A stretch of DNA of 64,000 nt from positions 1 to 64,000 of the forward strand of contig MEUA01000017.1 of NCBI GenBank assembly GCA_001771505.1. The letters are read 5' to 3'. The notes under the pieces were generated by a model. That model was not told the DNA's origin. It made no database searches and saw only the letters and a list, made by a program, of their open reading frames with translations. Shown here piece after piece: positions 1-64,000 of this stretch (its first letter is position 1; each line of letters opens with the position of its first letter). The position numbers were made by a program, and so were the translations under genes. The stretch is from a candidate division WOR-1 bacterium RIFOXYB2_FULL_36_35. Its GTDB lineage: Bacteria > Margulisbacteria > WOR-1 > XYC2-FULL-46-14 > XYC2-FULL-37-10.

Positions 1-3000
1 CAATTCAAATGTTGCGGATAGTATCTGTCCTCTTTTTTCTTCCTGATTTAATCCTTCCTTGGCATGAGCTTTAAAATCAATCCCGTAACTCCAGAGTCGA
101 TTGTTGTAGCCTTTTGCCATAAGTTGTGCTCTTATCTCTTTATTGCATTTTCTATCTTTAAGTATTCTTTCTGTATTTTGCCCAAAAGCCTCTTTTGCGA
201 TTGATTTGAAATCTTCCAGGCTCAAAGAATATAGCCATGTATTCATTTCTGCGTTTGCTTTGGCTTGAGGATCGGCTGCGGTTGGATCATAATTTAAAAA
301 GAAGACGTTTAATAATTTTGTGAGTAAGACTCGCGCCAAGAGGGGCTCTCGAAAGCTTTCACCCCTGTCAATTGTAAAAACCAACGCGACAAGACGAAGG
401 ATTTTCTCGTAATTTTCAGATTTAGAGATAAAACCGATTTCGGTATCTGTTATTGGGCGCCCAAGTACATTTGTTAAAAATGATTCCCTGAAAGCATTCA
501 TTTGGGAAGATATTCTTTCCTGCAATCGTCTTGCTTTGGCTTTTTTTTCTGGCGGAGTTTCCATTATTCCTTGGATGATAGCGTTGATTTTTTCCGCAAG
601 ATGTCCAAATGTTTTTTCTATTTTATCTTTTTCTTTGTCTTGCGATGCATGTGGTTGTATAAATGGATTATTTTGAAGAAGACTTTCCTTGTCGGGGAAG
701 AAAAGTTCATCCATTTGCAGCAGTTCCGTGTAGTCTGCCAGAACGTTCATTTTTAGCCGCAGATCAATTTGCTTTGAGGCTAAAAAATCTTTTATCGGCT
801 GGTATCTTGCCTTGCTTATTGAAGGAGAAGCTAAGGCTCCTCTTAAAATAACCGAATAAGTCGGACTTTGCGCTGTTACAACTTCCAGTATTAAATGTCC
901 TGTCTCTTTAGGTGGTAGGGGGAATGCCTTGGGCTTATTGCCAAGCAGGGACATCAAATGATTTAAATTTTCAAGGCTATCTTTCCATGATGGGAGCTTT
1001 TCTAAAAATTCATCTAATTCATTTTTTGATTTGATGTGAGGCAGAAGATTTTTAATTGTTACCCATGTAAGTCTTTCTCTTAATCGCGTATTTGCTGACA
1101 AAAAAGCTCCTTTTGTAAATAACATGTTTGTCAGCGAACCCTTTTTTTGGGGATCAAGTTCATCGAGGGTTGTTATAAGATGTGCAAGATTTGGCAGGGC
1201 ATATTCAAAAAAATCTTCAGTAAGTTTTCCTCTTTTTGCCGCATTGGAAAGACCAACCAACTTATAACCTAAGCGTCCTTCACAATGTGGCGAAATATCT
1301 TCGCTTGTTTTTATAAAACGAACTAAAGCAGGGAGCGCTTTAACTGTTAAGGGAGCTGCCAGAAACAATTGTCTGCCTACACTGATAAATTTGCAAACCA
1401 GGGAGGACGGATTGTCTGCATTAAAATCGGCTCTACTTTGAATTAGATCAGTTATAGCTGGCAAAAGATATCTAAAAAAATCTTCGGAGTTTTTATTTTC
1501 AATAGCAATGACCTGGCCGACCGGTTCAGCCCCAAATTTTTTTACTAAAGTTGAACTTGCTTTAAGATCTGTCAACCCATCCCATTCGCTTAATGAAGAA
1601 TCTTTTTCTCTTTTTAAATATGTTGCAATAGCAACACTTCCCCATCCCTTTTCAATAACAAGCCTTAATAATTCATCATCACGAGCATATTCATATCCTC
1701 CGACAATTGAAAGAATGTTTATCCCCTCATTTTGAAGCATCCAGAATGGGAATGCGCTCCATTGGGGGAAATTCCAGTGGACAACCATCAATACATCGTT
1801 ATCCTGCAATCCTTCGTAATAACTTAGCATTTTTCTGGCATTAAGGTTCTTCTCTATAAAAATAAAATCCGCATTGTCTAAAACTCTTTTTTGTTTGGCT
1901 TCCACAAGCAACTTGTCAAATAAAATGTTTAGCTCCATGGCTTCGATACGGTTGAAAAATCTTGAAAGTCTGGAACACCCATAATAAAGAGAGCGTAGGG
2001 TTGTTATCCTGGAATCAACATCAACGATACTTGGAGCAATAACTGGCATCGCCCTTTTTGCTAAATAGAGAGAAAAAAGAGCTGTCCAGTTTGATGGTTT
2101 GTCTGTTTTCTTGTCATATGTTTTAATAAAAAAATATCTTAAAAAATCAAAAGATTTATCCTGCAAAACACTTTCGTATAATTGGCCAAGTTTAATAGGA
2201 GTTAAACATCCTTGTCCCGTTTGACTTGCATATTCCAACAAAAGCCCTTCTATAGAGTCTATTAACACAGCTCCCAACATCTCTTCTGCTTTACATTTCT
2301 CTTTATCTATTTCTGCTGTTCTGTTTCCTTCTTCGGTTATTGCTTTTTCCCAGCGGTAAAAATTATTTGTTGTTTCGCTGTTATTTAAAAATATAAGCCC
2401 CGCTTTTCCTGCCATTATATATGGACTGCGATAATCGGAATGATCCCCTAGTTTTGAAAAAGGATCCAATGTGAGGGTAGGAATCTCTTGAAAGAGATGT
2501 TTTTTATCAACAGGACTTAAAAAGATAATTTGTTCGATCTTAATATTTTGTCTTTCAAGCCACTTGTGAATTGCCTCCATTGATAACGTGTGTCTCCTAA
2601 ATTGTATGAGTATAATGGATTTTTCCGTTTTTATTGCAACAGCTAAATTGTTTTCATTATGTTTAAATCCGATAAGCAGTGTTTCTTCCGCAGATGAAAG
2701 ATCAATTTGAGCAAATTGATCTTCTTTCATCATAATGACTGCAGGGCTTCCTCCTGAGGGTTTCCATGCAGCTTCTCCTTCTATATTATATGGATTATTA
2801 TAAAGGCTGCGGGTTGAATAGATAGTTATGCCTGGAATTGACGGATGAGTAGTTCTTGTCTCTTTGGGAATATTTCTGTCAACAGAGTAGCAATGACGGG
2901 CTGCCATTTTTGCCAACAATTCATTATACTGATGATTGGAATATTTAATGGGAATGCAATTGGCGCAATTAATATTTATAAGAGGAATATCAAGTCTTAA

Positions 3001-3093
3001 ATTTTTAGGAGTTAAGTTATGTGGTTGCGATTTGCGGGGAGTAATTGTTTTTAGCCCAGGATTTGGTTGAACTTTCGAAGATATTGTTGACAT
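1..3093 (-). CDS. Giant orphan protein, N-terminal 1031 residues (runs off the window)
   Basis: I read one uninterrupted reverse-strand frame from an ATG at 3093 to the window edge, at least 1031 codons with no stop; the C-terminus lies outside. I do not recognise the family. There is no signal peptide or clear membrane segment. The N-terminal 60 residues are rich in Pro, Asn and Lys. Around residues 410-460 a stretch (ADFIFIEKN...VLMVVHWNFPQW...LQNEGINIL) alternates like a Rossmann-type core and weakly recalls the TraB/PrgY/GumN pattern; this is a guess. From about residue 530 onward the protein is helical with recurring motifs such as EDFFRYLLP (near 534) and EDFFEYALP (near 625), suggesting HEAT/ARM-like repeats. 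Only a weak GAGAAG lies upstream of the start. The gene is divergent from srkA, with 80 bp between them. Confidence 0.85.
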   Translation of the reverse strand, partial: MSTISSKVQPNPGLKTITPRKSQPHNLTPKNLRLDIPLININCANCIPIKYSNHQYNELLAKMAARHCYSVDRNIPKETRTTHPSIPGITIYSTRSLYNNPYNIEGEAAWKPSGGSPAVIMMKEDQFAQIDLSSAEETLLIGFKHNENNLAVAIKTEKSIILIQFRRHTLSMEAIHKWLERQNIKIEQIIFLSPVDKKHLFQEIPTLTLDPFSKLGDHSDYRSPYIMAGKAGLIFLNNSETTNNFYRWEKAITEEGNRTAEIDKEKCKAEEMLGAVLIDSIEGLLLEYASQTGQGCLTPIKLGQLYESVLQDKSFDFLRYFFIKTYDKKTDKPSNWTALFSLYLAKRAMPVIAPSIVDVDSRITTLRSLYYGCSRLSRFFNRIEAMELNILFDKLLVEAKQKRVLDNADFIFIEKNLNARKMLSYYEGLQDNDVLMVVHWNFPQWSAFPFWMLQNEGINILSIVGGYEYARDDELLRLVIEKGWGSVAIATYLKREKDSSLSEWDGLTDLKASSTLVKKFGAEPVGQVIAIENKNSEDFFRYLLPAITDLIQSRADFNADNPSSLVCKFISVGRQLFLAAPLTVKALPALVRFIKTSEDISPHCEGRLGYKLVGLSNAAKRGKLTEDFFEYALPNLAHLITTLDELDPQKKGSLTNMLFTKGAFLSANTRLRERLTWVTIKNLLPHIKSKNELDEFLEKLPSWKDSLENLNHLMSLLGNKPKAFPLPPKETGHLILEVVTAQSPTYSVILRGALASPSISKARYQPIKDFLASKQIDLRLKMNVLADYTELLQMDELFFPDKESLLQNNPFIQPHASQDKEKDKIEKTFGHLAEKINAIIQGIMETPPEKKAKARRLQERISSQMNAFRESFLTNVLGRPITDTEIGFISKSENYEKILRLVALVFTIDRGESFREPLLARVLLTKLLNVFFLNYDPTAADPQAKANAEMNTWLYSLSLEDFKSIAKEAFGQNTERILKDRKCNKEIRAQLMAKGYNNRLWSYGIDFKAHAKEGLNQEEKRGQILSATFEL

Positions 3094-3154
3094 GTTTTTT
3101 TCTTCTCGACAATAAATAAATTAAATTGCAGAAGAAACAATCTGCCTTCTATTT

Positions 3155-3173
3155 CTGTGCTATTATTAGATAA
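3155..3173 (+). promoter_or_regulatory. Extended -10 promoter of srkA, leaderless start
   Basis: TGC followed by TATTAT (3161-3166) lies 7 nt before the ATG at 3174, leaving no room for a ribosome binding site. No convincing -35 box is visible. Confidence 0.6.
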
Positions 3174-4142
3174 ATGGAAAACCTCTGGCAAAACTTAACT
3201 TACGATGCGATTTTTAGCTCTCTGGAAGAGACCCTTCAGGTTAAACTCTCAAATATCTGTATCAAGAGAAATAGCTACATAAATCGCGTTTATGAGCTTG
3301 AAGAATTTGATTCTCAAAAAAGGTTTATCGTCAAATTTTACAGGCCGAAGAGATGGACGTCTCAGATGATACAGGAAGAACATCTCTTTTTGAAAAAATT
3401 GTCTGCTGACGAAGTTTCAGTAATCCCTCCCATTGAAATAAACAATAAAACTCTTTTTTCTTTTGGAGATATATCTTATGCGATATTTTCTAAAAAAGGG
3501 GGGCGGGCTATTGATGAATTTAATCAAGAAGGGTGGGAAACAGTCGGTAGAATGCTTGCAAAAATTCATAAGGTGGGGGAGAGGCATAAAGAATCAATTC
3601 GTATAAAATGGCGGCCTTCTGTCGCAACAAAACATCATTTAGAAGTTTTGCTTGGTACAGATTATTTGCTGCCTGATTTTAGAAATTCATTTAAAACCGC
3701 CGCGGATCTTTTTATTGATAGGTTTGACTCTTTGTTTGATGATCAAGAATTTATTTTAATACATGGCGATTGTCATAAGGGGAATTTAATACATCGGCCA
3801 AATGAAGGTATATTTGTAATCGATTTTGACGATATTTGCCTGGGGCCGCCTGTTCAAGACCTGTGGATGCTTTTGCCTGATACCATTTACAATTCAAAAC
3901 GGGAACTTGAATGGTTTTTTAAAGGATATGAAACTTTTAGGTCATTTAATAAAAAATCTTTTGAGTTGGCAGAACCGCTTCGAGGGATGAGGATCATTCA
4001 TTATGTTGCGTGGCTTGCCATTCAAAGCGGAGAACCAGATTTTAAAAAACATTTTCCAGAGGCGGGAACTTCCAAGTACTGGAATTCTATAATAAAAGAT
4101 TTGCAGGAGATTGTTTGCCGTCACAGTCAGAACGCTAACTGA
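3174..4142 (+). CDS. srkA: Stress-response Ser/Thr kinase SrkA (YihE)-like, APH fold
   Basis: This 322-residue protein has the aminoglycoside-phosphotransferase/choline-kinase fold. The Brenner-type loop HGDCHKGNL near residue 197 and the metal-binding VIDFDD near 216-220, followed by GPPVQDLWMLL, match the SrkA/YihE signature; the last motif separates SrkA from antibiotic kinases. Length agrees with E. coli SrkA (about 328). Family knowledge: SrkA is a cytoplasmic Ser/Thr protein kinase that protects against stress-induced death. The predicted mRNA is leaderless. The TGA stop shares its last base with the first base of a palindromic repeat at 4142, so the element abuts the gene end exactly. 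The substrate here is unknown. Confidence 0.85.
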   Translation: MENLWQNLTYDAIFSSLEETLQVKLSNICIKRNSYINRVYELEEFDSQKRFIVKFYRPKRWTSQMIQEEHLFLKKLSADEVSVIPPIEINNKTLFSFGDISYAIFSKKGGRAIDEFNQEGWETVGRMLAKIHKVGERHKESIRIKWRPSVATKHHLEVLLGTDYLLPDFRNSFKTAADLFIDRFDSLFDDQEFILIHGDCHKGNLIHRPNEGIFVIDFDDICLGPPVQDLWMLLPDTIYNSKRELEWFFKGYETFRSFNKKSFELAEPLRGMRIIHYVAWLAIQSGEPDFKKHFPEAGTSKYWNSIIKDLQEIVCRHSQNAN

Positions 4143-4228
4143 ACCCCGATTAGGAAATCGGGGTTCATACCTGGGGAAATTTCCAACACTCTGCTAGAAT
4201 TCTGTTCGTCTATGAATAATCGGGGTGA
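4142..4228. repeat. 88-bp composite repeat, copy 1 (palindrome plus promoter-like tail)
   Basis: A perfect-arm palindrome (4142-4165, AACCCCGATT...AATCGGGGTT) is followed by about 45 bp and a second half-arm TAATCGGGG at 4218. The whole unit matches 24568-24655 in order and spacing. The tail reads CTAGAAT...GTTCGTCTATGAATAATCGGGG, where the other copy has TATAAT. It lies between srkA and rpsO. Confidence 0.85.
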
Positions 4229-4253
4229 ACTCACCAACTCACAAATCTTTCTA

Positions 4254-4292
4254 TTGCTAAGTATTTATACTTTGTGTTATAATAAAAAAGTA
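4254..4292 (+). promoter_or_regulatory. rpsO promoter, leaderless
   Basis: TTGCTA (4254-4259), an 18-nt spacer, then TGT-TATAAT (4278-4283), 9 nt before the ATG at 4293. A transcript would begin at or within 3 nt of the start codon. This placement rules out the longer in-frame ATG at 4212. Confidence 0.7.
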
Positions 4293-4559
4293 ATGCCACT
4301 TAATAAAGTCGTTAAGGATAAAGTAATAAAAAAATATGCAACATGTGAAGGTGACACTGGATCTCCAGAAGTGCAAATAGCCCTTATTACCGAACGTATA
4401 ACCCAGTTGGTTGAACACATAAAAAGTAATAAAAAAGATCAAAGTAGTCGTAGGGGGCTTTTAATTTTAGTCGGACAGAGGAGAAGACTGCTTAATTATC
4501 TTGGGCGTGTTGACGCAAAAAGATATGCTACCCTCACTGCAAGCCTCGGATTAAAATAA
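4293..4559 (+). CDS. rpsO: 30S ribosomal protein S15
   Basis: The product from ATG 4293 is 88 residues ([16 protein letters not shown]...), the usual S15 length of about 89. It carries the S15 core: [17 protein letters not shown], then [20 protein letters not shown]15 binds 16S rRNA early in assembly of the 30S platform. The in-frame ATG at 4212 would add a 27-residue tail encoded by a dispersed repeat and by the promoter, so I rejected it. The stop abuts the pnp ATG, the classic rpsO-pnp arrangement. Confidence 0.95.
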
Positions 4560-6683
4560 ATGACATTAAAAAAAGCTGAGTTAGATTTGGATTCTGGAAA
4601 AGTACTTACTATTGAAACCGGTCATATGGCGCTTGAAGCATCTGGTTCGGTTACCGTAAGACTTGGTGATACTATGATACTTGCAGTTGCTACGGCATCA
4701 TCAAAACCTCGTGAGGGGATAGATTTTTTCCCGCTTATTGTTGATTTTGAAGAAAAACTTTATTCTGTGGGCAAAATTCCCGGTGGTTTTTTTAGGAGAG
4801 AGGGAAAACCTTCTGAAAAAGCAATCCTTAACGCGCGTAAGATTGATAGGCCTATACGCCCCCTTTTTCCTGAAGGATATATTAATGATGTTCAAATTGT
4901 TGTAACTCCCCTTTCTGTTGATCAGGAAAATCCGCCTGATATTCTTGGGATTATAGGCGCTTCAGCCGCTCTTTCGATTTCTGAAATTCCATTTGAAGGG
5001 CCGATAGGGGCTGCGCGCATTGGAAAAATAGGAAGAGATTTAATTGTCAATCCTACTATGTCACAGATGCGTGAATCTGATATGGACATTGTGGTTGCGG
5101 GGACAAAAGATAAGATTTTAATGATAGAAGCCGGCGCAAAAGAATTGCCGGAAGAAGAAATTTTGGCTGCGATTAAAAAAGGGCATGATTTTATAAAAAA
5201 GGTTGTTTCTCTTCAGGAAGAATTGATTGCGAAATTCGGAAAGAAAAAAATCGAGGTTTCGGCTGTTTCTATAGACAAAAAAATAGAAGATTTTATTAAT
5301 AAAAATTATAAAGAGAAGATAGAAAAGGCTATTATAATAACCGATAAAAAAGAGCAGATGAATGAACTTTCCTTAATTCAGGAAAAGATAAAAGAAGAAT
5401 TGGAAAAAAATGATGACATAAAAAGTGTTTTGGAAAAAAAGCCAAAAGATGTGTCAAAAATTATAGAAAACATAGAATATGATTTTATGCGAAATATGAT
5501 TTTGGAGAAGAAAAAACGTTTAGATGGCCGCGGGTTAAAAGAGATTCGCAAAGTGACCTGTGAAATTGGCGTTGTGCCGAGAGCTCATGGTTCGGCTCTT
5601 TTTACGCGAGGCCAAACTCAAGTGTTGACGATAGCAACTTTGGGGGCAGCCGGAGATGCCCAGATGATTGAAGGGCTTGATCTTGAAGATACGGAAAAGC
5701 GTTATATGCATCATTATAATTTCCCAGCATTTTCTGTTGGGGAAGTAAGGCCTTTGCGAGGTCCTGGGCGTAGAGAGATTGGCCATGGTAGCCTTGCTGA
5801 GAAAGCGCTTTTGCCTGTTATTCCATCCAAAGAGAAATTTCCTTATGCTTTGAGACTTGTTTCTGAGGCATTAGGCTCAAATGGTTCTACTTCCATGGCT
5901 TCTACTTGCGGTTCAACTCTTGCTCTTATGGATGCGGGGGTTAAAATTTCTTCTCCAGTTGCCGGGATATCTATAGGGTTAATAACGGATAATGATAAAT
6001 GGGTAACAATAACAGACATTCAAGGTCTTGAGGATCATTTGGGGGATATGGATTTTAAGGTTACAGGGACAAGAAAAGGGGTTACGGCGATTCAGGTTGA
6101 TATAAAAATTAAAGGTTTAACATATGAAATTTTGGAAGTGGCTCTTAATCAGGCCAAAGAAGGAAGAATTTCTATATTAGATAAGATTGAAGAAGCCATT
6201 AAGGTTCCAAGAGAAGAACTTTCAGAATATGCTCCCAGAGTTATTTCATTTAAAATAAATCCTGAAAAAATAGGATTAGTAATAGGGCCTGGAGGAAAGA
6301 ATATTAGGAGAATTATTGAAGAGACCGGGGTTCAGGTTGATATTGAAGATGATGGGACAGTTTTAATTACAACTTCAGATTCTGAGGGGGCGAAGGAAGC
6401 TAAGCGTAGAATTGATGAAATGACTTTTGAACCGAAAGAAGGGGATGTTTTCAAGTCTAAGGTTGTAAGAATTATGCAATTTGGGGCTTTTGTTGAATTA
6501 CCTGGCGGAAAAGACGGGCTTGTTCATATAAGCCAACTTGATAAAAAACGAGTTGCTAAAGTTGAAGATGTGGTGAATGTTGGAGATGAAGTAGTTGTTA
6601 AGGTTATGGAAATTGATAGAGAAGGGCGTATTAATCTTACTATTAAAGGTGTTACCTCAGAAGATAACCAAAAGGTCCACTAA
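4560..6683 (+). CDS. pnp: Polyribonucleotide nucleotidyltransferase (PNPase)
   Basis: This 707-residue enzyme carries out phosphorolytic 3'-5' RNA decay in the degradosome. Domain order is complete: RNase PH-like domain 1 (1-220), helical linker (about 230-315), RNase PH domain 2 (about 320-550, with GSNGSTSMASTCG), KH domain with the GxxG-type IGPGGKNIRR near 575, and a C-terminal S1 domain (about 625-695, FGAFVELPGGKDGLVHIS). Length matches bacterial PNPases (about 700). The ATG follows the rpsO stop with no gap, so translation is probably coupled. The acidic S1 tail found in Proteobacteria is absent. Confidence 0.97.
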   Translation: MTLKKAELDLDSGKVLTIETGHMALEASGSVTVRLGDTMILAVATASSKPREGIDFFPLIVDFEEKLYSVGKIPGGFFRREGKPSEKAILNARKIDRPIRPLFPEGYINDVQIVVTPLSVDQENPPDILGIIGASAALSISEIPFEGPIGAARIGKIGRDLIVNPTMSQMRESDMDIVVAGTKDKILMIEAGAKELPEEEILAAIKKGHDFIKKVVSLQEELIAKFGKKKIEVSAVSIDKKIEDFINKNYKEKIEKAIIITDKKEQMNELSLIQEKIKEELEKNDDIKSVLEKKPKDVSKIIENIEYDFMRNMILEKKKRLDGRGLKEIRKVTCEIGVVPRAHGSALFTRGQTQVLTIATLGAAGDAQMIEGLDLEDTEKRYMHHYNFPAFSVGEVRPLRGPGRREIGHGSLAEKALLPVIPSKEKFPYALRLVSEALGSNGSTSMASTCGSTLALMDAGVKISSPVAGISIGLITDNDKWVTITDIQGLEDHLGDMDFKVTGTRKGVTAIQVDIKIKGLTYEILEVALNQAKEGRISILDKIEEAIKVPREELSEYAPRVISFKINPEKIGLVIGPGGKNIRRIIEETGVQVDIEDDGTVLITTSDSEGAKEAKRRIDEMTFEPKEGDVFKSKVVRIMQFGAFVELPGGKDGLVHISQLDKKRVAKVEDVVNVGDEVVVKVMEIDREGRINLTIKGVTSEDNQKVH

Positions 6684-6775
6684 GTTTTCTTATTTCTCCT
6701 TGACATGTTTTTTATTTAGGTGTATTTTTTATTCAACTTGTGTAAATCCACATTGGATATAAGGAGATGGATATA

Positions 6776-8437
6776 ATGAGATTAATGTTTGACTCACCGA
6801 AAAAAAGAATGTTTTGGATTGTATTTCTTGCTTTTGTTTTGTTCTTACCATTTATTGCTACCCATTGTGGAAAAAGTGCATCTTCTGGTGGAAGTTCCAG
6901 TGGCGGAGGGGTAACTCCTTCTTTAGAAAGGGCTATAACTGTTAAAGGACTGGCGACGTCTGCAAATATATTTGCAAGTTCAATAAAAAATGTAAGGATA
7001 CAGGCATCTTCCGCCTTGGCAGATGCAAATGTCACGATTGGGGAAGGAGCTAAAGATAGTGAAGATATAGTTGAAATAGCTACAGGAAGAACAGATTCTT
7101 TAGGAAAATATAGTATAGAGATAGATGTTTCTGATCTTAGAAGCGATGTTACAGATAACAAAGTTAGCAATCTTATGGTTATAATTGAAAAAGATGGTGT
7201 TATAGTCGGTTCTACTCTTCCAACAACAGATTTAACCACAAAAACAGCCTTTGCTCCCACAGCAAATCCGTCAGGGTATAAAAAGCAGATGATTGCTAGA
7301 AAAGTTTTTAAAAAGGGGAGCGATCCTAAAGACTTTAACTTTGTTGACAATGTCGACAGAAAATTCTCTGATATCAGTGGAGAAAAATTTGAGGAAATGG
7401 CAGAAGCGATTAAAGCTGCCGAAGATATGAGGGCACAAATTGCGGAGTCTTTAGGGATAGATGTAAGTAAATTAGCGCTCTTGGATGAAAGGGCAAGGAC
7501 TTACCATGATACTTATATTGAACCGATATTTAGACAAGCCTTTGAAAACGGGATACCTCCTGACAGAGAAACGCTTGATGCCGCATTTGCCCAAATGGAT
7601 GAAGTTATGAAAGATTATGCGGTATCGCTTGGTATAACGGAACAACAATTTGTCGATTTAAGGGCTATGAATGATAAAAATATGCAGGGATATATGCAAG
7701 AACAGCTTGGAGCAAATGATACGGATTTTAAAGACATGAAGAGACGTGATGAAGGAAATAAAATGATAGATCTTTTTATCGCGCAATTTGATGCTGCGGA
7801 TACTTTTGCTCAAGCGTCGACTGCTTCAAAGCAGAGCTTTAAAAATGCAAATCCCGCTAAATACGCTGAATTTTTGGCCAAAAAAGATACTGTTATAACC
7901 GCTTTAAAAGAAAAGATGAATGACACAACAATTACTGATCCTCGGGCGATTGGTGATTATTTAAGGACAGAATTTTTTGATGCATTTCTTTTTCCGCCCT
8001 TGGAACAGGCGCAGTCAAGTGGTGTAAGAGATAAAAAAGCTGTTAAAATTAAATTTTCTAAAGATAATCCGGAAGATATGGAAGCAATAATGCAAGCTTA
8101 TGCTAACACCAGAATTATGGTATATTTTATGAATTTCTTTACAACGGAGCAACGGGGGACTATTTTCCAATCCATGGGACAGACATTGCAGCCTATTTTT
8201 CAGAGTCGTTATGAAGATTCGCAGTCAGTGTATTATATGGGTCCCAGTTTTTGGGAAAGCCGTCCAACAGGGGAAGAGATAGCGGCTCGTACAGAGAAAT
8301 TTAAAACGGCATTGAATAATGCCATAAATAGTATTGTTTCTACCCCTTTTAACGCGGTTTCTTGGGTTGGGGGGACAAATGTCAGCGATTTAATAAATGC
8401 TTTTGTCATTATTAACGCTCCTCCCGATGCGATTTAG
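6776..8437 (+). CDS. Large secreted or lipid-anchored protein of unknown function
   Basis: I chose ATG 6776 (553 residues) because the Shine-Dalgarno AAGGAG (6761-6766) is 9 nt before it but directly touches the alternative ATG at 6767. The N-terminus has a basic stretch, a hydrophobic segment (FWIVFLAFVLFLPFIATHC) and then a Gly/Ser-rich linker, consistent with a lipoprotein with an atypical -1 His, or a plain signal peptide. Residues about 50-150 look like a beta-sandwich (TDSLGKYSIEIDVSDL, carboxypeptidase-regulatory-like). The rest is helical and Met/Gln/Asp-rich. I do not recognise the family. It is a monocistronic gene between pnp and rplU. Confidence 0.85.
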   Translation: MRLMFDSPKKRMFWIVFLAFVLFLPFIATHCGKSASSGGSSSGGGVTPSLERAITVKGLATSANIFASSIKNVRIQASSALADANVTIGEGAKDSEDIVEIATGRTDSLGKYSIEIDVSDLRSDVTDNKVSNLMVIIEKDGVIVGSTLPTTDLTTKTAFAPTANPSGYKKQMIARKVFKKGSDPKDFNFVDNVDRKFSDISGEKFEEMAEAIKAAEDMRAQIAESLGIDVSKLALLDERARTYHDTYIEPIFRQAFENGIPPDRETLDAAFAQMDEVMKDYAVSLGITEQQFVDLRAMNDKNMQGYMQEQLGANDTDFKDMKRRDEGNKMIDLFIAQFDAADTFAQASTASKQSFKNANPAKYAEFLAKKDTVITALKEKMNDTTITDPRAIGDYLRTEFFDAFLFPPLEQAQSSGVRDKKAVKIKFSKDNPEDMEAIMQAYANTRIMVYFMNFFTTEQRGTIFQSMGQTLQPIFQSRYEDSQSVYYMGPSFWESRPTGEEIAARTEKFKTALNNAINSIVSTPFNAVSWVGGTNVSDLINAFVIINAPPDAI

Positions 8438-8484
8438 TTTTGTTACAGTTATTTGAAAAAAACTGAGTTCTTTTTTGTCTTTTT

Positions 8485-8523
8485 TTGACAAAAATCCTTA
8501 TATTATGCTATAATTACTAAGTT
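8485..8523 (+). promoter_or_regulatory. rplU-rpmA promoter, leaderless
   Basis: Consensus TTGACA (8485-8490), an 18-nt spacer, TGC-TATAAT (8509-8514), then 9 nt to the rplU ATG at 8524. This is one of the clearest promoters in the window. Confidence 0.8.
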
Positions 8524-8832
8524 ATGTATGCAATAATTGAGACAGGGAATAAACAATATAAAGTTCAAACGGGGGATATTATAAATATTGAACTCCTCGG
8601 TCAAAATGAAGGTGAGGTCAAGTTTGATAAAGTCCTTCTTGTTTCTAATGAAACAAAAATTGAAGTTGGCACTCCTTATGTTTCATCTGCCAAGGTTTTA
8701 GGTAAAGTTTTAGGTTCTTTTCAGGGAGATAAAGTGATAAATTATAAATATAAATCAAAATCAAATTATCATCGCAAAAAAGGGCATCGTCAGAATTTGT
8801 TGAAAGTTGAAATAACGGAGGTATCTTTGTAA
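8524..8832 (+). CDS. rplU: 50S ribosomal protein L21
   Basis: A 102-residue L21 with the family start MYAIIETGNKQYKVQTGD and the C-terminal YKxKxNYHRKKGHRQ rRNA-binding region. Length is standard (about 103). It is followed directly by rpmA: TAA at 8830-8832, ATG at 8833. The conserved bacterial cluster is rplU-rpmA-obg; obg is missing here. Confidence 0.97.
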   Translation: MYAIIETGNKQYKVQTGDIINIELLGQNEGEVKFDKVLLVSNETKIEVGTPYVSSAKVLGKVLGSFQGDKVINYKYKSKSNYHRKKGHRQNLLKVEITEVSL

Positions 8833-9075
8833 ATGGCACATAAAAAAGGGGGCGGTACCTCTAAAAACGGCCGCGATTCTAATGGCCAACGATTAGGTGT
8901 TAAGGTTTATGGCGGACAAATTGTAAAGTCAGGCAATATAATATTACGTCAACGTGGAACAAAATACTATCCAGGAAAAAATGTTGGAATGGGATGTGAC
9001 CATACAATATTTGCAACTGCTCCTGGTGTTGTTACTTTTGAATCAGGTAAAAAAGTTTCTGTTTTGCCCCAATAA
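8833..9075 (+). CDS. rpmA: 50S ribosomal protein L27
   Basis: An 80-residue L27 that starts [19 protein letters not shown], so the flexible N-terminus reaching the peptidyl transferase centre is present in its mature form. There is no cleavable N-terminal extension of the kind known in Firmicutes and Fusobacteria. It is co-transcribed with rplU from the promoter at 8485. Confidence 0.97.
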
Positions 9076-9100
9076 TTATTCTGTGTTAAAATAACCCATT
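9064..9100 (+). promoter_or_regulatory. proBA promoter, leaderless, overlapping the end of rpmA
   Basis: TTGCCC (9064-9069, inside the last codons of rpmA), a 17-nt spacer, TGT-TAAAAT (9087-9092), then 8 nt to ATG 9101. Confidence 0.6.
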
Positions 9101-10156
9101 ATGTCTGGATATGAAACAATTGTCATAAAAATTGGAAGCTCTACTCTTACGTTAGAAAACAAACTTGATGTAAAAAACCTCGAAAGAATAGTAGAGGAAA
9201 TCTCATCCTTAAAAAAGAGGATAATTATAGTTACTTCGGGAGCTATAGTTACCGGTTCCCAGAAACTTGGATTTACGACAAAACCAAAAACTATCCCCCA
9301 AAAACAGGCTGCGGCAGCTATTGGCCAGTCGGTTTTAATGCGTCAATATGAGAAAGCTTTTGAGAAATATGGAATTACAACCGCGCAGGTTTTATTAACT
9401 CGTGATGCGATTGAAAACAGAGAGCGTTATCTTAATGTCAGAAATACTATGACAACTTTGCTTAATGAAGGAGTTATTCCAATTGTCAATGAAAATGATA
9501 CGGTTGCAATTGATGAAATAAAGGTTGGAGATAACGATAATTTAGCTGCTCTTGTTGCTTCCCTTATTGGCGCAGATCTTCTTATTATGTTGACAGATGT
9601 TGATGGATTTTACATGGAGACACCTGAAGGAGTCTCTTATAAAGTAGACGAAATCAGTGAAATTACAGAAGAGATAAAACAAGCTGCCGGACATTCATCT
9701 ACTCAACTCGGGACGGGTGGGATGGCAACAAAGCTTGAAGCAATAAAGATTTGCATGGATGCGGGAGTTTATGTTGTTATAGCATATGGAAGAGAAGAAA
9801 ATGTTTTATCAAAGATTGTTTCGGGAGATAAGGAGGGGACTCTTTTTAAGACAAAGATTTCTAAGCTGGAATCCCGTAAGCGTTGGTTAGCGCACGGATT
9901 AAAAGTTGAGGGAGTGATAGTTGTTGATGATGGAGCTGTTTTGGCTTTGAAGATCCGGGGGACAAGCCTTTTGCCGGTCGGCATAAAAGAAGTTAATGGA
10001 TGTTTTGGCGCCGGAGCCCTTATATCTGTTGTTGGCGAAAAAAAAGAAGAGATAGCCAGGGGATTGGTTACATTAAGTTCCGAAGAGCTTAAAAAAGTTT
10101 TAGGGAAAAAAGGAGAACGTGAGGTTATTCATAGAGATAACCTTGTATTGTTATGA
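9101..10156 (+). CDS. proB: Glutamate 5-kinase
   Basis: This 351-residue enzyme phosphorylates glutamate, the first step of proline synthesis. It has an amino-acid-kinase domain (1-255: KIGSSTL, VTSGAI, NENDTV, LTDVDGFY, GTGGMATKLEA) and a C-terminal PUA domain (about 270-351), as in E. coli ProB (367). The last four bases overlap the proA start (ATGA), so translation is coupled. In most bacteria obg precedes proB at this position. Confidence 0.96.
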   Translation: MSGYETIVIKIGSSTLTLENKLDVKNLERIVEEISSLKKRIIIVTSGAIVTGSQKLGFTTKPKTIPQKQAAAAIGQSVLMRQYEKAFEKYGITTAQVLLTRDAIENRERYLNVRNTMTTLLNEGVIPIVNENDTVAIDEIKVGDNDNLAALVASLIGADLLIMLTDVDGFYMETPEGVSYKVDEISEITEEIKQAAGHSSTQLGTGGMATKLEAIKICMDAGVYVVIAYGREENVLSKIVSGDKEGTLFKTKISKLESRKRWLAHGLKVEGVIVVDDGAVLALKIRGTSLLPVGIKEVNGCFGAGALISVVGEKKEEIARGLVTLSSEELKKVLGKKGEREVIHRDNLVLL

Positions 10157-11397
10157 CAGAAATTTTAGATAAATGTAAAAAGGCAAAAGCTGCGGCGATT
10201 AAGCTTGGTAATATTTCTACGGAGATAAAAAATAAAGCTTTGGATGCTATGGCTGATGCTTTGGGAGAAAACTCAAAAAATATAATTGACGCCAATAAAA
10301 AAGATCTTCGAGCCGGAGAGAAAAAAGGCTTATCTCTAGCTCTTCTTGATAGATTGATGCTTAATGAAAAGAGAATTTTAGGGATTATTGATTCTCTTGA
10401 TGTTGTGAAAAAATTGAAAGATCCTGTTTTTGAGGTAATTTCGGAATGGACAAGGCCTAACGGGCTTAGAATTCAAAAGAGGAGGGTTCCTCTTGGGGTA
10501 ATCGGAATAATTTATGAAGCACGTCCAAACGTGACTGTCGATTCTGCCTCTTTATGCATGAAATCCGGGAATGCAACAGTTTTGCGCGGAGGATCTGACG
10601 CGATAAATTCAAATAAAATTCTTGCGGAGATTATAAGTTGTGCAGCCTATAAAGTTGGGATCCCTGATGGATCTATTTGCTTAATTGAAGATACTTCCCG
10701 CAAATCTTCAGAGGAACTTATGGGGATGAGGGGATATCTTGATGTCTTAATTCCTCGAGGGGGTAAGAATTTAATCCAGACAGTTATTCAGAAGGCAAAA
10801 GTTCCAACAATTGAAACTGGGGAAGGGAACTGTCATGCTTATGTTGAAAAGACTGCCGATCTTAAAATGGCGCTTGAAATTGTTTATAACTCAAAAGTTT
10901 CACGTCCTTCTGTTTGCAATGCTATAGAAACTCTTCTTGTTGATGAGGAAATTGCCGCTAAATTTCTTCCTATGATCTTTTCAGAATTAAAAGAGGCAAA
11001 TGTTGAGGTAAGAGGAGATAAAAAAGTTTTAGCTATCGATTCAAGTATAAAAAAAGCAACCGATGAAGATTGGACTACGGAGTTTTTATCGCTTATTTTG
11101 GCGGTAAAAGTGGTTAAAGATTATAAAGAAGCTGTTGATCATATTAATAGATACGGAACAAAGCATTCGGAGACTATTATTACAAAGGATAAAGAGGCTG
11201 AGAATTATTTCTTATCATATGTTGACGCTTCTTCTGTTTATGTGAACGCTTCGACGCGGTTTACAGATGGAGGGGAGTTTGGTTTTGGTTCGGAGATTGG
11301 GATATCAACACAAAAACTTCATGCCAGGGGGCCTATGGGTTTGCCAGAGCTTACTTCTTATAAGTATGTTGTGTATGGAGATGGGCAGATTAGATAA
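10153..11397 (+). CDS. proA: Gamma-glutamyl phosphate reductase
   Basis: The 414-residue product is the second enzyme of proline synthesis, reducing glutamyl phosphate to glutamate semialdehyde with NADPH. It is an aldehyde-dehydrogenase-fold protein with the expected motifs: GVIGIIYEARPNVT, ATVLRGGSDA, IPRGG, the catalytic Cys in SVCNAIETLLV near residue 255, and the C-terminal FGFGSEIGISTQKLHARGPMGL. Length is typical (about 417). It starts inside the proB stop. No proC lies in this window. Confidence 0.97.
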   Translation: MTEILDKCKKAKAAAIKLGNISTEIKNKALDAMADALGENSKNIIDANKKDLRAGEKKGLSLALLDRLMLNEKRILGIIDSLDVVKKLKDPVFEVISEWTRPNGLRIQKRRVPLGVIGIIYEARPNVTVDSASLCMKSGNATVLRGGSDAINSNKILAEIISCAAYKVGIPDGSICLIEDTSRKSSEELMGMRGYLDVLIPRGGKNLIQTVIQKAKVPTIETGEGNCHAYVEKTADLKMALEIVYNSKVSRPSVCNAIETLLVDEEIAAKFLPMIFSELKEANVEVRGDKKVLAIDSSIKKATDEDWTTEFLSLILAVKVVKDYKEAVDHINRYGTKHSETIITKDKEAENYFLSYVDASSVYVNASTRFTDGGEFGFGSEIGISTQKLHARGPMGLPELTSYKYVVYGDGQIR

Positions 11398-11430
11398 ACT
11401 TATCGATTTAATGACTGATGTATTGTGTTT

Positions 11431-11454
11431 ACTCCGATTATGATAATCGAGGTT
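11431..11454. repeat. CCCCGATT-type palindrome, diverged copy
   Basis: Reads ACTCCGATTATGATAATCGAGGTT. One mismatch in each arm keeps part of the stem. It sits between the convergent ends of proA and the orphan gene at 11480. Confidence 0.75.
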
Positions 11455-11479
11455 CATTTAGTGTTTTGGGTGTGATGGT

Positions 11480-12259
11480 TTACCATATTAGATGATTGGC
11501 CTGGTCAAGCTTTCCATACGGACTTGATTTTCTTTCTATATATGTTATTTGATCTACAAGCATTTTTGCTGTTTTTTCATTCCAAGGATAAATGTAGGCG
11601 GCTATGTCTCTTGCGATATTTCGCACGTTTAGCTTTTTTAAAGAACCCTGTTTTAACAGAGATTCAATGGCTTGCGCTAAAAATTTCCCCTGCAGTTGTA
11701 AGCGATTAATATCTTCATGGTCTTTTATATTAATATGAATTATTGGAATGGAATTTTGGAATAAAAATTTTAGAGATTCTGCCCCCAAATCTTTTCCATG
11801 TCTGCTTTGTGATAAGGAATGATCCAGTTTGCTTGCATGTTTTAATATTTCTCCAATAAAAACAACTTGTTCTTGATAATCTAATTCTGATAAAAAAGAA
11901 AAAGGATTGGTATAATTTTCAGCTTGTCTTAAAAGAGGTTTGATTTTTTTAATAGCTCTTCCTAACGTATTATAATCAGCCTCATTTTGAATATGTAATG
12001 CTTCACATTCAGGAGAAGGGAAAAGGCTGTAGTGACGACTAAAATGGCCTGTTCCGTTTAGAATGCGTAGCTCTCTTATAGGAGGATCTATTAAATGATT
12101 TATAAGTTCGCTGAAAAAAGAAGAAGTAGCATGAGATGTTTCTAACTGTCTTATATTTATCGGGATAATAGTTCCGGTTCTTCGTGGGGCACCCTGAAAT
12201 CTTTTTGTAAATAATAATTCTGTTGCTTGAGGTAAATGTACAGGAAAACTTACTGTCAT
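11480..12259 (-). CDS. Orphan protein, 259 residues
   Basis: I do not recognise this protein. It is preceded by a good Shine-Dalgarno (GAGGGGAGTGATAGAAAATG), which supports the start at 12259. There is no signal peptide or transmembrane segment. The N-terminal 60 residues are Pro/Arg-rich and extended; residues about 100-250 are predicted helical (RAIKKIKPLLRQ, FLAQAIESLLKQG). It stands alone on the minus strand between proA and nadD, breaking a gene order that is usually contiguous, which suggests later insertion. Confidence 0.8.
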   Translation of the reverse strand: MTVSFPVHLPQATELLFTKRFQGAPRRTGTIIPINIRQLETSHATSSFFSELINHLIDPPIRELRILNGTGHFSRHYSLFPSPECEALHIQNEADYNTLGRAIKKIKPLLRQAENYTNPFSFLSELDYQEQVVFIGEILKHASKLDHSLSQSRHGKDLGAESLKFLFQNSIPIIHINIKDHEDINRLQLQGKFLAQAIESLLKQGSLKKLNVRNIARDIAAYIYPWNEKTAKMLVDQITYIERKSSPYGKLDQANHLIW

Positions 12260-12411
12260 TTTCTATCACTCCCCTCTATACTATATTATCTGCTCTTTTG
12301 CTAAAAAATTTCACTTTATCAAGGGAGATCGATACTGCTATTTTTTCATAACTATACTACTAATTTTAATAAAATCAAGCATGAAGAAAAAAGATGTTGT
12401 ATACTACAAAC

Positions 12412-13035
12412 GTGGGGAGACAAAAAAAAATTAAAAGACTTGGCATTATGGGAGGGACATTTGATCCTATTCATAAAGGACATATCGCATTGGCAAAAGC
12501 GGCAAAAAGAGAATTTATTCTTGACGGAATAGTTTTTATGCCTTCCGGAAATCCGCCACACAAAGATATATCTAAAGTTACAGATAAAGAAGATCGCTAC
12601 CAAATGGTTCAAATAACAATCAAGAAATATAAAAGTTTCTTTTTATCAAGACTTGAAATGGATCGACAAGGGGTTTGTTACGCTGTTGATACTTTTAATG
12701 AGTTAAAAAGAAAATATGGCAGTAATACCAAATTATTTTATATCATGGGGATGGATTCTATTCTTGAAATTTTAGACTGGAAAAAGCCACTTGAACTTTT
12801 TACTCTTTGTGAATTTATCGTTGGGACAAGACAAGGAGCAAAAATCCGGACATTTAAAAGACTACTTAAATTTCCACCGCTGCAAAAAGAGATAGACAAA
12901 ATTCATCTTATGGAGCTTAAGGAGGACATTTCTTCATCGAATATTCGCTCAAAGCTTAAAACCGGAAAATCTGTTGCAAGGCTTGTGCCGAGAAATGTTT
13001 TAAAGTATATAAGAGAAAAAGAATTGTATAATTAA
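12412..13035 (+). CDS. nadD: Nicotinate-nucleotide adenylyltransferase
   Basis: NadD transfers AMP to nicotinate mononucleotide in NAD synthesis. It has the nucleotidyltransferase start motif GGTFDPIHKGH, then MPSGNPPHKD, and the C-terminal ISSSNIRSKLKTGKS (the ISSTxIR motif). The start is uncertain: GTG 12412 (207 residues) lies 6 nt after a TATACT (12400-12405), like the other leaderless genes here, whereas ATG 12394 would place that box inside the gene. The conserved domain begins about 10 codons later in either case. The TAA stop (13033-13035) lies in the left TTAA of a palindromic repeat. nadB is also in this window, at 21669. Confidence 0.93.
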   Translation: MGRQKKIKRLGIMGGTFDPIHKGHIALAKAAKREFILDGIVFMPSGNPPHKDISKVTDKEDRYQMVQITIKKYKSFFLSRLEMDRQGVCYAVDTFNELKRKYGSNTKLFYIMGMDSILEILDWKKPLELFTLCEFIVGTRQGAKIRTFKRLLKFPPLQKEIDKIHLMELKEDISSSNIRSKLKTGKSVARLVPRNVLKYIREKELYN

Positions 13036-13060
13036 TCCCGATTATCCTAATCGGAATTAA
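13032..13060. repeat. CCCCGATT-type palindrome bounded by TTAA, overlapping the nadD stop
   Basis: TTAATCCCGATTATCC, then TAATCGGAATTAA; TTAA stands at both ends. The nadD stop codon lies within the left TTAA. Confidence 0.8.
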
Positions 13061-13074
13061 CCTGGGAGGATGAA

Positions 13075-14334
13075 ATGAAAATACCAAATTCGGAAAAGAC
13101 GATATTAAATAATGGCTTGACAGTTATTACTGAAAGTATACCAAGTCTCCGATCCGCTGCTTTTGGAATAGTTGTCGGTGCCGGGTCTGGCGATGAACTT
13201 AAAAATGAAGAAGGGCTGACTCATTTTATAGAGCATATGGCGTTTAAAGGGACTGACAGGCGTTCTGCTTTTCAAATTGCTTCCGAACTTGATGCGGTTG
13301 GCGGAAAAATGAATGCTTATACGAGCAAAGAGTATACTCTTTATTATTCGGTAGTGTTAAGTACACACCTGAGTGTTGCAGTTGATGTTATAAGTGATAT
13401 CTTTTTGAATCCTCTGTTAAAAGAAGAAGACATTCAGATGGAAAAAGGGGTAATCTTAGAAGAGATAAATATGTATGAAGATACCCCTGACGAATTGGTC
13501 CATGATCTTTTTTATAATGCAATTTTGCATGGCCATCCAATTGGGAAGTCAACACTTGGAACAAAAGAGACTGTTTCTGGGTTTGAAAAAAACTCATTCA
13601 TAAAATATCGTGATCGATTGTATAAGCCGGACAATGTAATTATTTCTGGGGCCGGTGATGTTGATCATAAAAATTTAGTTTCAATGCTTGAAAAAGCTTT
13701 TGAAAATTTCCAGGGGGAAAAAAAATCAAAAGAAAATGTCCTTCCTGATATAAAAAGAGATATAAAAATCAAAAAGAAAGATACGGAACAGGTCCATTTG
13801 TGTCTGGGAACAAAAGGGGTATCCCAGCTAGATGATGATAGATATACCCTCTCTGTCCTTGACACAATTTTAGGGGGATCAATGAGTTCCTGGTTGTTTC
13901 AGGAGGTTAGAGAGAAAAGGGGGCTTGCCTATTCAATTTATTCAACTGCTCAGCCATTTAGGGATTTTGGTATTTTTTATGTTTACGCGGGGACTGAAAA
14001 GAAGAATGTTAAGCAGGTCATTGATTTAACTCTCGAACAGTTTAAAAAGATGAAACAAGATGGGATCTCGGAGGAAGAGCTTTCCCGCGCAAAAGAGCAT
14101 TTAAAGGGCGGGCTTGTTTTGGGGCTTGAATCAAGCTCTGCTAGGATGAGTTATATTGCAAAATCTGAATTTTTCCATAAAAAGACGATTTTTATTGAAG
14201 AGATTTTTAATAAGATCGATAAAATTTCACAGAAAGATATAATTAGGTTAGCGCAAAAGATTTTTGATGATAAATATTTAACATTGGCTGTGATTGGAGA
14301 TGTTTCTGATGTTCATCCCGATTATTTACGGTAA
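13075..14334 (+). CDS. M16 family zinc peptidase (processing-peptidase-like)
   Basis: This 419-residue protein has the inverted zinc motif HxxEH as H50, E53 and H54 (LTHFIEHMAFKGT), and the downstream EEINMYEDTPDELVHD region that supplies the third ligand. The second, inactive M16 half starts near residue 190 and contains REKRGLAYSIYS. Length and motifs match the bacterial PqqL/YmxG-type family that resembles mitochondrial processing peptidase. There is no signal peptide, so it is probably cytoplasmic. A strong SD (GGGAGGATGAAATG) fixes the start. In many bacteria this gene follows pnp; here they are 6 kb apart. Confidence 0.93.
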   Translation: MKIPNSEKTILNNGLTVITESIPSLRSAAFGIVVGAGSGDELKNEEGLTHFIEHMAFKGTDRRSAFQIASELDAVGGKMNAYTSKEYTLYYSVVLSTHLSVAVDVISDIFLNPLLKEEDIQMEKGVILEEINMYEDTPDELVHDLFYNAILHGHPIGKSTLGTKETVSGFEKNSFIKYRDRLYKPDNVIISGAGDVDHKNLVSMLEKAFENFQGEKKSKENVLPDIKRDIKIKKKDTEQVHLCLGTKGVSQLDDDRYTLSVLDTILGGSMSSWLFQEVREKRGLAYSIYSTAQPFRDFGIFYVYAGTEKKNVKQVIDLTLEQFKKMKQDGISEEELSRAKEHLKGGLVLGLESSSARMSYIAKSEFFHKKTIFIEEIFNKIDKISQKDIIRLAQKIFDDKYLTLAVIGDVSDVHPDYLR

Positions 14335-14345
14335 AATCAGAAATT

Positions 14346-14368
14346 CACCCTGATTATGATAGGGGTTA
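14346..14368. repeat. Decayed CCCCGATT-type palindrome
   Basis: CACCCTGATTATGATAGGGGTTA. The arms match imperfectly and the AATC of the right arm is lost. It lies 11 nt after the M16 peptidase stop. Confidence 0.5.
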
Positions 14369-14397
14369 TAAATTGTTGAAACTTTAGGATATGAAAC

Positions 14398-14967
14398 TTA
14401 TCTTAGATAAAGACCATAACCCATTTCTTCTCTTAATATCATAGACAATCCATAAGCAATTGATTCAAGTTTTGATCGATATCTTCTCATGATTTCTGCC
14501 ATAGCATCTTCATCTAGCCCTCCAGTATTTGGTTCTTCTGGAATGACTATGTTAAGTTTAGTAAATCTTTCAGTTGGCAATAATTTGTGTAAACTTTCGC
14601 GATAAGAAAGACATCTTTGTCTTACCTCTTCCGCGTTTTTTCTTAATATGCGAGATTTTTGATTAGGATTTATCTCTTCTAAATATGCTTTTAACTCTTT
14701 TCTGTTTTCTATGAGTTTTATCAGGTGGTTTTTTGTAACTGGCATCCCCCATTTTTTAACCCTATCAGCTAAACTGGTAAGCGCCACTTCATCAATTTTG
14801 TTGTAATCTTGAAGAGATGTGATTCCATCAACTGTTTTTAGAGATGCAATTAGTTCTTCAGTTGATTTTGGTTTATGTAATTCTTCTAAAGAATTAAGTA
14901 AACTGTCTATCGATTCTTTTTCTGTGACTGTTTTTATATTAAAAGATATTAATTTGAAGTTTAACAT
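14398..14967 (-). CDS. Orphan protein with KxxSF/GxP N-terminal domain (member A)
   Basis: 189 residues, function unknown. The N-terminus MLNFKLISFNIKTVTEKES and the later WGMPVTKNHLIKLI align with the proteins at 48480 and 53101, sharing K-[LV]-[IV]-S-F-[NS], a V-x-[KR]-E step, LL, and G-[FM]-P-[VFL]. Compared with those, about 30 extra residues lie between the two blocks. The remainder is charged and helical, and the C-terminus ends RYRSKLESIAYGLSMILREEMGYGLYLR in substance. There is no signal peptide or membrane segment, and no clear SD. It is convergent with the M16 gene. Confidence 0.8.
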   Translation of the reverse strand: MLNFKLISFNIKTVTEKESIDSLLNSLEELHKPKSTEELIASLKTVDGITSLQDYNKIDEVALTSLADRVKKWGMPVTKNHLIKLIENRKELKAYLEEINPNQKSRILRKNAEEVRQRCLSYRESLHKLLPTERFTKLNIVIPEEPNTGGLDEDAMAEIMRRYRSKLESIAYGLSMILREEMGYGLYLR

Positions 14968-15105
14968 TATATTTATTTATTATCTTAATTTTCCAAGAGG
15001 AATTTCAGTCGGAAGAATAATATATTTTGTTTCACTTCTAATTTGGTACTATAATATGGTAGAATTATTTAAGTTAAAGATATGACCTGGAGAAGGGATT
15101 AAATT

Positions 15106-15789
15106 TTGACAGATTATTTTATAGAATTAAAAAAATTGCTTGTACAGCCGATTTTGTTTTTTACAAAAATGCCTGAGGGGGAATGGTATGAAGGGGCGGT
15201 AACATTTGTAGGAATTACCTCGATGATTTTGTCTTTGCTTGCGACTTTTGTTGTTTTTATAACTCAATATTTTCCAATAGGAGGAACCCTTTTAGAAGAA
15301 GTTTCTGGCTTTAAAATATTAATTGTTTCTCCCATTGTTTTTGTTTTAATTTTTGTTTTTTTTGTTATAACTTTTTCTTCTTTTTTTATCTTTTTTCTTG
15401 CGGCTATTTTAGCAATGTTTTCTTTTCTTGGTGTTTTAATTTTTTGGGGAGGAAATATTTTAGGGGGGAAGGGAGCTTTTATAAAAGATATTAAGGCGTC
15501 TTTTTATTCTTCAGGTGTTACCTTGGTCCTTGCAGCGCCGATTATCTTTGTTCTTTTAGTAAAAAATGGGGCTATGGACTTTACAAATTTTAGAATAGGG
15601 TATAATATGATATACGGTTTTACTGTCTTATTCCTCTATGGCTTACAAGCTATCATAGCCCGTAAAGTCCATGGGCTTAGAAAGTGGAAAGCATTTATTG
15701 TAGCGCTTTTACCTTTCTTGTTTTTGATTATTGTGGGTATTTTGGTGGATAAAATAGTTTTGACCAAGATCAGTCCATGGATTACCTAG
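15106..15789 (+). CDS. Yip1-like polytopic membrane protein
   Basis: 227 residues starting at TTG 15106, 14 nt downstream of GGAGAAGGG. It has a short cytoplasmic N-terminus (ELKKLLVQPILFFTKMPEGEW) and about five hydrophobic segments (near 35-55, 70-110, 137-152, 165-187, 195-215). The Phe-phe-xx-Met-Pro opening and the even spread of membrane segments resemble bacterial Yip1-domain proteins (PF04893), often annotated without function. It sits 45 bp upstream of the por operon, but I see no functional link. Confidence 0.7.
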   Translation: MTDYFIELKKLLVQPILFFTKMPEGEWYEGAVTFVGITSMILSLLATFVVFITQYFPIGGTLLEEVSGFKILIVSPIVFVLIFVFFVITFSSFFIFFLAAILAMFSFLGVLIFWGGNILGGKGAFIKDIKASFYSSGVTLVLAAPIIFVLLVKNGAMDFTNFRIGYNMIYGFTVLFLYGLQAIIARKVHGLRKWKAFIVALLPFLFLIIVGILVDKIVLTKISPWIT

Positions 15790-15833
15790 AAATATAAACA
15801 TTTGTTTTTTTATTATTGAGAGGAGTTTATGTA

Positions 15834-16415
15834 ATGAGTAAAGATTTGTTTGAAGTAAGATGGCATGGTAGGGGGGGGCAGGGAGCTAAAACTGCTTCAC
15901 TTTTATTTGGGGATGCTGCTTTGGATTCTGGCATGTATATTCAAGCTTTTCCCGAGTATGGACCTGAAAGAATGGGAGCGCCTGTCGCTTCTTTTAACCG
16001 TTTATCCAAAAAGCCTATAAATGTTCATTGTTCTATAAGTAGTCCGGATTTGGTTGTAGTTTTAGATCCCACTTTAATGGGGAAAGTTGATGTGACAGAT
16101 GGCCTGCTTGAAAATGGAAATTTAATTGTAAATACATCGTTAACCGCAGAAGAGGTTAGTAAAAATCTTAATAACAAAAACAAAATCAATGTTTTTGTCG
16201 TGGATGCGTCAGGAATTTCAAAAACTGAAATTGGGCAAGATATACCAAATACTCCTATGTTGGGAGCTATGCTTAAAGTTTCGGGGCTACTTGACTTTGA
16301 CAAAACAATAAAAGGGATTGAATTAAAATTAAAAAAGAAGTTTGCCAATAAACCGGAAATAATAGAAGGAAACATTAAGGCTATTAAGCGTGCTTATGAG
16401 GAGGTAACATCTTAA
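15834..16415 (+). CDS. porG: Pyruvate:ferredoxin oxidoreductase, gamma subunit
   Basis: 193 residues from ATG 15834, preceded by GAGAGGAG. It carries the gamma-subunit signature WHGRGGQGAKTAS at the N-terminus and the AFPEYGPERMGAPV segment. In four-subunit 2-oxoacid:ferredoxin oxidoreductases the gamma subunit contributes to coenzyme A handling. It is the first gene of porG-D-A-B, separated by 1, 0 and 3 nt, with each later gene read from the same transcript. Subunit sizes and the beta-subunit motif favour pyruvate as substrate. Confidence 0.93.
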   Translation: MSKDLFEVRWHGRGGQGAKTASLLFGDAALDSGMYIQAFPEYGPERMGAPVASFNRLSKKPINVHCSISSPDLVVVLDPTLMGKVDVTDGLLENGNLIVNTSLTAEEVSKNLNNKNKINVFVVDASGISKTEIGQDIPNTPMLGAMLKVSGLLDFDKTIKGIELKLKKKFANKPEIIEGNIKAIKRAYEEVTS

Positions 16416-16416
16416 A

Positions 16417-16713
16417 GTGAGTAAAAAATTATTAGGAGTTAAAGAACTTCAAATGGGTGATGTTTTGGACGCTGGAACTGCTATTCAATTTGAAACGGGT
16501 GATTGGAGATCAAGAAGACCTGTTTTTCATAAAGATATATGTATTGATTGCAAAAGATGTTGGTTGTATTGTCCTGACATTGCGATTCTTTTAGATGAAA
16601 ATAAAAAAGTTTCAGGCATAGATTATAAACATTGCAAAGGCTGTGGCATCTGTTCATATGAATGCCCCACAAAACCAGAAAAGGCAATAACCTTGGAAAA
16701 GGAAGTGAAATAA
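16417..16713 (+). CDS. porD: Pyruvate:ferredoxin oxidoreductase, delta (ferredoxin-like) subunit
   Basis: 98 residues starting at GTG 16417, with AGGAGG about 13 nt upstream inside porG. Two 4Fe-4S motifs are present: CIDCKRCWLYCPD from residue 42 and CKGCGICSYECP from about residue 73. They relay electrons from the catalytic subunits to external ferredoxin. The second motif is followed by the usual short tail ending EKAITLEKEVK. Confidence 0.94.
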   Translation: MSKKLLGVKELQMGDVLDAGTAIQFETGDWRSRRPVFHKDICIDCKRCWLYCPDIAILLDENKKVSGIDYKHCKGCGICSYECPTKPEKAITLEKEVK

Positions 16714-17874
16714 ATGACAGTTGCAGCAAAAACCGGAAATGAAGCAATGGCTGAGGCCATGAGACAAATAAACCCTGATGTAGTAGCCGCATATCCTATT
16801 ACGCCAGCAACTGAAATTGTTATGATTTTTGCGCAATTTTTGGCGGACGGGCTTGTTGACACAGAATATGTTCCTGTAGAATCGGAGCATTCTGCTATGT
16901 CTGCTTGTTTGGGGGCGGCTGCGGCTGGGGCTCGTGTTATGACGGGGACATCTTCTCAAGGGCTTGCTTTAATGTATGAAATTTTACCTATTGTATCGGC
17001 GCTTAGACTTCCAGTTGTTATGTGTGAGGTTAATCGAGCTTTATCTGGTCCTATTAATATTCATTGTGACCATTCAGATACAATGTCAGCCAGAGATTTT
17101 GGCTGGATACAGATTTTTGCTGAAAATTCACAGGAAGGTTATGACGGAACAATTCAAGCTATAAAAATAGCGGAAAAAGCTTCTCTTCCTACAATGGTTA
17201 CAACTGACGGTTTTATTATAAGCCATTGTATGGAGAAGATAGAAATGCTTGAAGATAAAGATGTTAAAAATTTTATCGGAGAGTATAAATTAAATAAATC
17301 TGTTTTGGATATAAATGCGCCAACAACAAGAGGAGCCCTTGATCTTCAAGATTATTATTTTGAACACCGTTATCAAACGGCGGAGGCTATGACGGCTTCT
17401 AAAAATATAATTCTTGAGGTTGCAAAAGAATTTGGTGATAAGTTTGGCAGGCAGTATGGGGTTATAGAAGAGTATAAAATGGAGGATGCGGAAAGAGTTA
17501 TCATTGCTTTGGGATCAACCTGCGGAACTACCAAAGTTGTTGTTGATGAGCTAAGGGATAAGGGAGAAAAGGTTGGCTTGTTAAAGATTAGGGTTTTTAG
17601 GCCGTTTCCCGCGGAGGAAATAGCAAAAGCGCTATCAAAAGCCTTGGTTGTTGCTGTTTTGGACAGGTCTGATTCTTACTCAGGACAAGGTTCCCCTGTT
17701 TACACTGAAGTTCTTTCTGCATTATTTAATTCCCCATCCAAGCCTAAAGTTGTAAATTATGTATATGGGTTGGGGGGAAGAGATATAAATACGAATGATA
17801 TAAAATCTGTTTTTGAAAATTTAAAAAAGGTCGAGGATTTAAAAGATAAAAATTATCTTGGAGTGAGGATGTAA
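16714..17874 (+). CDS. porA: Pyruvate:ferredoxin oxidoreductase, alpha subunit
   Basis: 386 residues, normal for PorA. It has the pyrimidine-domain motif AAYPITPATEIV near residue 26, VPVESEHSAMSACLGAAAAGA, and the transketolase-C-like region after about 240 (VIIALGSTCGTTKVVVDELR). With beta it forms the TPP-dependent catalytic core that converts pyruvate and CoA to acetyl-CoA, CO2 and reduced ferredoxin. The ATG follows the porD stop with no gap. The nearby pta could convert acetyl-CoA onward, though it is 44 kb away. Confidence 0.96.
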   Translation: MTVAAKTGNEAMAEAMRQINPDVVAAYPITPATEIVMIFAQFLADGLVDTEYVPVESEHSAMSACLGAAAAGARVMTGTSSQGLALMYEILPIVSALRLPVVMCEVNRALSGPINIHCDHSDTMSARDFGWIQIFAENSQEGYDGTIQAIKIAEKASLPTMVTTDGFIISHCMEKIEMLEDKDVKNFIGEYKLNKSVLDINAPTTRGALDLQDYYFEHRYQTAEAMTASKNIILEVAKEFGDKFGRQYGVIEEYKMEDAERVIIALGSTCGTTKVVVDELRDKGEKVGLLKIRVFRPFPAEEIAKALSKALVVAVLDRSDSYSGQGSPVYTEVLSALFNSPSKPKVVNYVYGLGGRDINTNDIKSVFENLKKVEDLKDKNYLGVRM

Positions 17875-17877
17875 ATA

Positions 17878-18807
17878 ATGGTTAGCATTAAAGAATTAAT
17901 AGATAGACCGGAAGCTTTATGCGGTGGGCACAGAGCTTGTGCCGGATGCGGGGCTCCAATAGTTGCTCGACAAGTTCTTTTAGCTTCTCCTGATCCTGTT
18001 GTTGTTGTTTCTGCTACGGGATGTCTTGAGGTTACAACGACTATTTTTCCGTATACTGCATGGAATGTCCCGTTTTTACATAATGCTTTTGAAAATTCAG
18101 CTGCTACAATGTCAGGAGTTGTCGCTGCATATGAAGCTTTTAAAAAGAAGAAAAAGATTGAAGGAAAAATAAATTTTGTTGCTTTTGGCGGAGATGGCGG
18201 GACTTATGACATAGGTTTTCAGTCTTTGTCTGGCGCTATGGAGAGAGGTCATAATCTTCTTTATGTTTGTTATAATAATGAAGGTTATATGAATACTGGC
18301 ATACAGCGTTCGGGCGCCACGCCTAAAGGATCTAATACAACTACTGAGCCTGCAGGTAAAGTTCGCCAAGGTAAAGTGAAATTTTCAAAAGATTTAACCC
18401 AAATTATTGCCGCGCATAATATTCCTTATGTTGCTCAATCTATAGTAGGGGATTTTATAGATTTAACAAAGAAAGCAGAAAAAGCATTTTCTATAGAAGG
18501 CGCAAAATTTCTTAATGTTCTTCAGCCTTGCAGATTGGGATGGGCTTATAAAGAAGAAGAGACCTGTCAGTTGGGAAGAGATGCTTTTGATGCCTGCATT
18601 TGGCCTTTATATGAAGTGGAAAAGGGGATTCTTAAGATTACAAAAAAACCGAGAGAAAAAAAGCCTGTAGACTTTTTCCTTAAAAAGCAAGGGCGTTTTC
18701 GCCATTTGTTTAAACCAGGGAATGAGCAGATATTGAAAGATATCCAAGATGAGGTTGACAGGCGTTGGGATGTTTTACTTTCCAAAGATGGTAAACAAAT
18801 ATTTTAA
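17878..18807 (+). CDS. porB: Pyruvate:ferredoxin oxidoreductase, beta subunit
   Basis: 309 residues. The N-terminal CAGCGAP and later Cys residues would bind a 4Fe-4S cluster, and the TPP-binding motif GDGGTYDIGFQSLSGA is present. The segment following it, VCYNNEGYMNTGIQRSGATP, is typical of pyruvate synthase PorB rather than 2-oxoglutarate KorB. The gene ends 12 nt before the HU start. The four genes make a strict-anaerobe type enzyme. Confidence 0.96.
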   Translation: MVSIKELIDRPEALCGGHRACAGCGAPIVARQVLLASPDPVVVVSATGCLEVTTTIFPYTAWNVPFLHNAFENSAATMSGVVAAYEAFKKKKKIEGKINFVAFGGDGGTYDIGFQSLSGAMERGHNLLYVCYNNEGYMNTGIQRSGATPKGSNTTTEPAGKVRQGKVKFSKDLTQIIAAHNIPYVAQSIVGDFIDLTKKAEKAFSIEGAKFLNVLQPCRLGWAYKEEETCQLGRDAFDACIWPLYEVEKGILKITKKPREKKPVDFFLKKQGRFRHLFKPGNEQILKDIQDEVDRRWDVLLSKDGKQIF

Positions 18808-18819
18808 GGGGGGTAAGAT

Positions 18820-19113
18820 ATGAATAAAAAAGAACTTGCACAGAAGGTCGCGAATCAAGTTGGTATAACAAAAAGTAAGGCGGAACAGGTAATTGATTCT
18901 ACACTTAATAGTATTACAGAGTCGTTGGTTAATCAGGAAAAAGTTCGTTTGGTTGGATTTGGAAATTTTGTTGTAAGGACAAGAGCCGGAAGAATTGGAA
19001 GAAATCCTCAAACCGGTCAGAAAATAGATATATCCTCTTCTAAATCACCTGCTTTTGTGCCAGGATTTAATCTTAAGAAGGCTGTTAAAAATAAATCGAC
19101 GATTACACCTTAA
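18820..19113 (+). CDS. hup: HU-family DNA-binding protein
   Basis: 97 residues with the HU/IHF fold: MNKKELAQKVANQVGITKSKAEQVID helices, then the signature GFGNFVVRTRAGRIGRNPQTGQKI and the C-terminal ALK-like FNLKKAVKNK. It is slightly longer than the usual 90 because of a basic tail. SD AAGGGGGG lies 7 nt upstream. It lies between porB and the R3H ATPase and may be read with them. Confidence 0.96.
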   Translation: MNKKELAQKVANQVGITKSKAEQVIDSTLNSITESLVNQEKVRLVGFGNFVVRTRAGRIGRNPQTGQKIDISSSKSPAFVPGFNLKKAVKNKSTITP

Positions 19114-19123
19114 ACTTATTTAA

Positions 19124-20647
19124 ATGATTGATAAAAAACATCAAGAGGAAATTTCCAAGTTGTTGGATGTGCTGCCTCCTCTTATAAAAATTTATCTTGA
19201 AAATCATGCCAATATAAACAGTCTGATAGAAGTTGTATTGGATCTTGGAAAACATCCGGAAGCCCGTTTTTCCGGTGAATTTCCTTTTTATTTTCAGGAT
19301 AAGGTTATAACTCAAGAAGATATTAATTTTGTCACGGGTAAGATAAGTCACTTTACTTCTGATAATCGGGCGGGGATTGAAAGGACTCTTCACAGGATAT
19401 CTGCTATAAAAAATAGGATGGGTAGGGTTGTTGGTTTGACTTGTAGGGTGGGGCGGGCAATATATGGAACTAATGATATTATTCGTGACATAATAGAATC
19501 TGAAAAAAACATCTTATTTTTAGGTCCCCCTGGAATTGGAAAGACTACAAAACTTAGAGAAGCTGCTCGTATATTATCTGACCAGTTTGATAAACGGGTT
19601 GTAGTTGTGGATACAAGCAACGAAATCGCGGGCGATGGTGATATTCCGCATTTAGGCATAGGAAAAGCGCGCCGTATGCAAGTTCCATCTCCTGACATGC
19701 AGCATAAAATCATGATTGAGGCAGTAGAAAATCATATGCCTGAGGTTATTATAGTTGATGAGATAGGTACGGAGGAGGAAGCTTTAGCTTGCAGGACAAT
19801 AGCGGAACGGGGAGTTCAGTTGATTGCGACGGCACACGGTAAGGTTTTGGAAAATTTAATGTCTAACCCGACTCTTGCGGATCTTATAGGGGGTATTCAA
19901 ACGGTTATATTGGGAGATGAAGAGGCTAAGCGTCGCCGTACTCAAAAATCTATTTTAGAAAGAAAAGCGCCTCCTACTTTTGATATTTTGGTAGAGATAA
20001 GAGAAAGAGATACTTTTGCTGTTTACCATAATGTTGCAAATGCTGTTGATCTTATACTCAGGAAAAAATTGCCAAAACCTGAGATGCGTTTTCGTTCGGA
20101 AGATGGCAGAATAGAAATAGATAAGCCTGAATTAGATATGCAGGAGCCTACAGATGAAGAGGCTGAAAGAGTTTTATCTGAAAAAGAAAATGAACTTTTA
20201 AGAATATATCCTTTTGGAGTTAATAGACAGGATGTTGAACGTAATATATTGTCTATGCAGCTTCCTGCGATGGCTGTAAAAAATCTTGATGAAGCAGATA
20301 TGATTTTAACTATAAAGACAAAAGCCCGTCCTGGAACTAAAATAATGCGGTCTGCCGAAGAACATAATATCCCTGTGCATGTTATAAAAAAGAATGTATC
20401 TTCGCAAATTGTGAAATTTTTAAAGTTTCATTTTCATGTCGGTGGTTCAGATGAATTGGAAGCAGCCGCATTAAAAGAAATAGAAGAAGCTATACATACG
20501 GTACAAAACACAGGAAAAAGGGTAGATGTTAATCCTCAAAATTCTTATATTAGAAGAATTCAGCATCAATTAGTTGAGAAGGTTAAACTTCATTCTGAAT
20601 CTGTGGGAGAAGAACCCGAAAGAAGAGTTAGAGTTTATCCCTCTTGA
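19124..20647 (+). CDS. Ycf45/SpoIIIAA-like AAA ATPase with C-terminal R3H domain
   Basis: 507 residues. An N-terminal helical region (1-110) precedes a P-loop ATPase with Walker A GPPGIGKTTK near 134, the sensor-like DTSNEIAGDGD, and Walker B VIIVDEIGTEEEA near 207. After a linker (about 320-460) an R3H-type segment (YIRRIQHQLVEKVKLHSES near 475) should bind single-stranded nucleic acid. This architecture is the conserved 'R3H domain-containing nucleic acid-binding protein' of cyanobacteria and plastids (Ycf45), related to SpoIIIAA. Its role is unknown. It starts 10 nt after hup, and its end overlaps the convergent permease gene by 13 nt. Confidence 0.9.
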   Translation: MIDKKHQEEISKLLDVLPPLIKIYLENHANINSLIEVVLDLGKHPEARFSGEFPFYFQDKVITQEDINFVTGKISHFTSDNRAGIERTLHRISAIKNRMGRVVGLTCRVGRAIYGTNDIIRDIIESEKNILFLGPPGIGKTTKLREAARILSDQFDKRVVVVDTSNEIAGDGDIPHLGIGKARRMQVPSPDMQHKIMIEAVENHMPEVIIVDEIGTEEEALACRTIAERGVQLIATAHGKVLENLMSNPTLADLIGGIQTVILGDEEAKRRRTQKSILERKAPPTFDILVEIRERDTFAVYHNVANAVDLILRKKLPKPEMRFRSEDGRIEIDKPELDMQEPTDEEAERVLSEKENELLRIYPFGVNRQDVERNILSMQLPAMAVKNLDEADMILTIKTKARPGTKIMRSAEEHNIPVHVIKKNVSSQIVKFLKFHFHVGGSDELEAAALKEIEEAIHTVQNTGKRVDVNPQNSYIRRIQHQLVEKVKLHSESVGEEPERRVRVYPS

Positions 20648-21672
20648 ATTTCTAAATATATTATTCTTAGTATTGCAAGTATTGGCGCGGCAAAAAACAG
20701 ACCAAACGCCCCGATTAGTTTCCCTAAAACAAGCATTGCAATAATTATTGCAATAGGATGGAGATTTAATTTTACCCCGAGGATTTTTGGAACTAAAATG
20801 GAATTTTCAAGCAACTGTAACCCCATGTAGAACAAAAAAACTTTTAACGCTAAGATCGGAGAAGTTAAAAATGCTATTGTAACTGCCGGGACTCCTCCAA
20901 TCCATGGACCGATAAATGGAATCGCTTCTGTAATCCCTGCTATTATTCCTAATATTATGTAGTATTTTACTCCTAAAAGAAAAAGACCTATTGTACTTGT
21001 TGTTCCTATAAAGAAACAGAGCATAGTTACTCCTTTTATGTAATTATTCAAAACATCATTAACTTCTTTTACACCCTTTTCTACTTTATTGTGGTTTTTA
21101 AATGGCAATAATGATATAACCCCTTTTTTTATTGAATCTTTATCTTTTAGTAAATAGTAAGTTAATATTGGGATTATAATAAGTTGAATGAATCTGCTGC
21201 TTACGGACAATATACTTTTGATTATTTGTTCTGCAAGAGAAACAGCAGTACTTACAAGGTTGTTAAAACTTTGAATTATCGCATTTTCCAAAGATTGTGG
21301 TATTGACTGTCCTGCATACCACATTCTGAGGTTATTAACGAGTTGTTTTATTTCACTTATGTATTTTGGTATATTTTGGCCGAAAAGCCTGAATTCATTT
21401 GCCAAAGGAGGAATTATGAACCTGAAAAACAGATAAAAAACAGAAAAAATCAAAGCAAATGCTATTAATATTGATATTTGCACAGGGAGGTTTAGGCCTT
21501 TAGGCCTTTTGCAGGAGAGTAAGGTAACTATAGGATTTAAAATATAAAAGAGAATAAAAGAAATTATTACGGGAACTAGCACATCACTTACATAATAAAG
21601 AATGGCAAGTATTAATAATACAATGACAAAACGCCATAAAAGTTTTTTATTATCATTTATTTTCTCATTCAT
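20635..21672 (-). CDS. AI-2E family (PerM/YdiK-type) transporter
   Basis: 345 residues with the family layout: two N-terminal membrane helices (about 12-35 and 65-90), a soluble helical segment (100-150), then a C-terminal membrane bundle containing the conserved GIIAGITEAIPFIGPWIGG motif and the closing PILAILRIIYLE. The family includes exporters of AI-2 and of Na+/H+; the substrate cannot be told from sequence. Its ATG overlaps the nadB stop by 4 nt, so it is translated after nadB. Confidence 0.92.
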   Translation of the reverse strand: MNEKINDNKKLLWRFVIVLLILAILYYVSDVLVPVIISFILFYILNPIVTLLSCKRPKGLNLPVQISILIAFALIFSVFYLFFRFIIPPLANEFRLFGQNIPKYISEIKQLVNNLRMWYAGQSIPQSLENAIIQSFNNLVSTAVSLAEQIIKSILSVSSRFIQLIIIPILTYYLLKDKDSIKKGVISLLPFKNHNKVEKGVKEVNDVLNNYIKGVTMLCFFIGTTSTIGLFLLGVKYYIILGIIAGITEAIPFIGPWIGGVPAVTIAFLTSPILALKVFLFYMGLQLLENSILVPKILGVKLNLHPIAIIIAMLVLGKLIGAFGLFFAAPILAILRIIYLEIQEG

Positions 21673-23252
21673 TGTTTTGACATTATATTATAGACTAAAT
21701 GTTTTTTCCAGTTCTTATCATCAGACAGAGGAAAGTCAATTCTAAAGTGGGCTCCGCGAGATTCTTTTCTGTTAATTGCCGCATAGCATATAAGCTTTGC
21801 GACTTGAGTCATATTTTTTAATTCGATTTCTTCTTTTGCAGATGGATTTTTTGATATTTCTTTTTCAACGGCTTTTATTTTCTCCAAAGCAGTTTTTAGG
21901 CCTTTTGCTTGCCTTAAAATTCCGACGTTTTGCCACATATTACTTTTGATCGTAAGCTTTAATTTTTGAATGTTTTGTAATCCAATGTTTTTATTTAGTT
22001 TTGATGGTTTTATTTTTTTTATTGTTATTTTTTCTTTAATTCTTTCCGAAGCTTTTAGCGCCGCGCGGTGGCCGAATACGAGACCATCAAGCAAAGAATT
22101 GCTAGCCAATCTGTTTGCTCCGTGGATTCCAATGGAGGAACATTCTCCGGCGGCAAAAAGGGAAAGAATGCTCGTTTGACCATTCAAATCGGTTTTTATC
22201 CCTCCCATTGCATAGTGGGCGGCAGGGGCGACAGGGATATCATCTCTTGCAATGTCCAACCCTCTTTCTAAACATGTTTTATAAATAATCGGGAAGCGTC
22301 TTTTTATTTTTTCTTCTCCAATTTGTGATAATTGCAAGTTTACATAGTTTGCCTTTGTTTGTTTCATCTCCTCAAAAATCGCTCGTGATACTATGTCTCG
22401 AGGAGCAAGCTCTCCTTCCTTATGGTATTTTCCCATAAAGCGTTCACCTTTATTGTTTAAAAGAATTCCTCCTTCCCCGCGAACAGCTTCGGAAATTAAA
22501 AACTGTGGTAGGGCGATAATGTCTTCCAGCTGTTTTGATTGTAGGAGTGATGTAGGATGAAATTGAACAAATTCCATATCTGTAATATCTGCGCCTGCAC
22601 GATATGCCATAGCAATGCCGTCACCGGTAGCTATTTCAGGGTTTGTTGTATAAAGATAAACCTGGCATAGTCCCCCAGTTGCAAGAATTATGGCTTTTGC
22701 AAAAAAAGTTTCCACTTTTTGGGATTTAAGGTTTAACGCTTTGGTTCCTATACACCTTTTTTTTTCAATTATCAGATCTATTCCTAGTGTTTGAGAATGA
22801 ACTGTTATGTTCTCTTGCTTCATTACTTCGTATGCAAGTGTTTTTTCTATCTCTTTACCGGTTGCATCTCCGGCATGTAAAATTCTTCTTCTTTTATGGG
22901 CTCCTTCAAGAGCAAGAGAGAATTTGCCCCCTCCTTCGGTTTCTGCCTTATCAAATTGCGCGCCCATTTCTATTAATTCTTTTACACGGGATACCCCTTC
23001 ATTTACCAGTATTTTTACGGCCTCTTTATTGCATAGTCCTGCTCCGGATTTTATGGTGTCTTCAAAGTGGTATTGAGTTGAATCTAAAATGTCATCTATT
23101 GCAGCGGCAATTCCTCCCTGTGCCTTTCCTGTTGCGGTATCGCCGATTTTGCTTTTTGTAATTACAATAACTGATCCGAATTTGCTTGCTGTTAAAGCAG
23201 CCCTAAGGCCTGCTATTCCTCCGCCAATTATTAGGATATCTGATTTTTGCAT
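21669..23252 (-). CDS. nadB: L-aspartate oxidase
   Basis: 527 residues. This flavoprotein oxidises aspartate to iminoaspartate at the start of de novo NAD synthesis. It has the FAD dinucleotide motif GGGIAGLRAALTA near residue 9, the TGKAQGGIAAA loop, the substrate region FVQFHPTSL, SEAVRGEGGIL, and the active-site GIHGANRLASNSLLDGLVFG. Length matches E. coli NadB (540). It is first in a two-gene unit with the AI-2E-type permease. nadA and nadC are not in the window. In anaerobes, fumarate can replace O2 as acceptor. Confidence 0.96.
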   Translation of the reverse strand: MQKSDILIIGGGIAGLRAALTASKFGSVIVITKSKIGDTATGKAQGGIAAAIDDILDSTQYHFEDTIKSGAGLCNKEAVKILVNEGVSRVKELIEMGAQFDKAETEGGGKFSLALEGAHKRRRILHAGDATGKEIEKTLAYEVMKQENITVHSQTLGIDLIIEKKRCIGTKALNLKSQKVETFFAKAIILATGGLCQVYLYTTNPEIATGDGIAMAYRAGADITDMEFVQFHPTSLLQSKQLEDIIALPQFLISEAVRGEGGILLNNKGERFMGKYHKEGELAPRDIVSRAIFEEMKQTKANYVNLQLSQIGEEKIKRRFPIIYKTCLERGLDIARDDIPVAPAAHYAMGGIKTDLNGQTSILSLFAAGECSSIGIHGANRLASNSLLDGLVFGHRAALKASERIKEKITIKKIKPSKLNKNIGLQNIQKLKLTIKSNMWQNVGILRQAKGLKTALEKIKAVEKEISKNPSAKEEIELKNMTQVAKLICYAAINRKESRGAHFRIDFPLSDDKNWKKHLVYNIMSKQ

Positions 23253-23362
23253 TTTGAAATTTTCAAGGTTTTATTATTATAAGGAAAATCGTTATATGTG
23301 ATATCCTTCTCAAAAATCTTGGAAGTTTACAACCTTGGTGCCTTGATGTAATTATAGCCTGA

Positions 23363-23400
23363 TTGACACTTTATCGCAATAATGCTTAAATAGAGGCATT
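23363..23400 (+). promoter_or_regulatory. Leaderless promoter of the small membrane gene
   Basis: TTGACA (23363-23368), a 17-nt spacer, TGC-TTAAAT (23386-23391), then 9 nt to ATG 23401. Confidence 0.65.
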
Positions 23401-23628
23401 ATGTGGTTAAAATTAACTGAATTTACAAATTTTAGTCATTTATTTAAAGGCTTGGGACTTGTTATTCTTGGAGGGATTGCATTGGTTTTTTCTTATTATA
23501 TGAAAAAGAGATGGAATGAACCTTTAAAGGCTAAGTTTTTAATATTTATTTTTATTGCTTTTTTTATTATTGTATATGGTTTATATATCTTAATTATTAA
23601 GCCAGACTGGTGGGCCCTTCCTTATTAG
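23401..23628 (+). CDS. Small two-helix membrane protein
   Basis: 75 residues with two hydrophobic segments (about 17-33 and 45-66), a basic connecting loop (YYMKKRWNEPLKAK) and a short aromatic C-terminus. I do not recognise the family. Its last 32 bases overlap the 3' end of the convergent rsmH, and a good promoter precedes it, so it is probably a real gene. It is conserved-looking in composition but cannot be assigned. Confidence 0.65.
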   Translation: MWLKLTEFTNFSHLFKGLGLVILGGIALVFSYYMKKRWNEPLKAKFLIFIFIAFFIIVYGLYILIIKPDWWALPY

Positions 23629-24514
23629 TTTTTTTCTCCGCACACCGTAGCTTTGCGCTTTTAGCCCGTGGATTAATTGCAACCTCTTCTTCTGTCGCAA
23701 GAACAGGCTTTTTTGTCAGTATATTAAGTATACCATTTTTAGCTTTATCTCTGAAAAACCATTTTACGATTCTATCTTCTAATGAATGATACGACATTAC
23801 AATTATTTTTCCGCCGGGATTGAGAAGGGAGATTGTTGATTCCAGAGCTTTTTTTAAAACATCAAGCTCTAAATTAGCAGCAATTCGGAGCGCCTGGAAT
23901 ATGCGGGTAACTGACTCCCTCTTTTTCCATGTGGGAATTGCTTTTTCTATTATGTCTTTCAGCTCAAATGTTGTATTTATCTCTTTTTTGTCCCTTTCCA
24001 AAATAATTGCGCGGGCAACTCTTTTTGAAAACCGCTCTTCACCATATTCTTTGAAGATCTGTATTAATTCTTCTTCACTTGAATTGTGGATTATTTCGCG
24101 AGCGGAGGTCTGTTTACTTTTGTCCATTCGCATATCAAGCGGGGCGTCGTATCTTATGCTAAATCCGCGGGAAGCCTCATCTATTTGATAAGATGAAACT
24201 CCAAGATCAAAGAGAAAGGCGTCGACCGGATCTTTTACAATATTTTCCAAATTGCCAAAGTTGTCATGGATGTATTTGATGTTGTCATACTTGGCTAATC
24301 TTTTCTTGGCAAACTCAATAGCTTCCTGATCTTGGTCGATAGCTATGATATGGATATTGCCTTCCTGTCCGGCAGGTGAGGACATTGCCTTCCCGTTTAG
24401 TTTCTCAATATGTCCACCACCACCCAACGTACAATCGACGATTGTCTTCTCATTAAGAGGGGAGAGAAAATCGACTATTTCTTTTGTCATTACAGGAAGG
24501 TGGAAAGTCTCCAT
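23597..24514 (-). CDS. rsmH: 16S rRNA (cytosine1402-N4)-methyltransferase
   Basis: 305 residues. RsmH (MraW) methylates N4 of C1402 in the ribosomal P site. It has the N-terminal HLPVMTKEIVDFL, the SAM motif VDCTLGGGGH, LGVSSYQIDEASRGFS, and the C-terminal SYHSLEDRIVKWFF. An insert of roughly ten residues (KAMSSPAGQEGN near 46-57) interrupts the loop after motif I. It stands alone here rather than at the head of a dcw cluster (mraZ-rsmH-ftsL-ftsI). Its transcript is predicted to be leaderless. Confidence 0.96.
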   Translation of the reverse strand: METFHLPVMTKEIVDFLSPLNEKTIVDCTLGGGGHIEKLNGKAMSSPAGQEGNIHIIAIDQDQEAIEFAKKRLAKYDNIKYIHDNFGNLENIVKDPVDAFLFDLGVSSYQIDEASRGFSIRYDAPLDMRMDKSKQTSAREIIHNSSEEELIQIFKEYGEERFSKRVARAIILERDKKEINTTFELKDIIEKAIPTWKKRESVTRIFQALRIAANLELDVLKKALESTISLLNPGGKIIVMSYHSLEDRIVKWFFRDKAKNGILNILTKKPVLATEEEVAINPRAKSAKLRCAEKKTNKEGPTSLA

Positions 24515-24550
24515 ATAAAGATTATACTGCTTTTAGTCCCTTATTGACAA
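24515..24550 (-). promoter_or_regulatory. rsmH promoter, leaderless
   Basis: On the minus strand: TTGTCA (24550-24545), an 18-nt spacer, TATAAT (24526-24521), then only 6 nt to the ATG at 24514. Confidence 0.75.
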
Positions 24551-24567
24551 AGTATTTATCCTAATTT

Positions 24568-24655
24568 AACCCCGATTTCCTAATCGGGGTTCATACCTAC
24601 CAAAATTTCTAACATTCTGCTATAATTCTGTTCGTCTATGAATAATCGGGGTTAA
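24568..24655. repeat. 88-bp composite repeat, copy 2
   Basis: Palindrome at 24568-24591 (AACCCCGATT, spacer, AATCGGGGTT), then a tail with TGC-TATAAT (about 24619-24627), then GTCTATGAATAATCGGGGTTAA in substance to 24655. It matches the unit at 4142. This copy keeps an intact extended -10 box upstream of the gene at 24678. Confidence 0.85.
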
Positions 24656-24677
24656 GCTTTCCTATAGGGGTGATAAT

Positions 24678-25571
24678 ATGAAATCTGCAAAATTCGCGGT
24701 TATTTTTGCTATTTTTATTTTTATTGTTGTTTTTTTTGGGATACTTCCTGCGGTTTTTTTGGACGTATACAGGAGTAGGGCGGCTATGGGACTTAGTTTG
24801 AGACCGATTGATCTTTTGCCGACTGTTCTTCCTGTTGTAATTATTTTGTTTATTCTTCCGTCTATGATAGGGCCTATTAAAGTTCTGTTGAAAACGGTGT
24901 TTAGTGATCAGGAACTTCGTGAAAAAGGGATTGACGGTCAAGCAAGAATATTGGAAGTTATCCAAACGGGAGAACTTATAAATTATCAACCGGTTTTGAG
25001 GCTTAAGCTTGAAATATCAACATCTGGCCAGCCGTCTTATATTATTGAAGATAAATTCATGGTTCCTCAAATAGGCCTTCATCTTGTTCAGTTGGGATCT
25101 ATAATCCCCGTTAAAGTTGACCCTAAAAACCCGAAAAAAGTGGCAATTAATGCCTGGAGTTTTAATTCTTCAAAGAAAAATTCGGCACAAAGTTTTCAAG
25201 GGGAGCCAATAAATAATCAAGGTTTTAATTTTCAAAATATGTTTCAAGGTGGCATGCCTGTAAACTTTAAAAATTTAGGGGCTGTGGGGAACATGGAAAG
25301 GGGTCCTGTTGTAAACGGAAAAAAGGGGGAGGCTAAAATAGTGAGTCTTTCTGATACAGGAAAAACTAAAAATGGTCAGAAGGTTTTTGCTGTCAAGTAT
25401 GAAATAAAAGGAGATGAAATAACTCCTTATCCTTTAGAGAGAGAAATGCCTTTGCCTGATATAGCTTTACAGGTTATAAGAGTTGGATCTGTATATCCTT
25501 GTGAAGTGGATAGAGATGATCCTACACACATTATGGTTGCAGTAACAAGCGTAACGCAAAAGCCTATGTGA
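24678..25571 (+). CDS. Membrane-anchored protein with duplicated DUF3592-like domain
   Basis: 297 residues. Two membrane helices (about 5-28 and 48-70) are followed by two similar beta-rich modules: one near 90-158 (GIDGQARILEVIQTG...VLRLKLEIS...IIPVKVDPKNPKKVAIN) and one near 215-290 (KKGEAKIVSLSDTGKTKNGQ...EVDRDDPTHIMVA). Each ends in a V-D-x-x-[DN]-P pattern, typical of DUF3592/SHOCT-associated membrane proteins of unknown role. A Gln/Asn-rich linker (about 170-205) joins them. SD GGGGTGATA precedes the ATG. Confidence 0.8.
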   Translation: MKSAKFAVIFAIFIFIVVFFGILPAVFLDVYRSRAAMGLSLRPIDLLPTVLPVVIILFILPSMIGPIKVLLKTVFSDQELREKGIDGQARILEVIQTGELINYQPVLRLKLEISTSGQPSYIIEDKFMVPQIGLHLVQLGSIIPVKVDPKNPKKVAINAWSFNSSKKNSAQSFQGEPINNQGFNFQNMFQGGMPVNFKNLGAVGNMERGPVVNGKKGEAKIVSLSDTGKTKNGQKVFAVKYEIKGDEITPYPLEREMPLPDIALQVIRVGSVYPCEVDRDDPTHIMVAVTSVTQKPM

Positions 25572-25593
25572 TAGAAATTTTAGCTAATCAGTT

Positions 25594-26019
25594 TTAATTT
25601 TTATCTTTTTCATTGATTACTATATAATATCCATTTTTGTTTATCTCTTCAGGGAGTTTGGCGATAGAAACAGATAATTCGCGGTGTTCTTTGCTTGATA
25701 CATAGAGATTAACGGTTTTGTATGTATATGTCCAACCATATTTTTTTATTTCTAAATCATAGAAGTTGTTTATTTTAGTTGGGTTTTCTTCGGAAATAAG
25801 TACAAGACTGATCTGGCTTTTGTTAATTAATAAGCTTTCAACTTTAGCGTTTGGGTAAATTGGAATATCCTTAGGGAAACTGCTTGGTATCTTTATTCTG
25901 TTTATATCTGTTATAAAAGTGGATACAGTTTTACTTATGGGGTTGTTATTAAATACGATAAATAAAGAAACAATTAAACCTGCGATTATAACTGAAATTA
26001 TTAATAATTTGTCTGACAT
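25594..26019 (-). CDS. Single-pass membrane protein, tandem paralogue 1
   Basis: 141 residues. One N-terminal helix (5-22, IISVIIAGLIVSLFIVFNN) anchors an extracytoplasmic domain. The motif PKDIPIYPNAKV and the segment NNFYDLEIKKYGWTY align with PKDLPIYPKANI and NNFYKSEMPKNGWTL in the neighbour at 26192, as does the membrane helix, so the two are a tandem duplication. The DxPIYPxA motif occurs in various uncharacterised secreted proteins. Function unknown. Confidence 0.82.
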   Translation of the reverse strand: MSDKLLIISVIIAGLIVSLFIVFNNNPISKTVSTFITDINRIKIPSSFPKDIPIYPNAKVESLLINKSQISLVLISEENPTKINNFYDLEIKKYGWTYTYKTVNLYVSSKEHRELSVSIAKLPEEINKNGYYIVINEKDKN

Positions 26020-26091
26020 TTTAAAGCACCTATTTCATTGAATGATAAGTTCAACTAAAATATCTCTAAAATATATTATGTCACTGCTGTC

Positions 26092-26119
26092 TTAACCCCG
26101 ATTTCCTAATCGGGGTTAA
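26092..26119. repeat. Perfect CCCCGATT palindrome with TTAA at both ends
   Basis: TTAACCCCGATTTCC, then TAATCGGGGTTAA. It lies between the two tandem paralogues at 25594 and 26192. Confidence 0.85.
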
Positions 26120-26191
26120 TTCCAATTTCAAAGATTTATTAGAGTTGCCACTAATGTTTTTTATTTTATATCGTTTTATATCGTATAAGGC

Positions 26192-26695
26192 TTAGTCTGT
26201 TATTATTATTGTACAACCGGGCGTATTTTGATTTCCACGTTTACCTTTGGATATCATAATACTAAGTTTGCGGTTGTCTTTGGTCCAGTCGGTCATCATC
26301 ATTCCCGCGCTATCTTCTTTTAATGTCCATCCGTTCTTTGGCATTTCAGATTTGTAAAAATTGTTTACCATATCTGTGTTGTCATCTGATTCCATTATGG
26401 TGTTGATCGAGTTTGGTGTTTGTGTTGTATCTATGCTTAGGGTAATAATGTTAGCTTTTGGATAAATCGGTAAATCCTTAGGGAATTGTTTTGGAGGATT
26501 TATCCCTTTTCCAGGTCTTGCTGCCAAATGAATTACCCCTCCTTGGGTTGTTCCGATAGCGTTGTTGTTCCAAGCGACATCTCCCCCAGTCATAAAATTC
26601 ACAACCATACCAAACATTGCATTGTAATTAAAAACAATAAACAGAGACGCGATCAACCCCAAAACTATAACGCCAATCAATAAACCTTTATTCAT
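26192..26695 (-). CDS. Single-pass membrane protein, tandem paralogue 2
   Basis: 167 residues. Anchor helix 4-24 (LLIGVIVLGLIASLFIVFNY), then a Gly/Asn-rich region with about 25 residues not present in the sister gene at 25594, then the shared FPKDLPIYPKANI and FYKSEMPKNGWTL blocks and a beta-rich end (KLSIMISKGKRG). SD AAGGAGTTG precedes the start at 26695. Function unknown. Confidence 0.83.
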   Translation of the reverse strand: MNKGLLIGVIVLGLIASLFIVFNYNAMFGMVVNFMTGGDVAWNNNAIGTTQGGVIHLAARPGKGINPPKQFPKDLPIYPKANIITLSIDTTQTPNSINTIMESDDNTDMVNNFYKSEMPKNGWTLKEDSAGMMMTDWTKDNRKLSIMISKGKRGNQNTPGCTIIITD

Positions 26696-26759
26696 ATGAC
26701 AACTCCTTTTTTAAAATTATACCACTTAAACCTTTATTGACAAAATATTTTTATAAAAA

Positions 26760-26903
26760 GGGTCTGTTGTGTAATGGTCATTCCCGTGAAAACGGGAATC
26801 TATTTCTCAAAAAACAACTCCGATTATAATAATCGGGGTTAAGATGGATCCCCGCTTTCGCGGGGATGACAAATTGCAAAAACTATAATTACGCAACAAG
26901 CCC
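26760..26903. mobile_element. GGGNYTGTTG-ended MITE, copy M1, carrying an inserted palindrome
   Basis: Imperfect 16-bp terminal inverted repeats: GGGTCTGTTGTGTAAT at 26760 and ATTACGCAACAAGCCC ending 26903, flanked by AAAAA on both sides (26755-26759 and 26904-26908). Inside are two hairpins, TTCCCGTGAAAACGGGAA and ATCCCCGCTTTCGCGGGGAT. Between them sits a 25-bp CCCCGATT-type palindrome (26816-26840) that is absent from the otherwise matching copy M2 at 59956. No transposase is encoded. Confidence 0.85.
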
Positions 26904-26991
26904 AAAAACTATACGCATATGTTGTTATAGAATATTCTCAACTTTCATTAGCTTGAAATTTTTATTGCTCTTTTAAGATAAATAGTTACTT

Positions 26992-27804
26992 ATGAATATG
27001 ATAACTTCTGCGGGTGCTAATTCTACGACGCCAACAGGACAACAAAGAAGATGTAAAGGTTTTGGTGTTAGGGTGCTTGATAATAAGATTATTTTTGGGA
27101 AAAATGGTGGGGAGATGGCTATTTTGTTTAAAGGCAAGCCAGATGTGCCAAAAGTTTTGTTCCGAGGCCAAAATTCAGCAATTCCATTTTTTCCTTTTAC
27201 AAAGAATTTTTTGCTTTATACAATAAAGCTGTTGGGAGAAAATGGAAGCGGTTGTAATAAGCAAAAATTGATTGACTATCATAAAGATTGCAGGGATTTT
27301 TATTATAATAGACAAACTGTTATTGGTGATGCAAAAAAATTAAATGGCCATTCTTCGTTAGTTTCTCCGGTGGATATTGGTCTTATAACGAAAGAAAATT
27401 TTGCGCTTTTTAACGGGTATCTTAATGCGGAAATCCATAAATTTATTTTGGGGTTAATCCCTTGTGCCGGAATGAAAGCCAATGTTGATAAGTTTTTTCC
27501 TTTAGACCTACAGGGGGTTTTGTGGTTGATTGGTGTTTTGAAAATCTTTAACAATTTTTCTCTTATTGATTTTGATGTTTTATCTGGTTTATTGGAAAAT
27601 AGGGGAAACGCTCCGGAATTTGTGGAACGATTCCCAAGGGCGGATAAGTATGTGGCTTTTTATATATCTGTCGGTGCGGGGTTATTGGCTGAGGTTTTTG
27701 TGAGAATAGAAGGTTCTGCAGTCATTGTCGAAAAACCAAGAAACGCCGCAAGTATCAAAAGGTATGCTGTTTTTGAAGGAAATTCCTCTTTGGCGGGGGA
27801 GTAA
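26992..27804 (+). CDS. Orphan protein, 270 residues
   Basis: I do not recognise the family. There is no signal peptide. The N-terminal 20 residues are Ser/Thr/Gly-rich. A Cys-containing segment (GSGCNKQKLIDYHKDCRDFYYN near 82-103) and HKFILGLIPCAGMKANVDKFFP near 148-170 are notable but match no known motif. The start at 26992 has no good SD. It lies just after MITE M1 and before trpC. Confidence 0.7.
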   Translation: MNMITSAGANSTTPTGQQRRCKGFGVRVLDNKIIFGKNGGEMAILFKGKPDVPKVLFRGQNSAIPFFPFTKNFLLYTIKLLGENGSGCNKQKLIDYHKDCRDFYYNRQTVIGDAKKLNGHSSLVSPVDIGLITKENFALFNGYLNAEIHKFILGLIPCAGMKANVDKFFPLDLQGVLWLIGVLKIFNNFSLIDFDVLSGLLENRGNAPEFVERFPRADKYVAFYISVGAGLLAEVFVRIEGSAVIVEKPRNAASIKRYAVFEGNSSLAGE

Positions 27805-27813
27805 GAGTCCAAA

Positions 27814-27835
27814 ATATCTGCTATAATGATTTTCA
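27814..27835 (+). promoter_or_regulatory. trpC promoter, leaderless
   Basis: TGC-TATAAT (27822-27827) lies 8 nt before ATG 27836. The -35 region is not clear. Confidence 0.65.
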
Positions 27836-28600
27836 ATGATTCTCGATGAAATAGTTTTAACAAAAAAATCTGAAATCGAAACCTTAAAAAAATCGCTAAG
27901 AGCTACAGACTTAGAAAATTCTCATGTTTTGCGGAATTTTAAATCTGCTATCTGTGAGAAAGACAAAATTTCCCTTATTGCCGAAATAAAAAAAGCGTCT
28001 CCTTCTGCCGGTGTTATTGTTAAAAACTTTGATCCTGTCTTGATTGCAAAACAATACGAACAAGCAGGAGTAGCCGCAATATCTGTTCTTACCGATAAAA
28101 ACTATTTTCAGGGGGAGATAGGCTTTCTGAAACAGGTGAAAGAGGCGACAAAGCTTCCTGTCTTTCGCAAAGACTTTATAATAGATGAATCTCAACTTAT
28201 AGAATCTAGAATTTCAGGGGCTGATGCAGTTCTCTTAATAGCAAGGATTCTGGAAGAAAAACAATTAAAAAGATTGTTGGAAAAGTGTGAAGAGCTAAAA
28301 CTTCAAACACTCGTTGAGACTCACGATGAACGAGACATCGAAAAAGCTCTCGCTTGTGACTGTGATATAATTGGAATCAATAATAGAGATCTAGATACTT
28401 TAAGAGTTGATTTTGAAAATTCACTCAAATTATCTTCCAAATATCCTGAATTAAAATCAAAAGTCCTTGTTTCAGAGAGCGGAATTTCTTCCTCTTCACA
28501 AATTAAGGAACTTAAATCGGCAGGGTTTTCGGCGGTTTTGATAGGGGAGAGTCTTCTTACAGCCAGAAATATTGCAGAAAAGATAAAGGAATTGTTTTAG
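27836..28600 (+). CDS. trpC: Indole-3-glycerol phosphate synthase
   Basis: 254 residues, a complete TIM barrel. TrpC closes the indole ring in tryptophan synthesis. Motifs: SLIAEIKKASPSAGVI (catalytic Lys and phosphate contacts), VLTDKNYFQGEIGFL, PVFRKDFIIDESQLIESR, ADAVLLIARIL, LVETHDERDIEKAL, IGINNRDLDTL, LVSESGISS. No other trp gene is in the window, so trpC is isolated and carries its own promoter. Confidence 0.96.
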   Translation: MILDEIVLTKKSEIETLKKSLRATDLENSHVLRNFKSAICEKDKISLIAEIKKASPSAGVIVKNFDPVLIAKQYEQAGVAAISVLTDKNYFQGEIGFLKQVKEATKLPVFRKDFIIDESQLIESRISGADAVLLIARILEEKQLKRLLEKCEELKLQTLVETHDERDIEKALACDCDIIGINNRDLDTLRVDFENSLKLSSKYPELKSKVLVSESGISSSSQIKELKSAGFSAVLIGESLLTARNIAEKIKELF

Positions 28601-28630
28601 AATATCAGAGGATTAGATTCTCCTCACATG

Positions 28631-28670
28631 AACCCCGATCATGATAATCGGAGTGACTAATCGGAGTTAA
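28631..28670. repeat. CCCCGATT palindrome with an extra right arm
   Basis: AACCCCGATCATGATAATCGGAG followed by GACTAATCGGAGTTAA, so two right arms stand in tandem. It lies in the 207-bp gap between trpC and the orphan gene at 28808; nothing else is apparent in that gap. Confidence 0.75.
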
Positions 28671-28807
28671 ATAAAGCCAAGATAATTGTCGGATTCTAAC
28701 TGTCTGTTTGTTTTTTGCTGAAATTACGGTTTTTTTATTCTGATAATAAAACTGAGATATAAAAAATGGAAAAGCGCGCGAGCCTTTTCATAATGGAGGC
28801 GGACTAA

Positions 28808-30022
28808 ATGAGACATATAAATTTAACCCCGATTATAACACCAAGAGTTGTTGTTGCTAGCGCTATTGGGCATAGGAAAAACCCTTCAGTAAGTATGATT
28901 AGAGAGGCACGCTTAGATAATCCCAACATTACAAACGGAACTCTTTTTAGATATGTTAGAAGAGCTGTTCCAACTACTGCCTTAAAAGTGATTGGGATGT
29001 TGAAGGCTAGAGATGTTTCACAATCAGAAATAAAAGAAGCTGTTAGCAAAAGCGCTAGATTTGAAGTGAGAAGGTTATATGGAGATATTAACCCTTTTAT
29101 CACTTCAAAAGAGACACATCCTTTGATAGAAGAAGGTCAGTTGATGGCGCTTACCCCCAAAGAATTGATATATCTTTATAATAGTGAAAGCAGAAGAGCG
29201 CCCCTGGAAGAAAGCCCTAATATCGAAAGAATTTTAGTTGAATTTGTTTCTCGTTCTGAAAAAGGCAATTTGCGTTTTTCAGCGGAAGATGTTCACATGT
29301 TAATTGAAAGTTTTCCTCATCGAATCTATTATCCATCCTTGTTAGCATTAGCGGCTCACTCTGAAAGAATATCCAGAGAGGATCTGTTTTTTCTCTCTTT
29401 ATGTAGATATTTTGGATTGAGAGAGGTAGCAAACATAGGGGAGACAAAGTTAAAAGATAGACTTGTGTCTTATGAGAAGGATCAACAGTATAGGAGCAAT
29501 GCGGTTTTGAGGATTTTAAGAACATTTCATAGTGATTATATTTATGAAAGTTTCTTGAGCTCATTATTATGCCCAGAATCAGAGACACGCAACAACTTGT
29601 TGATAGACTTTGGAATTACTATAACCGAAGTTATGCGTGCTGTCGTAAAAAATCCAGATATTAACCTGAAAATAACGGCTATTGAGTCGGGGCTTCTTCC
29701 TAAAGAAGTAATCCTCAAAGTGATAAGAGGAAAATATCCATTAGTTACAACTTCAAAACTGACAGACTTTAGCAGAAGTGAAAAAAATGTAATGAGAAAG
29801 GCTATTAAAGCCGCTTTAAATCAAGGCGCTACAAAAGATCAGATTGCAAGGGCTGCAGCCGAAGGTCCATATGCTGAAGCAAAATATTTTGTTATAGCTT
29901 CAAGATGGATTTCAAGTAGAACACTTGAAACCTTAATTTGTGATGATACGGATGTTGGGATAACAAGCACTTTAATACATTATATAAATGGGACCATGTT
30001 GGATACTTCCCCTTTGCTTTGA
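28808..30022 (+). CDS. Orphan helical protein, 404 residues
   Basis: Not recognised. A strong SD (ATGGAGGCGGACTAAATG) supports the start. Codons 6-10 (28823-28838) are the left arm of the dispersed palindrome, TTAACCCCGATTATAA, read as LTPII. The rest is almost wholly helical, with recurring patterns such as SQSEIKEAVSKSA, TKDQIARAAAEGP and PKEVILKVIRG that suggest short helical repeats. There is no signal peptide or membrane segment. It begins a run of three orphan genes on the plus strand (28808, 30101, 30472), each with its own SD. Confidence 0.8.
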   Translation: MRHINLTPIITPRVVVASAIGHRKNPSVSMIREARLDNPNITNGTLFRYVRRAVPTTALKVIGMLKARDVSQSEIKEAVSKSARFEVRRLYGDINPFITSKETHPLIEEGQLMALTPKELIYLYNSESRRAPLEESPNIERILVEFVSRSEKGNLRFSAEDVHMLIESFPHRIYYPSLLALAAHSERISREDLFFLSLCRYFGLREVANIGETKLKDRLVSYEKDQQYRSNAVLRILRTFHSDYIYESFLSSLLCPESETRNNLLIDFGITITEVMRAVVKNPDINLKITAIESGLLPKEVILKVIRGKYPLVTTSKLTDFSRSEKNVMRKAIKAALNQGATKDQIARAAAEGPYAEAKYFVIASRWISSRTLETLICDDTDVGITSTLIHYINGTMLDTSPLL

Positions 30023-30100
30023 TCCCTCCTACAATTTTGGGATTTTGCGAAATTTCCCACTGTTTTTTACGATATATATGTAGGAAACAGGAGAGAAACA

Positions 30101-30388
30101 ATGAATGCCCAAGAAGAGGTTTTAATAAAAAAGTTTAAAAGGTTTCTCGATGATGTAAAAATCAGCAAACCTGAACATCTTTTCCAGCTGGAAGATAAGG
30201 TTATTAAAGAGATAACTAGAATAGCAGAGACACATACCTCAGATGAGGCAAAAATCGTAATATTGGAAATTAGAGAATACTTGTTTAGTCATTCTGAAAT
30301 TAATACAGAGCCCCATATAAAACCGCTCCTTAAGAGTTTTCAATATTCAATAGAAGGAGCTATCTCTACCGCTCTTTGTTGCTTGTAA
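30101..30388 (+). CDS. Orphan small helical protein, 95 residues
   Basis: Charged and helical, ending in SIEGAISTALCCL. SD GGAAACAGGAGAGAAACAATG supports the start. No recognised domain. The pattern of alternating acidic and hydrophobic residues (LEDKVIKEITRIAETHTSDEAK) suggests a helical bundle. It is probably read with its neighbours, although gaps of about 80 bp leave room for separate promoters. Confidence 0.72.
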   Translation: MNAQEEVLIKKFKRFLDDVKISKPEHLFQLEDKVIKEITRIAETHTSDEAKIVILEIREYLFSHSEINTEPHIKPLLKSFQYSIEGAISTALCCL

Positions 30389-30471
30389 AAATATACTGAA
30401 ATTATCCCCTTGTTTTTTTCGATAATTTTATAATAAAAGACATTTAGATTTTGATATTAGGAGGATGAAGT

Positions 30472-31395
30472 ATGTTAGTTGCAAAATTACCTGGAAGATC
30501 ATCTGATGCGATGTATAGGATAGGGTTTATGCCTAAAATTAGAAGCCGTCTCAGCATTCTCTCTGCTTTAGGCTACAGGTTTACTCAACCCTTTTTAAAT
30601 GAACTTTTATCTATAGTGAGACAAGACGCAGAGGAGTTTGTCCTTGGTTTTAAGGTGTCCGCTGACACATCAAAAACACAATTTTCTCGTTATAAAAATT
30701 ATGCTGTAAAAGATCGTGTTTTTTGTTTGAAAAAAGAGTTGAATGATAGTCAAATTGAAGAAGCTCCTTTTGAGTTATCTCCTTGTCAAAGCACTGTGCC
30801 GGATCTTCCTGGCCCTGAAGATGAAAGTGATAGAGCCCTTTTAAATGCAAGAATGATGGGGGGGGCTATGTCTGAGGTTGGAATGCGAGGTGATGATGAA
30901 GACTGTTTAACAATCAGACAAGGAGATGAACTTGTTTTTGATGAATGGGGAATCTCTCATGAAGGATTTGCACGCTTTCTTGCTCAACTAAAAGAAGGGG
31001 CTAAATTGCGGATTAACGGTTCAATTTATTTACATCATGTAAAAGAGACCAATGGAAAGCAGCATTGTCCTTATACAAATAGTGGAACTGATATGCATTA
31101 TGGACGTTTTATTAAATATGATGGAGTTTCTAATCACATAATTACAAAAGAAGGATCCCCAGACTCTATCTTTGGTTTTTCAGATTTACATGAACATTTA
31201 GCTTCAGCGCATCATTTTTACGAAGGGGGACAAAATAATCCTGCTTTGTTTGGTATATCAACATATAGATTAGATCCAGCATACGCATTTAATTATTTTG
31301 GGTTTAAACACGGAGAAATACCAACCGTGGAAATTGTAGAAGGTTTTTCAGAATTTCCGGAGGCAACTTTTTCTTTTGATTTTAAACCTTTTTAA
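30472..31395 (+). CDS. Orphan protein, 307 residues, possible distant member of the GFP-motif family
   Basis: SD TTAGGAGGATGAAGTATG fixes the start. Near residues 27-45, [20 protein letters not shown] resembles the second block of the KxxSF family (VGFPFTNTVLKKVLL at 48480), but the KxxSF block is not evident. The C-terminal half contains many His and aromatic residues ([34 protein letters not shown]) that could bind metal; no known motif is met. It overlaps the convergent lpxD by 14 nt. Confidence 0.78.
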
Positions 31396-32314
31396 TTGTT
31401 TCTTTTGCAAGTTTTTTTAACTTTGCGGAGAATTTCAGCTCTTCTTTATGGTCAATTGCGGGAAAACCTGAAACTATTGAATTTGGAGATATATCTTTTG
31501 TAACTCCCGATTTCCCCATTACTATTGTATTTTCACCGACACAAACGTGATCCTTAAATCCGGCCTGTCCCGCAATAATCACGTTGTTTCCGATTTTTAC
31601 ACTTCCGGCCATCCCTACCTGGCTTGCTATGGCGCATTTTTCTCCTATTTCGCAGTTGTGGGCAATTTGGTTTAAATTGTCAATTTTTGTCCCTTTTTTA
31701 ATTATAGTATTTCCTATTGTTCCACGGGCAATACATGTATTTGCAAAAATTTCGACATCATCTTCTATTATGACATTACCAATTTGAGGTATTTTGATCC
31801 AGTTTTTATTTTCATCTTGTTCAAAACCGAAGCCATATGTTCCTATAACTGCTCCACTATGTATTATACAACGTTTTCCTATTTTTACCCTTTCATAAAT
31901 TGTTACATTTGGATGGATTATTGTCCCATCTCCAAGTTGAGTGTTAGGCCCTATATATACTAATGGGCCAATTCCGATATCTTTTCCAAGTTGTGCGGAT
32001 TTGTGAACCACCGCTGTTTTATGTATCCCTTTTTCTATTTCACAAGAGGTTGCAAAAAGCTTTAAAATTTTTGCCATTGCTAAACGTGGATTTTTGACTA
32101 AAATTGCTGTTTTGTTTGTTATTTTGGATCCAATAGGGGCTACTATTGCAACTGCTTGGGAGTTTAAAGCTTCGTTTAATTTTTTTTGATCAAAAACAAA
32201 AACTAAATCTTCTTTTGTTGATGTAGATGCTTCAGAAATAGTTTTGACTTTAATAGAAGGATCGCCAATAACTTTGCCCGAAACTAAATCTGCGAGATCG
32301 CTTATTTTTTGCAT
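31382..32314 (-). CDS. lpxD: UDP-3-O-acylglucosamine N-acyltransferase
   Basis: 310 residues. LpxD adds the second acyl chain in lipid A synthesis, so the cell probably makes LPS. An N-terminal uridine-binding domain (1-100) is followed by a left-handed beta helix of hexapeptide repeats ([18 protein letters not shown]...). The catalytic His is H219 in QIAHNCEIG, matching H239 of E. coli. A C-terminal helix ends the protein. It follows the skp/ompH-like gene on the same strand with 22 bp between, as in the conserved skp-lpxD-fabZ order; fabZ and lpxA are not here. Confidence 0.95.
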
Positions 32315-32336
32315 GAAAAGATTAATAATTTATATT

Positions 32337-32792
32337 TTATTTATTAAGATCTTTTATTACCATGTCGGTTATGTCCATGCCACCGACGATAAGGACCTGT
32401 TTGTCTAAAACTATGTCTATCCCTAATTTTTTTGCGACATTTTCAACCGAGTCTACAATATTGCCTTGAAGTTTTGAGGTTAACTGTTCGTTAAGTTTTA
32501 GTAATTCTGTCCTTTTAGGCTCTAATTTTTTCTCCAGATCTTTTGTCATTTTATCGAGTTCATTTTTGCTTTTTCCCTTATCTTCTGCTTCTTTTAATTT
32601 GTTTTGACTGTCTTCAAATAGTTTTTTAAAGTCTTCTTCCTTTTTTTGAAGTTCTTTTTGAGCCTTTGTTGTCTCTTTATAATTTGAGAAGACCTTTTGT
32701 ACATCTATATAACCGATACTTGATGTTTCAGCAAAACCAACAGAAACTATGAACATTGAAAGAAAAAGCGCAGCAAACATTTTTTTAAACAT
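32337..32792 (-). CDS. skp: OmpH/Skp-family periplasmic chaperone
   Basis: 151 residues. A signal peptide (1-21, ending VGFAE) precedes the family start IGYIDVQKVFSNYKETTKAQKEL. A long charged coiled coil (about 40-115) would form the tentacles of the trimer, and the C-terminus VLDKQVLIVGGMDITDMVIKDL is typical. Family knowledge: Skp carries unfolded outer-membrane proteins across the periplasm. SD GAGGATAAGAG supports the start. The pair with lpxD supports an outer membrane. Confidence 0.92.
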   Translation of the reverse strand: MFKKMFAALFLSMFIVSVGFAETSSIGYIDVQKVFSNYKETTKAQKELQKKEEDFKKLFEDSQNKLKEAEDKGKSKNELDKMTKDLEKKLEPKRTELLKLNEQLTSKLQGNIVDSVENVAKKLGIDIVLDKQVLIVGGMDITDMVIKDLNK

Positions 32793-32879
32793 CTCTTATC
32801 CTCCTACTAATTTATGACATAATTATATCATAATTTTTTTGGAAAGGAAAATAAAATTTAAGTAACTGTTATTCCAAAT

Positions 32880-32991
32880 AAGAATTTTTTGACAGTAGAA
32901 AACTTCTGCTGTTTGAGTCCCGAGATACTAAGCTATCGGGACGATTATCATAATCGGGGGTCAGAAGTTTTCGGATGGCGATAAGATTCTT
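32880..32991. repeat. Three-stem hairpin element, copy A
   Basis: Nested stems: AAGAAT (32880-32885) with ATTCTT (32986-32991); GAAAACTTCTG (32898-32908) with CAGAAGTTTTC (32962-32972); GTCCCGA (32917-32923) with TCGGGAC (32936-32942). The joining strands CTGTTTGA and GGATGGC are shared with copy B, while both outer stems differ in sequence yet still pair. Between 32943 and 32961 lies most of a CCCCGATT-type palindrome that copy B lacks. Strand of any transcript is unknown. It occupies most of the 385-bp gap between skp and the gene at 33177. Confidence 0.8.
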
Positions 32992-33176
32992 TACTTTGTT
33001 TACTCATACGCCCTAAGAGCCTTGTCTCAAAAATAATTGCTGCTCTTATTTGAAAAAAACGTAATAATATGTTATAATCATAAAAAAATAGAGTACTTAT
33101 ACTTTTTCTGATTTTCTAAACTTACCGCATATACATATTCTTATAAGTGCCTTTTAAAAAACAGGAGGTATTTTGT

Positions 33177-33599
33177 ATGAATATTGGTATTTCTTTTTTT
33201 GCGACTTCGACTGCTGCTTCAAATGGAATTTCTCAAGGGGATGGTGTTTCTGCTAAGAGGCCCTATAATATTGTTGGACAGAAGGATTGGTTAACAAATG
33301 CCAAAGAGTTAGTTGAAGAAAACACTGCCGTAGAAATAAAATTTGGTCATTATTCTATAAAAAATGATAACGAAAAAGGGTATGGCTGGGGGCTTTATCA
33401 AAATGGGGAAAGAACTTTTTATACTCAAACCGGTTATATATATTTCTTAATAAAAGAAGAAGCTGCAAAAGAAGGCATAGAATTTAATGAGAGGAAATGG
33501 GCAGATACAATGAAAATGTTTTCTGAAACAGATTTAAAATCAAATAAAGTTGACTTTTTTAAGTCTTTGAAAGAGGGAAAAGTTATTTATTTTGAATAA
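33177..33599 (+). CDS. Orphan protein, 140 residues
   Basis: ATG 33177 is chosen because CAGGAGGT lies 7-8 nt upstream; the longer in-frame start at 33147 has no such site. The product is not recognised. A Ser/Ala/Thr-rich N-terminus (about 1-25) precedes an alpha/beta region with VEIKFGHYSIKND, GYGWGLYQNGERTFYTQTGYIYFLIKEEA and a Lys-rich end. There is no clear signal peptide. A MITE lies 7 bp past the stop. Confidence 0.78.
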   Translation: MNIGISFFATSTAASNGISQGDGVSAKRPYNIVGQKDWLTNAKELVEENTAVEIKFGHYSIKNDNEKGYGWGLYQNGERTFYTQTGYIYFLIKEEAAKEGIEFNERKWADTMKMFSETDLKSNKVDFFKSLKEGKVIYFE

Positions 33600-33606
33600 A
33601 CTTATT

Positions 33607-33720
33607 GGGACTGTTGCTAAATGTCACCCTAAGCCCTTCGATAAACTCAGGGCAAGCTTTGTCGAAGGGTGCGAAAGCCTTAATAATTGCGGCAGAAATT
33701 ATATATTTTACAACAGTCCC
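33607..33720. mobile_element. GGGACTGTTG-ended MITE with CCCTTCG hairpin core
   Basis: Ends GGGACTGTTG (33607) and CAACAGTCCC (to 33720) are perfect 10-bp inverted repeats, flanked by a TTATT target duplication (33602-33606 and 33721-33725). The core 33634-33669 pairs CCCTTCGA with TCGAAGGG. The right-hand duplication contains the apgM stop codon (reverse strand, 33721-33723). The core recurs inverted at 56360-56420. Confidence 0.88.
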
Positions 33721-34932
33721 TTATTGAAAAAATTTTTTTAAAAGCTTGTGTCCAGAATCAATTTTAATTTTTGATTTTTTAAGCTCTTTTTCATTATATT
33801 TCGTTATTGTCTTATTTCCGGTGTTTTGAACATTGTTATAAATAACAAAAGGGACAGGATCACTTGTATGAGTCATTAGTTTTATCGGGGTTGGATGATC
33901 AGGCAATACCATTATTTTAAAATCTTTAATCCTGTTTTTTATGCTTTTTAATAAATAACCGACTATTTTCTCATCAAAGTCTTCAATAGCCTTTATTTTT
34001 CTTTTTATATCGCCCATATGTCCGCATTCATCAGGAGCTTCTACATGAACAAACACAACATCATGCCTTTTAATCATTTTTAGGGCTGCGTCTGCTTTTC
34101 CTTTATAGTTTGTGTCGATAAATCCTGTGGCCCCTTTAACGTACGGTATTTCTGCTCCGATTATTTTCCCAAGGCCTTTTAGAAGATGTACAGCGGTAAT
34201 TACTGCTGCGGATTTATTATATTCTTTTTTAAAAAGTTGCATTTGCGGTTTTTTCCCTTGCCCCCACAACCATATCATTGTTGCGGGTTTTTTGCCGTTT
34301 TCTATCCGTGTAATGTTTACTTTATGTTCAAGAAGGTGCATTATAGATTCTTTCATCAAAGATTTTATTAAATGTTCGCCGGGTCCTTGAGGAAGATAGA
34401 GTTCGACCTTTTTTCCTGTTATATCGTGGGGTGGGGTACAATCAAGCTTTGGAAGATTTTCAACAAAATTTCCGACCGTTGGATTAATAACAAGAAGATG
34501 CCTATAAGATAAACCCGTATAAAAACGGATCCCTTTATGTCCCATCTTTTGATTTAATGTTGTTAATATTTTTCTTGCTTCTTCTGTTGATATATGATCG
34601 GCAGTAAAACTCTCCATTAGGCCATCTTTTATAGTTACAAGATTACATCGAAAAGCAATATCTGATTCTTTAAGTTTAACCCCGAGAGAAGCAGCCTCAA
34701 GTGGGCCTCGCCCCGTATAGTATTTTTTAGGATCATAGCCAAATATTGACATTGCGGCTACATCTGAGCCGGGGGAGATATCTTTTGGTACATTTGAAAC
34801 CCATCCACACATCCCATTTTTTGCCAAGAAATCCATGTTTGGTGTTTTTGCTGTTTCAAGAGGAGTTTTGAAGTTAAGTTCTTTTAGTGGAAGATCGCTC
34901 ATCCCGTCGCCAATTAATATTAAATATTTCAT
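33721..34932 (-). CDS. apgM: Cofactor-independent phosphoglycerate mutase, archaeal (ApgM) type
   Basis: 403 residues of the alkaline-phosphatase superfamily. It interconverts 2- and 3-phosphoglycerate in glycolysis without 2,3-bisphosphoglycerate. Motifs: LILIGDGMSDLP (metal site and start of the fold), the nucleophile region PGSDVAAMSIFGYDP, YYTGRGPLEAAS, HVEAPDECGHMGD and LPDHPTP. Length matches ApgM (about 400), shorter than the 510-residue GpmI. The stop codon lies in a MITE target duplication. Its start overlaps the cvpA stop by 4 nt. Confidence 0.94.
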   Translation of the reverse strand: MKYLILIGDGMSDLPLKELNFKTPLETAKTPNMDFLAKNGMCGWVSNVPKDISPGSDVAAMSIFGYDPKKYYTGRGPLEAASLGVKLKESDIAFRCNLVTIKDGLMESFTADHISTEEARKILTTLNQKMGHKGIRFYTGLSYRHLLVINPTVGNFVENLPKLDCTPPHDITGKKVELYLPQGPGEHLIKSLMKESIMHLLEHKVNITRIENGKKPATMIWLWGQGKKPQMQLFKKEYNKSAAVITAVHLLKGLGKIIGAEIPYVKGATGFIDTNYKGKADAALKMIKRHDVVFVHVEAPDECGHMGDIKRKIKAIEDFDEKIVGYLLKSIKNRIKDFKIMVLPDHPTPIKLMTHTSDPVPFVIYNNVQNTGNKTITKYNEKELKKSKIKIDSGHKLLKKFFQ

Positions 34933-35543
34933 GGAGTAACTCTTTTTATTTTATTTGTATTTTTAGATGTTTTTGATGTCACGTCTTTTATTTCTTTAAT
35001 ATATGGTATCTTTATCTCTTTTTTTATTTCCGGCATCTGTATTGAAATTGATTCTGTAATTTTTTTTGTTATTGTCTCTGCGTGCGGAAGAGTTATGTTC
35101 ATAATGTAATTTGTCAATTCAGATAATCTGGAGCTTTTTATCTCTTTTTCATAATGCTTAAGAGGAGGGAAGACTCCTACGATCATAAGGAAGATGTACC
35201 CGACGATTAACCCCCTTAAGAAACCGAGAATTGCCCCGCCAATTTTATCAAAAGGGCCTAATATTATAACAGTAATTATTTTTTTAAGTATCCAGAAGAT
35301 AAATTCAAAAATCACAGTCAATATAATAAATATAGTCAAAATTATTATGATTTTGCTGAGTTCATTATTTAAAAGTCCGACTTTGCTCAATAGCTCAGTT
35401 ACATCTGATGCAAAATTTGATGCTATTGTTAAACTGAAATATAAGGAAATTATAGATAAGACGGCGCTAAGAATGCCCCCTCTTAGGCCAAGAACTAAAA
35501 AAACTATTCCGAATAGTCCAAAATAAATATCGATGGAATTCAT
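34929..35543 (-). CDS. cvpA: CvpA family membrane protein
   Basis: 204 residues. Four hydrophobic segments (about 5-45 as two, 63-92, 103-125) with the CvpA core GLRGGILSAVLSIISLY and FDKIGGAILGFLRGLIVGYIF. A long hydrophilic tail (from about 130) follows. The family is named for colicin V production but is widespread and of unclear role, often in division or envelope homeostasis. It is first in an operon with apgM and has its own leaderless promoter. Confidence 0.88.
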   Translation of the reverse strand: MNSIDIYFGLFGIVFLVLGLRGGILSAVLSIISLYFSLTIASNFASDVTELLSKVGLLNNELSKIIIILTIFIILTVIFEFIFWILKKIITVIILGPFDKIGGAILGFLRGLIVGYIFLMIVGVFPPLKHYEKEIKSSRLSELTNYIMNITLPHAETITKKITESISIQMPEIKKEIKIPYIKEIKDVTSKTSKNTNKIKRVTP

Positions 35544-35581
35544 TCTGCTTAATTATAGTAGGCAAGGTATAAAAGGGTCAA
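35544..35581 (-). promoter_or_regulatory. cvpA-apgM promoter, leaderless
   Basis: Minus strand: TTGACC (35581-35576), an 18-nt spacer, TATAAT (35557-35552), then 8 nt to the ATG at 35543. Confidence 0.75.
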
Positions 35582-35588
35582 GTGGTGA

Positions 35589-36035
35589 TTATTTGATTTT
35601 CTTAAGAATTTTTAATTTCTGTTTGATTTTTGGTTCTGAAAGTCCGATTATTTGTGCTGCTAATATTGCCGCATTTTTGCCGCCATCTATTGCAACGCAA
35701 GCGACCGGTACACCAGGAGGCATTTGCACAATTGAAAAAAGAGCATCCTGTCCTTGAAGATTTTTTGAGGCTACCGGAACTCCTATTACGGGGATTGTGG
35801 TATGTGCTGCTACTATGCCGGGCAATGCTGCAGCCATTCCGGCTATCGCTATGATTACATCATATTTTTTTTCAGAAGATTTTGCAAAAGTTATTACTTT
35901 TTCAGGGGTTCTGTGCGCGGATGCTACTAAAACTTCATAGGATAAACCTATTTCAGATAACATAGCAGTAACTTTTTCAACAATAGGCATATCAGATTTT
36001 GATCCGGTTATTACTCCAACATTTAACTTTTTCAT
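35589..36035 (-). CDS. purE: N5-carboxyaminoimidazole ribonucleotide mutase
   Basis: 148 residues, class I PurE of purine synthesis. It has GVITGSKSDMPIVEK, the active-site VASAHRTPEKV, the IAIAGMAAALPGIVAAHTTIPVIGVP region and the PPGVPVACVAIDGGKNAAILA end. PurK would normally make its substrate; purK is not in the window. AAGGAAATTTCTATG gives a plausible SD. It follows the homocitrate-synthase-like gene with an 18-bp gap. Confidence 0.95.
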   Translation of the reverse strand: MKKLNVGVITGSKSDMPIVEKVTAMLSEIGLSYEVLVASAHRTPEKVITFAKSSEKKYDVIIAIAGMAAALPGIVAAHTTIPVIGVPVASKNLQGQDALFSIVQMPPGVPVACVAIDGGKNAAILAAQIIGLSEPKIKQKLKILKKIK

Positions 36036-36053
36036 AGAAATTTCCTTTTTAAA

Positions 36054-37286
36054 TTAAGGAGTTACAGTCATTATTTTTTTTGCTTGGTCAGGGTGTTTTG
36101 CAATAAAAATAAGTTCTTCTCGTGTTAAAGGTTTTTGCGTATGAACATTTGCATATCTTACAAGCTCTAAAATCTTAGAAGCTTCGGCGTCATCTTTAAA
36201 TTCCACCTCTAGTTTTCCATAGACATTTCTGAAGCCTTTAATGCCGGAATATTCCCCGACTGTTATAGACCTGCCGCTGTCTACGAGTTCCGGATCCCCC
36301 CTCCCGAGCTCTTCAAAATCATAAAGCTCGTAATTTCTTCTGTTTTTTAACGCTCCGTCAGCATGTATGCCTGATTCGTGGGCAAAGGCATTGTTTCCAA
36401 CGCCTACCTGGTTTATAGGAATAGGAATTCCAAAAGCATATGATGCGTATTTTGCAAAAGCCCATATTTTATTTAGCTTTATATTTTCAGGAAGAAGTTT
36501 TTTTTCTCCAAGCCCTTTTGCATATTTTAAGGCTAATATTGTGGCTAAAAGGTCGGCGTTTCCCGCTCTTTCTCCAACGCCATTTATTGTGGTGTTAATA
36601 TACGCATCTTGACCTGCTTCAATAATTCCTCTTGCCCCTTCTACGGAACATGCTACGGCCATTCCTAAATCGTTATGGCAGTGCAGTTCTATATCCATTT
36701 TTATGCTTTCTGCCAAATATTTTGTCCTTTCATAAATACTGTTAGGACTATCTGCTCCTAGGGTATCACAATAACGAAGCCTTTTTGCCCCATGCTCTTT
36801 CCCTGCTTTCCCGAACTTTACAAGAAAATCTAAATCAGATCTTGATGCATCTTCGGCATTTACCGCAACCGTTTCCGCTCCCAACGCATAAGCCTTATCT
36901 ACCGCATCTGTCATGCTTTTTATTATTTCATTGTCTGCTATTTTCCCTGCAAATTTAAGTTCCCACATAAGAGGGGATGTTGAAATTGATAGGTTCAGAT
37001 GTTTTATTTTTGGAACCAGCTTAAAAGAAATCTCTACATCTTTGACAATTCCTCTAGCCCATCCTTCAAGCCTTAAGGTTGAAAGAGCTCCTGTTTCAAC
37101 AAGTTCTAGGTTTGCATTTAAATAGTTTGTCTCGTGATGCGTAAACGGGAAACCGAACTCAGATTGAAAAACACCCATTTCATCCAAGTACATATTAATG
37201 ATTGTTTTTTCCAGTTTGGCAAGTCCAATTCTGCTTGTTTGTACACCGTCTCTATTTGTAACGTCTATTAAATAAACTTTTGGCAT
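36054..37286 (-). CDS. Homocitrate synthase/isopropylmalate synthase-family enzyme
   Basis: 410 residues, DRE-TIM metallolyase fold: DVTNRDGVQTSRIG near residue 8 (the D-x-T-x-R-D-G-x-Q motif), the metal-binding ELHCHNDLGMAVA near 205, NTTINGVGERAGNADL near 232, and HESGIHADG. Condensation of acetyl-CoA with a 2-oxoacid is expected. The opening NRDGVQT and FQSEFGFPFTHHET are seen in homologues called homocitrate synthase; some of this branch are Re-citrate synthases of anaerobes. With no Si-citrate synthase, nif or lysine genes nearby, the substrate remains open. SD AAGGAGAG is strong. Confidence 0.85.
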   Translation of the reverse strand: MPKVYLIDVTNRDGVQTSRIGLAKLEKTIINMYLDEMGVFQSEFGFPFTHHETNYLNANLELVETGALSTLRLEGWARGIVKDVEISFKLVPKIKHLNLSISTSPLMWELKFAGKIADNEIIKSMTDAVDKAYALGAETVAVNAEDASRSDLDFLVKFGKAGKEHGAKRLRYCDTLGADSPNSIYERTKYLAESIKMDIELHCHNDLGMAVACSVEGARGIIEAGQDAYINTTINGVGERAGNADLLATILALKYAKGLGEKKLLPENIKLNKIWAFAKYASYAFGIPIPINQVGVGNNAFAHESGIHADGALKNRRNYELYDFEELGRGDPELVDSGRSITVGEYSGIKGFRNVYGKLEVEFKDDAEASKILELVRYANVHTQKPLTREELIFIAKHPDQAKKIMTVTP

Positions 37287-37333
37287 TTAGACTCTCCTTT
37301 TCTTGAATTATATTTGAAATTATAACTGTTTTT

Positions 37334-37369
37334 TTGACTAAATACAACCCTGGTGTTATACTGATTTTT
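37334..37369 (+). promoter_or_regulatory. Leaderless promoter of the GlmU-like gene
   Basis: TTGACT (37334-37339), a 17-nt spacer, TGT-TATACT (37357-37362), then 7 nt to ATG 37370. The upstream in-frame TTG at 37334 is the -35 box itself. Confidence 0.75.
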
Positions 37370-38104
37370 ATGGAAAAAAAGAAGGTTGTTGCCGTTATTT
37401 TAGCTGCAGGAAAAGGAGTTCGCATGCAGTCTGATATCCCAAAAGTTTTTCATAAATTGAGAGGAAAACCTCTTTTGCAATATGTTGTTGAAACTGTTCA
37501 AAAAATAGGTGTTTTGGATATTTATATTGTGGTAGGCCATAAAAAAGAGCTGATAACTGAGTATTTTAATGGGTGGCCGTTAAAGTTTGTGGAGCAGGAA
37601 CACCAGTTGGGGACGGGGGATGCCGTTAAAACCGTTGAATCTTACCTTAAAGATTTTAATGGTACGATTTTAGTTTTAGCGGGGGATGTCCCTTTGCTTT
37701 CTGATGATACTTTGCGGAATCTTATAGGTTTTCATGAGCAAAATAACGCAGCTGCGACTGATTTGACTGCGGAACTTCCTAATGCTGGAAATTATGGACG
37801 AATAATAAGGGATATGGACGGTAAAATTGTTAAAATTGTAGAAAAAAAAGATGCGACGGAAGAAGAGTTAAAAATAAAAGAGATAAATACTGGAACATTT
37901 TGTTTTAATTCAAGTGATCTCTTTTGGGCATTATCCAGGGTAAAATCTGACAATGTACAAAGAGAATATTATCTTACCGATACCATTGAAATACTTAAAA
38001 AAGAAGGCAGATCCGTTTTTGCATATTTGGCGCCTAATTATAAAGAGACTTTGGGGATTAATACAAAAGAAGAACTTTCTGCATTAGAAGAGATGTTAAG
38101 CTGA
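37370..38104 (+). CDS. UTP-sugar uridylyltransferase, GlmU N-terminal-like, without acetyltransferase domain
   Basis: 244 residues from ATG 37370. The nucleotidyltransferase signature LAAGKGVRMQSDIPKVFHKLRGKPLL, QLGTGDAVKTV, VLAGDVPLL and EINTGTFCF match the uridylyltransferase half of GlmU. The protein stops at GINTKEELSALEEMLS, where bifunctional GlmU would enter its linker helix and left-handed beta helix; the hexapeptide half is absent. It could be a monofunctional UDP-GlcNAc pyrophosphorylase, or act on another sugar. A methyltransferase gene starts 1 nt later. Confidence 0.88.
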   Translation: MEKKKVVAVILAAGKGVRMQSDIPKVFHKLRGKPLLQYVVETVQKIGVLDIYIVVGHKKELITEYFNGWPLKFVEQEHQLGTGDAVKTVESYLKDFNGTILVLAGDVPLLSDDTLRNLIGFHEQNNAAATDLTAELPNAGNYGRIIRDMDGKIVKIVEKKDATEEELKIKEINTGTFCFNSSDLFWALSRVKSDNVQREYYLTDTIEILKKEGRSVFAYLAPNYKETLGINTKEELSALEEMLS

Positions 38105-38105
38105 T

Positions 38106-38825
38106 ATGACAAATTTCATTGTGCCAGACAAACATGCCAAAGCTTTAGATGTAATGTCTTCCGCTGAAAATTATAATAATTGGATATATCAGAAGATAAC
38201 GCCGTATGTGGGAGATACAATCTTAGAAATAGGTTGTGGTATAGGGAATTTTACAAAATTTTTAATAAAGAAAAAAGAGCTGACTTGCGTGGATATGATA
38301 GAAGAGTGTATATCCAAATCCAGGAGAAAATTTAGTAACAGCGATAATATTAATTACATTTGCGGTGATTTTTTGGATGAAAAAGTATTAAATAGTTTGC
38401 CTCAAAATAAATATGACACAATAATCTGCTTAAATGTTCTTGAACATATAGAAAAAGATTTTGATGCCTTAAAAAAGATGTTTTATCTTTTGAAAAAAGG
38501 AGGAAATTTGATTCTTATTGTTCCTGCCCTGCAGCAAATTTACGGATCGCTGGATGAGGCTTTGGGACATGTAAGGCGTTATGATAGAAATTCTTTAAAA
38601 CAGCATTTAAAATCTGTAGGGTTTAAAATGACCGCTTTGGAATATTTTAATTCTATCGGTATATTTGGTTGGTATATAAACGGTAGAGTTTTAAAGAAGA
38701 AAAATTTATCTTTATTGCAGACTTTGCTTTATGACAAGATCTTCATACCGGTTTTATCAAGAATTGAATCTTTCCTTTCTCCTTCTTTTGGAATGTCCCT
38801 GTTGGCTGTATCTAAAAAAGAGTAA
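38106..38825 (+). CDS. Class I SAM-dependent methyltransferase
   Basis: 239 residues. SAM motif I ILEIGCGIGNFT near residue 40, motif II-like VDMIEE, IICLNVLEHIEKD (motif IV) and GGNLILIVPALQQIYGSLDEALGHVRRYD match the Methyltransf_11/UbiG-like group often placed next to glycosyltransferases. There is no membrane segment, although the C-terminal 60 residues are hydrophobic and basic. Sharing a transcript with the GlmU-like gene suggests work on a sugar or lipid-linked intermediate; that is inference. Confidence 0.88.
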   Translation: MTNFIVPDKHAKALDVMSSAENYNNWIYQKITPYVGDTILEIGCGIGNFTKFLIKKKELTCVDMIEECISKSRRKFSNSDNINYICGDFLDEKVLNSLPQNKYDTIICLNVLEHIEKDFDALKKMFYLLKKGGNLILIVPALQQIYGSLDEALGHVRRYDRNSLKQHLKSVGFKMTALEYFNSIGIFGWYINGRVLKKKNLSLLQTLLYDKIFIPVLSRIESFLSPSFGMSLLAVSKKE

Positions 38826-38872
38826 TTATCATTTAAAGTGTACGATGTCAGTTTTGGCAAACGTTCAAAATA

Positions 38873-38896
38873 AACCCCGATTATGATACTTGGGGT
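38873..38896. repeat. Diverged CCCCGATT-type palindrome
   Basis: AACCCCGATTATGATACTTGGGGT. The left arm is perfect; the right has lost its ATC. It directly abuts the hairpin element copy B. Confidence 0.65.
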
Positions 38897-38996
38897 AAAA
38901 GTTTTTTTGGCAGGAGGAAAGTTCGTCTGTTTGAGTCCCGATAGCGAAGCTATCGGGACGAGTTACGAACTTTCCGGATGACAACAAAAACTTTTA
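38896..38996. repeat. Three-stem hairpin element, copy B
   Basis: Nested perfect stems: TAAAAGTTTTT (38896-38906) with AAAAACTTTTA (38986-38996), 11 bp; GGAAAGTTCGT (38916-38926) with ACGAACTTTCC (38965-38975), 11 bp; GTCCCGATAG (38935-38944) with CTATCGGGAC (38950-38959), 10 bp, with loop CGAAG. The joining strands CTGTTTGA and GGATGAC recur in copy A at 32880. The following bases to 39033 hold one more small hairpin (CGAGC-GTAA-GCTCG, 39016-39029). Confidence 0.85.
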
Positions 38997-39072
38997 TTGG
39001 ACAACCGAAATACCCCGAGCGTAAGCTCGATGTTGTTTATTTTGAAAAACTGACAAGTTGCTTTAAAGTTTA

Positions 39073-39108
39073 TTGATCAAAATATGCAATTAATCTATAA
39101 TTAGGCAC
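39073..39108 (+). promoter_or_regulatory. Leaderless promoter of the membrane-protein pair
   Basis: TTGATC (39073-39078), a 17-nt spacer, TATAAT (39096-39101), then 7 nt to ATG 39109. Confidence 0.7.
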
Positions 39109-39690
39109 ATGACAATGCTAAATTTTGGGGATGAATTTTTTGCCGTCGAACAAATGACCGCGCGGATGGTTAATAATATTAATGGGGTGGTCATAGACGG
39201 GTTATCTTTAAATGTTTATATATATGTGATAATTTTTTTTCTTGTCATATCCTGGCTTCTATTTGAATTTTATAAAAAGATTCCTTTTGATTTTATGGAT
39301 TTAGGAAGAAAAACGTTGATTTTGATGTTTGTTTTTTGGTCATTAATGGAAATTAAATCGACTTTAAATTATATAAGTTATGCGCAGGACGATTTCAGGC
39401 TTTTTTCATATAAAACATTGGACCAAAAAAGAATGGAGACACCTACCGAAGGTCTTTACAAATTTGCTAAACTGGTGGAAGAAAAAACTCCAAAAGAGGC
39501 GAAGATAAAATTCTTTATTTTAAACAATGATGATTTTATAAAGATAAAACTGAAATATTATTTAGCTCCGACACATTTTAACCAGGTTGAATCATTGGAG
39601 GCCGCAGAATACATAGCAGGTTACGGAGTTAATTTTATGCCAAAAAATATTTTAGGAGCAACTCCATATGGATGGGTGGCAAAAAGATGA
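39109..39690 (+). CDS. Membrane protein preceding a putative glycosyltransferase
   Basis: 193 residues. Two hydrophobic segments (about 36-55 and 68-84) are followed by an extracytoplasmic-looking domain with EGLYKFAKLVEEKTPKEAKIKFF and YLAPTHFNQVE. Similar domains occur next to, or fused to, PMT/GT39-type membrane glycosyltransferases, where they read as the soluble tail. Its last 19 bases overlap the start of the next gene, so the two are translationally coupled. Function unassigned. Confidence 0.75.
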   Translation: MTMLNFGDEFFAVEQMTARMVNNINGVVIDGLSLNVYIYVIIFFLVISWLLFEFYKKIPFDFMDLGRKTLILMFVFWSLMEIKSTLNYISYAQDDFRLFSYKTLDQKRMETPTEGLYKFAKLVEEKTPKEAKIKFFILNNDDFIKIKLKYYLAPTHFNQVESLEAAEYIAGYGVNFMPKNILGATPYGWVAKR

Positions 39691-41015
39691 TGATTTTAGC
39701 GGTATTATTGCCGACAGTAATAGGTTATTTAATAGTTTGCGCTGTTTATAAACAATCGATTTCTTTTATTGAAAAAGTTGCCCTTGGATTTTTGATAGGG
39801 ACATCATTTATGACTTTACAAATGTTTGTTTATTCTCTTGTCGGAATAAAGTTTGGAATGCTGTGGATTTCTTTGCCTTGGTTTCTTCTTTTGCCTTTAA
39901 TTATATTTGCAGATAGAAAAATCTCTTTTAGCTTTAATGGCTGGAAACAGATAGAGCTTCTTTTGCTTTTACTTGTTTCCATGAAAGTCATTTATGTTTT
40001 TTTTGAGGCTTTAATAAAACCTGTTTTTGGATACGATGCCATATGGAATTTTTCACTTAGAGCAAAAATCTTCTTTTTTGAAAAGATGATTCCATTTGTT
40101 AAACTGAATCCATATTTTTTGGGGGATGGCATGAAGAATTATCCTCCACATCTTCCCCTGCTTGAGGCATGGACTTATATAACTATGAACACATGGGATG
40201 ATGTTAAAATGAAAATAATATTTCCTCTCTATTTTTGTTCGCTACTTATTATTTTTTATAAGGCTTTATTGCGGGAAAAAAACAGGGCACACAGCCTCTT
40301 TTTTACTTTTTTGCTTTCTTCTTTTCCGTTGCTAACATATCATGCGACTATTGAGTATGCGGATTTTATTGTCGGGACTTATTTTTTGGGCGCAGTTATT
40401 TATTTATATGAATTTTTTAAAGAGGGAAAGACTAAACATCTTTTTATCTCCGCTTTGTTGGCCGCGAGTTGCGGATGGATAAAGGAAGAAGGATTGGTTT
40501 TTTATTTTATATGTTTTTTTGTTTTTTTCGCATACAATAAATTTAAGAATTTAAAGAATCTGGGGATTTATCTGATCCCTTTTTTTGTTTTTATTTTTCC
40601 TTGGACTTTGACCAAAAAAGTTTTGGGATTGGAATTGGGAAATACGCATGAAACTATTTTTAAATTTGAAAAACTTTTCAATTTTCACCAGGAGGCTATA
40701 TGGAAAATAGCTTATAAAACTTTCCTGACGGACAACTGGCACTTATTCCCAATAACAATGATTGTTTTTTTGGTTTTTTATTATAGAAATGTCATAGCTA
40801 CAAAAAAAAGATATATTTTGGCCTGTTTTGTTTTGGCATGGCTGTTTTTTATCTACCTTTATTTGTTCACTTACAACTGGGAAAATATTATGAATGATAT
40901 TATTTTAAGTAGAAATTATCTGACTTATTTCCCCATAGGCTTGTTTTTAATGGCGTTGACCTTTTCTTTTTCTTCTTTTGCTCCTAAAAACCGCACAGAA
41001 AAATATGCAAAGTAG
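39672..41015 (+). CDS. Polytopic membrane protein, probable GT39/GT-C-type glycosyltransferase
   Basis: 447 residues with about 11 hydrophobic segments. A large loop after the third or fourth helix contains GYDAIWNFSLRAKIFFFEK and NYPPHLPLLEAWTYI, recalling the acidic and P-P-L-Y type motifs of GT-C enzymes that use polyprenyl-phosphate sugars. A further loop has SCGWIKEEGLVF. I see no exact family signature, so the call is by fold and context: methyltransferase and sugar-nucleotide genes lie just upstream. The ATG at 39687 is an alternative start. Confidence 0.7.
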   Translation: MGGKKMMILAVLLPTVIGYLIVCAVYKQSISFIEKVALGFLIGTSFMTLQMFVYSLVGIKFGMLWISLPWFLLLPLIIFADRKISFSFNGWKQIELLLLLLVSMKVIYVFFEALIKPVFGYDAIWNFSLRAKIFFFEKMIPFVKLNPYFLGDGMKNYPPHLPLLEAWTYITMNTWDDVKMKIIFPLYFCSLLIIFYKALLREKNRAHSLFFTFLLSSFPLLTYHATIEYADFIVGTYFLGAVIYLYEFFKEGKTKHLFISALLAASCGWIKEEGLVFYFICFFVFFAYNKFKNLKNLGIYLIPFFVFIFPWTLTKKVLGLELGNTHETIFKFEKLFNFHQEAIWKIAYKTFLTDNWHLFPITMIVFLVFYYRNVIATKKRYILACFVLAWLFFIYLYLFTYNWENIMNDIILSRNYLTYFPIGLFLMALTFSFSSFAPKNRTEKYAK

Positions 41016-41053
41016 TTGACGAGATAAAGTCATCGTAGTACAATCGCGCCATA
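41016..41053 (+). promoter_or_regulatory. Leaderless promoter of the 7TM-GAF sensor gene
   Basis: TTGACG (41016-41021), a 17-nt spacer, TACAAT (41039-41044), then 9 nt to ATG 41054. The -35 box overlaps the stop of the preceding gene. Confidence 0.75.
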
Positions 41054-43318
41054 ATGGAAGTCTTGTTGAATTTAAATCGATTAATTTTGCTTTTTATTTT
41101 TGTAATAAGTGTAACCTTGTTTTTTTATGTTTATAGCAAGAAAAACCGTTCCCCGAAAATGGTCGGTTTTCTATTGTTTTCGACTTTTTCTTTTTCTCTG
41201 TGGATATTATGTTTTCTTTTTATTTTATTTGCGCCCAATCATTTTTTTATCTTGTTTTTTGAAAGGTTTGCCGTTTCTATTTTTGCTTTTTTAGCTTTTT
41301 TATGGGTTTATTTCTCTTTTGTTTTTCCGGAAGGAATGGTAACGGGGAAAATCTCTTTGTTAGAAAGGGTATTAATTGCATCTCCGGCTCTGTTTTTTAC
41401 CTCAGCTTCTTTATTTACTAATTGGATAATAAAAGATCTTGTTTTATCCCCATATTCTTTTTCGTTGCCTTTGCCTTCATTTGGAATGATGTATTATTCT
41501 TATGTTTTCTATTTGGTTGTTTATTTTATGTGGGGAATGATTAATTTAGCTTTAAAGTTTTTCAAGAGTGAAAAAATTGAAAAACTTCAAATTTTATATG
41601 TGTTATTTGGAACGGCAATAGCTTTTCTTGGAGGATTTCTAATAAAATTAGTTATTCCTGTTGCTGGAGTTTATGATTTACATGTAATAGAGCCTTTATT
41701 TGTTTTAGTTGCATTGTTTTTTATTTCGTATGCGGTTGTTAATAGTCAGTTTTTAGATATAGAAGATTTTTTGCTGAAAGGGTTTGGCATTGTTTTTGCA
41801 ATAGGTTTGCTTGTTGCCACTTTTTTTTCTTTAGTTGCTGTAAATTTTAGTTTTTTGCTTACTTTTTATATTATTGCAATAGACCTGTTTTTTGTCTTTT
41901 CTATCCTTTTGAAAAATTGGAGAGGAACATCCAATCGTTCTTTTGCCTTGTTTGCTTTAAGTGTGGCTATTTGGACGTTTTCTATTTATATGTATGGGAT
42001 AGCAAGCGATCCCTTGGATGCTTTGTTTTGGATTCGTGTCTCTTTGTATTCTGCCTCTTTTCTGCCTGTGCTTTTTGTTTGTTTTGCAAGAGTCTTTCCT
42101 AGAGAAGAAGAGATAAATGTTTGGGAGTGGACGACATTATTTGTTCCTGCAATAACGTTTGCTATGCTCTCTTTTTCTCAGTTGCTTATTGTTGATGTCA
42201 ATACTCGTCCATGGGGATATAACCTTGTTTTAGGAAAATGGTTTGTGTTGTTTGCTTTTTATTTTATTGTTTCTGTAATATATGCATTGCATCTTCTTTT
42301 GAAAAAATATTTTAATTCGTCAGGAGTAATTCATTTGCAAATCGGATATTTGTTTCTTGGGTTCTCTTTAGGGTTTGTTTTTACATGTATAACAAATATT
42401 GTTTTACCTTTGATTGGAATTTCTTCCTTTGTTATTCTTGGGCCGTATTTTACTTTAATTCCTATTGTATTTTTAGCTTATGTTATTGGGCGTTATAAAT
42501 TTATGGGATTGGAATTGGCTCTTCGCAGAGGGACAACGTATGCTTTTGTTACAATGCTTATGTTTGGTTTTTATGTGTTGGCAGGCTTTGTGGCGGAGTG
42601 TTTTTTTAGGAGAGCGCTTGGTAGCAATTCTATTTTAATCTCTATATTCTTTGCTGTTTTTATAGCATTGGTTTACCAGCCTCTCACCATATTGTTTTTT
42701 AATTTGAGTAATCGTTTTTTTGTTATTTCAAGATATGATTATCGCTCAATTTTGCACAGGGTTACCTCTACAGTTACGGGCAAAACTGAGCTAAAGGATT
42801 TATTGCGATTTATTGTTTCAATCCTTTTTGAATCTATGGGGTGTGCCAAGATTTCCTTGTTGATGCCTGATAAAACCAGGAAAAAATATGTTTCTGTCCC
42901 TATGGAACTAGACAAATGGGAAAATTTTTATAAGAATATTGAAATTGAAAAAAGCGGCTCTATTGTGAAATGGCTGGAGGATTATAAAAGGATTCTTTCC
43001 CTTGAAGAATTGGAAGATCGTATCTTGCGCAACCAATCATTTGCTAGCGAATTTGGAAAAGGAAAAGATTTTTTTCTTGATTTAAGAGATAGCATGAAAA
43101 ACTTGGAGATAGAAGTTTTTGTTCCTATTATTTATAAAAATGAATTTAAAGGAATTATAGCATTGGGGCACAAACTTTCTAATGAACTTTATACAAGTGA
43201 AGATTTATCTCTTTTGCATAACATTGAAGGGCAGGTTGCAATTGCCCTTGAGAATATAATGCTTCATGAAGAAAATGCGGCCTTAAAAACAGAAATCGGC
43301 AGAAAAGGTTTGAATTGA
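41054..43318 (+). CDS. Kinase-less sensor: two 7TM modules plus GAF domain
   Basis: 754 residues. Two similar membrane modules (about 1-235 and 265-490) each have seven or so helices and the pattern NRSFALFALSVAIWTFSIYMYG...RV...LP..FVCFARVFPREE typical of the histidine-kinase N-terminal 7TM domain (HisKA_7TM). A GAF domain (about 555-745: ITSTVTGKTELKDLL-like start, VFVPIIYKNEFKGIIALG, LLHNIEGQVAIALEN) follows, and the protein ends a few residues later (LKTEIGRKGLN), before where PAS and kinase domains lie in the neighbour at 43515. It is therefore a paralogue without an output domain. Confidence 0.88.
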   Translation: MEVLLNLNRLILLFIFVISVTLFFYVYSKKNRSPKMVGFLLFSTFSFSLWILCFLFILFAPNHFFILFFERFAVSIFAFLAFLWVYFSFVFPEGMVTGKISLLERVLIASPALFFTSASLFTNWIIKDLVLSPYSFSLPLPSFGMMYYSYVFYLVVYFMWGMINLALKFFKSEKIEKLQILYVLFGTAIAFLGGFLIKLVIPVAGVYDLHVIEPLFVLVALFFISYAVVNSQFLDIEDFLLKGFGIVFAIGLLVATFFSLVAVNFSFLLTFYIIAIDLFFVFSILLKNWRGTSNRSFALFALSVAIWTFSIYMYGIASDPLDALFWIRVSLYSASFLPVLFVCFARVFPREEEINVWEWTTLFVPAITFAMLSFSQLLIVDVNTRPWGYNLVLGKWFVLFAFYFIVSVIYALHLLLKKYFNSSGVIHLQIGYLFLGFSLGFVFTCITNIVLPLIGISSFVILGPYFTLIPIVFLAYVIGRYKFMGLELALRRGTTYAFVTMLMFGFYVLAGFVAECFFRRALGSNSILISIFFAVFIALVYQPLTILFFNLSNRFFVISRYDYRSILHRVTSTVTGKTELKDLLRFIVSILFESMGCAKISLLMPDKTRKKYVSVPMELDKWENFYKNIEIEKSGSIVKWLEDYKRILSLEELEDRILRNQSFASEFGKGKDFFLDLRDSMKNLEIEVFVPIIYKNEFKGIIALGHKLSNELYTSEDLSLLHNIEGQVAIALENIMLHEENAALKTEIGRKGLN

Positions 43319-43358
43319 ACGTCTAAATACCTTTTTTCTCATGTCTTTGCTAATTTTC

Positions 43359-43446
43359 AGCCCCGATTATAATAATCGGGGTTAAGCTGGATCCCCGCTT
43401 TCGCGGGGATGACAAATTGCAAAAACTGTCATTACTCAACAGTCCC
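43359..43446. mobile_element. MITE right half fused to a palindrome, copy M3
   Basis: A palindrome (43359-43383) is followed by AAGCTGGATCCCCGC, the CGCGGGGAT hairpin, GACAAATTGCAAAAACTG and the end ATTACTCAACAGTCCC (to 43446). The left half with the TTCCCGTGAAAACGGGAA hairpin seen in M1 and M2 is missing. It fills the gap between the two sensor genes. Confidence 0.8.
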
Positions 43447-43514
43447 ATAATAGAGATAATATCATTATAGTCTATAAAAGAATAAATTGATCATGTATAA
43501 TACTGGGCAAGAAC

Positions 43515-46500
43515 ATGCTTGAATATTTAATAAGTATCCAGAGCGTTTTTTTATTGTTTGCCTTTTTTTTAAACCTTGCTTTAAGTTTAACCATATACTT
43601 GAAGGATAGAAAAAACGAGGTAAATCGTTCTTTTTCTGCCATGCTTTTTGGCATTGCTTTTTGGACTGGAAGTTTATTTGCTTTTCTTTTGGTTAAGAAC
43701 TTAAACTGGATTCTTTTTGTTAGAAGACTAACCCCAATAGGATCTTCTATTTTAGTCGGTTATTTCTTGTATTTTTCATTTTTGTTTCCCAACAGGCATG
43801 TTCCATTGCCGCGAATACAAAGATATTTAATGCTTGCGCCAGGATATGTTTTTTCGACTTTTTCGATTTTAACTCCTTTCATGATTAAAACTATCAGAGT
43901 TTTTGATTTAAATTATCCATTTTTGGGAATGCCTGAGTTTGGTTTTTTGTATAAAATATATGCTATTTATTTTGTCGCTTATTTTATTATAGCTATATCT
44001 GTGTTGACCTATAAGTATATAAGAGGGGTGGGCAAAGAACGCGTGCAGCTTTGGTATGTTCTTTTTGGTACGGCTTTTGCGGGTGGTGGAGGAGTTGTGT
44101 TGAGCCTTTTCTTGCCGCTTCTAAACATACCCTATTTTTTTACTTTAGGGCCTATTTTCAGTTTAATTCTCGCAGGGTTTATTTATTATGCAATTGTAAA
44201 ACATAAACTTTTGGGAGTTGAAGTCTTTCTTTCCAGATGGTTATACTTTGTATCCTTATTGATCATAGCTTTAGGCAGTGTTTTGGTCGTTCTTTATGAA
44301 GGGCCTGCTTTTTTGCCGGCTTTTTATTTAATCTTAACGCAAATTGTTTTAGGCGCCATTATTTTATTTAAATATTCTAAGAGCAAACTTAATACTTCTT
44401 TTATAAACAGGATTAATGTTTTCTTTGCTCTTTTTGTTTTTTGCTGCTCAGTATTGAGTTATTTTGCTTATATGGTTACAAGCAGAAATTTATCAGGATT
44501 AAGCTTTTATGACAGGTATATTTTTGTTGTTGTTTCCTTGCTTATGTCATTTTTTATGTATTTTTCTTTTATCTTTCCTTCGCCTAAACGAGAATTTAGT
44601 TATGTTAAACGTATTTTTGTTTTTTCTTTCCCTGTAATAACTTTGTTTTTTACCACGTTTAATATGCTTATTAAGTATGTAGAGGTGCACAATCGCATAA
44701 TTACTCCTGTTTTTGGAGGGGTTTATATAGTTTTTGTTTTTTTTGTTTTGTTTTATTTCTTAGGAAGTTTATATAATCTTGTAACTAGTTACAACGCATC
44801 AAAAGGCATTGAAAAAAACCAGATTAGATATATGTTTGTAGGAATAGGTTTTGCCTTTGGCTTTCTTATGATTACTAATTTTATTTTGCCTTGGTTTGGT
44901 TACACCCATTTTGCAGTTTTTGGCCCGTATTCTACATTGTTTTTTATTGGTTTTACCTTGTATGCAATAATGAAACACCGCTTAATGGGCGTTGAGATTA
45001 TTATCCAAAAAAGCATTATTTATTGTTTTGTTGGGTCAATCATTATGGGGATATATGCTTTGATTATTTTTATTTCAGAGAATTTTTTTGAAGAGGAGTT
45101 TGGCTTTATTACAATCTTAATTTCTGCTGTTTTTGCTTTGGGTATTGCTGTTGTGTTTCAACCGACAATAAGCTTTCTTGAAAATTTTACAGGCAAGTTT
45201 TTTCTTAAAGGACGTTATGATTATCAGAAAAAGATTCGCACCGTCAGCCAGGAAATTACAACCCAAATTCGTTTGGAAGATTTAACAAAGCTGATTATTT
45301 CAACTTTTATTGACGATATGAAAGTCTCAGTAGCTTCTTTGTTATTACTGGATAAAGCCAAAAAGAAGTTTTATGCGGCGCCGCTTGATTATATGAAAAC
45401 TGAAAAAAAATATAAAAACCTTGAAATTGATGTTAATAGTTCTCTTGCTGAGTGTTTAAGGACGGTTAAAGATGTTATTTCTTTGGATGAGCTTAACGAT
45501 GAAATAGCAAGGAAGAAAACATATTATGAAGAAGGGGAGCTTAAACTTAAAAGTTTATTAAAACTAAAAGAAGAAATTGACAAATTTGGTGGAACACTTT
45601 GGATTCCAATAATGTTAAAAGAAGAATTGGTTGGGATTATATTCCTGGGAGATAAAATATCAGGCGATATATATACAGTTGAAGATATAGAACTTTTAAC
45701 TGTTCTTGCAGGACATGTTGGTATAGCCATTGAAAATACTGCAATTTATGAAGAAGTGTTGAGCGTTAAAAATTATATTCAGGATATTTTGGATGCAATG
45801 GTCTCAGGGGTTTTAACTGTTGATGTTTATGGTCGAATAATTACTTTTAATCCTATGGCGGAAAAAATCACAAAACTGTCGGGGAAGGATATCGTTGATA
45901 AAGATTTTAAAGAGGTTTTTTCCGCTAAAAGCGCCATGCGACAGACTATAGAGGCAACTCTTCATAATAGATGTTTTAGTAATTTTGAGACGAGTTTGGT
46001 ATCCAGCGAAGGCAATCTCATTCCTGTCTCTTTAAATAGCACCTTGCTTAGAAATGCTCAAGGCAGAAAAACTGGCGTACTTATTGTACTATCTGACCTT
46101 ACTGAAGTTAAGATTTTACAGGACAAGGCTCGCCAGGCTGATAAAGTAAGCGCATTGGGAACGATGGCCGCCGGAATGGCCCATGAGATAAAAAATCCTT
46201 TATCTTCTATGAAAGTTTTAGCTCAACTTTTGCCGACAAAGTATGATGACCTCGATTTTAGAGAGAAAATTATAGAAATAATGCCTAGAGAAATAAATAG
46301 AGTTGATAGAATAGTTGAATCTTTGCTTGGGTTTGCTCGAGCTACATCTCCTAAATTTATTCCGCTTAATTTGAATCAATTAATAGCTCAAAACATTGAT
46401 GCTTATAAAGGACAAGTAAGTGAGTCAAAGATTGATATTGTTACCAATTATGGAAGGATTCCGCAGATATCCGGAGATCCTGATCAGCTTATGCAAGCTT

Positions 46501-46826
46501 TTTCTAATTTTTTATTAAATGCTATTCAGTCTATGGATGCTGGTGGAAAACTAACAATTTCTACAACAGAAGGACGAAGAGTTGAAAATATATTAGAAAC
46601 CGTTAGAATCGCAATTTCTGATACGGGGCATGGAATACCTCAAGATATAATTAAAAAACTTTTTGATCCTTTCTTTACTACAAAATATGCAGGAACCGGA
46701 CTCGGCTTAACTATTGCACATTGTGTAATTGATAGCCATAGAGGGACAATAGATGTTGTTTCTACTGTTGGAGAAGGAACTACATTTATTATCGATTTAC
46801 CGATAAAACAGGAAAGCAATATGTAA
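43515..46826 (+). CDS. Giant hybrid sensor histidine kinase: two 7TM modules-GAF-PAS-HisKA-HATPase
   Basis: 1103 residues. Two HisKA_7TM-type membrane modules (about 1-240 and 270-500), a GAF domain (about 560-745), a PAS domain (about 750-865, GVLTVDVYGRIITFNPMAEKIT), the HisKA box GTMAAGMAHEIKNPLSS with phosphoacceptor His near 888, and a HATPase_c domain with DPDQLMQAFSNFLLNAIQS (N box), DTGHGIP (G1) and GTGLGLTIAHCVIDSHRG (G2, near 1058). The core is complete and closest to the NtrB/AtoS group. No response regulator gene is adjacent. A TATAAT lies 13 nt before the ATG. Confidence 0.93.
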   Translation: MLEYLISIQSVFLLFAFFLNLALSLTIYLKDRKNEVNRSFSAMLFGIAFWTGSLFAFLLVKNLNWILFVRRLTPIGSSILVGYFLYFSFLFPNRHVPLPRIQRYLMLAPGYVFSTFSILTPFMIKTIRVFDLNYPFLGMPEFGFLYKIYAIYFVAYFIIAISVLTYKYIRGVGKERVQLWYVLFGTAFAGGGGVVLSLFLPLLNIPYFFTLGPIFSLILAGFIYYAIVKHKLLGVEVFLSRWLYFVSLLIIALGSVLVVLYEGPAFLPAFYLILTQIVLGAIILFKYSKSKLNTSFINRINVFFALFVFCCSVLSYFAYMVTSRNLSGLSFYDRYIFVVVSLLMSFFMYFSFIFPSPKREFSYVKRIFVFSFPVITLFFTTFNMLIKYVEVHNRIITPVFGGVYIVFVFFVLFYFLGSLYNLVTSYNASKGIEKNQIRYMFVGIGFAFGFLMITNFILPWFGYTHFAVFGPYSTLFFIGFTLYAIMKHRLMGVEIIIQKSIIYCFVGSIIMGIYALIIFISENFFEEEFGFITILISAVFALGIAVVFQPTISFLENFTGKFFLKGRYDYQKKIRTVSQEITTQIRLEDLTKLIISTFIDDMKVSVASLLLLDKAKKKFYAAPLDYMKTEKKYKNLEIDVNSSLAECLRTVKDVISLDELNDEIARKKTYYEEGELKLKSLLKLKEEIDKFGGTLWIPIMLKEELVGIIFLGDKISGDIYTVEDIELLTVLAGHVGIAIENTAIYEEVLSVKNYIQDILDAMVSGVLTVDVYGRIITFNPMAEKITKLSGKDIVDKDFKEVFSAKSAMRQTIEATLHNRCFSNFETSLVSSEGNLIPVSLNSTLLRNAQGRKTGVLIVLSDLTEVKILQDKARQADKVSALGTMAAGMAHEIKNPLSSMKVLAQLLPTKYDDLDFREKIIEIMPREINRVDRIVESLLGFARATSPKFIPLNLNQLIAQNIDAYKGQVSESKIDIVTNYGRIPQISGDPDQLMQAFSNFLLNAIQSMDAGGKLTISTTEGRRVENILETVRIAISDTGHGIPQDIIKKLFDPFFTTKYAGTGLGLTIAHCVIDSHRGTIDVVSTVGEGTTFIIDLPIKQESNM

Positions 46827-46848
46827 GTCGGAGAAAATAGGAAGTGCT

Positions 46849-47241
46849 ATGAGAGAGCAAGGGATAATAAAGAGAGTCGTTTCTAAGGATATAGTTGAAG
46901 TAGCGCTTCAAAGAAGTGGTGGTTGCGGGCGTTGTGGCGCTTGCAAAGTTTTATCCGATGGCTTTTTTGGTGTTGAAGCTATTAATAGTATTGGGGCAAA
47001 GATTGGCGATAATGTTATTTTGGACATTGAATACAATAATTTTATTTGGTTTTCTGCCATTATATATATTTTCCCTATAATTCTTTTTGGTTTTGGATAT
47101 TTTTTAGGAGAACTTTTTGAAAGTGGGATAATTTTTGCGTTTCTGTTTTTGATTGTTAGTTTTATTTTGATGTATTTATACGATAAAAAAGCCTCAGATA
47201 AATTTTCAAAAGCAAAAGTTGTTGCCTTGTTGCAAAAATGA
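46849..47241 (+). CDS. rseC: RseC/MucC-like redox membrane protein
   Basis: 130 residues. The N-terminal Cys cluster GGCGRCGACK (C25-C32 region) and GAKIGDNVILDIE, followed by two membrane helices (about 65-83 and 90-110), match SoxR-reducing-system protein RseC. In E. coli RseC modulates sigma-E and SoxR reduction; in Rnf-bearing anaerobes it often accompanies the electron-transport genes. It starts 22 nt after the kinase gene with SD AGGAAG, and may be read with it. Confidence 0.88.
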   Translation: MREQGIIKRVVSKDIVEVALQRSGGCGRCGACKVLSDGFFGVEAINSIGAKIGDNVILDIEYNNFIWFSAIIYIFPIILFGFGYFLGELFESGIIFAFLFLIVSFILMYLYDKKASDKFSKAKVVALLQK

Positions 47242-47322
47242 TTATTTTTTTATCAAAAGCTTATTTATAAGACCAAACTTGTTTTTTGTGCCATAAGAGA
47301 GCCATATGGACAACAAATAATG

Positions 47323-47411
47323 AACCCCGATTATTCACGCCAGAATCAATAATCAACAAATTGTCAAACATTTACTCGAGGGATGAATAATCGGGGTTAA
47401 TAATCGGGGTT
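47323..47411. repeat. 79-bp TTAA/CCCCGATTATTCA element plus an extra arm
   Basis: The left arm AACCCCGATTATTCA (47323) pairs with TGAATAATCGGGGTT (to 47398), enclosing about 48 bp. The interior is the reverse complement of the element at 57003. A further half arm, TAATCGGGGTTT, follows at 47401-47412. It lies in the promoter region of the flavin reductase-like gene. Confidence 0.85.
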
Positions 47412-47432
47412 TAGCTTACATTGTTGCGGCTA

Positions 47433-47447
47433 TGTTATAATAATGTC
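47433..47447 (+). promoter_or_regulatory. Extended -10 of the flavin reductase-like gene, leaderless
   Basis: TGT-TATAAT (47436-47441) lies 6 nt before ATG 47448. The -35 box is unclear; a CCCCGATT arm ends about 25 bp upstream. Confidence 0.6.
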
Positions 47448-48032
47448 ATGCAAGAAGATAAAGATAAGGTTGTTTGGAAGCCCGGGACTATGGTTTATCC
47501 TGTCCCTGCAGTTCTGGTTTCCTGTGGGGATAGACCTGATAATTATAATATAATTACAATCGCATGGACAGGGACAATTTGTTCGGAGCCTCCAATGACT
47601 TATGTCTCTATTCGACCCCACAGGCATTCTCATGGAATAATCAAGAAGACGGGCGAGTTTGTAATTAATTTGACAACAAAAGAACTTGTTTATGTTACTG
47701 ATCTTTGTGGAGTTAAGTCGGGACGTGATATCAATAAATTTAAAGAATTTCATTTGACACCTGTAAAAGGAGAGCATGTCAAGGCCCCTTTAATCAAAGA
47801 ATCTCCTGTGAATATAGAATGCAAAGTGACAGAGGTTAAAAAGCTTGGAACTCACGATATGTTTATTGCAAAAGTTATGTGTATTCATGCGGACAAGAAA
47901 TATATAAGACGTGACGGGAAGTTTGATTTGCGAAAAGCGGATCCTATTGCGTATTCTCATGGCAACTATTACGCATTGGGCAAGTATCTGGGGTTTTATG
48001 GATATTCAGTTACAAAGAAAAAAAGAAGGTAA
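47448..48032 (+). CDS. Flavin reductase-like (FMN-binding) protein
   Basis: 194 residues from ATG 47448. The split-barrel flavin-binding fold is shown by VSCGDRPDNYNIITIAWTGTICSEPPMTYVSIRPHRHSHGII, FVINLTTKELVY and DLCGVKSGRDINKFKEF. This branch, common in anaerobes, is annotated as flavin reductase or flavoredoxin and probably moves electrons between FMN and a partner. It fits the rubredoxin-FprA pair 2 kb away, but no operon joins them. Confidence 0.9.
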   Translation: MQEDKDKVVWKPGTMVYPVPAVLVSCGDRPDNYNIITIAWTGTICSEPPMTYVSIRPHRHSHGIIKKTGEFVINLTTKELVYVTDLCGVKSGRDINKFKEFHLTPVKGEHVKAPLIKESPVNIECKVTEVKKLGTHDMFIAKVMCIHADKKYIRRDGKFDLRKADPIAYSHGNYYALGKYLGFYGYSVTKKKRR

Positions 48033-48066
48033 CTAATATTCGGAGTTGGTGGAGGATGTATTTCCT

Positions 48067-48083
48067 GCTATAAGCTATAAGCT
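48067..48083. repeat. Left arm of a heptamer inverted repeat flanking tRNA-Leu
   Basis: GCTATAAGCTATAAGCT; its exact reverse complement stands at 48181-48197 on the other side of the tRNA gene. Confidence 0.85.
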
Positions 48084-48094
48084 ATCAGCTACTC

Positions 48095-48176
48095 GGGCGA
48101 GTGGCGGAACTGGCAGACGCACATGACTTAGGATCATGCGGGGCAACCCTTGGAGGTTCAAGTCCTCTCTCGCCCA
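48095..48176 (+). tRNA. tRNA-Leu (anticodon TAG)
   Basis: The acceptor stem GGGCGAG (48095-48101) pairs with CTCGCCC (48169-48175). The anticodon stem CATGA/TCATG encloses CTTAGGA, giving anticodon TAG. The long variable arm (CGGGGCAACCCTTG region) is the class II shape expected for Leu, and the T-arm has GGTTCAAGTCC. CCA is not encoded. The gene sits between inverted runs of AGCTTAT repeats. Confidence 0.96.
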
Positions 48177-48177
48177 T

Positions 48178-48236
48178 AATAGCTTATAGCTTATAGCTTA
48201 TAGCTTATGGCTAATGGCTTATGGCTAATGGCGTTA
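48178..48236. repeat. AGCTTAT heptamer tandem repeat
   Basis: Four near-perfect 7-mers AGCTTAT followed by variants GGCTAAT and GGCTTAT. The first 17 bases are the reverse complement of 48067-48083. A looser run (AGCTATAGGCTATTAGCTATAC) precedes tRNA-Gly at 48320. Confidence 0.85.
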
Positions 48237-48344
48237 ATGTTAAAAAAGTTGTCTGAATTTGTTGGGCGTCTCTTATGGCTTGATTGTTTGTATGCTATAA
48301 TATTTTTGAGTTTAATTGATAGCTATAGGCTATTAGCTATACAA

Positions 48345-48417
48345 GCGGGAGTAGCTCAGTTGGTAGAGCGCAACCTTGCCAAGGTTGAGGTCGCGAGTTC
48401 GAGACTCGTCTCCCGCT
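48345..48417 (+). tRNA. tRNA-Gly (anticodon GCC)
   Basis: The acceptor stem GCGGGAG (48345-48351) pairs with CTCCCGC (48410-48416). D-arm GTAGCTCAGTTGGTAGAGC, anticodon stem CAACC/GGTTG with loop TTGCCAA (anticodon GCC), T-arm CGAGTTCGAGACTCG. CCA is not encoded. A T-run follows the acceptor end. Confidence 0.97.
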
Positions 48418-48479
48418 TTTATTTCCTCTGAAATTCCACGATTTTTCTCTCGAAGAATAAATATAGAGGTTATGCAAAA

Positions 48480-49634
48480 TTGATTTTTAAAAAGTTAGTC
48501 TCATTTTCAATGAATTCTACGGTGGATAAAGAAGCTGCCAGTTCTCTGCTGATTAAATTTGAACGATTGGATACATCTTCACCCACAGCTGTCGATAGAT
48601 TTATTCAAGATGTACAAAGAGTTGGCTTTCCTTTTACGAATACAGTGCTTAAAAAAGTCCTTTTAAATAGTAATGTAGGAGATTCAGAACATCCTTTTAG
48701 AAAATTATTAAGAAGTCAGATTACTCAGTCTTCGGCGGCATCAGGACTATCTGATGATAGATTATTGAGGTGGGATGATAATGTTGCCGCAGAATTTAGA
48801 TCTATTTTCCCGCCGGATGAATTTGAAGTTGTGTATCACAAAGTTTTATTTTTTGAAGAGTATGCTTTAAATGGTCGAGGTATGCCTACAAGAGATTCAA
48901 ATGACTGGTATAAGATAATTTTTGAAAAAATTATAGAAAAGAAACTTAAAGCTGAGGGATATGTTTTATTGCTTAAAAAATTGCTTGCAGTTGCCATGCA
49001 AAAAGGTAAAGAGGCCCAATTTTTGAATGTTGTTCGGAGATTGTTTCATCCTATGATTTGTGCTCAAGTTGAAAGCGCTCTCTATCAAATTCTGAAAACT
49101 CTCCCTTCGCGGGAAGAGGTCGAAGCTCAACGGGCTAGAGACCTTGCTACAGTCTTAGCAGAAGCTAGAAATACATTGGAGAGAGACCGTGGGAGAGGTG
49201 GTGAATTATATATATCAGCAGGAACTACTACTGATAGTATAATAAATTTAGCGCGACAGTCACTTGAATTTGACGGATGGACATTCCTTAGAATTGAAGA
49301 TGGTGGGAGAGAGGGAAGGTTTTTAATAATGAGACCTTCTACTCAAGCAATAAGAGAACTAATAGAATGGCGAGAAGAAGAACTTTATAGAAGGATAGAT
49401 ATGGAGATTAAAGCTAAAAATCGTGTTCCTAGGCCCGGGGATTCGGTAATTGATTTTTTGCCTGGTTTTTGGGAGGTTCGTGTAGGCGTTCTGGATTATA
49501 GCAATGAAATGATTGAGACTGTAATACAAAAGTTGAAAAGAGACTCTTTTTATAGGTTTTTGGATTTCGAAATTGATGAGGGAGTTGAGTATATGCAATA
49601 TAAGTTTTTGATAATTAAAAAGCCTAGCTTTTGA
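48480..49634 (+). CDS. Orphan protein with KxxSF/GFP N-terminal domain (member B)
   Basis: 384 residues from TTG 48480, with AGAGG 10-14 nt upstream. No near ATG gives a longer frame. The first 75 residues contain FKKLVSFSMNSTVDKEAASSLL and VGFPFTNTVLKKVLL, aligned with the proteins at 14398 and 53101. The rest is helical and charged; a C-terminal 90-residue region alternates beta and helix with REEELYRRIDMEIKAKNRVP. Not recognised. It begins 62 bp downstream of tRNA-Gly. Confidence 0.8.
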   Translation: MIFKKLVSFSMNSTVDKEAASSLLIKFERLDTSSPTAVDRFIQDVQRVGFPFTNTVLKKVLLNSNVGDSEHPFRKLLRSQITQSSAASGLSDDRLLRWDDNVAAEFRSIFPPDEFEVVYHKVLFFEEYALNGRGMPTRDSNDWYKIIFEKIIEKKLKAEGYVLLLKKLLAVAMQKGKEAQFLNVVRRLFHPMICAQVESALYQILKTLPSREEVEAQRARDLATVLAEARNTLERDRGRGGELYISAGTTTDSIINLARQSLEFDGWTFLRIEDGGREGRFLIMRPSTQAIRELIEWREEELYRRIDMEIKAKNRVPRPGDSVIDFLPGFWEVRVGVLDYSNEMIETVIQKLKRDSFYRFLDFEIDEGVEYMQYKFLIIKKPSF

Positions 49635-49669
49635 TGCTGTCATGTTTTTGTCGAAGAACCCTGCGACTG

Positions 49670-49732
49670 AACCCTGATTATCATAGTTGGGGCGGTTTTC
49701 TAAGATTTAAAGGTGAATTTTGCAACAGTCCC
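49670..49732. repeat. Palindrome remnant plus CAACAGTCCC end
   Basis: AACCCTGATTATCATAGTTGGGG (49670-49692) is a decayed CCCCGATT palindrome. About 30 bp later GCAACAGTCCC (49722-49732) is the right end of the GGGACTGTTG family. No left end is visible. Confidence 0.55.
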
Positions 49733-49751
49733 CTTAAATAACTTCTATCTC

Positions 49752-49841
49752 GGGCTTGTTGTGTAATGACAGTTTTTGCAATTTGTCATCCCCGCGAAAG
49801 CGGGGATCCATCTTAACCCCGATTAGGATAATCGTGGTTAA
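49752..49841. mobile_element. MITE half fused to a palindrome, copy M4 (inverted)
   Basis: GGGCTTGTTGTGTAATGACAG begins at 49752 in substance, followed by the CCCCGCGAAAGCGGGG hairpin and then TTAACCCCGATTAGGATAATCGTGGTTAA (49813-49841). Its reverse complement has the same order as M3 at 43359, so the fused form exists twice. Confidence 0.8.
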
Positions 49842-51022
49842 ATAACTTGTATTTCTTTATGCTTGGTCTCTATCTTTGAGATCAAATCATCCAGCATTCC
49901 AAAATCTTCTTTTTTAGGAATCCCTTTTATAATGACCGGATCTATTATTTCAACTTTTAAATTATTAACCATCCCTTTTAACTGGTCGACCATTCTTCCC
50001 CCCCACCCGTAAGAGCCGATAATAGATATAAATTTGGTTTTGGGTCTTAATGCGTTGACTAAATATGTCGCGTAAATTGCCAGGGGATGGGGGCCTGCTA
50101 AAACCGTAGGTGAACCTATGATAATGGTTGTGGCATCAACAAGCGCCATCGCAAGCTCTCCCAAATCCATCTTTGCAAGATCAAAGGGTTTTGCTCTTAT
50201 CCCTCTTTTTTCAAGATTTTCGGTCAGATAATCTGCCATTATCGATGTACTCCCATGCATTGAAACATAAGGGATAACTACTTCATTTTTTGTTGTGTCG
50301 GAAATCCAGTCTTTATAGGCATCGATTATAAATGAAGGCTTTGTATATACAGGCCCATGGCTTGGGCATATCATCTCTATTTCCAGATCCTTAATCTTTT
50401 CCAGGTTGTTTTTTATATTGGTTCTAAAAGGCATCATAATTTCTGCATAATATCTTTTTGCTGAATTATATACATGTTTTTCGTCGTTTATGAATATATC
50501 TCCTATCCCTATGTGTGAACCAAAAAAATCACAAGAAAACAGAATTTTATCTTCTTTTATATATGTAGACATGGTTTCCGGCCAGTGTACCCAAGGAATA
50601 TAAATAAACTCTAATGTTTTTCCTCCGATAGAAATTGTCTCTCTGTCATTTATCGCAATAAATTTTTCTTCAGGAATAGATAGATGGTCAATTAACATAA
50701 CCTTGCATTTTGGATTTGTTACAACTTTTGCCTCTTTATAAATTTCTAGGATTGTCGGAATAGATCCTGAATGGTCCTGTTCACAGTGATGAGAGACGAT
50801 ATAATCGATGTGGTCTATTTTTAGTTTTTTTAAATTTTCTATTAAGATTTTTTCTTTTGAAGGATCGACAGTATCTAAAAGGGCTGTTTTTTCACTCCCT
50901 TTTATAAGATAAGCGTTATAGCTTGTCCCGTCGGGGAGGGGGATTAATTCATCAAAAAGCCCTCTTTCGGAATCGGGAGCTCCTACATAATGTATATCTT
51001 TTTTTATTTCTTGTTCTTTCAT
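49838..51022 (-). CDS. fprA: Flavodiiron protein (FprA, A-type)
   Basis: 394 residues. The metallo-beta-lactamase domain (1-245) has the diiron ligands H79-x-E81-x-D83-H84 (HHCEQDHSG), HWPETMSTY near 147 and CDFFGSH near 165-170. The flavodoxin domain (250-394) has the FMN loop SMHGSTSIMADYL and GSYGWGG. Such proteins reduce O2 to water or NO to N2O using rubredoxin. The rubredoxin gene ends 2 nt upstream on the same strand. The gene's last bases (stop 49838-49840) lie inside the MITE M4 palindrome, so the element forms the gene end. Confidence 0.97.
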   Translation of the reverse strand: MKEQEIKKDIHYVGAPDSERGLFDELIPLPDGTSYNAYLIKGSEKTALLDTVDPSKEKILIENLKKLKIDHIDYIVSHHCEQDHSGSIPTILEIYKEAKVVTNPKCKVMLIDHLSIPEEKFIAINDRETISIGGKTLEFIYIPWVHWPETMSTYIKEDKILFSCDFFGSHIGIGDIFINDEKHVYNSAKRYYAEIMMPFRTNIKNNLEKIKDLEIEMICPSHGPVYTKPSFIIDAYKDWISDTTKNEVVIPYVSMHGSTSIMADYLTENLEKRGIRAKPFDLAKMDLGELAMALVDATTIIIGSPTVLAGPHPLAIYATYLVNALRPKTKFISIIGSYGWGGRMVDQLKGMVNNLKVEIIDPVIIKGIPKKEDFGMLDDLISKIETKHKEIQVI

Positions 51023-51024
51023 CT

Positions 51025-51186
51025 CTATATCACCTTTTCAAATTGAGATTTATCCGCTCCGCAAACTGGACATACCCACGTATCCGGAATCTGCTCAAAA
51101 GCGGTTCTTGGGGATATCCCACCATCAGGATCTCCTTTTTCAGGGTCATAAACATATCCGCAAACTTTACAAACATACTTATCCAT
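51025..51186 (-). CDS. Rubredoxin
   Basis: 53 residues read directly from the reverse strand (start ATG 51186, stop 51025). It has the two Cys pairs C6-x2-C9 ([12 protein letters not shown]) and C39-x2-C42 ([14 protein letters not shown]), with the usual aromatic residues and DPDGGI loop. The iron site passes electrons to flavodiiron proteins. It is transcribed first, 2 nt before fprA, and an SD-like GGGGTGATTTAA precedes it. Confidence 0.97.
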
Positions 51187-51278
51187 TTAAATCACCCCTA
51201 TATTAAATAGTTTACAGTATTAAATTGGTTTTTTAAATATCTTTTTTCGTCACGCTATGATCTTTTTGGGAGGATAAT

Positions 51279-53003
51279 TTATCTTTTTTGATAAAGTTTC
51301 TTCATCAGTTTATTTATGGTAAGTGTGTTTATAACATCTTTTTTTTCTATCCATCCCCGCCTCGCCATCGAAACTCCAAACTTCATATTTTCAAGAGAAA
51401 AAGTTGCATGGGAATCTGTATTTATTGCGAATAAAATCCCCATCTCCTTTGCCATTTTGATATGCGTATCTTTTAAATCAAGCCTTTTGGGATGGGCATT
51501 TATCTCCATAAAAGTTCCCGTATCAGCGGCCGCTTTTAACATCTCTTCTACATTAACATTGTAAGGTTCTCTTTCGTTGATAAGGCGTCCCGTGGGGTGG
51601 GCCAGAATGTTTACATATCTGTTCTGCATGGCTTTTATAATCCTCTTTGTCATTTTATCCTGCGGCATTTTAAAGACGGAATGGACAGCGGCCAAAACGA
51701 CATCACACTCTTTAAGTATCTCGTCTTTAAAATCAAGATATCCATCAGGAAGGATGTCTACTTCAACCCCCTTTAATACTTTTAATCCTTTAATCCTTGC
51801 ATTTATCTTGTCAATTTCTTTAAAAGCTTTTAAAATTTCTCTTTCTGTTTGTCCGTGGGCTATTCTTTGTGATTTTGAATGGTCGGTAATTGCAATATAT
51901 AAATAACCGAGTTTTTTGGCGTATTCTGCCATCTCTTCTATGGGGTTTTTTCCGTCGGAATGTTTGGAATGCATCTGCAGATCGCCTTTTATATCGAATA
52001 ACTCGATCAGCCTCGGGATCTTTTTGTCTTTTGCTATTTCAAGCTCATCTTCTCCCGCCCGCAGTTCAGGAGGAATATAGTTAAGTCCCAACGCCTCAAA
52101 GAGTTCTTCCTCGGTTCTTCCCGCAATCTTTTTGTCTTTTTTAAAGAGGCCATACTCTGAAACCTTGAGTCCTTTTTTTATTGCAAGCTCCCGTATTTTT
52201 ATATTGTGCTGTTTATTCCCCGTAAAATAGTGGAGGGCGGATCCGAATTCATCGGGCTTTAAAACCCGCAGATCAGCCTGCATGTCATTGTTTAAAATTA
52301 CGGATGATTTTGTCTCTCCTTTTGCCAGAATTCTTTTTACTTGCGCAAGTTTTGTAAAATAATCCATCACTGCTTTGGGTCTCTCCGAAATTACGAGAAT
52401 ATCTATATCTCCGATTGTCTCTTCCCTTCGCCTGAGAGAGCCTGCAACTGTAAGCTTTTTTATCTCTTTTAAGTTTGCAAGCTGTAAGGTAAGCGTTTGT
52501 GCGAGTTCATCCGCGTCTGAAATCAAAAAACGGCCATGGCTCCTCTTTTTAAGTTCTATCCCTTTTTTAATATTCTCTTGTTTTTTCTCTTTAAATCCCG
52601 GCAAATCTTTCAGAAAACCTTTTTTGATCGCACGTTCAAGATCGTCCATGGAATTAATCTTGAGCTCTTTGTGAAGTTTCATTGCTGTTTTTGGTCCCAT
52701 ACCGGGGATGTTAATGAGAGCAAGAAATCCTTTGGGAAATTCTTTCAATAAGTCCTGATGTTTTTTAACTTTCTTATGTTTTATATACTCTTCAATTTTA
52801 TGCGCAATCGATTCTCCTACACCTTCCAGTTCTTTTAGACCTTTTAATCCTTGTTTTTTGTAGATTTCATCAAGATGGTGGGGGAGGTTCTCAATATTTC
52901 GCGCGGCGTTTTGATACGCGTGGATCTTAAAACGATTCTCCTCTTTTAACTCAAGAAGTTCAGCGATTTCCCAAAATATTTTGGCAATTTCGTTGTTTTG
53001 CAT
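51279..53003 (-). CDS. polX: DNA polymerase/3'-5' exonuclease PolX
   Basis: 574 residues, full-length bacterial PolX used in gap-filling repair. Helix-hairpin-helix segments (about 55-75 and 96-112, INIPGMGPKTA), a polymerase beta-like core with metal ligands D199 and D201 (GSLRRREETIGDIDILV) and a thumb near 255-310, then a C-terminal PHP phosphoesterase domain from about 340 (MHSKHSDGKNP, ITDHSKSQRIAHG, HPTGRLINERE, NTDSHATFSL). Both active sites look intact. Confidence 0.97.
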   Translation of the reverse strand: MQNNEIAKIFWEIAELLELKEENRFKIHAYQNAARNIENLPHHLDEIYKKQGLKGLKELEGVGESIAHKIEEYIKHKKVKKHQDLLKEFPKGFLALINIPGMGPKTAMKLHKELKINSMDDLERAIKKGFLKDLPGFKEKKQENIKKGIELKKRSHGRFLISDADELAQTLTLQLANLKEIKKLTVAGSLRRREETIGDIDILVISERPKAVMDYFTKLAQVKRILAKGETKSSVILNNDMQADLRVLKPDEFGSALHYFTGNKQHNIKIRELAIKKGLKVSEYGLFKKDKKIAGRTEEELFEALGLNYIPPELRAGEDELEIAKDKKIPRLIELFDIKGDLQMHSKHSDGKNPIEEMAEYAKKLGYLYIAITDHSKSQRIAHGQTEREILKAFKEIDKINARIKGLKVLKGVEVDILPDGYLDFKDEILKECDVVLAAVHSVFKMPQDKMTKRIIKAMQNRYVNILAHPTGRLINEREPYNVNVEEMLKAAADTGTFMEINAHPKRLDLKDTHIKMAKEMGILFAINTDSHATFSLENMKFGVSMARRGWIEKKDVINTLTINKLMKKLYQKR

Positions 53004-53100
53004 ATATTCTGCTTAAAATATTAGCATAAATTTGGATAAAAAAAGTGTGAAATATATTAAAAATTTGTTCGAAATAAAACTATAGGAGTGAGATTAAAAA

Positions 53101-53973
53101 ATGTTTAAAAGAAAAGTTGTTTCGTTTAATTTATCAAAAAGTGTTTCTCGTGAAGATTTACGAACATTATTGGCAGATGTGAAGAGGGAACAGGCAAATC
53201 CATCTGATGGATTAATAAGCAGACTGCAAAATTTCGGTTTTCCTCTTATAAGAACTCGCCTTATTCAAGCAGTTAATAATGGATCTATTGAATCTATATT
53301 GAAAGGTCAGTTGCCAAGAGAGGCATCAGCAGTAAATCAGGGTACAGTAAGTGGAACAGCGAGCGCCCAGCCTGTATCTGCTGTAGCTGGCAGTTTGCCT
53401 AAGATTGAAACTCCGCAGATATGGTTTTTGATTCAAACTAGAGATATGGAGAGTTTTGATAGCTCTGCTTTAAATCATTTAAAGGCTTTTTTAAGGTGTT
53501 CTACTTTTAGCACAGATATGGAATTATTAAGATTTTATTTGCCTGATAGAGTAACAGGGCAGGTTGAAAGAATTGATATATCATCATCAGATCCTTCCCA
53601 AGAAACTTCTATATTGCTTTCTGTTGACTCTCTTTTTTCAATATATCTTACTTCAACCCGTTTTTCCAAGAGAATTGTTGTTCCTGTTCTTTCTTCTAAT
53701 TTGCTGGCTGAATTTGGAACTAGACTTGCAATGTTTACCTCTCAACTTCCTGAAGGGACAATTTGTGCTCCTTTGATGTTTAGAAACTGTGTAGGAATTC
53801 CTCCAGAAATTTCAAGACTTCGAGATCTTAGGGTGGATCCTAACAAGGGTGGAAAAAGTTTAATAGGTAGCGGAGATATGGATACTAAGATGTCTAATGT
53901 GGTTAAGGAGCTTAGAAGAATAACTGATCGTTGGTCTGAACCTGTGCAGTCGTATAGCTTTGAAGATATTTAA
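53101..53973 (+). CDS. Orphan protein with KxxSF/GFP N-terminal domain (member C)
   Basis: 290 residues. The N-terminus FKRKVVSFNLSKSVSREDLRTLL and FGFPLIRTRLIQAVNNG align with members A (14398) and B (48480). A Gly/Ser/Ala-rich linker (about 80-105, VSGTASAQPVSAVAGS) leads to an unrelated alpha/beta domain (PQIWFLIQTRDMESFD, VVPVLSSNLLAEFGT). So one N-terminal module is joined to different C-terminal parts. The start has GGAGTGAGAT upstream. There is no signal peptide. It sits between polX and the DJ-1 gene. Confidence 0.8.
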   Translation: MFKRKVVSFNLSKSVSREDLRTLLADVKREQANPSDGLISRLQNFGFPLIRTRLIQAVNNGSIESILKGQLPREASAVNQGTVSGTASAQPVSAVAGSLPKIETPQIWFLIQTRDMESFDSSALNHLKAFLRCSTFSTDMELLRFYLPDRVTGQVERIDISSSDPSQETSILLSVDSLFSIYLTSTRFSKRIVVPVLSSNLLAEFGTRLAMFTSQLPEGTICAPLMFRNCVGIPPEISRLRDLRVDPNKGGKSLIGSGDMDTKMSNVVKELRRITDRWSEPVQSYSFEDI

Positions 53974-53996
53974 GAGATGGAAAAGGAAATAAGAAA

Positions 53997-54509
53997 TCAA
54001 AAAGTGCTTATTTTTCTAAGTATTTTTTCTCCGAATAATGTGGCGCTTTGTGGCCCATCGGCTGTTATAATGTTTCCGTCTTTTTCTACTCCTCTCCCTG
54101 TATAAATTGCTCCTTTGCTCTTTATAAGATCGGCAACACCTGAAAAAGATGTCACCTTTTTATTTTTCAAAATTCCTGCCGTTGCCAAAATTCCTACGGC
54201 CGCGCAAATTGCTCCTAAGACCTTATTCTTTTCCAGAGCCTCTTTTACGATTTTGTGCGCTTCCTGATTGTCAAAAAGATTGTATGATCCAGGGCCGCCG
54301 ACAAATATTACAGCGTCGTATTCCGCGACATTTAAACTTTGTAAATTTATATCTACGTTCGTCTCCATTCCGAGTTTTCCTATAGCTTGACCTGTTTCTG
54401 TTGAAGCGGTAATTACTTTAATGCCATTGTTTGTTAATACTTCTTTAGGGTTTTTGTATTCTTCGTCTCTAAATCCTTGTTTTGCTATAATTATAACTGC
54501 TTGTTTCAT
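53997..54509 (-). CDS. DJ-1/PfpI family protein
   Basis: 170 residues from ATG 54509, which is where homologues start (MKQAVIIIAKQGFRDEEY); the longer frame to 54593 overlaps the upstream gene. The nucleophile elbow has C102 (GAICAAVGIL) with the conserved acid E16 and a VIFVGGPG turn. Family members are deglycase, protease or stress proteins; the exact activity is not clear. It follows the gene at 54512 with 2 nt between. Confidence 0.9.
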   Translation of the reverse strand: MKQAVIIIAKQGFRDEEYKNPKEVLTNNGIKVITASTETGQAIGKLGMETNVDINLQSLNVAEYDAVIFVGGPGSYNLFDNQEAHKIVKEALEKNKVLGAICAAVGILATAGILKNKKVTSFSGVADLIKSKGAIYTGRGVEKDGNIITADGPQSATLFGEKILRKISTF

Positions 54510-54511
54510 GG

Positions 54512-54805
54512 TTAATCTGTCTCTTCCTGATATTTTTGTTTGTGATTTAAGTTTGCTAAAGGAGTTTTGTTGTTTATTTTTGTAGCGTCCCATACATTAT
54601 ATGCCCAAAATAGAATGATAAATATAATTGCAATACCAAATGCGATAAGAAAAACTTCACCGGAAAAAGCCAGAGTTACATATAGAAGGGTAGGGATACC
54701 AAAATAAAAGGTCAACATGAATTTGAGCCCTTTTTCTGTCTCCCCCTTTAATATTTGCCCTGAACCTACAAAAAAAGCCGAAAAAAATCCTAATGCGAGT
54801 TTCAT
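54512..54805 (-). CDS. Small membrane protein, TM2/DUF5683-like
   Basis: 97 residues. Three hydrophobic segments (about 3-18, 28-46, 50-70) with GSGQILKGETEKGLKFMLTFYFG, the G-x-G-Q...KG-x pattern of TM2-type membrane proteins. The C-terminus WDATKINNKTPLANLNHK is cytoplasmic. It has a promoter with TTGTCA, a 17-nt spacer and TATAAT, 13 nt before the start. Role unknown; it is read with the DJ-1 gene. Confidence 0.8.
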   Translation of the reverse strand: MKLALGFFSAFFVGSGQILKGETEKGLKFMLTFYFGIPTLLYVTLAFSGEVFLIAFGIAIIFIILFWAYNVWDATKINNKTPLANLNHKQKYQEETD

Positions 54806-54916
54806 TGTTTTGAATTAGATTATACCTTATTCACGGCGTCTTGACAAAACGTTTTAGTGTGTGTTAGCCTTTATACCTGATCTAATAATCTGGATTTGAA
54901 TATTTAGGAGGATAAT

Positions 54917-56335
54917 ATGGCAAAAAATTTAATGATAAGGGGTCTTACTCTTTTAATTTTAATTTTGTTAATCTCTGGTTCTTGTTATGCGGAGGTAAAG
55001 TTTAAAGATCTTCCTGCCGATCATTGGGCGGCAAGTTCTGTTTATGATTTAGTCCGTTTAGGTGTAACGAGTGGTTACCCTGACGGTACTTTTCGCGGGA
55101 AAAACAATATTACAAGATATGAAACGGCAATTCTTATCGCCAAGCTTGCGGAGAAACTTCCGGAGATGGATGTTACAAGCATTCAATCTGAATTAAACAG
55201 CCTCAAAAATGAAATAGCAAAGGTTCGTAAAGGTGGGAGTATTCCAATTACAGGTGAGTATGAAATGTTTTCCAAAGTGTCAAATCTTTTGGCAACCGGA
55301 GGAGTCAACGGCCGCGGGCCAATTATGGTTTATCGTTTAAAAACCAATATTGATTATGATCTCAACGATTCAACCAATTTAAAGGTTGGGTTTGATACCA
55401 TGGATTCCGGGTTTGACGGAACTACCAGAGATTTGGCAAAAGAGATTATTGATGTTGTTGGGACGGTCAAAATTGATCCTGTAGATACAATCCTTTCTGA
55501 TTTTGGTCTTGAAAATAATCTTGATTTGACATTTGCAATGGGGCCTGGGAATATTCGGCACGTTGATTCTACCGGTTTTATCCCTTCTGAAACCGGATAT
55601 ACATATTTGAGGCCGGATTCCGGGGTGTATGTGGGGACAAATTTGTTGGGATTTGATGTTTTAGGTGGGTATAAACAGGCGTTAAAAACCAATGCCGGAG
55701 CTTCTTTAACCAGCGATTTTACAGGATCTATTGCTTATAATTTGACAGGTGTTCCATTATTAGAAGTACTTAAGGTCAAAGCCAGCGGAGATTATCTCCA
55801 AAAGCATGGAACTGAAGGCGTAGAGACAAGAGGGATAATTGATCTTGCTACTTCTATTTCAGATAATATTGGTATAAAAACAAAATTGGGGCTTACTTCT
55901 ACAGATTCTAAAGGATGGATGGTGGGGGGAGAATTGTCAGTTGCTAATGTTTTAAATAGTGGAACCAATGTGGTGTTCAAAGGATCAAAAGTGGGGGCTT
56001 TATTTATACCCAGCTCTTTTGCTGCTGAAGTTTTTGATGCTGCCGGATTTGATTTCTTTAACAGACCATTAGAATCTTCTACTGTTAACTTTGGTGGTTT
56101 GGTTTCTCAAAAATTGGGGGATAAGCTTGAATTTCAAGGTAAAGGCGATTTAAGACTCTCTCCTGATTATGGGTATGGATCAGACAAAGCTAAGTCCAGG
56201 GCCACAGGTCAGGTCGGTTTTGCATACGAAATAGCGCCGCTAACTACCCTAGATACTTTTTATCGCGTTGAGCAAGATCCTACAGTCGGAGAGACTACAG
56301 ATCTAGCTGCTATGGGGTTAATTTATAAGTTTTAG
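54917..56335 (+). CDS. SLH-domain outer-membrane porin
   Basis: 472 residues. Signal peptide (1-25, SGSCYAEVKF), then one SLH domain (about 27-80: FKDLPADHWAASSVYDLVRLGVTSGYPDGTFRGKNNITRYETAILIAKL), a short coiled coil (about 85-105) and a long beta-rich region ending MGLIYKF with a terminal Phe, as expected for an outer-membrane barrel. Such SLH porins tie the outer membrane to the cell wall in cyanobacteria, Negativicutes and Thermus/Deinococcus relatives. SD TTAGGAGGATAAT is strong, suggesting high expression. Confidence 0.92.
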   Translation: MAKNLMIRGLTLLILILLISGSCYAEVKFKDLPADHWAASSVYDLVRLGVTSGYPDGTFRGKNNITRYETAILIAKLAEKLPEMDVTSIQSELNSLKNEIAKVRKGGSIPITGEYEMFSKVSNLLATGGVNGRGPIMVYRLKTNIDYDLNDSTNLKVGFDTMDSGFDGTTRDLAKEIIDVVGTVKIDPVDTILSDFGLENNLDLTFAMGPGNIRHVDSTGFIPSETGYTYLRPDSGVYVGTNLLGFDVLGGYKQALKTNAGASLTSDFTGSIAYNLTGVPLLEVLKVKASGDYLQKHGTEGVETRGIIDLATSISDNIGIKTKLGLTSTDSKGWMVGGELSVANVLNSGTNVVFKGSKVGALFIPSSFAAEVFDAAGFDFFNRPLESSTVNFGGLVSQKLGDKLEFQGKGDLRLSPDYGYGSDKAKSRATGQVGFAYEIAPLTTLDTFYRVEQDPTVGETTDLAAMGLIYKF

Positions 56336-56336
56336 A

Positions 56337-56438
56337 CGGTTTTGATAAACTGTAATTTTAAGGCTTTCGCACCCTTCGACAAAGCTTGCCCTGAGTTTAT
56401 CGAAGGGCTCAGGGTGACATTTCGCAAAATCTAAACCG
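56337..56438. mobile_element. CCCTTCG-core MITE relative, second copy (inverted)
   Basis: Ends CGGTTTTGAT (56337) and ATCTAAACCG (to 56438) are 9/10 inverted repeats. The core reverse-complements the core of the element at 33607, although the termini differ. It starts right after the porin stop codon. Confidence 0.75.
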
Positions 56439-56460
56439 ATTATAGATATTAATCGGCCTT
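56433..56460. repeat. Decayed CCCCGATT-type palindrome
   Basis: AACCGATTATAGATATTAATCGGCCTT in substance; arms CCGATTA and TAATCGG remain. It overlaps the end of the preceding element. Confidence 0.6.
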
Positions 56461-56502
56461 AACGCTAAAATTTGTTGTTATCTACCTTTAAAAATTTTTG
56501 AT

Positions 56503-57006
56503 GTGAATTACAATATTATAAAATTAAAAATTTTAGATTCAACACAAGATGAAGCCAAACGCAAAGCCTTTAAAGTGGATGAGGGGACTGTGGTTTGGGC
56601 TGAAAAACAGACTATGGGGAGGGGTAAACCTGGAAATAAGTGGTATTCTCCTAGTGGGGGGCTTTATTTTTCACTTATTTTAAAACCTACAAAACCTGTT
56701 AAAGATATTTTATTTATTACTAAACTTGTAGCGGATGTTGTTGTTGATCTTCTTTCCAAATATAATATTACAGCTGAGATTAAATTGCCTAACGATGTTT
56801 TTGTGGCAAATATGAAAATTTGCGGTATTTTGACGGAAAAAACAAAAGAGGGGCTTATCATAGGAGTTGGCATTAACTTAAATATTTTAAGTTTTCCAGA
56901 GGGGTTTCTTGCAACTTCGGTTACATTGTTGACAGGTAAAGAGATAGATCCGGAAATTTTTTTAAACCAATTTTTAGAGCTTTTTGATTTAGCCTACTGT
57001 CATTAA
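56503..57006 (+). CDS. birA: Biotin--protein ligase, catalytic core only, 3' end formed by a repeat
   Basis: 167 residues from GTG 56503. It has the BirA catalytic domain: DSTQDEAKRKA, the biotinyl-AMP loop GRGKPGNKWYSPSGGLYFSL, KLPNDVFVANMKICGILTE and GVGINLNI. There is no N-terminal helix-turn-helix, so it cannot be a repressor of the E. coli type. The frame ends at FLNQFLELFDLAYCH, where homologues add about 50 residues of an SH3-like C-terminal domain. Its TAA (57004-57006) is part of the TTAACCCCG terminus of a 79-bp repeat, so the tail was probably removed by insertion. Activity is uncertain. Confidence 0.85.
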   Translation: MNYNIIKLKILDSTQDEAKRKAFKVDEGTVVWAEKQTMGRGKPGNKWYSPSGGLYFSLILKPTKPVKDILFITKLVADVVVDLLSKYNITAEIKLPNDVFVANMKICGILTEKTKEGLIIGVGINLNILSFPEGFLATSVTLLTGKEIDPEIFLNQFLELFDLAYCH

Positions 57007-57081
57007 CCCCGATTATTCATACCGTAAGTAATGTTTGACAATTTGTTGGTTATTGATTCTGGGGTGAATAATCGGGGTTAA
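57003..57081. mobile_element. 79-bp TTAA-bounded CCCCGATTATTCA element
   Basis: TTAA at both ends (57003-57006 and 57078-57081). Arms AACCCCGATTATTCA and TGAATAATCGGGGTT enclose a 45-bp interior that is the reverse complement of that at 47323. It supplies the birA stop codon. No coding capacity. Confidence 0.88.
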
Positions 57082-57158
57082 TAAACTTTTTCTTGACATA
57101 TTGACACAATATGTTAATTTATAAATTAAATGCTGATTTGTAAAAAAATAATTTGTCT

Positions 57159-57413
57159 ATGAATTATATTTTTTGGATAGGAATAGTAGCTGCGGTATTA
57201 ACAACGAGCGCCTTTTTACCTCAGGTTATAAAGGCTTATAAAACAAAGCATACAAAAGATATCTCTTTTATGATGTGTATTGTTCTTTCCGTTGGTTTAA
57301 TTCTTTGGTTGGTTTACGGTATATTGCTTTTTTCTTTGCCTATAATTTTGGCAAATTCTGTAACATTATTGTTGATTGGATATTTAATTTACTTAAAAAT
57401 TAAATATGGTTAA
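57159..57413 (+). CDS. SemiSWEET/PQ-loop sugar transporter-like protein
   Basis: 84 residues from ATG 57159 (the TTG two codons earlier is less likely). Three membrane helices (about 4-22, 36-56, 61-80) form one triple-helix bundle: TTSAFLPQVIKAYKTKHTKDISFMM contains the PQ motif, and NSVTLLLIGYLIYLKIKY closes it. Length matches bacterial SemiSWEETs (about 85-95), which dimerise to move sugars. Its substrate is unknown. Confidence 0.92.
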   Translation: MNYIFWIGIVAAVLTTSAFLPQVIKAYKTKHTKDISFMMCIVLSVGLILWLVYGILLFSLPIILANSVTLLLIGYLIYLKIKYG

Positions 57414-57462
57414 TCCTAAGTTTTTGGAATGATAACAAATTGGCAAATAGGGGGTTGTTTGT

Positions 57463-58095
57463 ATGAAGAAAATTGTATTTTTGTCTCTTTTTGTTTTTTT
57501 TATTTCTTTGTTGGTTGGGTGTTCTGGTGGTGGATCTTTGGAGTATAAGTTTACAGAAGATGTTATTAAAGTTCTTAATCTTTCTGACTATGCTTTATCC
57601 GGATTTGGACAGGGGAATTATACCTTAAAAGAAATTGACCAGATGACAGAAGAGAGAAGTGGAAAGATAAAAGAAGCAAAGGACAAAATCTCAGGTTATT
57701 TACATTCAAAAGACCCCTATGTTAAGGAAGTTGCTGAAAAAATTTATAACGCTTTGGATATTGTTGTTGAGTCAAGATTGCGAATGAAAAAACTTGAAAA
57801 AGATCAAGATTCCGGCAAAGTGGATTATATGGAGTTCTTTGAGATTAGCGATAAAGAGATGGCAGCGCAAAGTAAGGCGTGGGCATCGTTTGACGCGTCC
57901 ATAGTTTTATTAAACAATATAATATCCAAAGTCTCTCCCGAAGAGAAATCTTCATTGTTAAAAGAGGTTGATAAATTTCCTTTTGATACATTTGAAAGCA
58001 AGCAAAATGAAAGATTTGGCTTGGTAGCAGGGGATTTAGAACATCGTTTGAATGTTTTTAATGCTTATAAAAAGTTGAGAAGTTTATTACAGTAA
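57463..58095 (+). CDS. Lipoprotein of unknown function
   Basis: 210 residues. A type II signal peptide ends in the lipobox LLVGC (C20), followed by SGGGS. The mature part is helical and charged (LRMKKLEKDQDSGKVDYMEFFEISDKEMAAQSKAW). No domain recognised. Short SD GGGGG. It lies between the SemiSWEET and YgjP genes without overlap. Confidence 0.85.
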   Translation: MKKIVFLSLFVFFISLLVGCSGGGSLEYKFTEDVIKVLNLSDYALSGFGQGNYTLKEIDQMTEERSGKIKEAKDKISGYLHSKDPYVKEVAEKIYNALDIVVESRLRMKKLEKDQDSGKVDYMEFFEISDKEMAAQSKAWASFDASIVLLNNIISKVSPEEKSSLLKEVDKFPFDTFESKQNERFGLVAGDLEHRLNVFNAYKKLRSLLQ

Positions 58096-58139
58096 TTTGA
58101 TAGTGACAAATAAAAGGAATAATTTCGTAAACATTGAAA

Positions 58140-58814
58140 ATGGACGTAATTAAAGTTTCAAAAATTATAAAATCAAAACGCAAAACTATTGCTATTGAAA
58201 TAAATAAAAAAGCTGAAATTGTAGTAAAGGCGCCTTGCAACGTACCCGATGAAATTGTTTGGGATTTTGTAAATAAAAAAATAGAATGGATTAAAAGAAA
58301 GCAGTATTTAGTAAGGCAGAGGAATAATTCAAAAATTCAAAGAGAGTTTGTTCAGGGGGAAGGATTTCTTTATCTTGGGAAAATTTATAAATTAAATATA
58401 GTAACTGATCTTTCATCTCCTTTTGAATTTAAAGAGGACTTTTTTTTGTCTTCAAGTTATGTTGATTATGCAAGGGATTTGTTTGTTAAATGGTACAAAG
58501 AGAATGCCCTTTCCGAAATAAAAAAAAGTGTTGAGCAATATGCTTTTTTAAGAAACTTAAGATATAAAAAGGTCAGGCTTTCAAGTGGTCGATGTCGTTT
58601 AGGATCTTGCAGTGCAAAAGGGAATCTTAACTTTAATTGGCGTTTGATTATGGCGCCACAAGATATTATTAATTATGTTGTTGTCCATGAGCTAATGCAC
58701 CTTGTCGAAAAAAATCATTCAAAAAGATTCTGGCATAAAGTTTCTGAATTATTTCCCAACTTTAAACAGGCAAGAAAATGGCTGAGAGATAACGCTTATT
58801 TGCTTGATATATAA
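58140..58814 (+). CDS. YgjP-type M48-clan metallopeptidase (DUF45)
   Basis: 224 residues from ATG 58140. The zinc motif HELMH near residue 182 (VVVHELMHLVEKNHSKRFWHKV) and the WHKVSELFPNFKQARKWLRD tail are the YgjP/SprT-like signature, with RCRLGSCSAKGNLNFNWRLI before it. The N-terminal half is a beta-rich domain (RKTIAIEINKKAEIVVKAP). Proteins of this family act as cytoplasmic metalloproteases; substrates are unknown. Confidence 0.93.
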   Translation: MDVIKVSKIIKSKRKTIAIEINKKAEIVVKAPCNVPDEIVWDFVNKKIEWIKRKQYLVRQRNNSKIQREFVQGEGFLYLGKIYKLNIVTDLSSPFEFKEDFFLSSSYVDYARDLFVKWYKENALSEIKKSVEQYAFLRNLRYKKVRLSSGRCRLGSCSAKGNLNFNWRLIMAPQDIINYVVVHELMHLVEKNHSKRFWHKVSELFPNFKQARKWLRDNAYLLDI

Positions 58815-58818
58815 TAAA

Positions 58819-58986
58819 TTATTGCTTAGGCCTATCGTTCTCCTCTACAAATTTTCTTATCTCTTCTACGTGATCGAGAATCATTTTTGCCTTTGTAATT
58901 CCAAATGAAAATGGAAACTTTTCATCTTCGCTTCTTTTTAAAACAAGAAGAGGTTTTCCCTTATATTCGGATCTTTCTGCTACCAT
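58819..58986 (-). CDS. Small conserved-looking protein, 55 residues
   Basis: I read this short reverse-strand frame from ATG 58986 to TAA 58819. The product begins MVAERSEYKGKPLLVLKRSE and continues KFPFSFGITKAKMILDHVEEIRKFVEE in its second half. SD AAGGAGCAAATATC lies 8 nt upstream. The layout of a short beta hairpin followed by one long helix, and the FPFSFGxxKAKxIL phrase, recur in small bacterial proteins I recall as uncharacterised. It is convergent with the YgjP gene, 4 nt after that stop. Confidence 0.85.
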   Translation of the reverse strand: MVAERSEYKGKPLLVLKRSEDEKFPFSFGITKAKMILDHVEEIRKFVEENDRPKQ

Positions 58987-59098
58987 GATATTTGCTCCTT
59001 TTTATTTTTTAAATTACTATACCATGGGACAACAAAAAATTCGAGTGAAATTTTTGTTTACAGATAAACGAAAGATCTTATTTATCAGGGGTTTATAT

Positions 59099-59935
59099 AT
59101 GACACAAATAGAGTTCCGTTTTAAACCGGTAAATCAGGGGATTTGTGATGGTTTTTTGTTAAAAAGATTTTCTGAAAGTCCTAAGTCTTTGTGTGTTCAG
59201 ATGAAAAAAAATATATACGGAGAAAACGAACTTGATTATATTAAGTTTTATTTTCATCAGTTGAAGTTTTTGGATAGTTTGGGAGTTTTAAATAGAAGAA
59301 CAAGGCTTTTTAATGTTCTTTCCGGTTTTGATCTCTTTCCGGGGTATTTTGTTGATCAGATGTGGACTTTTGATAGGAGGATAGATGGAACTGCCATCCA
59401 TAATTTTTTTGAGGATTTATGCCGGGCAGTCAATAGAATGGGAGTAATAGATGAGCCAGGAAAAGAGCTACTTTTAGCGGATAAATTGTTTAAGGGTTGC
59501 AAGATAACGCATGAAAGAGCTAATGTGTTAGAACAAGGCTTTTTTGATATTTTAAATAGATTTGTAAGGCCTTTTGATGTTATTTTTCTTAGATTTACTA
59601 TAGGATATCTTTTGGGGTGGGGGACAGATTCCTGTAGTGTAAAACGATGGGTAGATGAATTAATTGAGAAAGTTCCCGTGAATACGAATTTTGTTGTTAT
59701 TGATTGTAAACCCAAAGAACCATATCTAAATTTTCCGGAAGGCTTGGCAGCTTACATGTTAAAAAGCAGGAGATTTAGAAATTTGTTTAGTGACGATTAT
59801 ATTAAAGCTTTGGATGAAATTAATTTAAAAGCCACCTCTTTTACAAACCAGAGATATGTAAGATTAAATATGGATAAGATGGATATTTCTCTTTTGCTGG
59901 GAGGAAGCCTTGCGGCCTTAAGGAAAGTGTATTAA
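59099..59935 (+). CDS. Orphan protein, 278 residues
   Basis: ATG 59099 follows TCAGGGGTTTAT, a plausible SD; the in-frame start at 58985 overlaps the small reverse gene and lacks one. Not recognised. Helical and aromatic-rich with no signal peptide; ENELDYIKFYFHQLKFLDSLG and FVVIDCKPKEPYLNFPEGLAAYML stand out. The TAA stop (59933-59935) is the first part of a decayed TTAACCCCGATTATT arm, so this gene too ends in a repeat. Confidence 0.78.
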   Translation: MTQIEFRFKPVNQGICDGFLLKRFSESPKSLCVQMKKNIYGENELDYIKFYFHQLKFLDSLGVLNRRTRLFNVLSGFDLFPGYFVDQMWTFDRRIDGTAIHNFFEDLCRAVNRMGVIDEPGKELLLADKLFKGCKITHERANVLEQGFFDILNRFVRPFDVIFLRFTIGYLLGWGTDSCSVKRWVDELIEKVPVNTNFVVIDCKPKEPYLNFPEGLAAYMLKSRRFRNLFSDDYIKALDEINLKATSFTNQRYVRLNMDKMDISLLLGGSLAALRKVY

Positions 59936-60152
59936 CTTCGATTATTTACGTCAGGGAACTGTTGCGTAATGGTCATTCCCGTGAAAACGGGAATCTATTT
60001 CTCAAAAAACAAGATGGATCCCCGCTTTCGCGGGGATGACAAATTGCAAAAACTATCATTACGCAACAAGGCCGTCAGGATCAATAACCAACAAATATTT
60101 ACTCGAGGTATTAACCCCGATTATCCTAATTGGAGTTTATAATCGGGGTTAA
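59933..60152. mobile_element. Composite: CCCCGATTATT element split by MITE M2, then a further palindrome
   Basis: The left piece 59933-59955 (TTAACTTCGATTATTTACGTCAGG in substance) and the right piece 60073-60110 (CGTCAGGATCAATAACC...ACTCGAGGTA) together match the interior of the elements at 47323 and 57003. MITE M2 lies between them. A palindrome bounded by TTAA follows at 60111-60152. Confidence 0.85.
59956..60072. mobile_element. GGGNYTGTTG-type MITE, copy M2, with 7-bp target duplication
   Basis: Perfect inner inverted repeats TGTTGCGTAATG (59960-59971) and CATTACGCAACA (60057-60068). CGTCAGG is duplicated on both sides (59949-59955 and 60073-60079). Interior: TTCCCGTGAAAACGGGAA hairpin, then the ATCCCCGCTTTCGCGGGGAT hairpin. 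It is 117 bp, equal to M1 less M1's inserted palindrome. Confidence 0.92.
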
Positions 60153-60179
60153 TTTACATGACTAAAAATCTGGAATGCA

Positions 60180-61502
60180 TTAACCGCTTATTGCTATATT
60201 GTTAATTAAAAGGGTGGGGCTTCCTAGGTTTGAAGAGGAGGGGAAAAATTCTAAATCGTCACCTATCGTTTCGATTGAATTTAATAGCTCAAGTAGGTTT
60301 CCGGCGATTGTTATTCCCCGAACAGGAAATGTTTTTTCTCCGTTTTCTATCATTATGCCTGCGGCTCCGATTGAAAAGTCTCCGGAAATAGGGTTGATGG
60401 TATGCATTCCCATAACACGTGTTACAAATAATCCATTTTTGATTTTAGATATAATTTCTTGAGGGCCTATTTCTCCCTCTTTTATAAAAATATTAGTCGG
60501 CGCCACATCGGGGAGAAATTTATAGGATGCCCTTTTCCCGTTGCCTGTTGATTGTTTCCCTTCTTTTTTTGCTGTGTAATTATTGTGCAAAAATTGTATA
60601 AGTTTCCCGCTTTCAACCAGAATTGTTTCTTGTGTGGGAGTCCCTTCATCATCAAAAGGGCTGCTGCTTAATCCGTTTTTCATTTTCCCATCATCAATAA
60701 TATGTAAAATAGAAGAACCAATATTTTGGTTCATTTTTTTCGCTAAAAGGGATTTCCCTTTTTGCGCTTCATCTGCGGAAAACAAATGAGAGATTGCTTC
60801 AAGTAATTGCGCTCCAACTTTAGGGTCAAAAACAAGAGGGATTTTTTGCGGGGATATTGTTTTTGCATTTAAAAGTTCACATGCTTTTTTGGCCGCATTT
60901 GTTCCTACTTCTTCACTTAAATTTTTATCTATATCTTTTATGATTTTAAAATAAGATCCACTTTCTTGCATTCCGTTTTCTTCTGCTATTATGTCGCACA
61001 TAAGGCCATAATAGTTGGCATTGTAAGATGAATTGATGCCATTTGAATTTATAATTGTTGTTTTTGTTTGGGTCTCGATATAAGATGTTTTTTCTGTTTT
61101 TTTAATCCTTTTGTCTTGTTTGTATGCAAATTCTTCTGTTTTTAGTGCTAAAGTTATTTTATCCTGAGTTGCAAGTTCTTCTATCTCTCTATTATAGGTT
61201 TTAATATTTTTAAATTCTTTTGGTAACAGAGAAATTGTTTGATTTTTATCTTCATGGCTGTTTTCCGCGTTTGATATGGCTTCTTCCAAGATTGTTTCAA
61301 GATCATCTTCATCAAAATTAGTTGTATAGGCAAAGCCCATCTTATTGTTTTTTATTACACGAAAGGAAATGCCGCCTTCATAGGAGTTGTCCATTGATTC
61401 AATGTGACCGTTTAAAATATCTATGGATGTCAAGTAAGATACTGTTTTAAATATTTCTATTTCTGACTCTTTTTGCTTTGCTAATGTTAATAGCTTTTCC
61501 AT
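60180..61502 (-). CDS. pmbA: TldE/PmbA family protein
   Basis: 440 residues of the TldD/TldE family. The absence of an HExxxH zinc motif and the order of blocks (DNSYEGGISFRVIKNNKMGFAYTTN, VFDPKVGAQLLEAISHLFSADEAQKGKSLL, SSSPFDDEGTPTQETILVESGKL, RVMGMHTINPISGDFSIGAAGIMIENGE) identify it as TldE (PmbA), the partner that shapes the TldD protease. No tldD is in the window. The start is 3 nt from the pta stop on the same strand, so pta and pmbA are probably co-transcribed. Confidence 0.94.
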   Translation of the reverse strand: MEKLLTLAKQKESEIEIFKTVSYLTSIDILNGHIESMDNSYEGGISFRVIKNNKMGFAYTTNFDEDDLETILEEAISNAENSHEDKNQTISLLPKEFKNIKTYNREIEELATQDKITLALKTEEFAYKQDKRIKKTEKTSYIETQTKTTIINSNGINSSYNANYYGLMCDIIAEENGMQESGSYFKIIKDIDKNLSEEVGTNAAKKACELLNAKTISPQKIPLVFDPKVGAQLLEAISHLFSADEAQKGKSLLAKKMNQNIGSSILHIIDDGKMKNGLSSSPFDDEGTPTQETILVESGKLIQFLHNNYTAKKEGKQSTGNGKRASYKFLPDVAPTNIFIKEGEIGPQEIISKIKNGLFVTRVMGMHTINPISGDFSIGAAGIMIENGEKTFPVRGITIAGNLLELLNSIETIGDDLEFFPSSSNLGSPTLLINNIAISG

Positions 61503-61505
61503 TTT

Positions 61506-62501
61506 TTATAGGGCCTGGATTGCTGTTATTACTGTTATATTGATAATGTCTTCTACTGAGCAACCTCGTGATAAGTCGTTCACAGGTTTTTTTGTCCCTT
61601 GAAATATAGGGCCTAAAGCTACAGCTCCGGCTAACCTTTGGGTTAATTTGTAGCTTATGTTCCCTGCATCAAGATCAGGGAATATCAAAACATTTGCTGT
61701 CCCAGCGACGGGGCTTTCCGGAGATTTTTTATTTGCTATCGATTTAATCAAGGCTGCGTCTGCTTGTAGTGGTCCGTCAATAAGTAGATCTTCATTCATT
61801 TTTTTGGCTATTTGTGTGGCATTTGTTACCTTGTCAACATCAGGATGGTTGGCAGATCCCATAGTTGAGAAAGATAGCATGGCTACTTGAGGCGTTGTTC
61901 CTATTAATTTTGAGAAAGACTCAGCTGTTTGTATCGCGATTTGAGCTAATTCTTGCGAGGTAGGGTTTGGCATAACACCGCAATCAGCGTAAAACAAAAG
62001 TCCTTCTTCTCCAAATTCTTTATTTTGCAAAAGCATAACAAAAAAACTTGATATTATGGAGCTGTTTTCTTTTGTTCCGACGCATTGAATTGCTGCTTTT
62101 ATTGTATGTGATGTTGGATGGTTAGCGCCGGATACCATGCCATCTGCTTCCCCGCAATCTACAAGCATGCCGGCAAAAAAAGGATAATCTGTGGTTAATA
62201 TTTCATAAGCCTTTTCTTCTGTCATTCCTTTTTTTTCAAGTTTAATCTGAAATTTTCTTGCAAATTCTTTGATCCTTGGATAGTTTGCAGGAACTATGAA
62301 CTCAATGCCTGTTAAGTCTATGTTGTTTGCCGCAGCATTTTCTTTAATTTTGTTTTCGTCACCAATTAAAATTATTTTTGCCAATCGGCTTTTCGTTATA
62401 AGCTCTGAAGCTTTTAATATTCTAATATCTTCTGATTCGGGGAGGGCTATTTTTTTTGTTGATCGTTTAGCTTTATTCCAAATGTCTTGTATGAAATCCA
62501 T
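61506..62501 (-). CDS. pta: Phosphate acetyltransferase
   Basis: 331 residues, the short Pta form (catalytic PTA_PTB domain only, no N-terminal P-loop part). Motifs: KIALPESEDIRILKASE, ADGMVSGANHPTSHTIKAA, MLSFSTMGSANHPDVDKV and NVLIFPDLDAGNISYKL. It interconverts acetyl-CoA and acetyl phosphate; with ackA (not seen) it would yield ATP from the acetyl-CoA made by PorGDAB. It is first in a unit with pmbA. Confidence 0.96.
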   Translation of the reverse strand: MDFIQDIWNKAKRSTKKIALPESEDIRILKASELITKSRLAKIILIGDENKIKENAAANNIDLTGIEFIVPANYPRIKEFARKFQIKLEKKGMTEEKAYEILTTDYPFFAGMLVDCGEADGMVSGANHPTSHTIKAAIQCVGTKENSSIISSFFVMLLQNKEFGEEGLLFYADCGVMPNPTSQELAQIAIQTAESFSKLIGTTPQVAMLSFSTMGSANHPDVDKVTNATQIAKKMNEDLLIDGPLQADAALIKSIANKKSPESPVAGTANVLIFPDLDAGNISYKLTQRLAGAVALGPIFQGTKKPVNDLSRGCSVEDIINITVITAIQAL

Positions 62502-62576
62502 TTTTCCCTTCTTTCTTTGTTTTTTGATCCCTTGAATTACTTTAAGGGCCTTTCTCTCTTTTGTTGTTATTGTATT

Positions 62577-63209
62577 TTATGTAAGAGCTTTTTGCAAATC
62601 TTCTTTAGTATATATCCCTTTATCTCTTAAAAAAGGGATCATTTTCATCCATAATTGATAGGTTGTTTCAACGTCTCCCAACGCCCGATGCTGGTTTAAA
62701 CCTTTAATCCCGAAATAGGATGCGACGGTGTGTAATTTGTGGTTAGAAAGGTTAATAAGATATTTTCTTGATAATTTAAGAGTGCAAATGAGGATGTTGG
62801 AGAATTTTTTTTTGCTGTGATGTTTTAAAAAAGGGATATCAAAATCCGTGTTATGCGCGACAAGCATATCATCTTCTATAAAACTTAAAAACTTAGGGGC
62901 TATTTCCTCTATTTTTGGATGCTCTGCTACCATTTCTTGGTTTATTCCTGTCAGTTGTTCAATTTGCGGGCTGATTTGAGATTTTGGATTAATCAGGTGG
63001 TTAAAAATATCTTTTATCTCTCCATTTTCTATTTTAAGCGCGCCTATTTCTATTATTTCGTTTATTGACGGATCAAGTCCTGTGGTTTCTATATCTACAA
63101 TAACATATTTTTCTTTTTCAAGTTGAACTATATGTTCCCTGGCTCTAGAAAGAAAAGGAAAAAGTTTTTCCAATCTTTGAAATTCTCTGTCTTCAAGTAG
63201 ATCTTGCAT
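62577..63209 (-). CDS. DnaQ-like 3'-5' exonuclease (DEDDh)
   Basis: 210 residues. Exo I motif VDIETTGLDP near 40 (D-x-E), Exo II HNTDFDIPFLKHH, and Exo III HRALGDVETTYQLW show a complete DEDDh active site. It resembles the epsilon subunit or the PolC/DinG-type proofreading domain, but stands without a polymerase gene. An N-terminal 30-residue helical stretch precedes the fold. It begins 8 nt after the RluB-type gene. A TATAAT lies 7 nt before its ATG, inside the end of that gene. Confidence 0.92.
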   Translation of the reverse strand: MQDLLEDREFQRLEKLFPFLSRAREHIVQLEKEKYVIVDIETTGLDPSINEIIEIGALKIENGEIKDIFNHLINPKSQISPQIEQLTGINQEMVAEHPKIEEIAPKFLSFIEDDMLVAHNTDFDIPFLKHHSKKKFSNILICTLKLSRKYLINLSNHKLHTVASYFGIKGLNQHRALGDVETTYQLWMKMIPFLRDKGIYTKEDLQKALT

Positions 63210-63217
63210 AAATTAAA

Positions 63218-63955
63218 TTATACGATGTCTGTCAAATTTTGTTTAATTATATTTCTTTTGGGGGTCAAAAAGTTTTTTGAGGAAAAATATTCATATTCTC
63301 CGGGAGACAAAGTTCCAAGTGTTATATTTTCGATTCTAACTCTTTTTAAAGTGATTACATTGTTTTTGACTGCCGATACCATTTTTCTGATCTGTCTTTT
63401 TTTCCCTTCTCTTAGGATAATATTAAATTTTTTATTGGTGATTGTTTTTAACTTTGTTGGGAGTGTTTTTCTCCCATCTATTATAATTCCGTCCTCAAGT
63501 TTTTTGATTTCCTGATCAGACAATTCTTTTTCAACTGTAACCTCATATTCTTTTTCATGTTCATATCTTGGATGCATTAGTTTGTGTGCAAGTTTTCCGT
63601 CATTTGTGAGGATTATTAATCCTTCAGATTCTTTATCAAGGCGACCTACGGGATATAGCCGGGCAGGGATATTTTTTATAAGATCAAGTACTGTTCTTTC
63701 TCCGGTATGTCTTTTGCATGAACTTATGTATCCTTTTGGTTTATAAAGTTTTATGTAGATTTTCTCTTCCTGTTTTTGAATATTTTTGTTATCAATTATA
63801 ATTTTGTCTTTAGATGGGTCTATTTTTGATCCCAGTTTTTTTATGATTTCTCCGTTTACTTTTACTTTGCCGGAGGTAATAAGTTTTTCCGCTCCTCTTC
63901 GCGAGGCTATTCCGCATTCGGCAATATATTTTTGAAGACGTACTTCTTGTGGCAT
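63218..63955 (-). CDS. RsuA/RluB-family rRNA pseudouridine synthase
   Basis: 245 residues. An N-terminal S4 RNA-binding domain (1-60: RLQKYIAECGIASRRGAEKLITSGKVKVNG) precedes the catalytic domain with YKPKGYISS, the active-site Asp in VGRLDKESEGLIILTNDG near 112, YEVTVEKELS and LREGKKRQIRKM. Length fits RluB or RsuA; the rRNA target cannot be told. Its ATG overlaps the stop (TAATG) of a gene entering from beyond the window. Confidence 0.94.
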   Translation of the reverse strand: MPQEVRLQKYIAECGIASRRGAEKLITSGKVKVNGEIIKKLGSKIDPSKDKIIIDNKNIQKQEEKIYIKLYKPKGYISSCKRHTGERTVLDLIKNIPARLYPVGRLDKESEGLIILTNDGKLAHKLMHPRYEHEKEYEVTVEKELSDQEIKKLEDGIIIDGRKTLPTKLKTITNKKFNIILREGKKRQIRKMVSAVKNNVITLKRVRIENITLGTLSPGEYEYFSSKNFLTPKRNIIKQNLTDIV

Positions 63956-64000
63956 TAAGGTTTGTCTAACTCACGGACTTTTTGAATAAAACCCAAAGCA
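63955..64000 (-). CDS. C-terminal end of an upstream gene (partial)
   Basis: The reverse-strand frame ALGFIQKVRELDKP-stop ends at TAA 63957-63955, overlapping the next ATG by 1 base as TAATG. scpB often occupies this place upstream of rluB, but 14 residues do not allow identification. Confidence 0.4.
   Translation of the reverse strand, partial: ALGFIQKVRELDKP

Follow-up and report, generated by a model that had tools for sequence, protein, structure and literature searches.

Palindromes of 20–21 bp in a candidate division WOR-1 genome as probable minimal non-autonomous transposable elements

Introduction

The closest precedent for the palindrome described here, denoted P, is provided by the small dispersed repeats (SDRs) of Nostoc and related cyanobacteria (Elhai et al. 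2008, Genome Res 18:1484, cited in PMC3116915), repeats of reportedly 21–27 nt that are said to have been proposed to move through RNA. As for P, the SDRs are present in high copy number, can form hairpins, are restricted to one lineage, are believed to be mobile, and occur nested in mini-transposons and in each other; P is likewise a repeat of 20–30 nt that is dispersed and found as nested insertions. The sequences are unrelated, and unlike the SDRs, P has a distinct target duplication of 4 bp and ends in common with a 71-bp MITE. These two features point to an enzyme that makes staggered cuts, and the direct 4-bp duplication does not require spread through RNA. A second point of reference is offered by piggyBac and the IS1380-type transposons, where a TTAA target is duplicated and the ends begin with CCC. 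P has the TTAA duplication and ends starting with CCC, but TTCA and TAAA are used as well, and the assembly contains no PF13701 protein.

Inverted ends, direct repeats arising from target duplication, AT-rich intergenic targets and presumed mobilisation in trans relate P to the prokaryotic MITEs (PMC10969869). This class spans 50–500 bp (PMC10969869), a range that accommodates the 71-bp element (L) and composites of 95–97 bp discussed below, but not P itself, which at 20–21 bp is smaller and lacks a known autonomous partner. The 39-bp copies of QMITE1 are shortened versions of a 400-bp element (PMC10969869). P, by contrast, is uniform, and its ends enclose hardly any sequence. REP and REPIN sequences with RAYT resemble P in being intergenic palindromes of 20–40 bp present in hundreds of copies (PMC3116915, PMC3733652). 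P differs in having TNNA flanks rather than a GTAG or CGTC tag at the hairpin foot, in showing a target duplication, and in that no intact Y1 (RAYT) gene is flanked by copies.

Results

The DNA analysed here, referred to as the window, is a stretch of 64,000 nucleotides from candidate division WOR-1 bacterium RIFOXYB2_FULL_36_35, in which the motif CCCCGATT occurs 23 times against 1.5 expected. The genome is a 1.95-Mb assembly in 67 contigs; across it, AACCCCGATT is found 465 times, compared with 6 for the reversed control. A survey of 1.875 Mb (96%) gave 266 palindromes, among them 254 copies of P (CCCCGATT-N4/5-AATCGGGG) of exactly 20 bp (101 copies) or 21 bp (153 copies), where the reversed control pattern gives 30. 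All copies have terminal inverted repeats of 8–10 bases, and the centres are recurrent (AGGA, AGGAT and ATNAT), the first being exact in 50 copies and the second in 34. The family is confined to this genome, except for one copy in a relative: of 57 genomes searched, from its own up to phylum level, just one other has a copy, single and flanked by TTAA, and a 74-genome search of the phylum agrees. No comparable palindrome family was seen in the sampled relatives (192 kb of G002 and at most 20 kb of each other).

At individual sites, P behaves as an insertion with a duplicated target. The 20-bp copy at 26096–26115 in the window, with a TCCT/AGGA centre, stands alone and has TTAA on both sides. 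When sites near another arm copy and all repeated flanks were removed from the genome-wide set, 60 solitary sites with unique flanks remained. An exact 4-bp direct duplication is present at 38 of these, against a mean of 13.2 and a maximum of 26 in 10,000 shuffles, none of which reached 38; 51 of the 60 are within one mismatch of a duplication, and about a third lack an exact one. The identity of the two flanks is 0.80 at a length of four bases and about 0.4 at lengths of three and five, giving a sharp peak at four. The duplicated targets are TTAA, TTCA, TGAA, TAAA and TTTA. Among the non-palindromic ones, 23 duplications are direct (TTCA 14, TGAA 6, TAAA 2 and TTTA 1) and one is inverted, and the flanks are therefore not an extension of the palindrome. 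P thus has both terminal inverted repeats and a target-site duplication of fixed length (4 bp), as do MITEs. For 20-bp copies with an AGGA centre, the orientation relative to the non-palindromic targets at unique sites is strongly biased, with 11 cases of TTCA and one of TGAA (chance about 0.003, one-sided, calculated by hand). As the arms are symmetric, the loop or the strand seems to matter, and it is chiefly this bias that makes a hairpin intermediate worth considering.

When P is taken out together with four bases, the sequence at more than 40 sites aligns without gaps to empty copies. Each of these sites is in a repeat (L or the M family described below), so that these comparisons are made between repeats within one genome. 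In the clearest case, L199:13563 and L205:19744-19791 are identical at 48 of 48 positions and differ only by a 20-bp P and TGAA. One and the same position in L is occupied by palindromes of different types, AGGAT at L195:170 and ATCAT at L216:18888, which indicates separate insertions.

The original prediction had been that the palindrome is a mobile or spreading unit and not merely a terminator, to be examined by a genome-wide list of copies with flanks and paired empty sites. The mobile nature of P gains support from the duplications at unique sites, the empty sites in L, the placement of the copies and the scarcity of T-runs. Alternatively, P might be a conventional intrinsic terminator or regulatory hairpin, repeated because of its function. 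This would agree with its stable single-stranded fold (about −10 to −12 kcal/mol for DNA) and with the position of 215 of the 254 copies outside ORFs; the remaining 39 lie inside ORFs, although a simple ORF call counts 85% of the sequence as coding. Such a role also finds some support in a GTDB-wide scan of other genomes where, among the matches listed, the P sequence is scattered over unrelated taxa, mostly as single and apparently terminator-like copies. Most copies do not, however, show the terminator arrangement of a hairpin and T-run behind a gene. A T-run accompanies only 19 of 254 copies, P is found both upstream and downstream of genes, and its gene neighbours are tandem in 111 cases, divergent in 44 and convergent in 42, so that divergent placement is as common as convergent. 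The placement and the rarity of T-runs argue against a terminator as the main identity of P, and given also the target duplications and empty sites, we regard this explanation as very improbable.

The 71-bp L elements have the ends CCCCGATTATTCA...TGAATAATCGGGG, which are those of P, and are flanked by the same 4-bp duplication. This duplication is seen in 20 of 24 spans of 71 bp and in 21 of 28 spans of 95 bp, the latter being an L element with a 20-bp P and four further bases (95 = 71 + 20 + 4). In composites of 34, 53, 82 and 84 bp, an end of P is used as the outer end, which indicates that P and L ends are interchangeable, and probably P, L and the composites are served by one process. In the window, an L element at 57007–57077 has a TTAA duplication and represents an empty site for P insertions seen elsewhere, and an L-type element with CCCCGATTATTCA ends at 47325–47396 is flanked by TGAA and TTAA. 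Two 82-bp composites of a 20-bp P and a 71-bp element are located at 4144–4225, where the outer end of P is used and the duplication is TGAA, and at 24570–24651, with TTAA; a composite of 34 bp at 60115–60148, also with TTAA, consists of a degenerate 21-bp P and a 13-bp L end. A viral scan for the L end returned four matches that look like chance.

Because P and the 71-bp elements have the same ends and target duplication, P could also be a scar. In that case a transposon longer than P, with CCCCGATT ends and a TNNA duplication of 4 bp, would have inserted at each site and later undergone imperfect excision or internal deletion, its two ends being left joined by a short filler. Comparable footprints are left by the P elements of Drosophila, and the 21-bp class with an ATNAT centre (CCCCGATTAT-N-ATAATCGGGG) may be what remains after an interior deletion in an L-like hairpin. 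The AGGA and AGGAT centres are, however, not present in L ends, and yet they recur exactly in 50 and 34 copies. Moreover, a spectrum of intermediate lengths is not observed, the 20-bp class has an almost constant orientation towards TTCA, an intact long element was not detected, and the motifs occur on few of the contig ends examined. A scar origin is accordingly considered unlikely. Full-length elements that span two distant P ends were also considered and dropped, the best long pairs being two separate copies of P.

The mobility of the palindrome was originally proposed from two M-type MITEs in the window, both on the plus strand. M1 (26760–26903, 144 bp) has terminal inverted repeats GGGTCTGTTGTGTAATG / ...ATTACGCAACAAGCCC and a 5-bp duplication, AAAAA, at 26755–26759 and 26904–26908, while M2 (59955–60073, 119 bp) is flanked by GTCAG at 59950–59954 and 60074–60078. 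Exactly as had been described, M1 equals M2 with 25 extra bases, AACTCCGATTATAATAATCGGGGTT, at 26816–26840 between AAAAAAC and AAGATGG, the two copies being otherwise collinear. These bases comprise a P of the 21-bp class with an ATAAT centre (CTCCGATTATAATAATCGGGG, 26818–26838), flanked by ACAA and TTAA, and four more. The M family as a whole has MITE ends GGGNCTGTTGC(G/A)TAATG and a 5-bp target duplication, and a BLAST search across genome stretches totalling 1.875 Mb (96% of the assembly) collected 50 copies with both halves, of which 16 bear the palindrome.

The comparison of these copies does not sustain the further claim that the M1/M2 difference is direct evidence of insertion. A single junction, ACAA-P-TTAA, is common to all 16 filled copies and does not amount to a clean duplication; independent insertions would each carry a clean duplication of their own. 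In a tree of 38 near-full copies, built after removal of the palindrome, filled and empty copies interleave (10 changes, compared with a mean of 11.7 for shuffled labels). Together, the common junction and the interleaved tree make one old insertion, followed by repeated loss or reshuffling, the better reading. We therefore think that within the M family the palindrome is probably ancestral, and that the empty copies, M2 included, arose through precise loss or gene conversion, so that no insertion event separates M1 from M2. In line with this, the empty copy at L185:6337 (E_L185_6337) agrees at every position outside P with three filled copies, the 25 bases missing from empty copies are exactly the complete perfect hairpin AACCCC...GGGGTT, and the preferred target of P is TTAA, with ACAA not among the exact duplications elsewhere. 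On the other hand, ACAA occupies the palindrome position in nearly all near-full empty copies, matching the left flank of the filled form, and a simple insertion at ACAA predicts the same; with many copies empty, an empty ancestor and later recombination are also possible. Loss from M2, with every other M copy filled, had been named as the outcome that would overturn the original prediction. The former is what we find probable, and the latter is contradicted by the many empty copies. The M1/M2 pair by itself does not prove that the palindrome is mobile. Ancestral presence in M concerns this pair only, and is compatible with P as a minimal transposable element.

A second case had been put forward in a hairpin copy A that carries the palindrome and a copy B that does not. 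The intact relatives of copy B indeed lack the palindrome, but copy A has only a partial P, with 18 of 21 bases (32942–32959), and no 4-bp duplication, and the case is compatible with insertion without being evidence for it.

Several other features of the M family were observed. In M1, two hairpins of the form ATTCCCNNNNNNNNGGGAAT / ATCCCCNNNNNNNNGGGGAT, at 26782–26801 and 26848–26867, resemble the dRS3 repeat of Neisseria. Isolated right-half copies of M, extending from about GATGGATCC to the GCCC end, number about 20 and lie mostly in unrelated DNA; among them are copies in L186, L217, L295 and L300 and two in the window (43388–43441 and 49751–49814). Left-half copies are few, and the right half may constitute a separate unit that is mobile or stable. 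A 21-bp P with an ATAAT centre at 43361–43381 is joined to a right-half copy, and one with an AGGAT centre and a single mismatch, at 49817–49837, is joined to the copy at 49751–49814. The idea that all right-half copies begin at the palindrome was abandoned, as a few do and most begin in unrelated DNA. Two M copies 5 kb apart, C63:21142 (L033) and C63:26230 (L054), are each nested in an L element of the same kind and at an identical position. Only one of them has the palindrome, and their left duplications differ, which suggests recombination or gene conversion between copies. At L288:4804 (minus strand), a left-half M copy holds at its palindrome site a truncated composite of L and P that terminates in TTAA and unrelated DNA, an apparent rearrangement through the palindrome.

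No mobiliser of P was found when Y1 and six DDE families were sought in the assembly; the latter (PF01609, PF13701, PF00665, PF13586, PF00872 and PF13358) gave no match, and a longer or autonomous element with the same extended ends as P was not seen in 96% of the assembly. Since short-read assemblies often lack multi-copy transposons, these absences hold for the assembly and not for the cell. Contig ends share repeats, but few of the ends examined bear the CCCCGATT motif, and the shared sequences indicate that some transposons are probably missing. The ends of C18, C25 and C64, and those of C19 and C35, have sequences such as ...ACAAATTTACACAACTTTCTTGACA in common and look like ends of unassembled multi-copy elements.

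The genome does contain one Y1 domain (G000:C41:23275-23640, L220), which together with the many small palindromes might point to P as a REP whose movement depends on a Y1 transposase of RAYT or IS200 type, and the orientation bias of the 20-bp class hints at a reading of the single-strand loop. This sole gene is IS200-like, has an in-frame stop and possesses different hairpins of its own, and the association with a REP-type TnpA that had been envisaged for the palindrome is not borne out by it. P has target duplications, which a Y1 transposase would not be expected to generate. Mobilisation of this kind appears improbable. The left hairpin of the Y1 unit is of CCCCGAGCGTAAGCTCGAGG type, and a matching left-end remnant is located in the window at about 38985–39015, beside hairpin copy B.

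Discussion

Based on the exact lengths, the direct 4-bp duplication at unique sites, the gapless empty sites and the ends shared with L, we consider it likely that P is a minimal non-autonomous transposable element, i.e., a minimal MITE composed of two ends and a 4–5-base loop that is moved in trans. In the mechanism that we propose, a unit with two inverted ends of 8–10 bases and this loop would insert at TNNA sites (TTAA, TTCA/TGAA and TAAA/TTTA) and duplicate four bases. From this duplication we infer that one enzyme, making 4-base staggered cuts, would move P, L and the composites in trans; it may have been lost, left out of the assembly, or be of a kind outside the families searched. In the M family, one old insertion of P would have become part of the MITE, and the palindrome would now be repeatedly lost as the exact 25-base hairpin, or swapped by recombination between copies. 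The M1/M2 difference would then be a display of this polymorphism.

Several points count against P as an element. The searches described above gave no mobiliser or autonomous partner, the empty sites all belong to repeats of one genome, and about a third of the unique sites are without an exact duplication, although 51 of 60 come within one mismatch. An element of 20 bp is also hard to reconcile with ordinary paired-end transposition. A duplex of this length probably cannot bend round to form a paired-end complex, so that P may instead be active as a hairpin or as two cooperating copies. The orientation bias of the 20-bp class (11 TTCA and one TGAA) raises the more specific possibility that DNA of 20 bp without an interior transposes and duplicates 4 bp, that the strand or loop (AGGA as opposed to TCCT) is read at insertion, and that the mobile form is a hairpin and not a looped duplex with two bound ends. 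This proposal is tentative, and we would sooner expect it to fail than to hold.

The M copies illustrate that the exact presence or absence of a palindrome inside a MITE is, taken alone, no proof of insertion. To our knowledge, a testable target-duplication signature such as that of P is missing from known very small repeats. If the interpretation of P as a minimal element is true, P would be one of the smallest mobile DNAs known, and two abutting ends would mark the lower bound in size for transposition. The size series of 20/21, 34, 53, 71, 82 and 95–97 bp would then constitute a natural set for determining the minimal transposable length and the enzyme able to move it.
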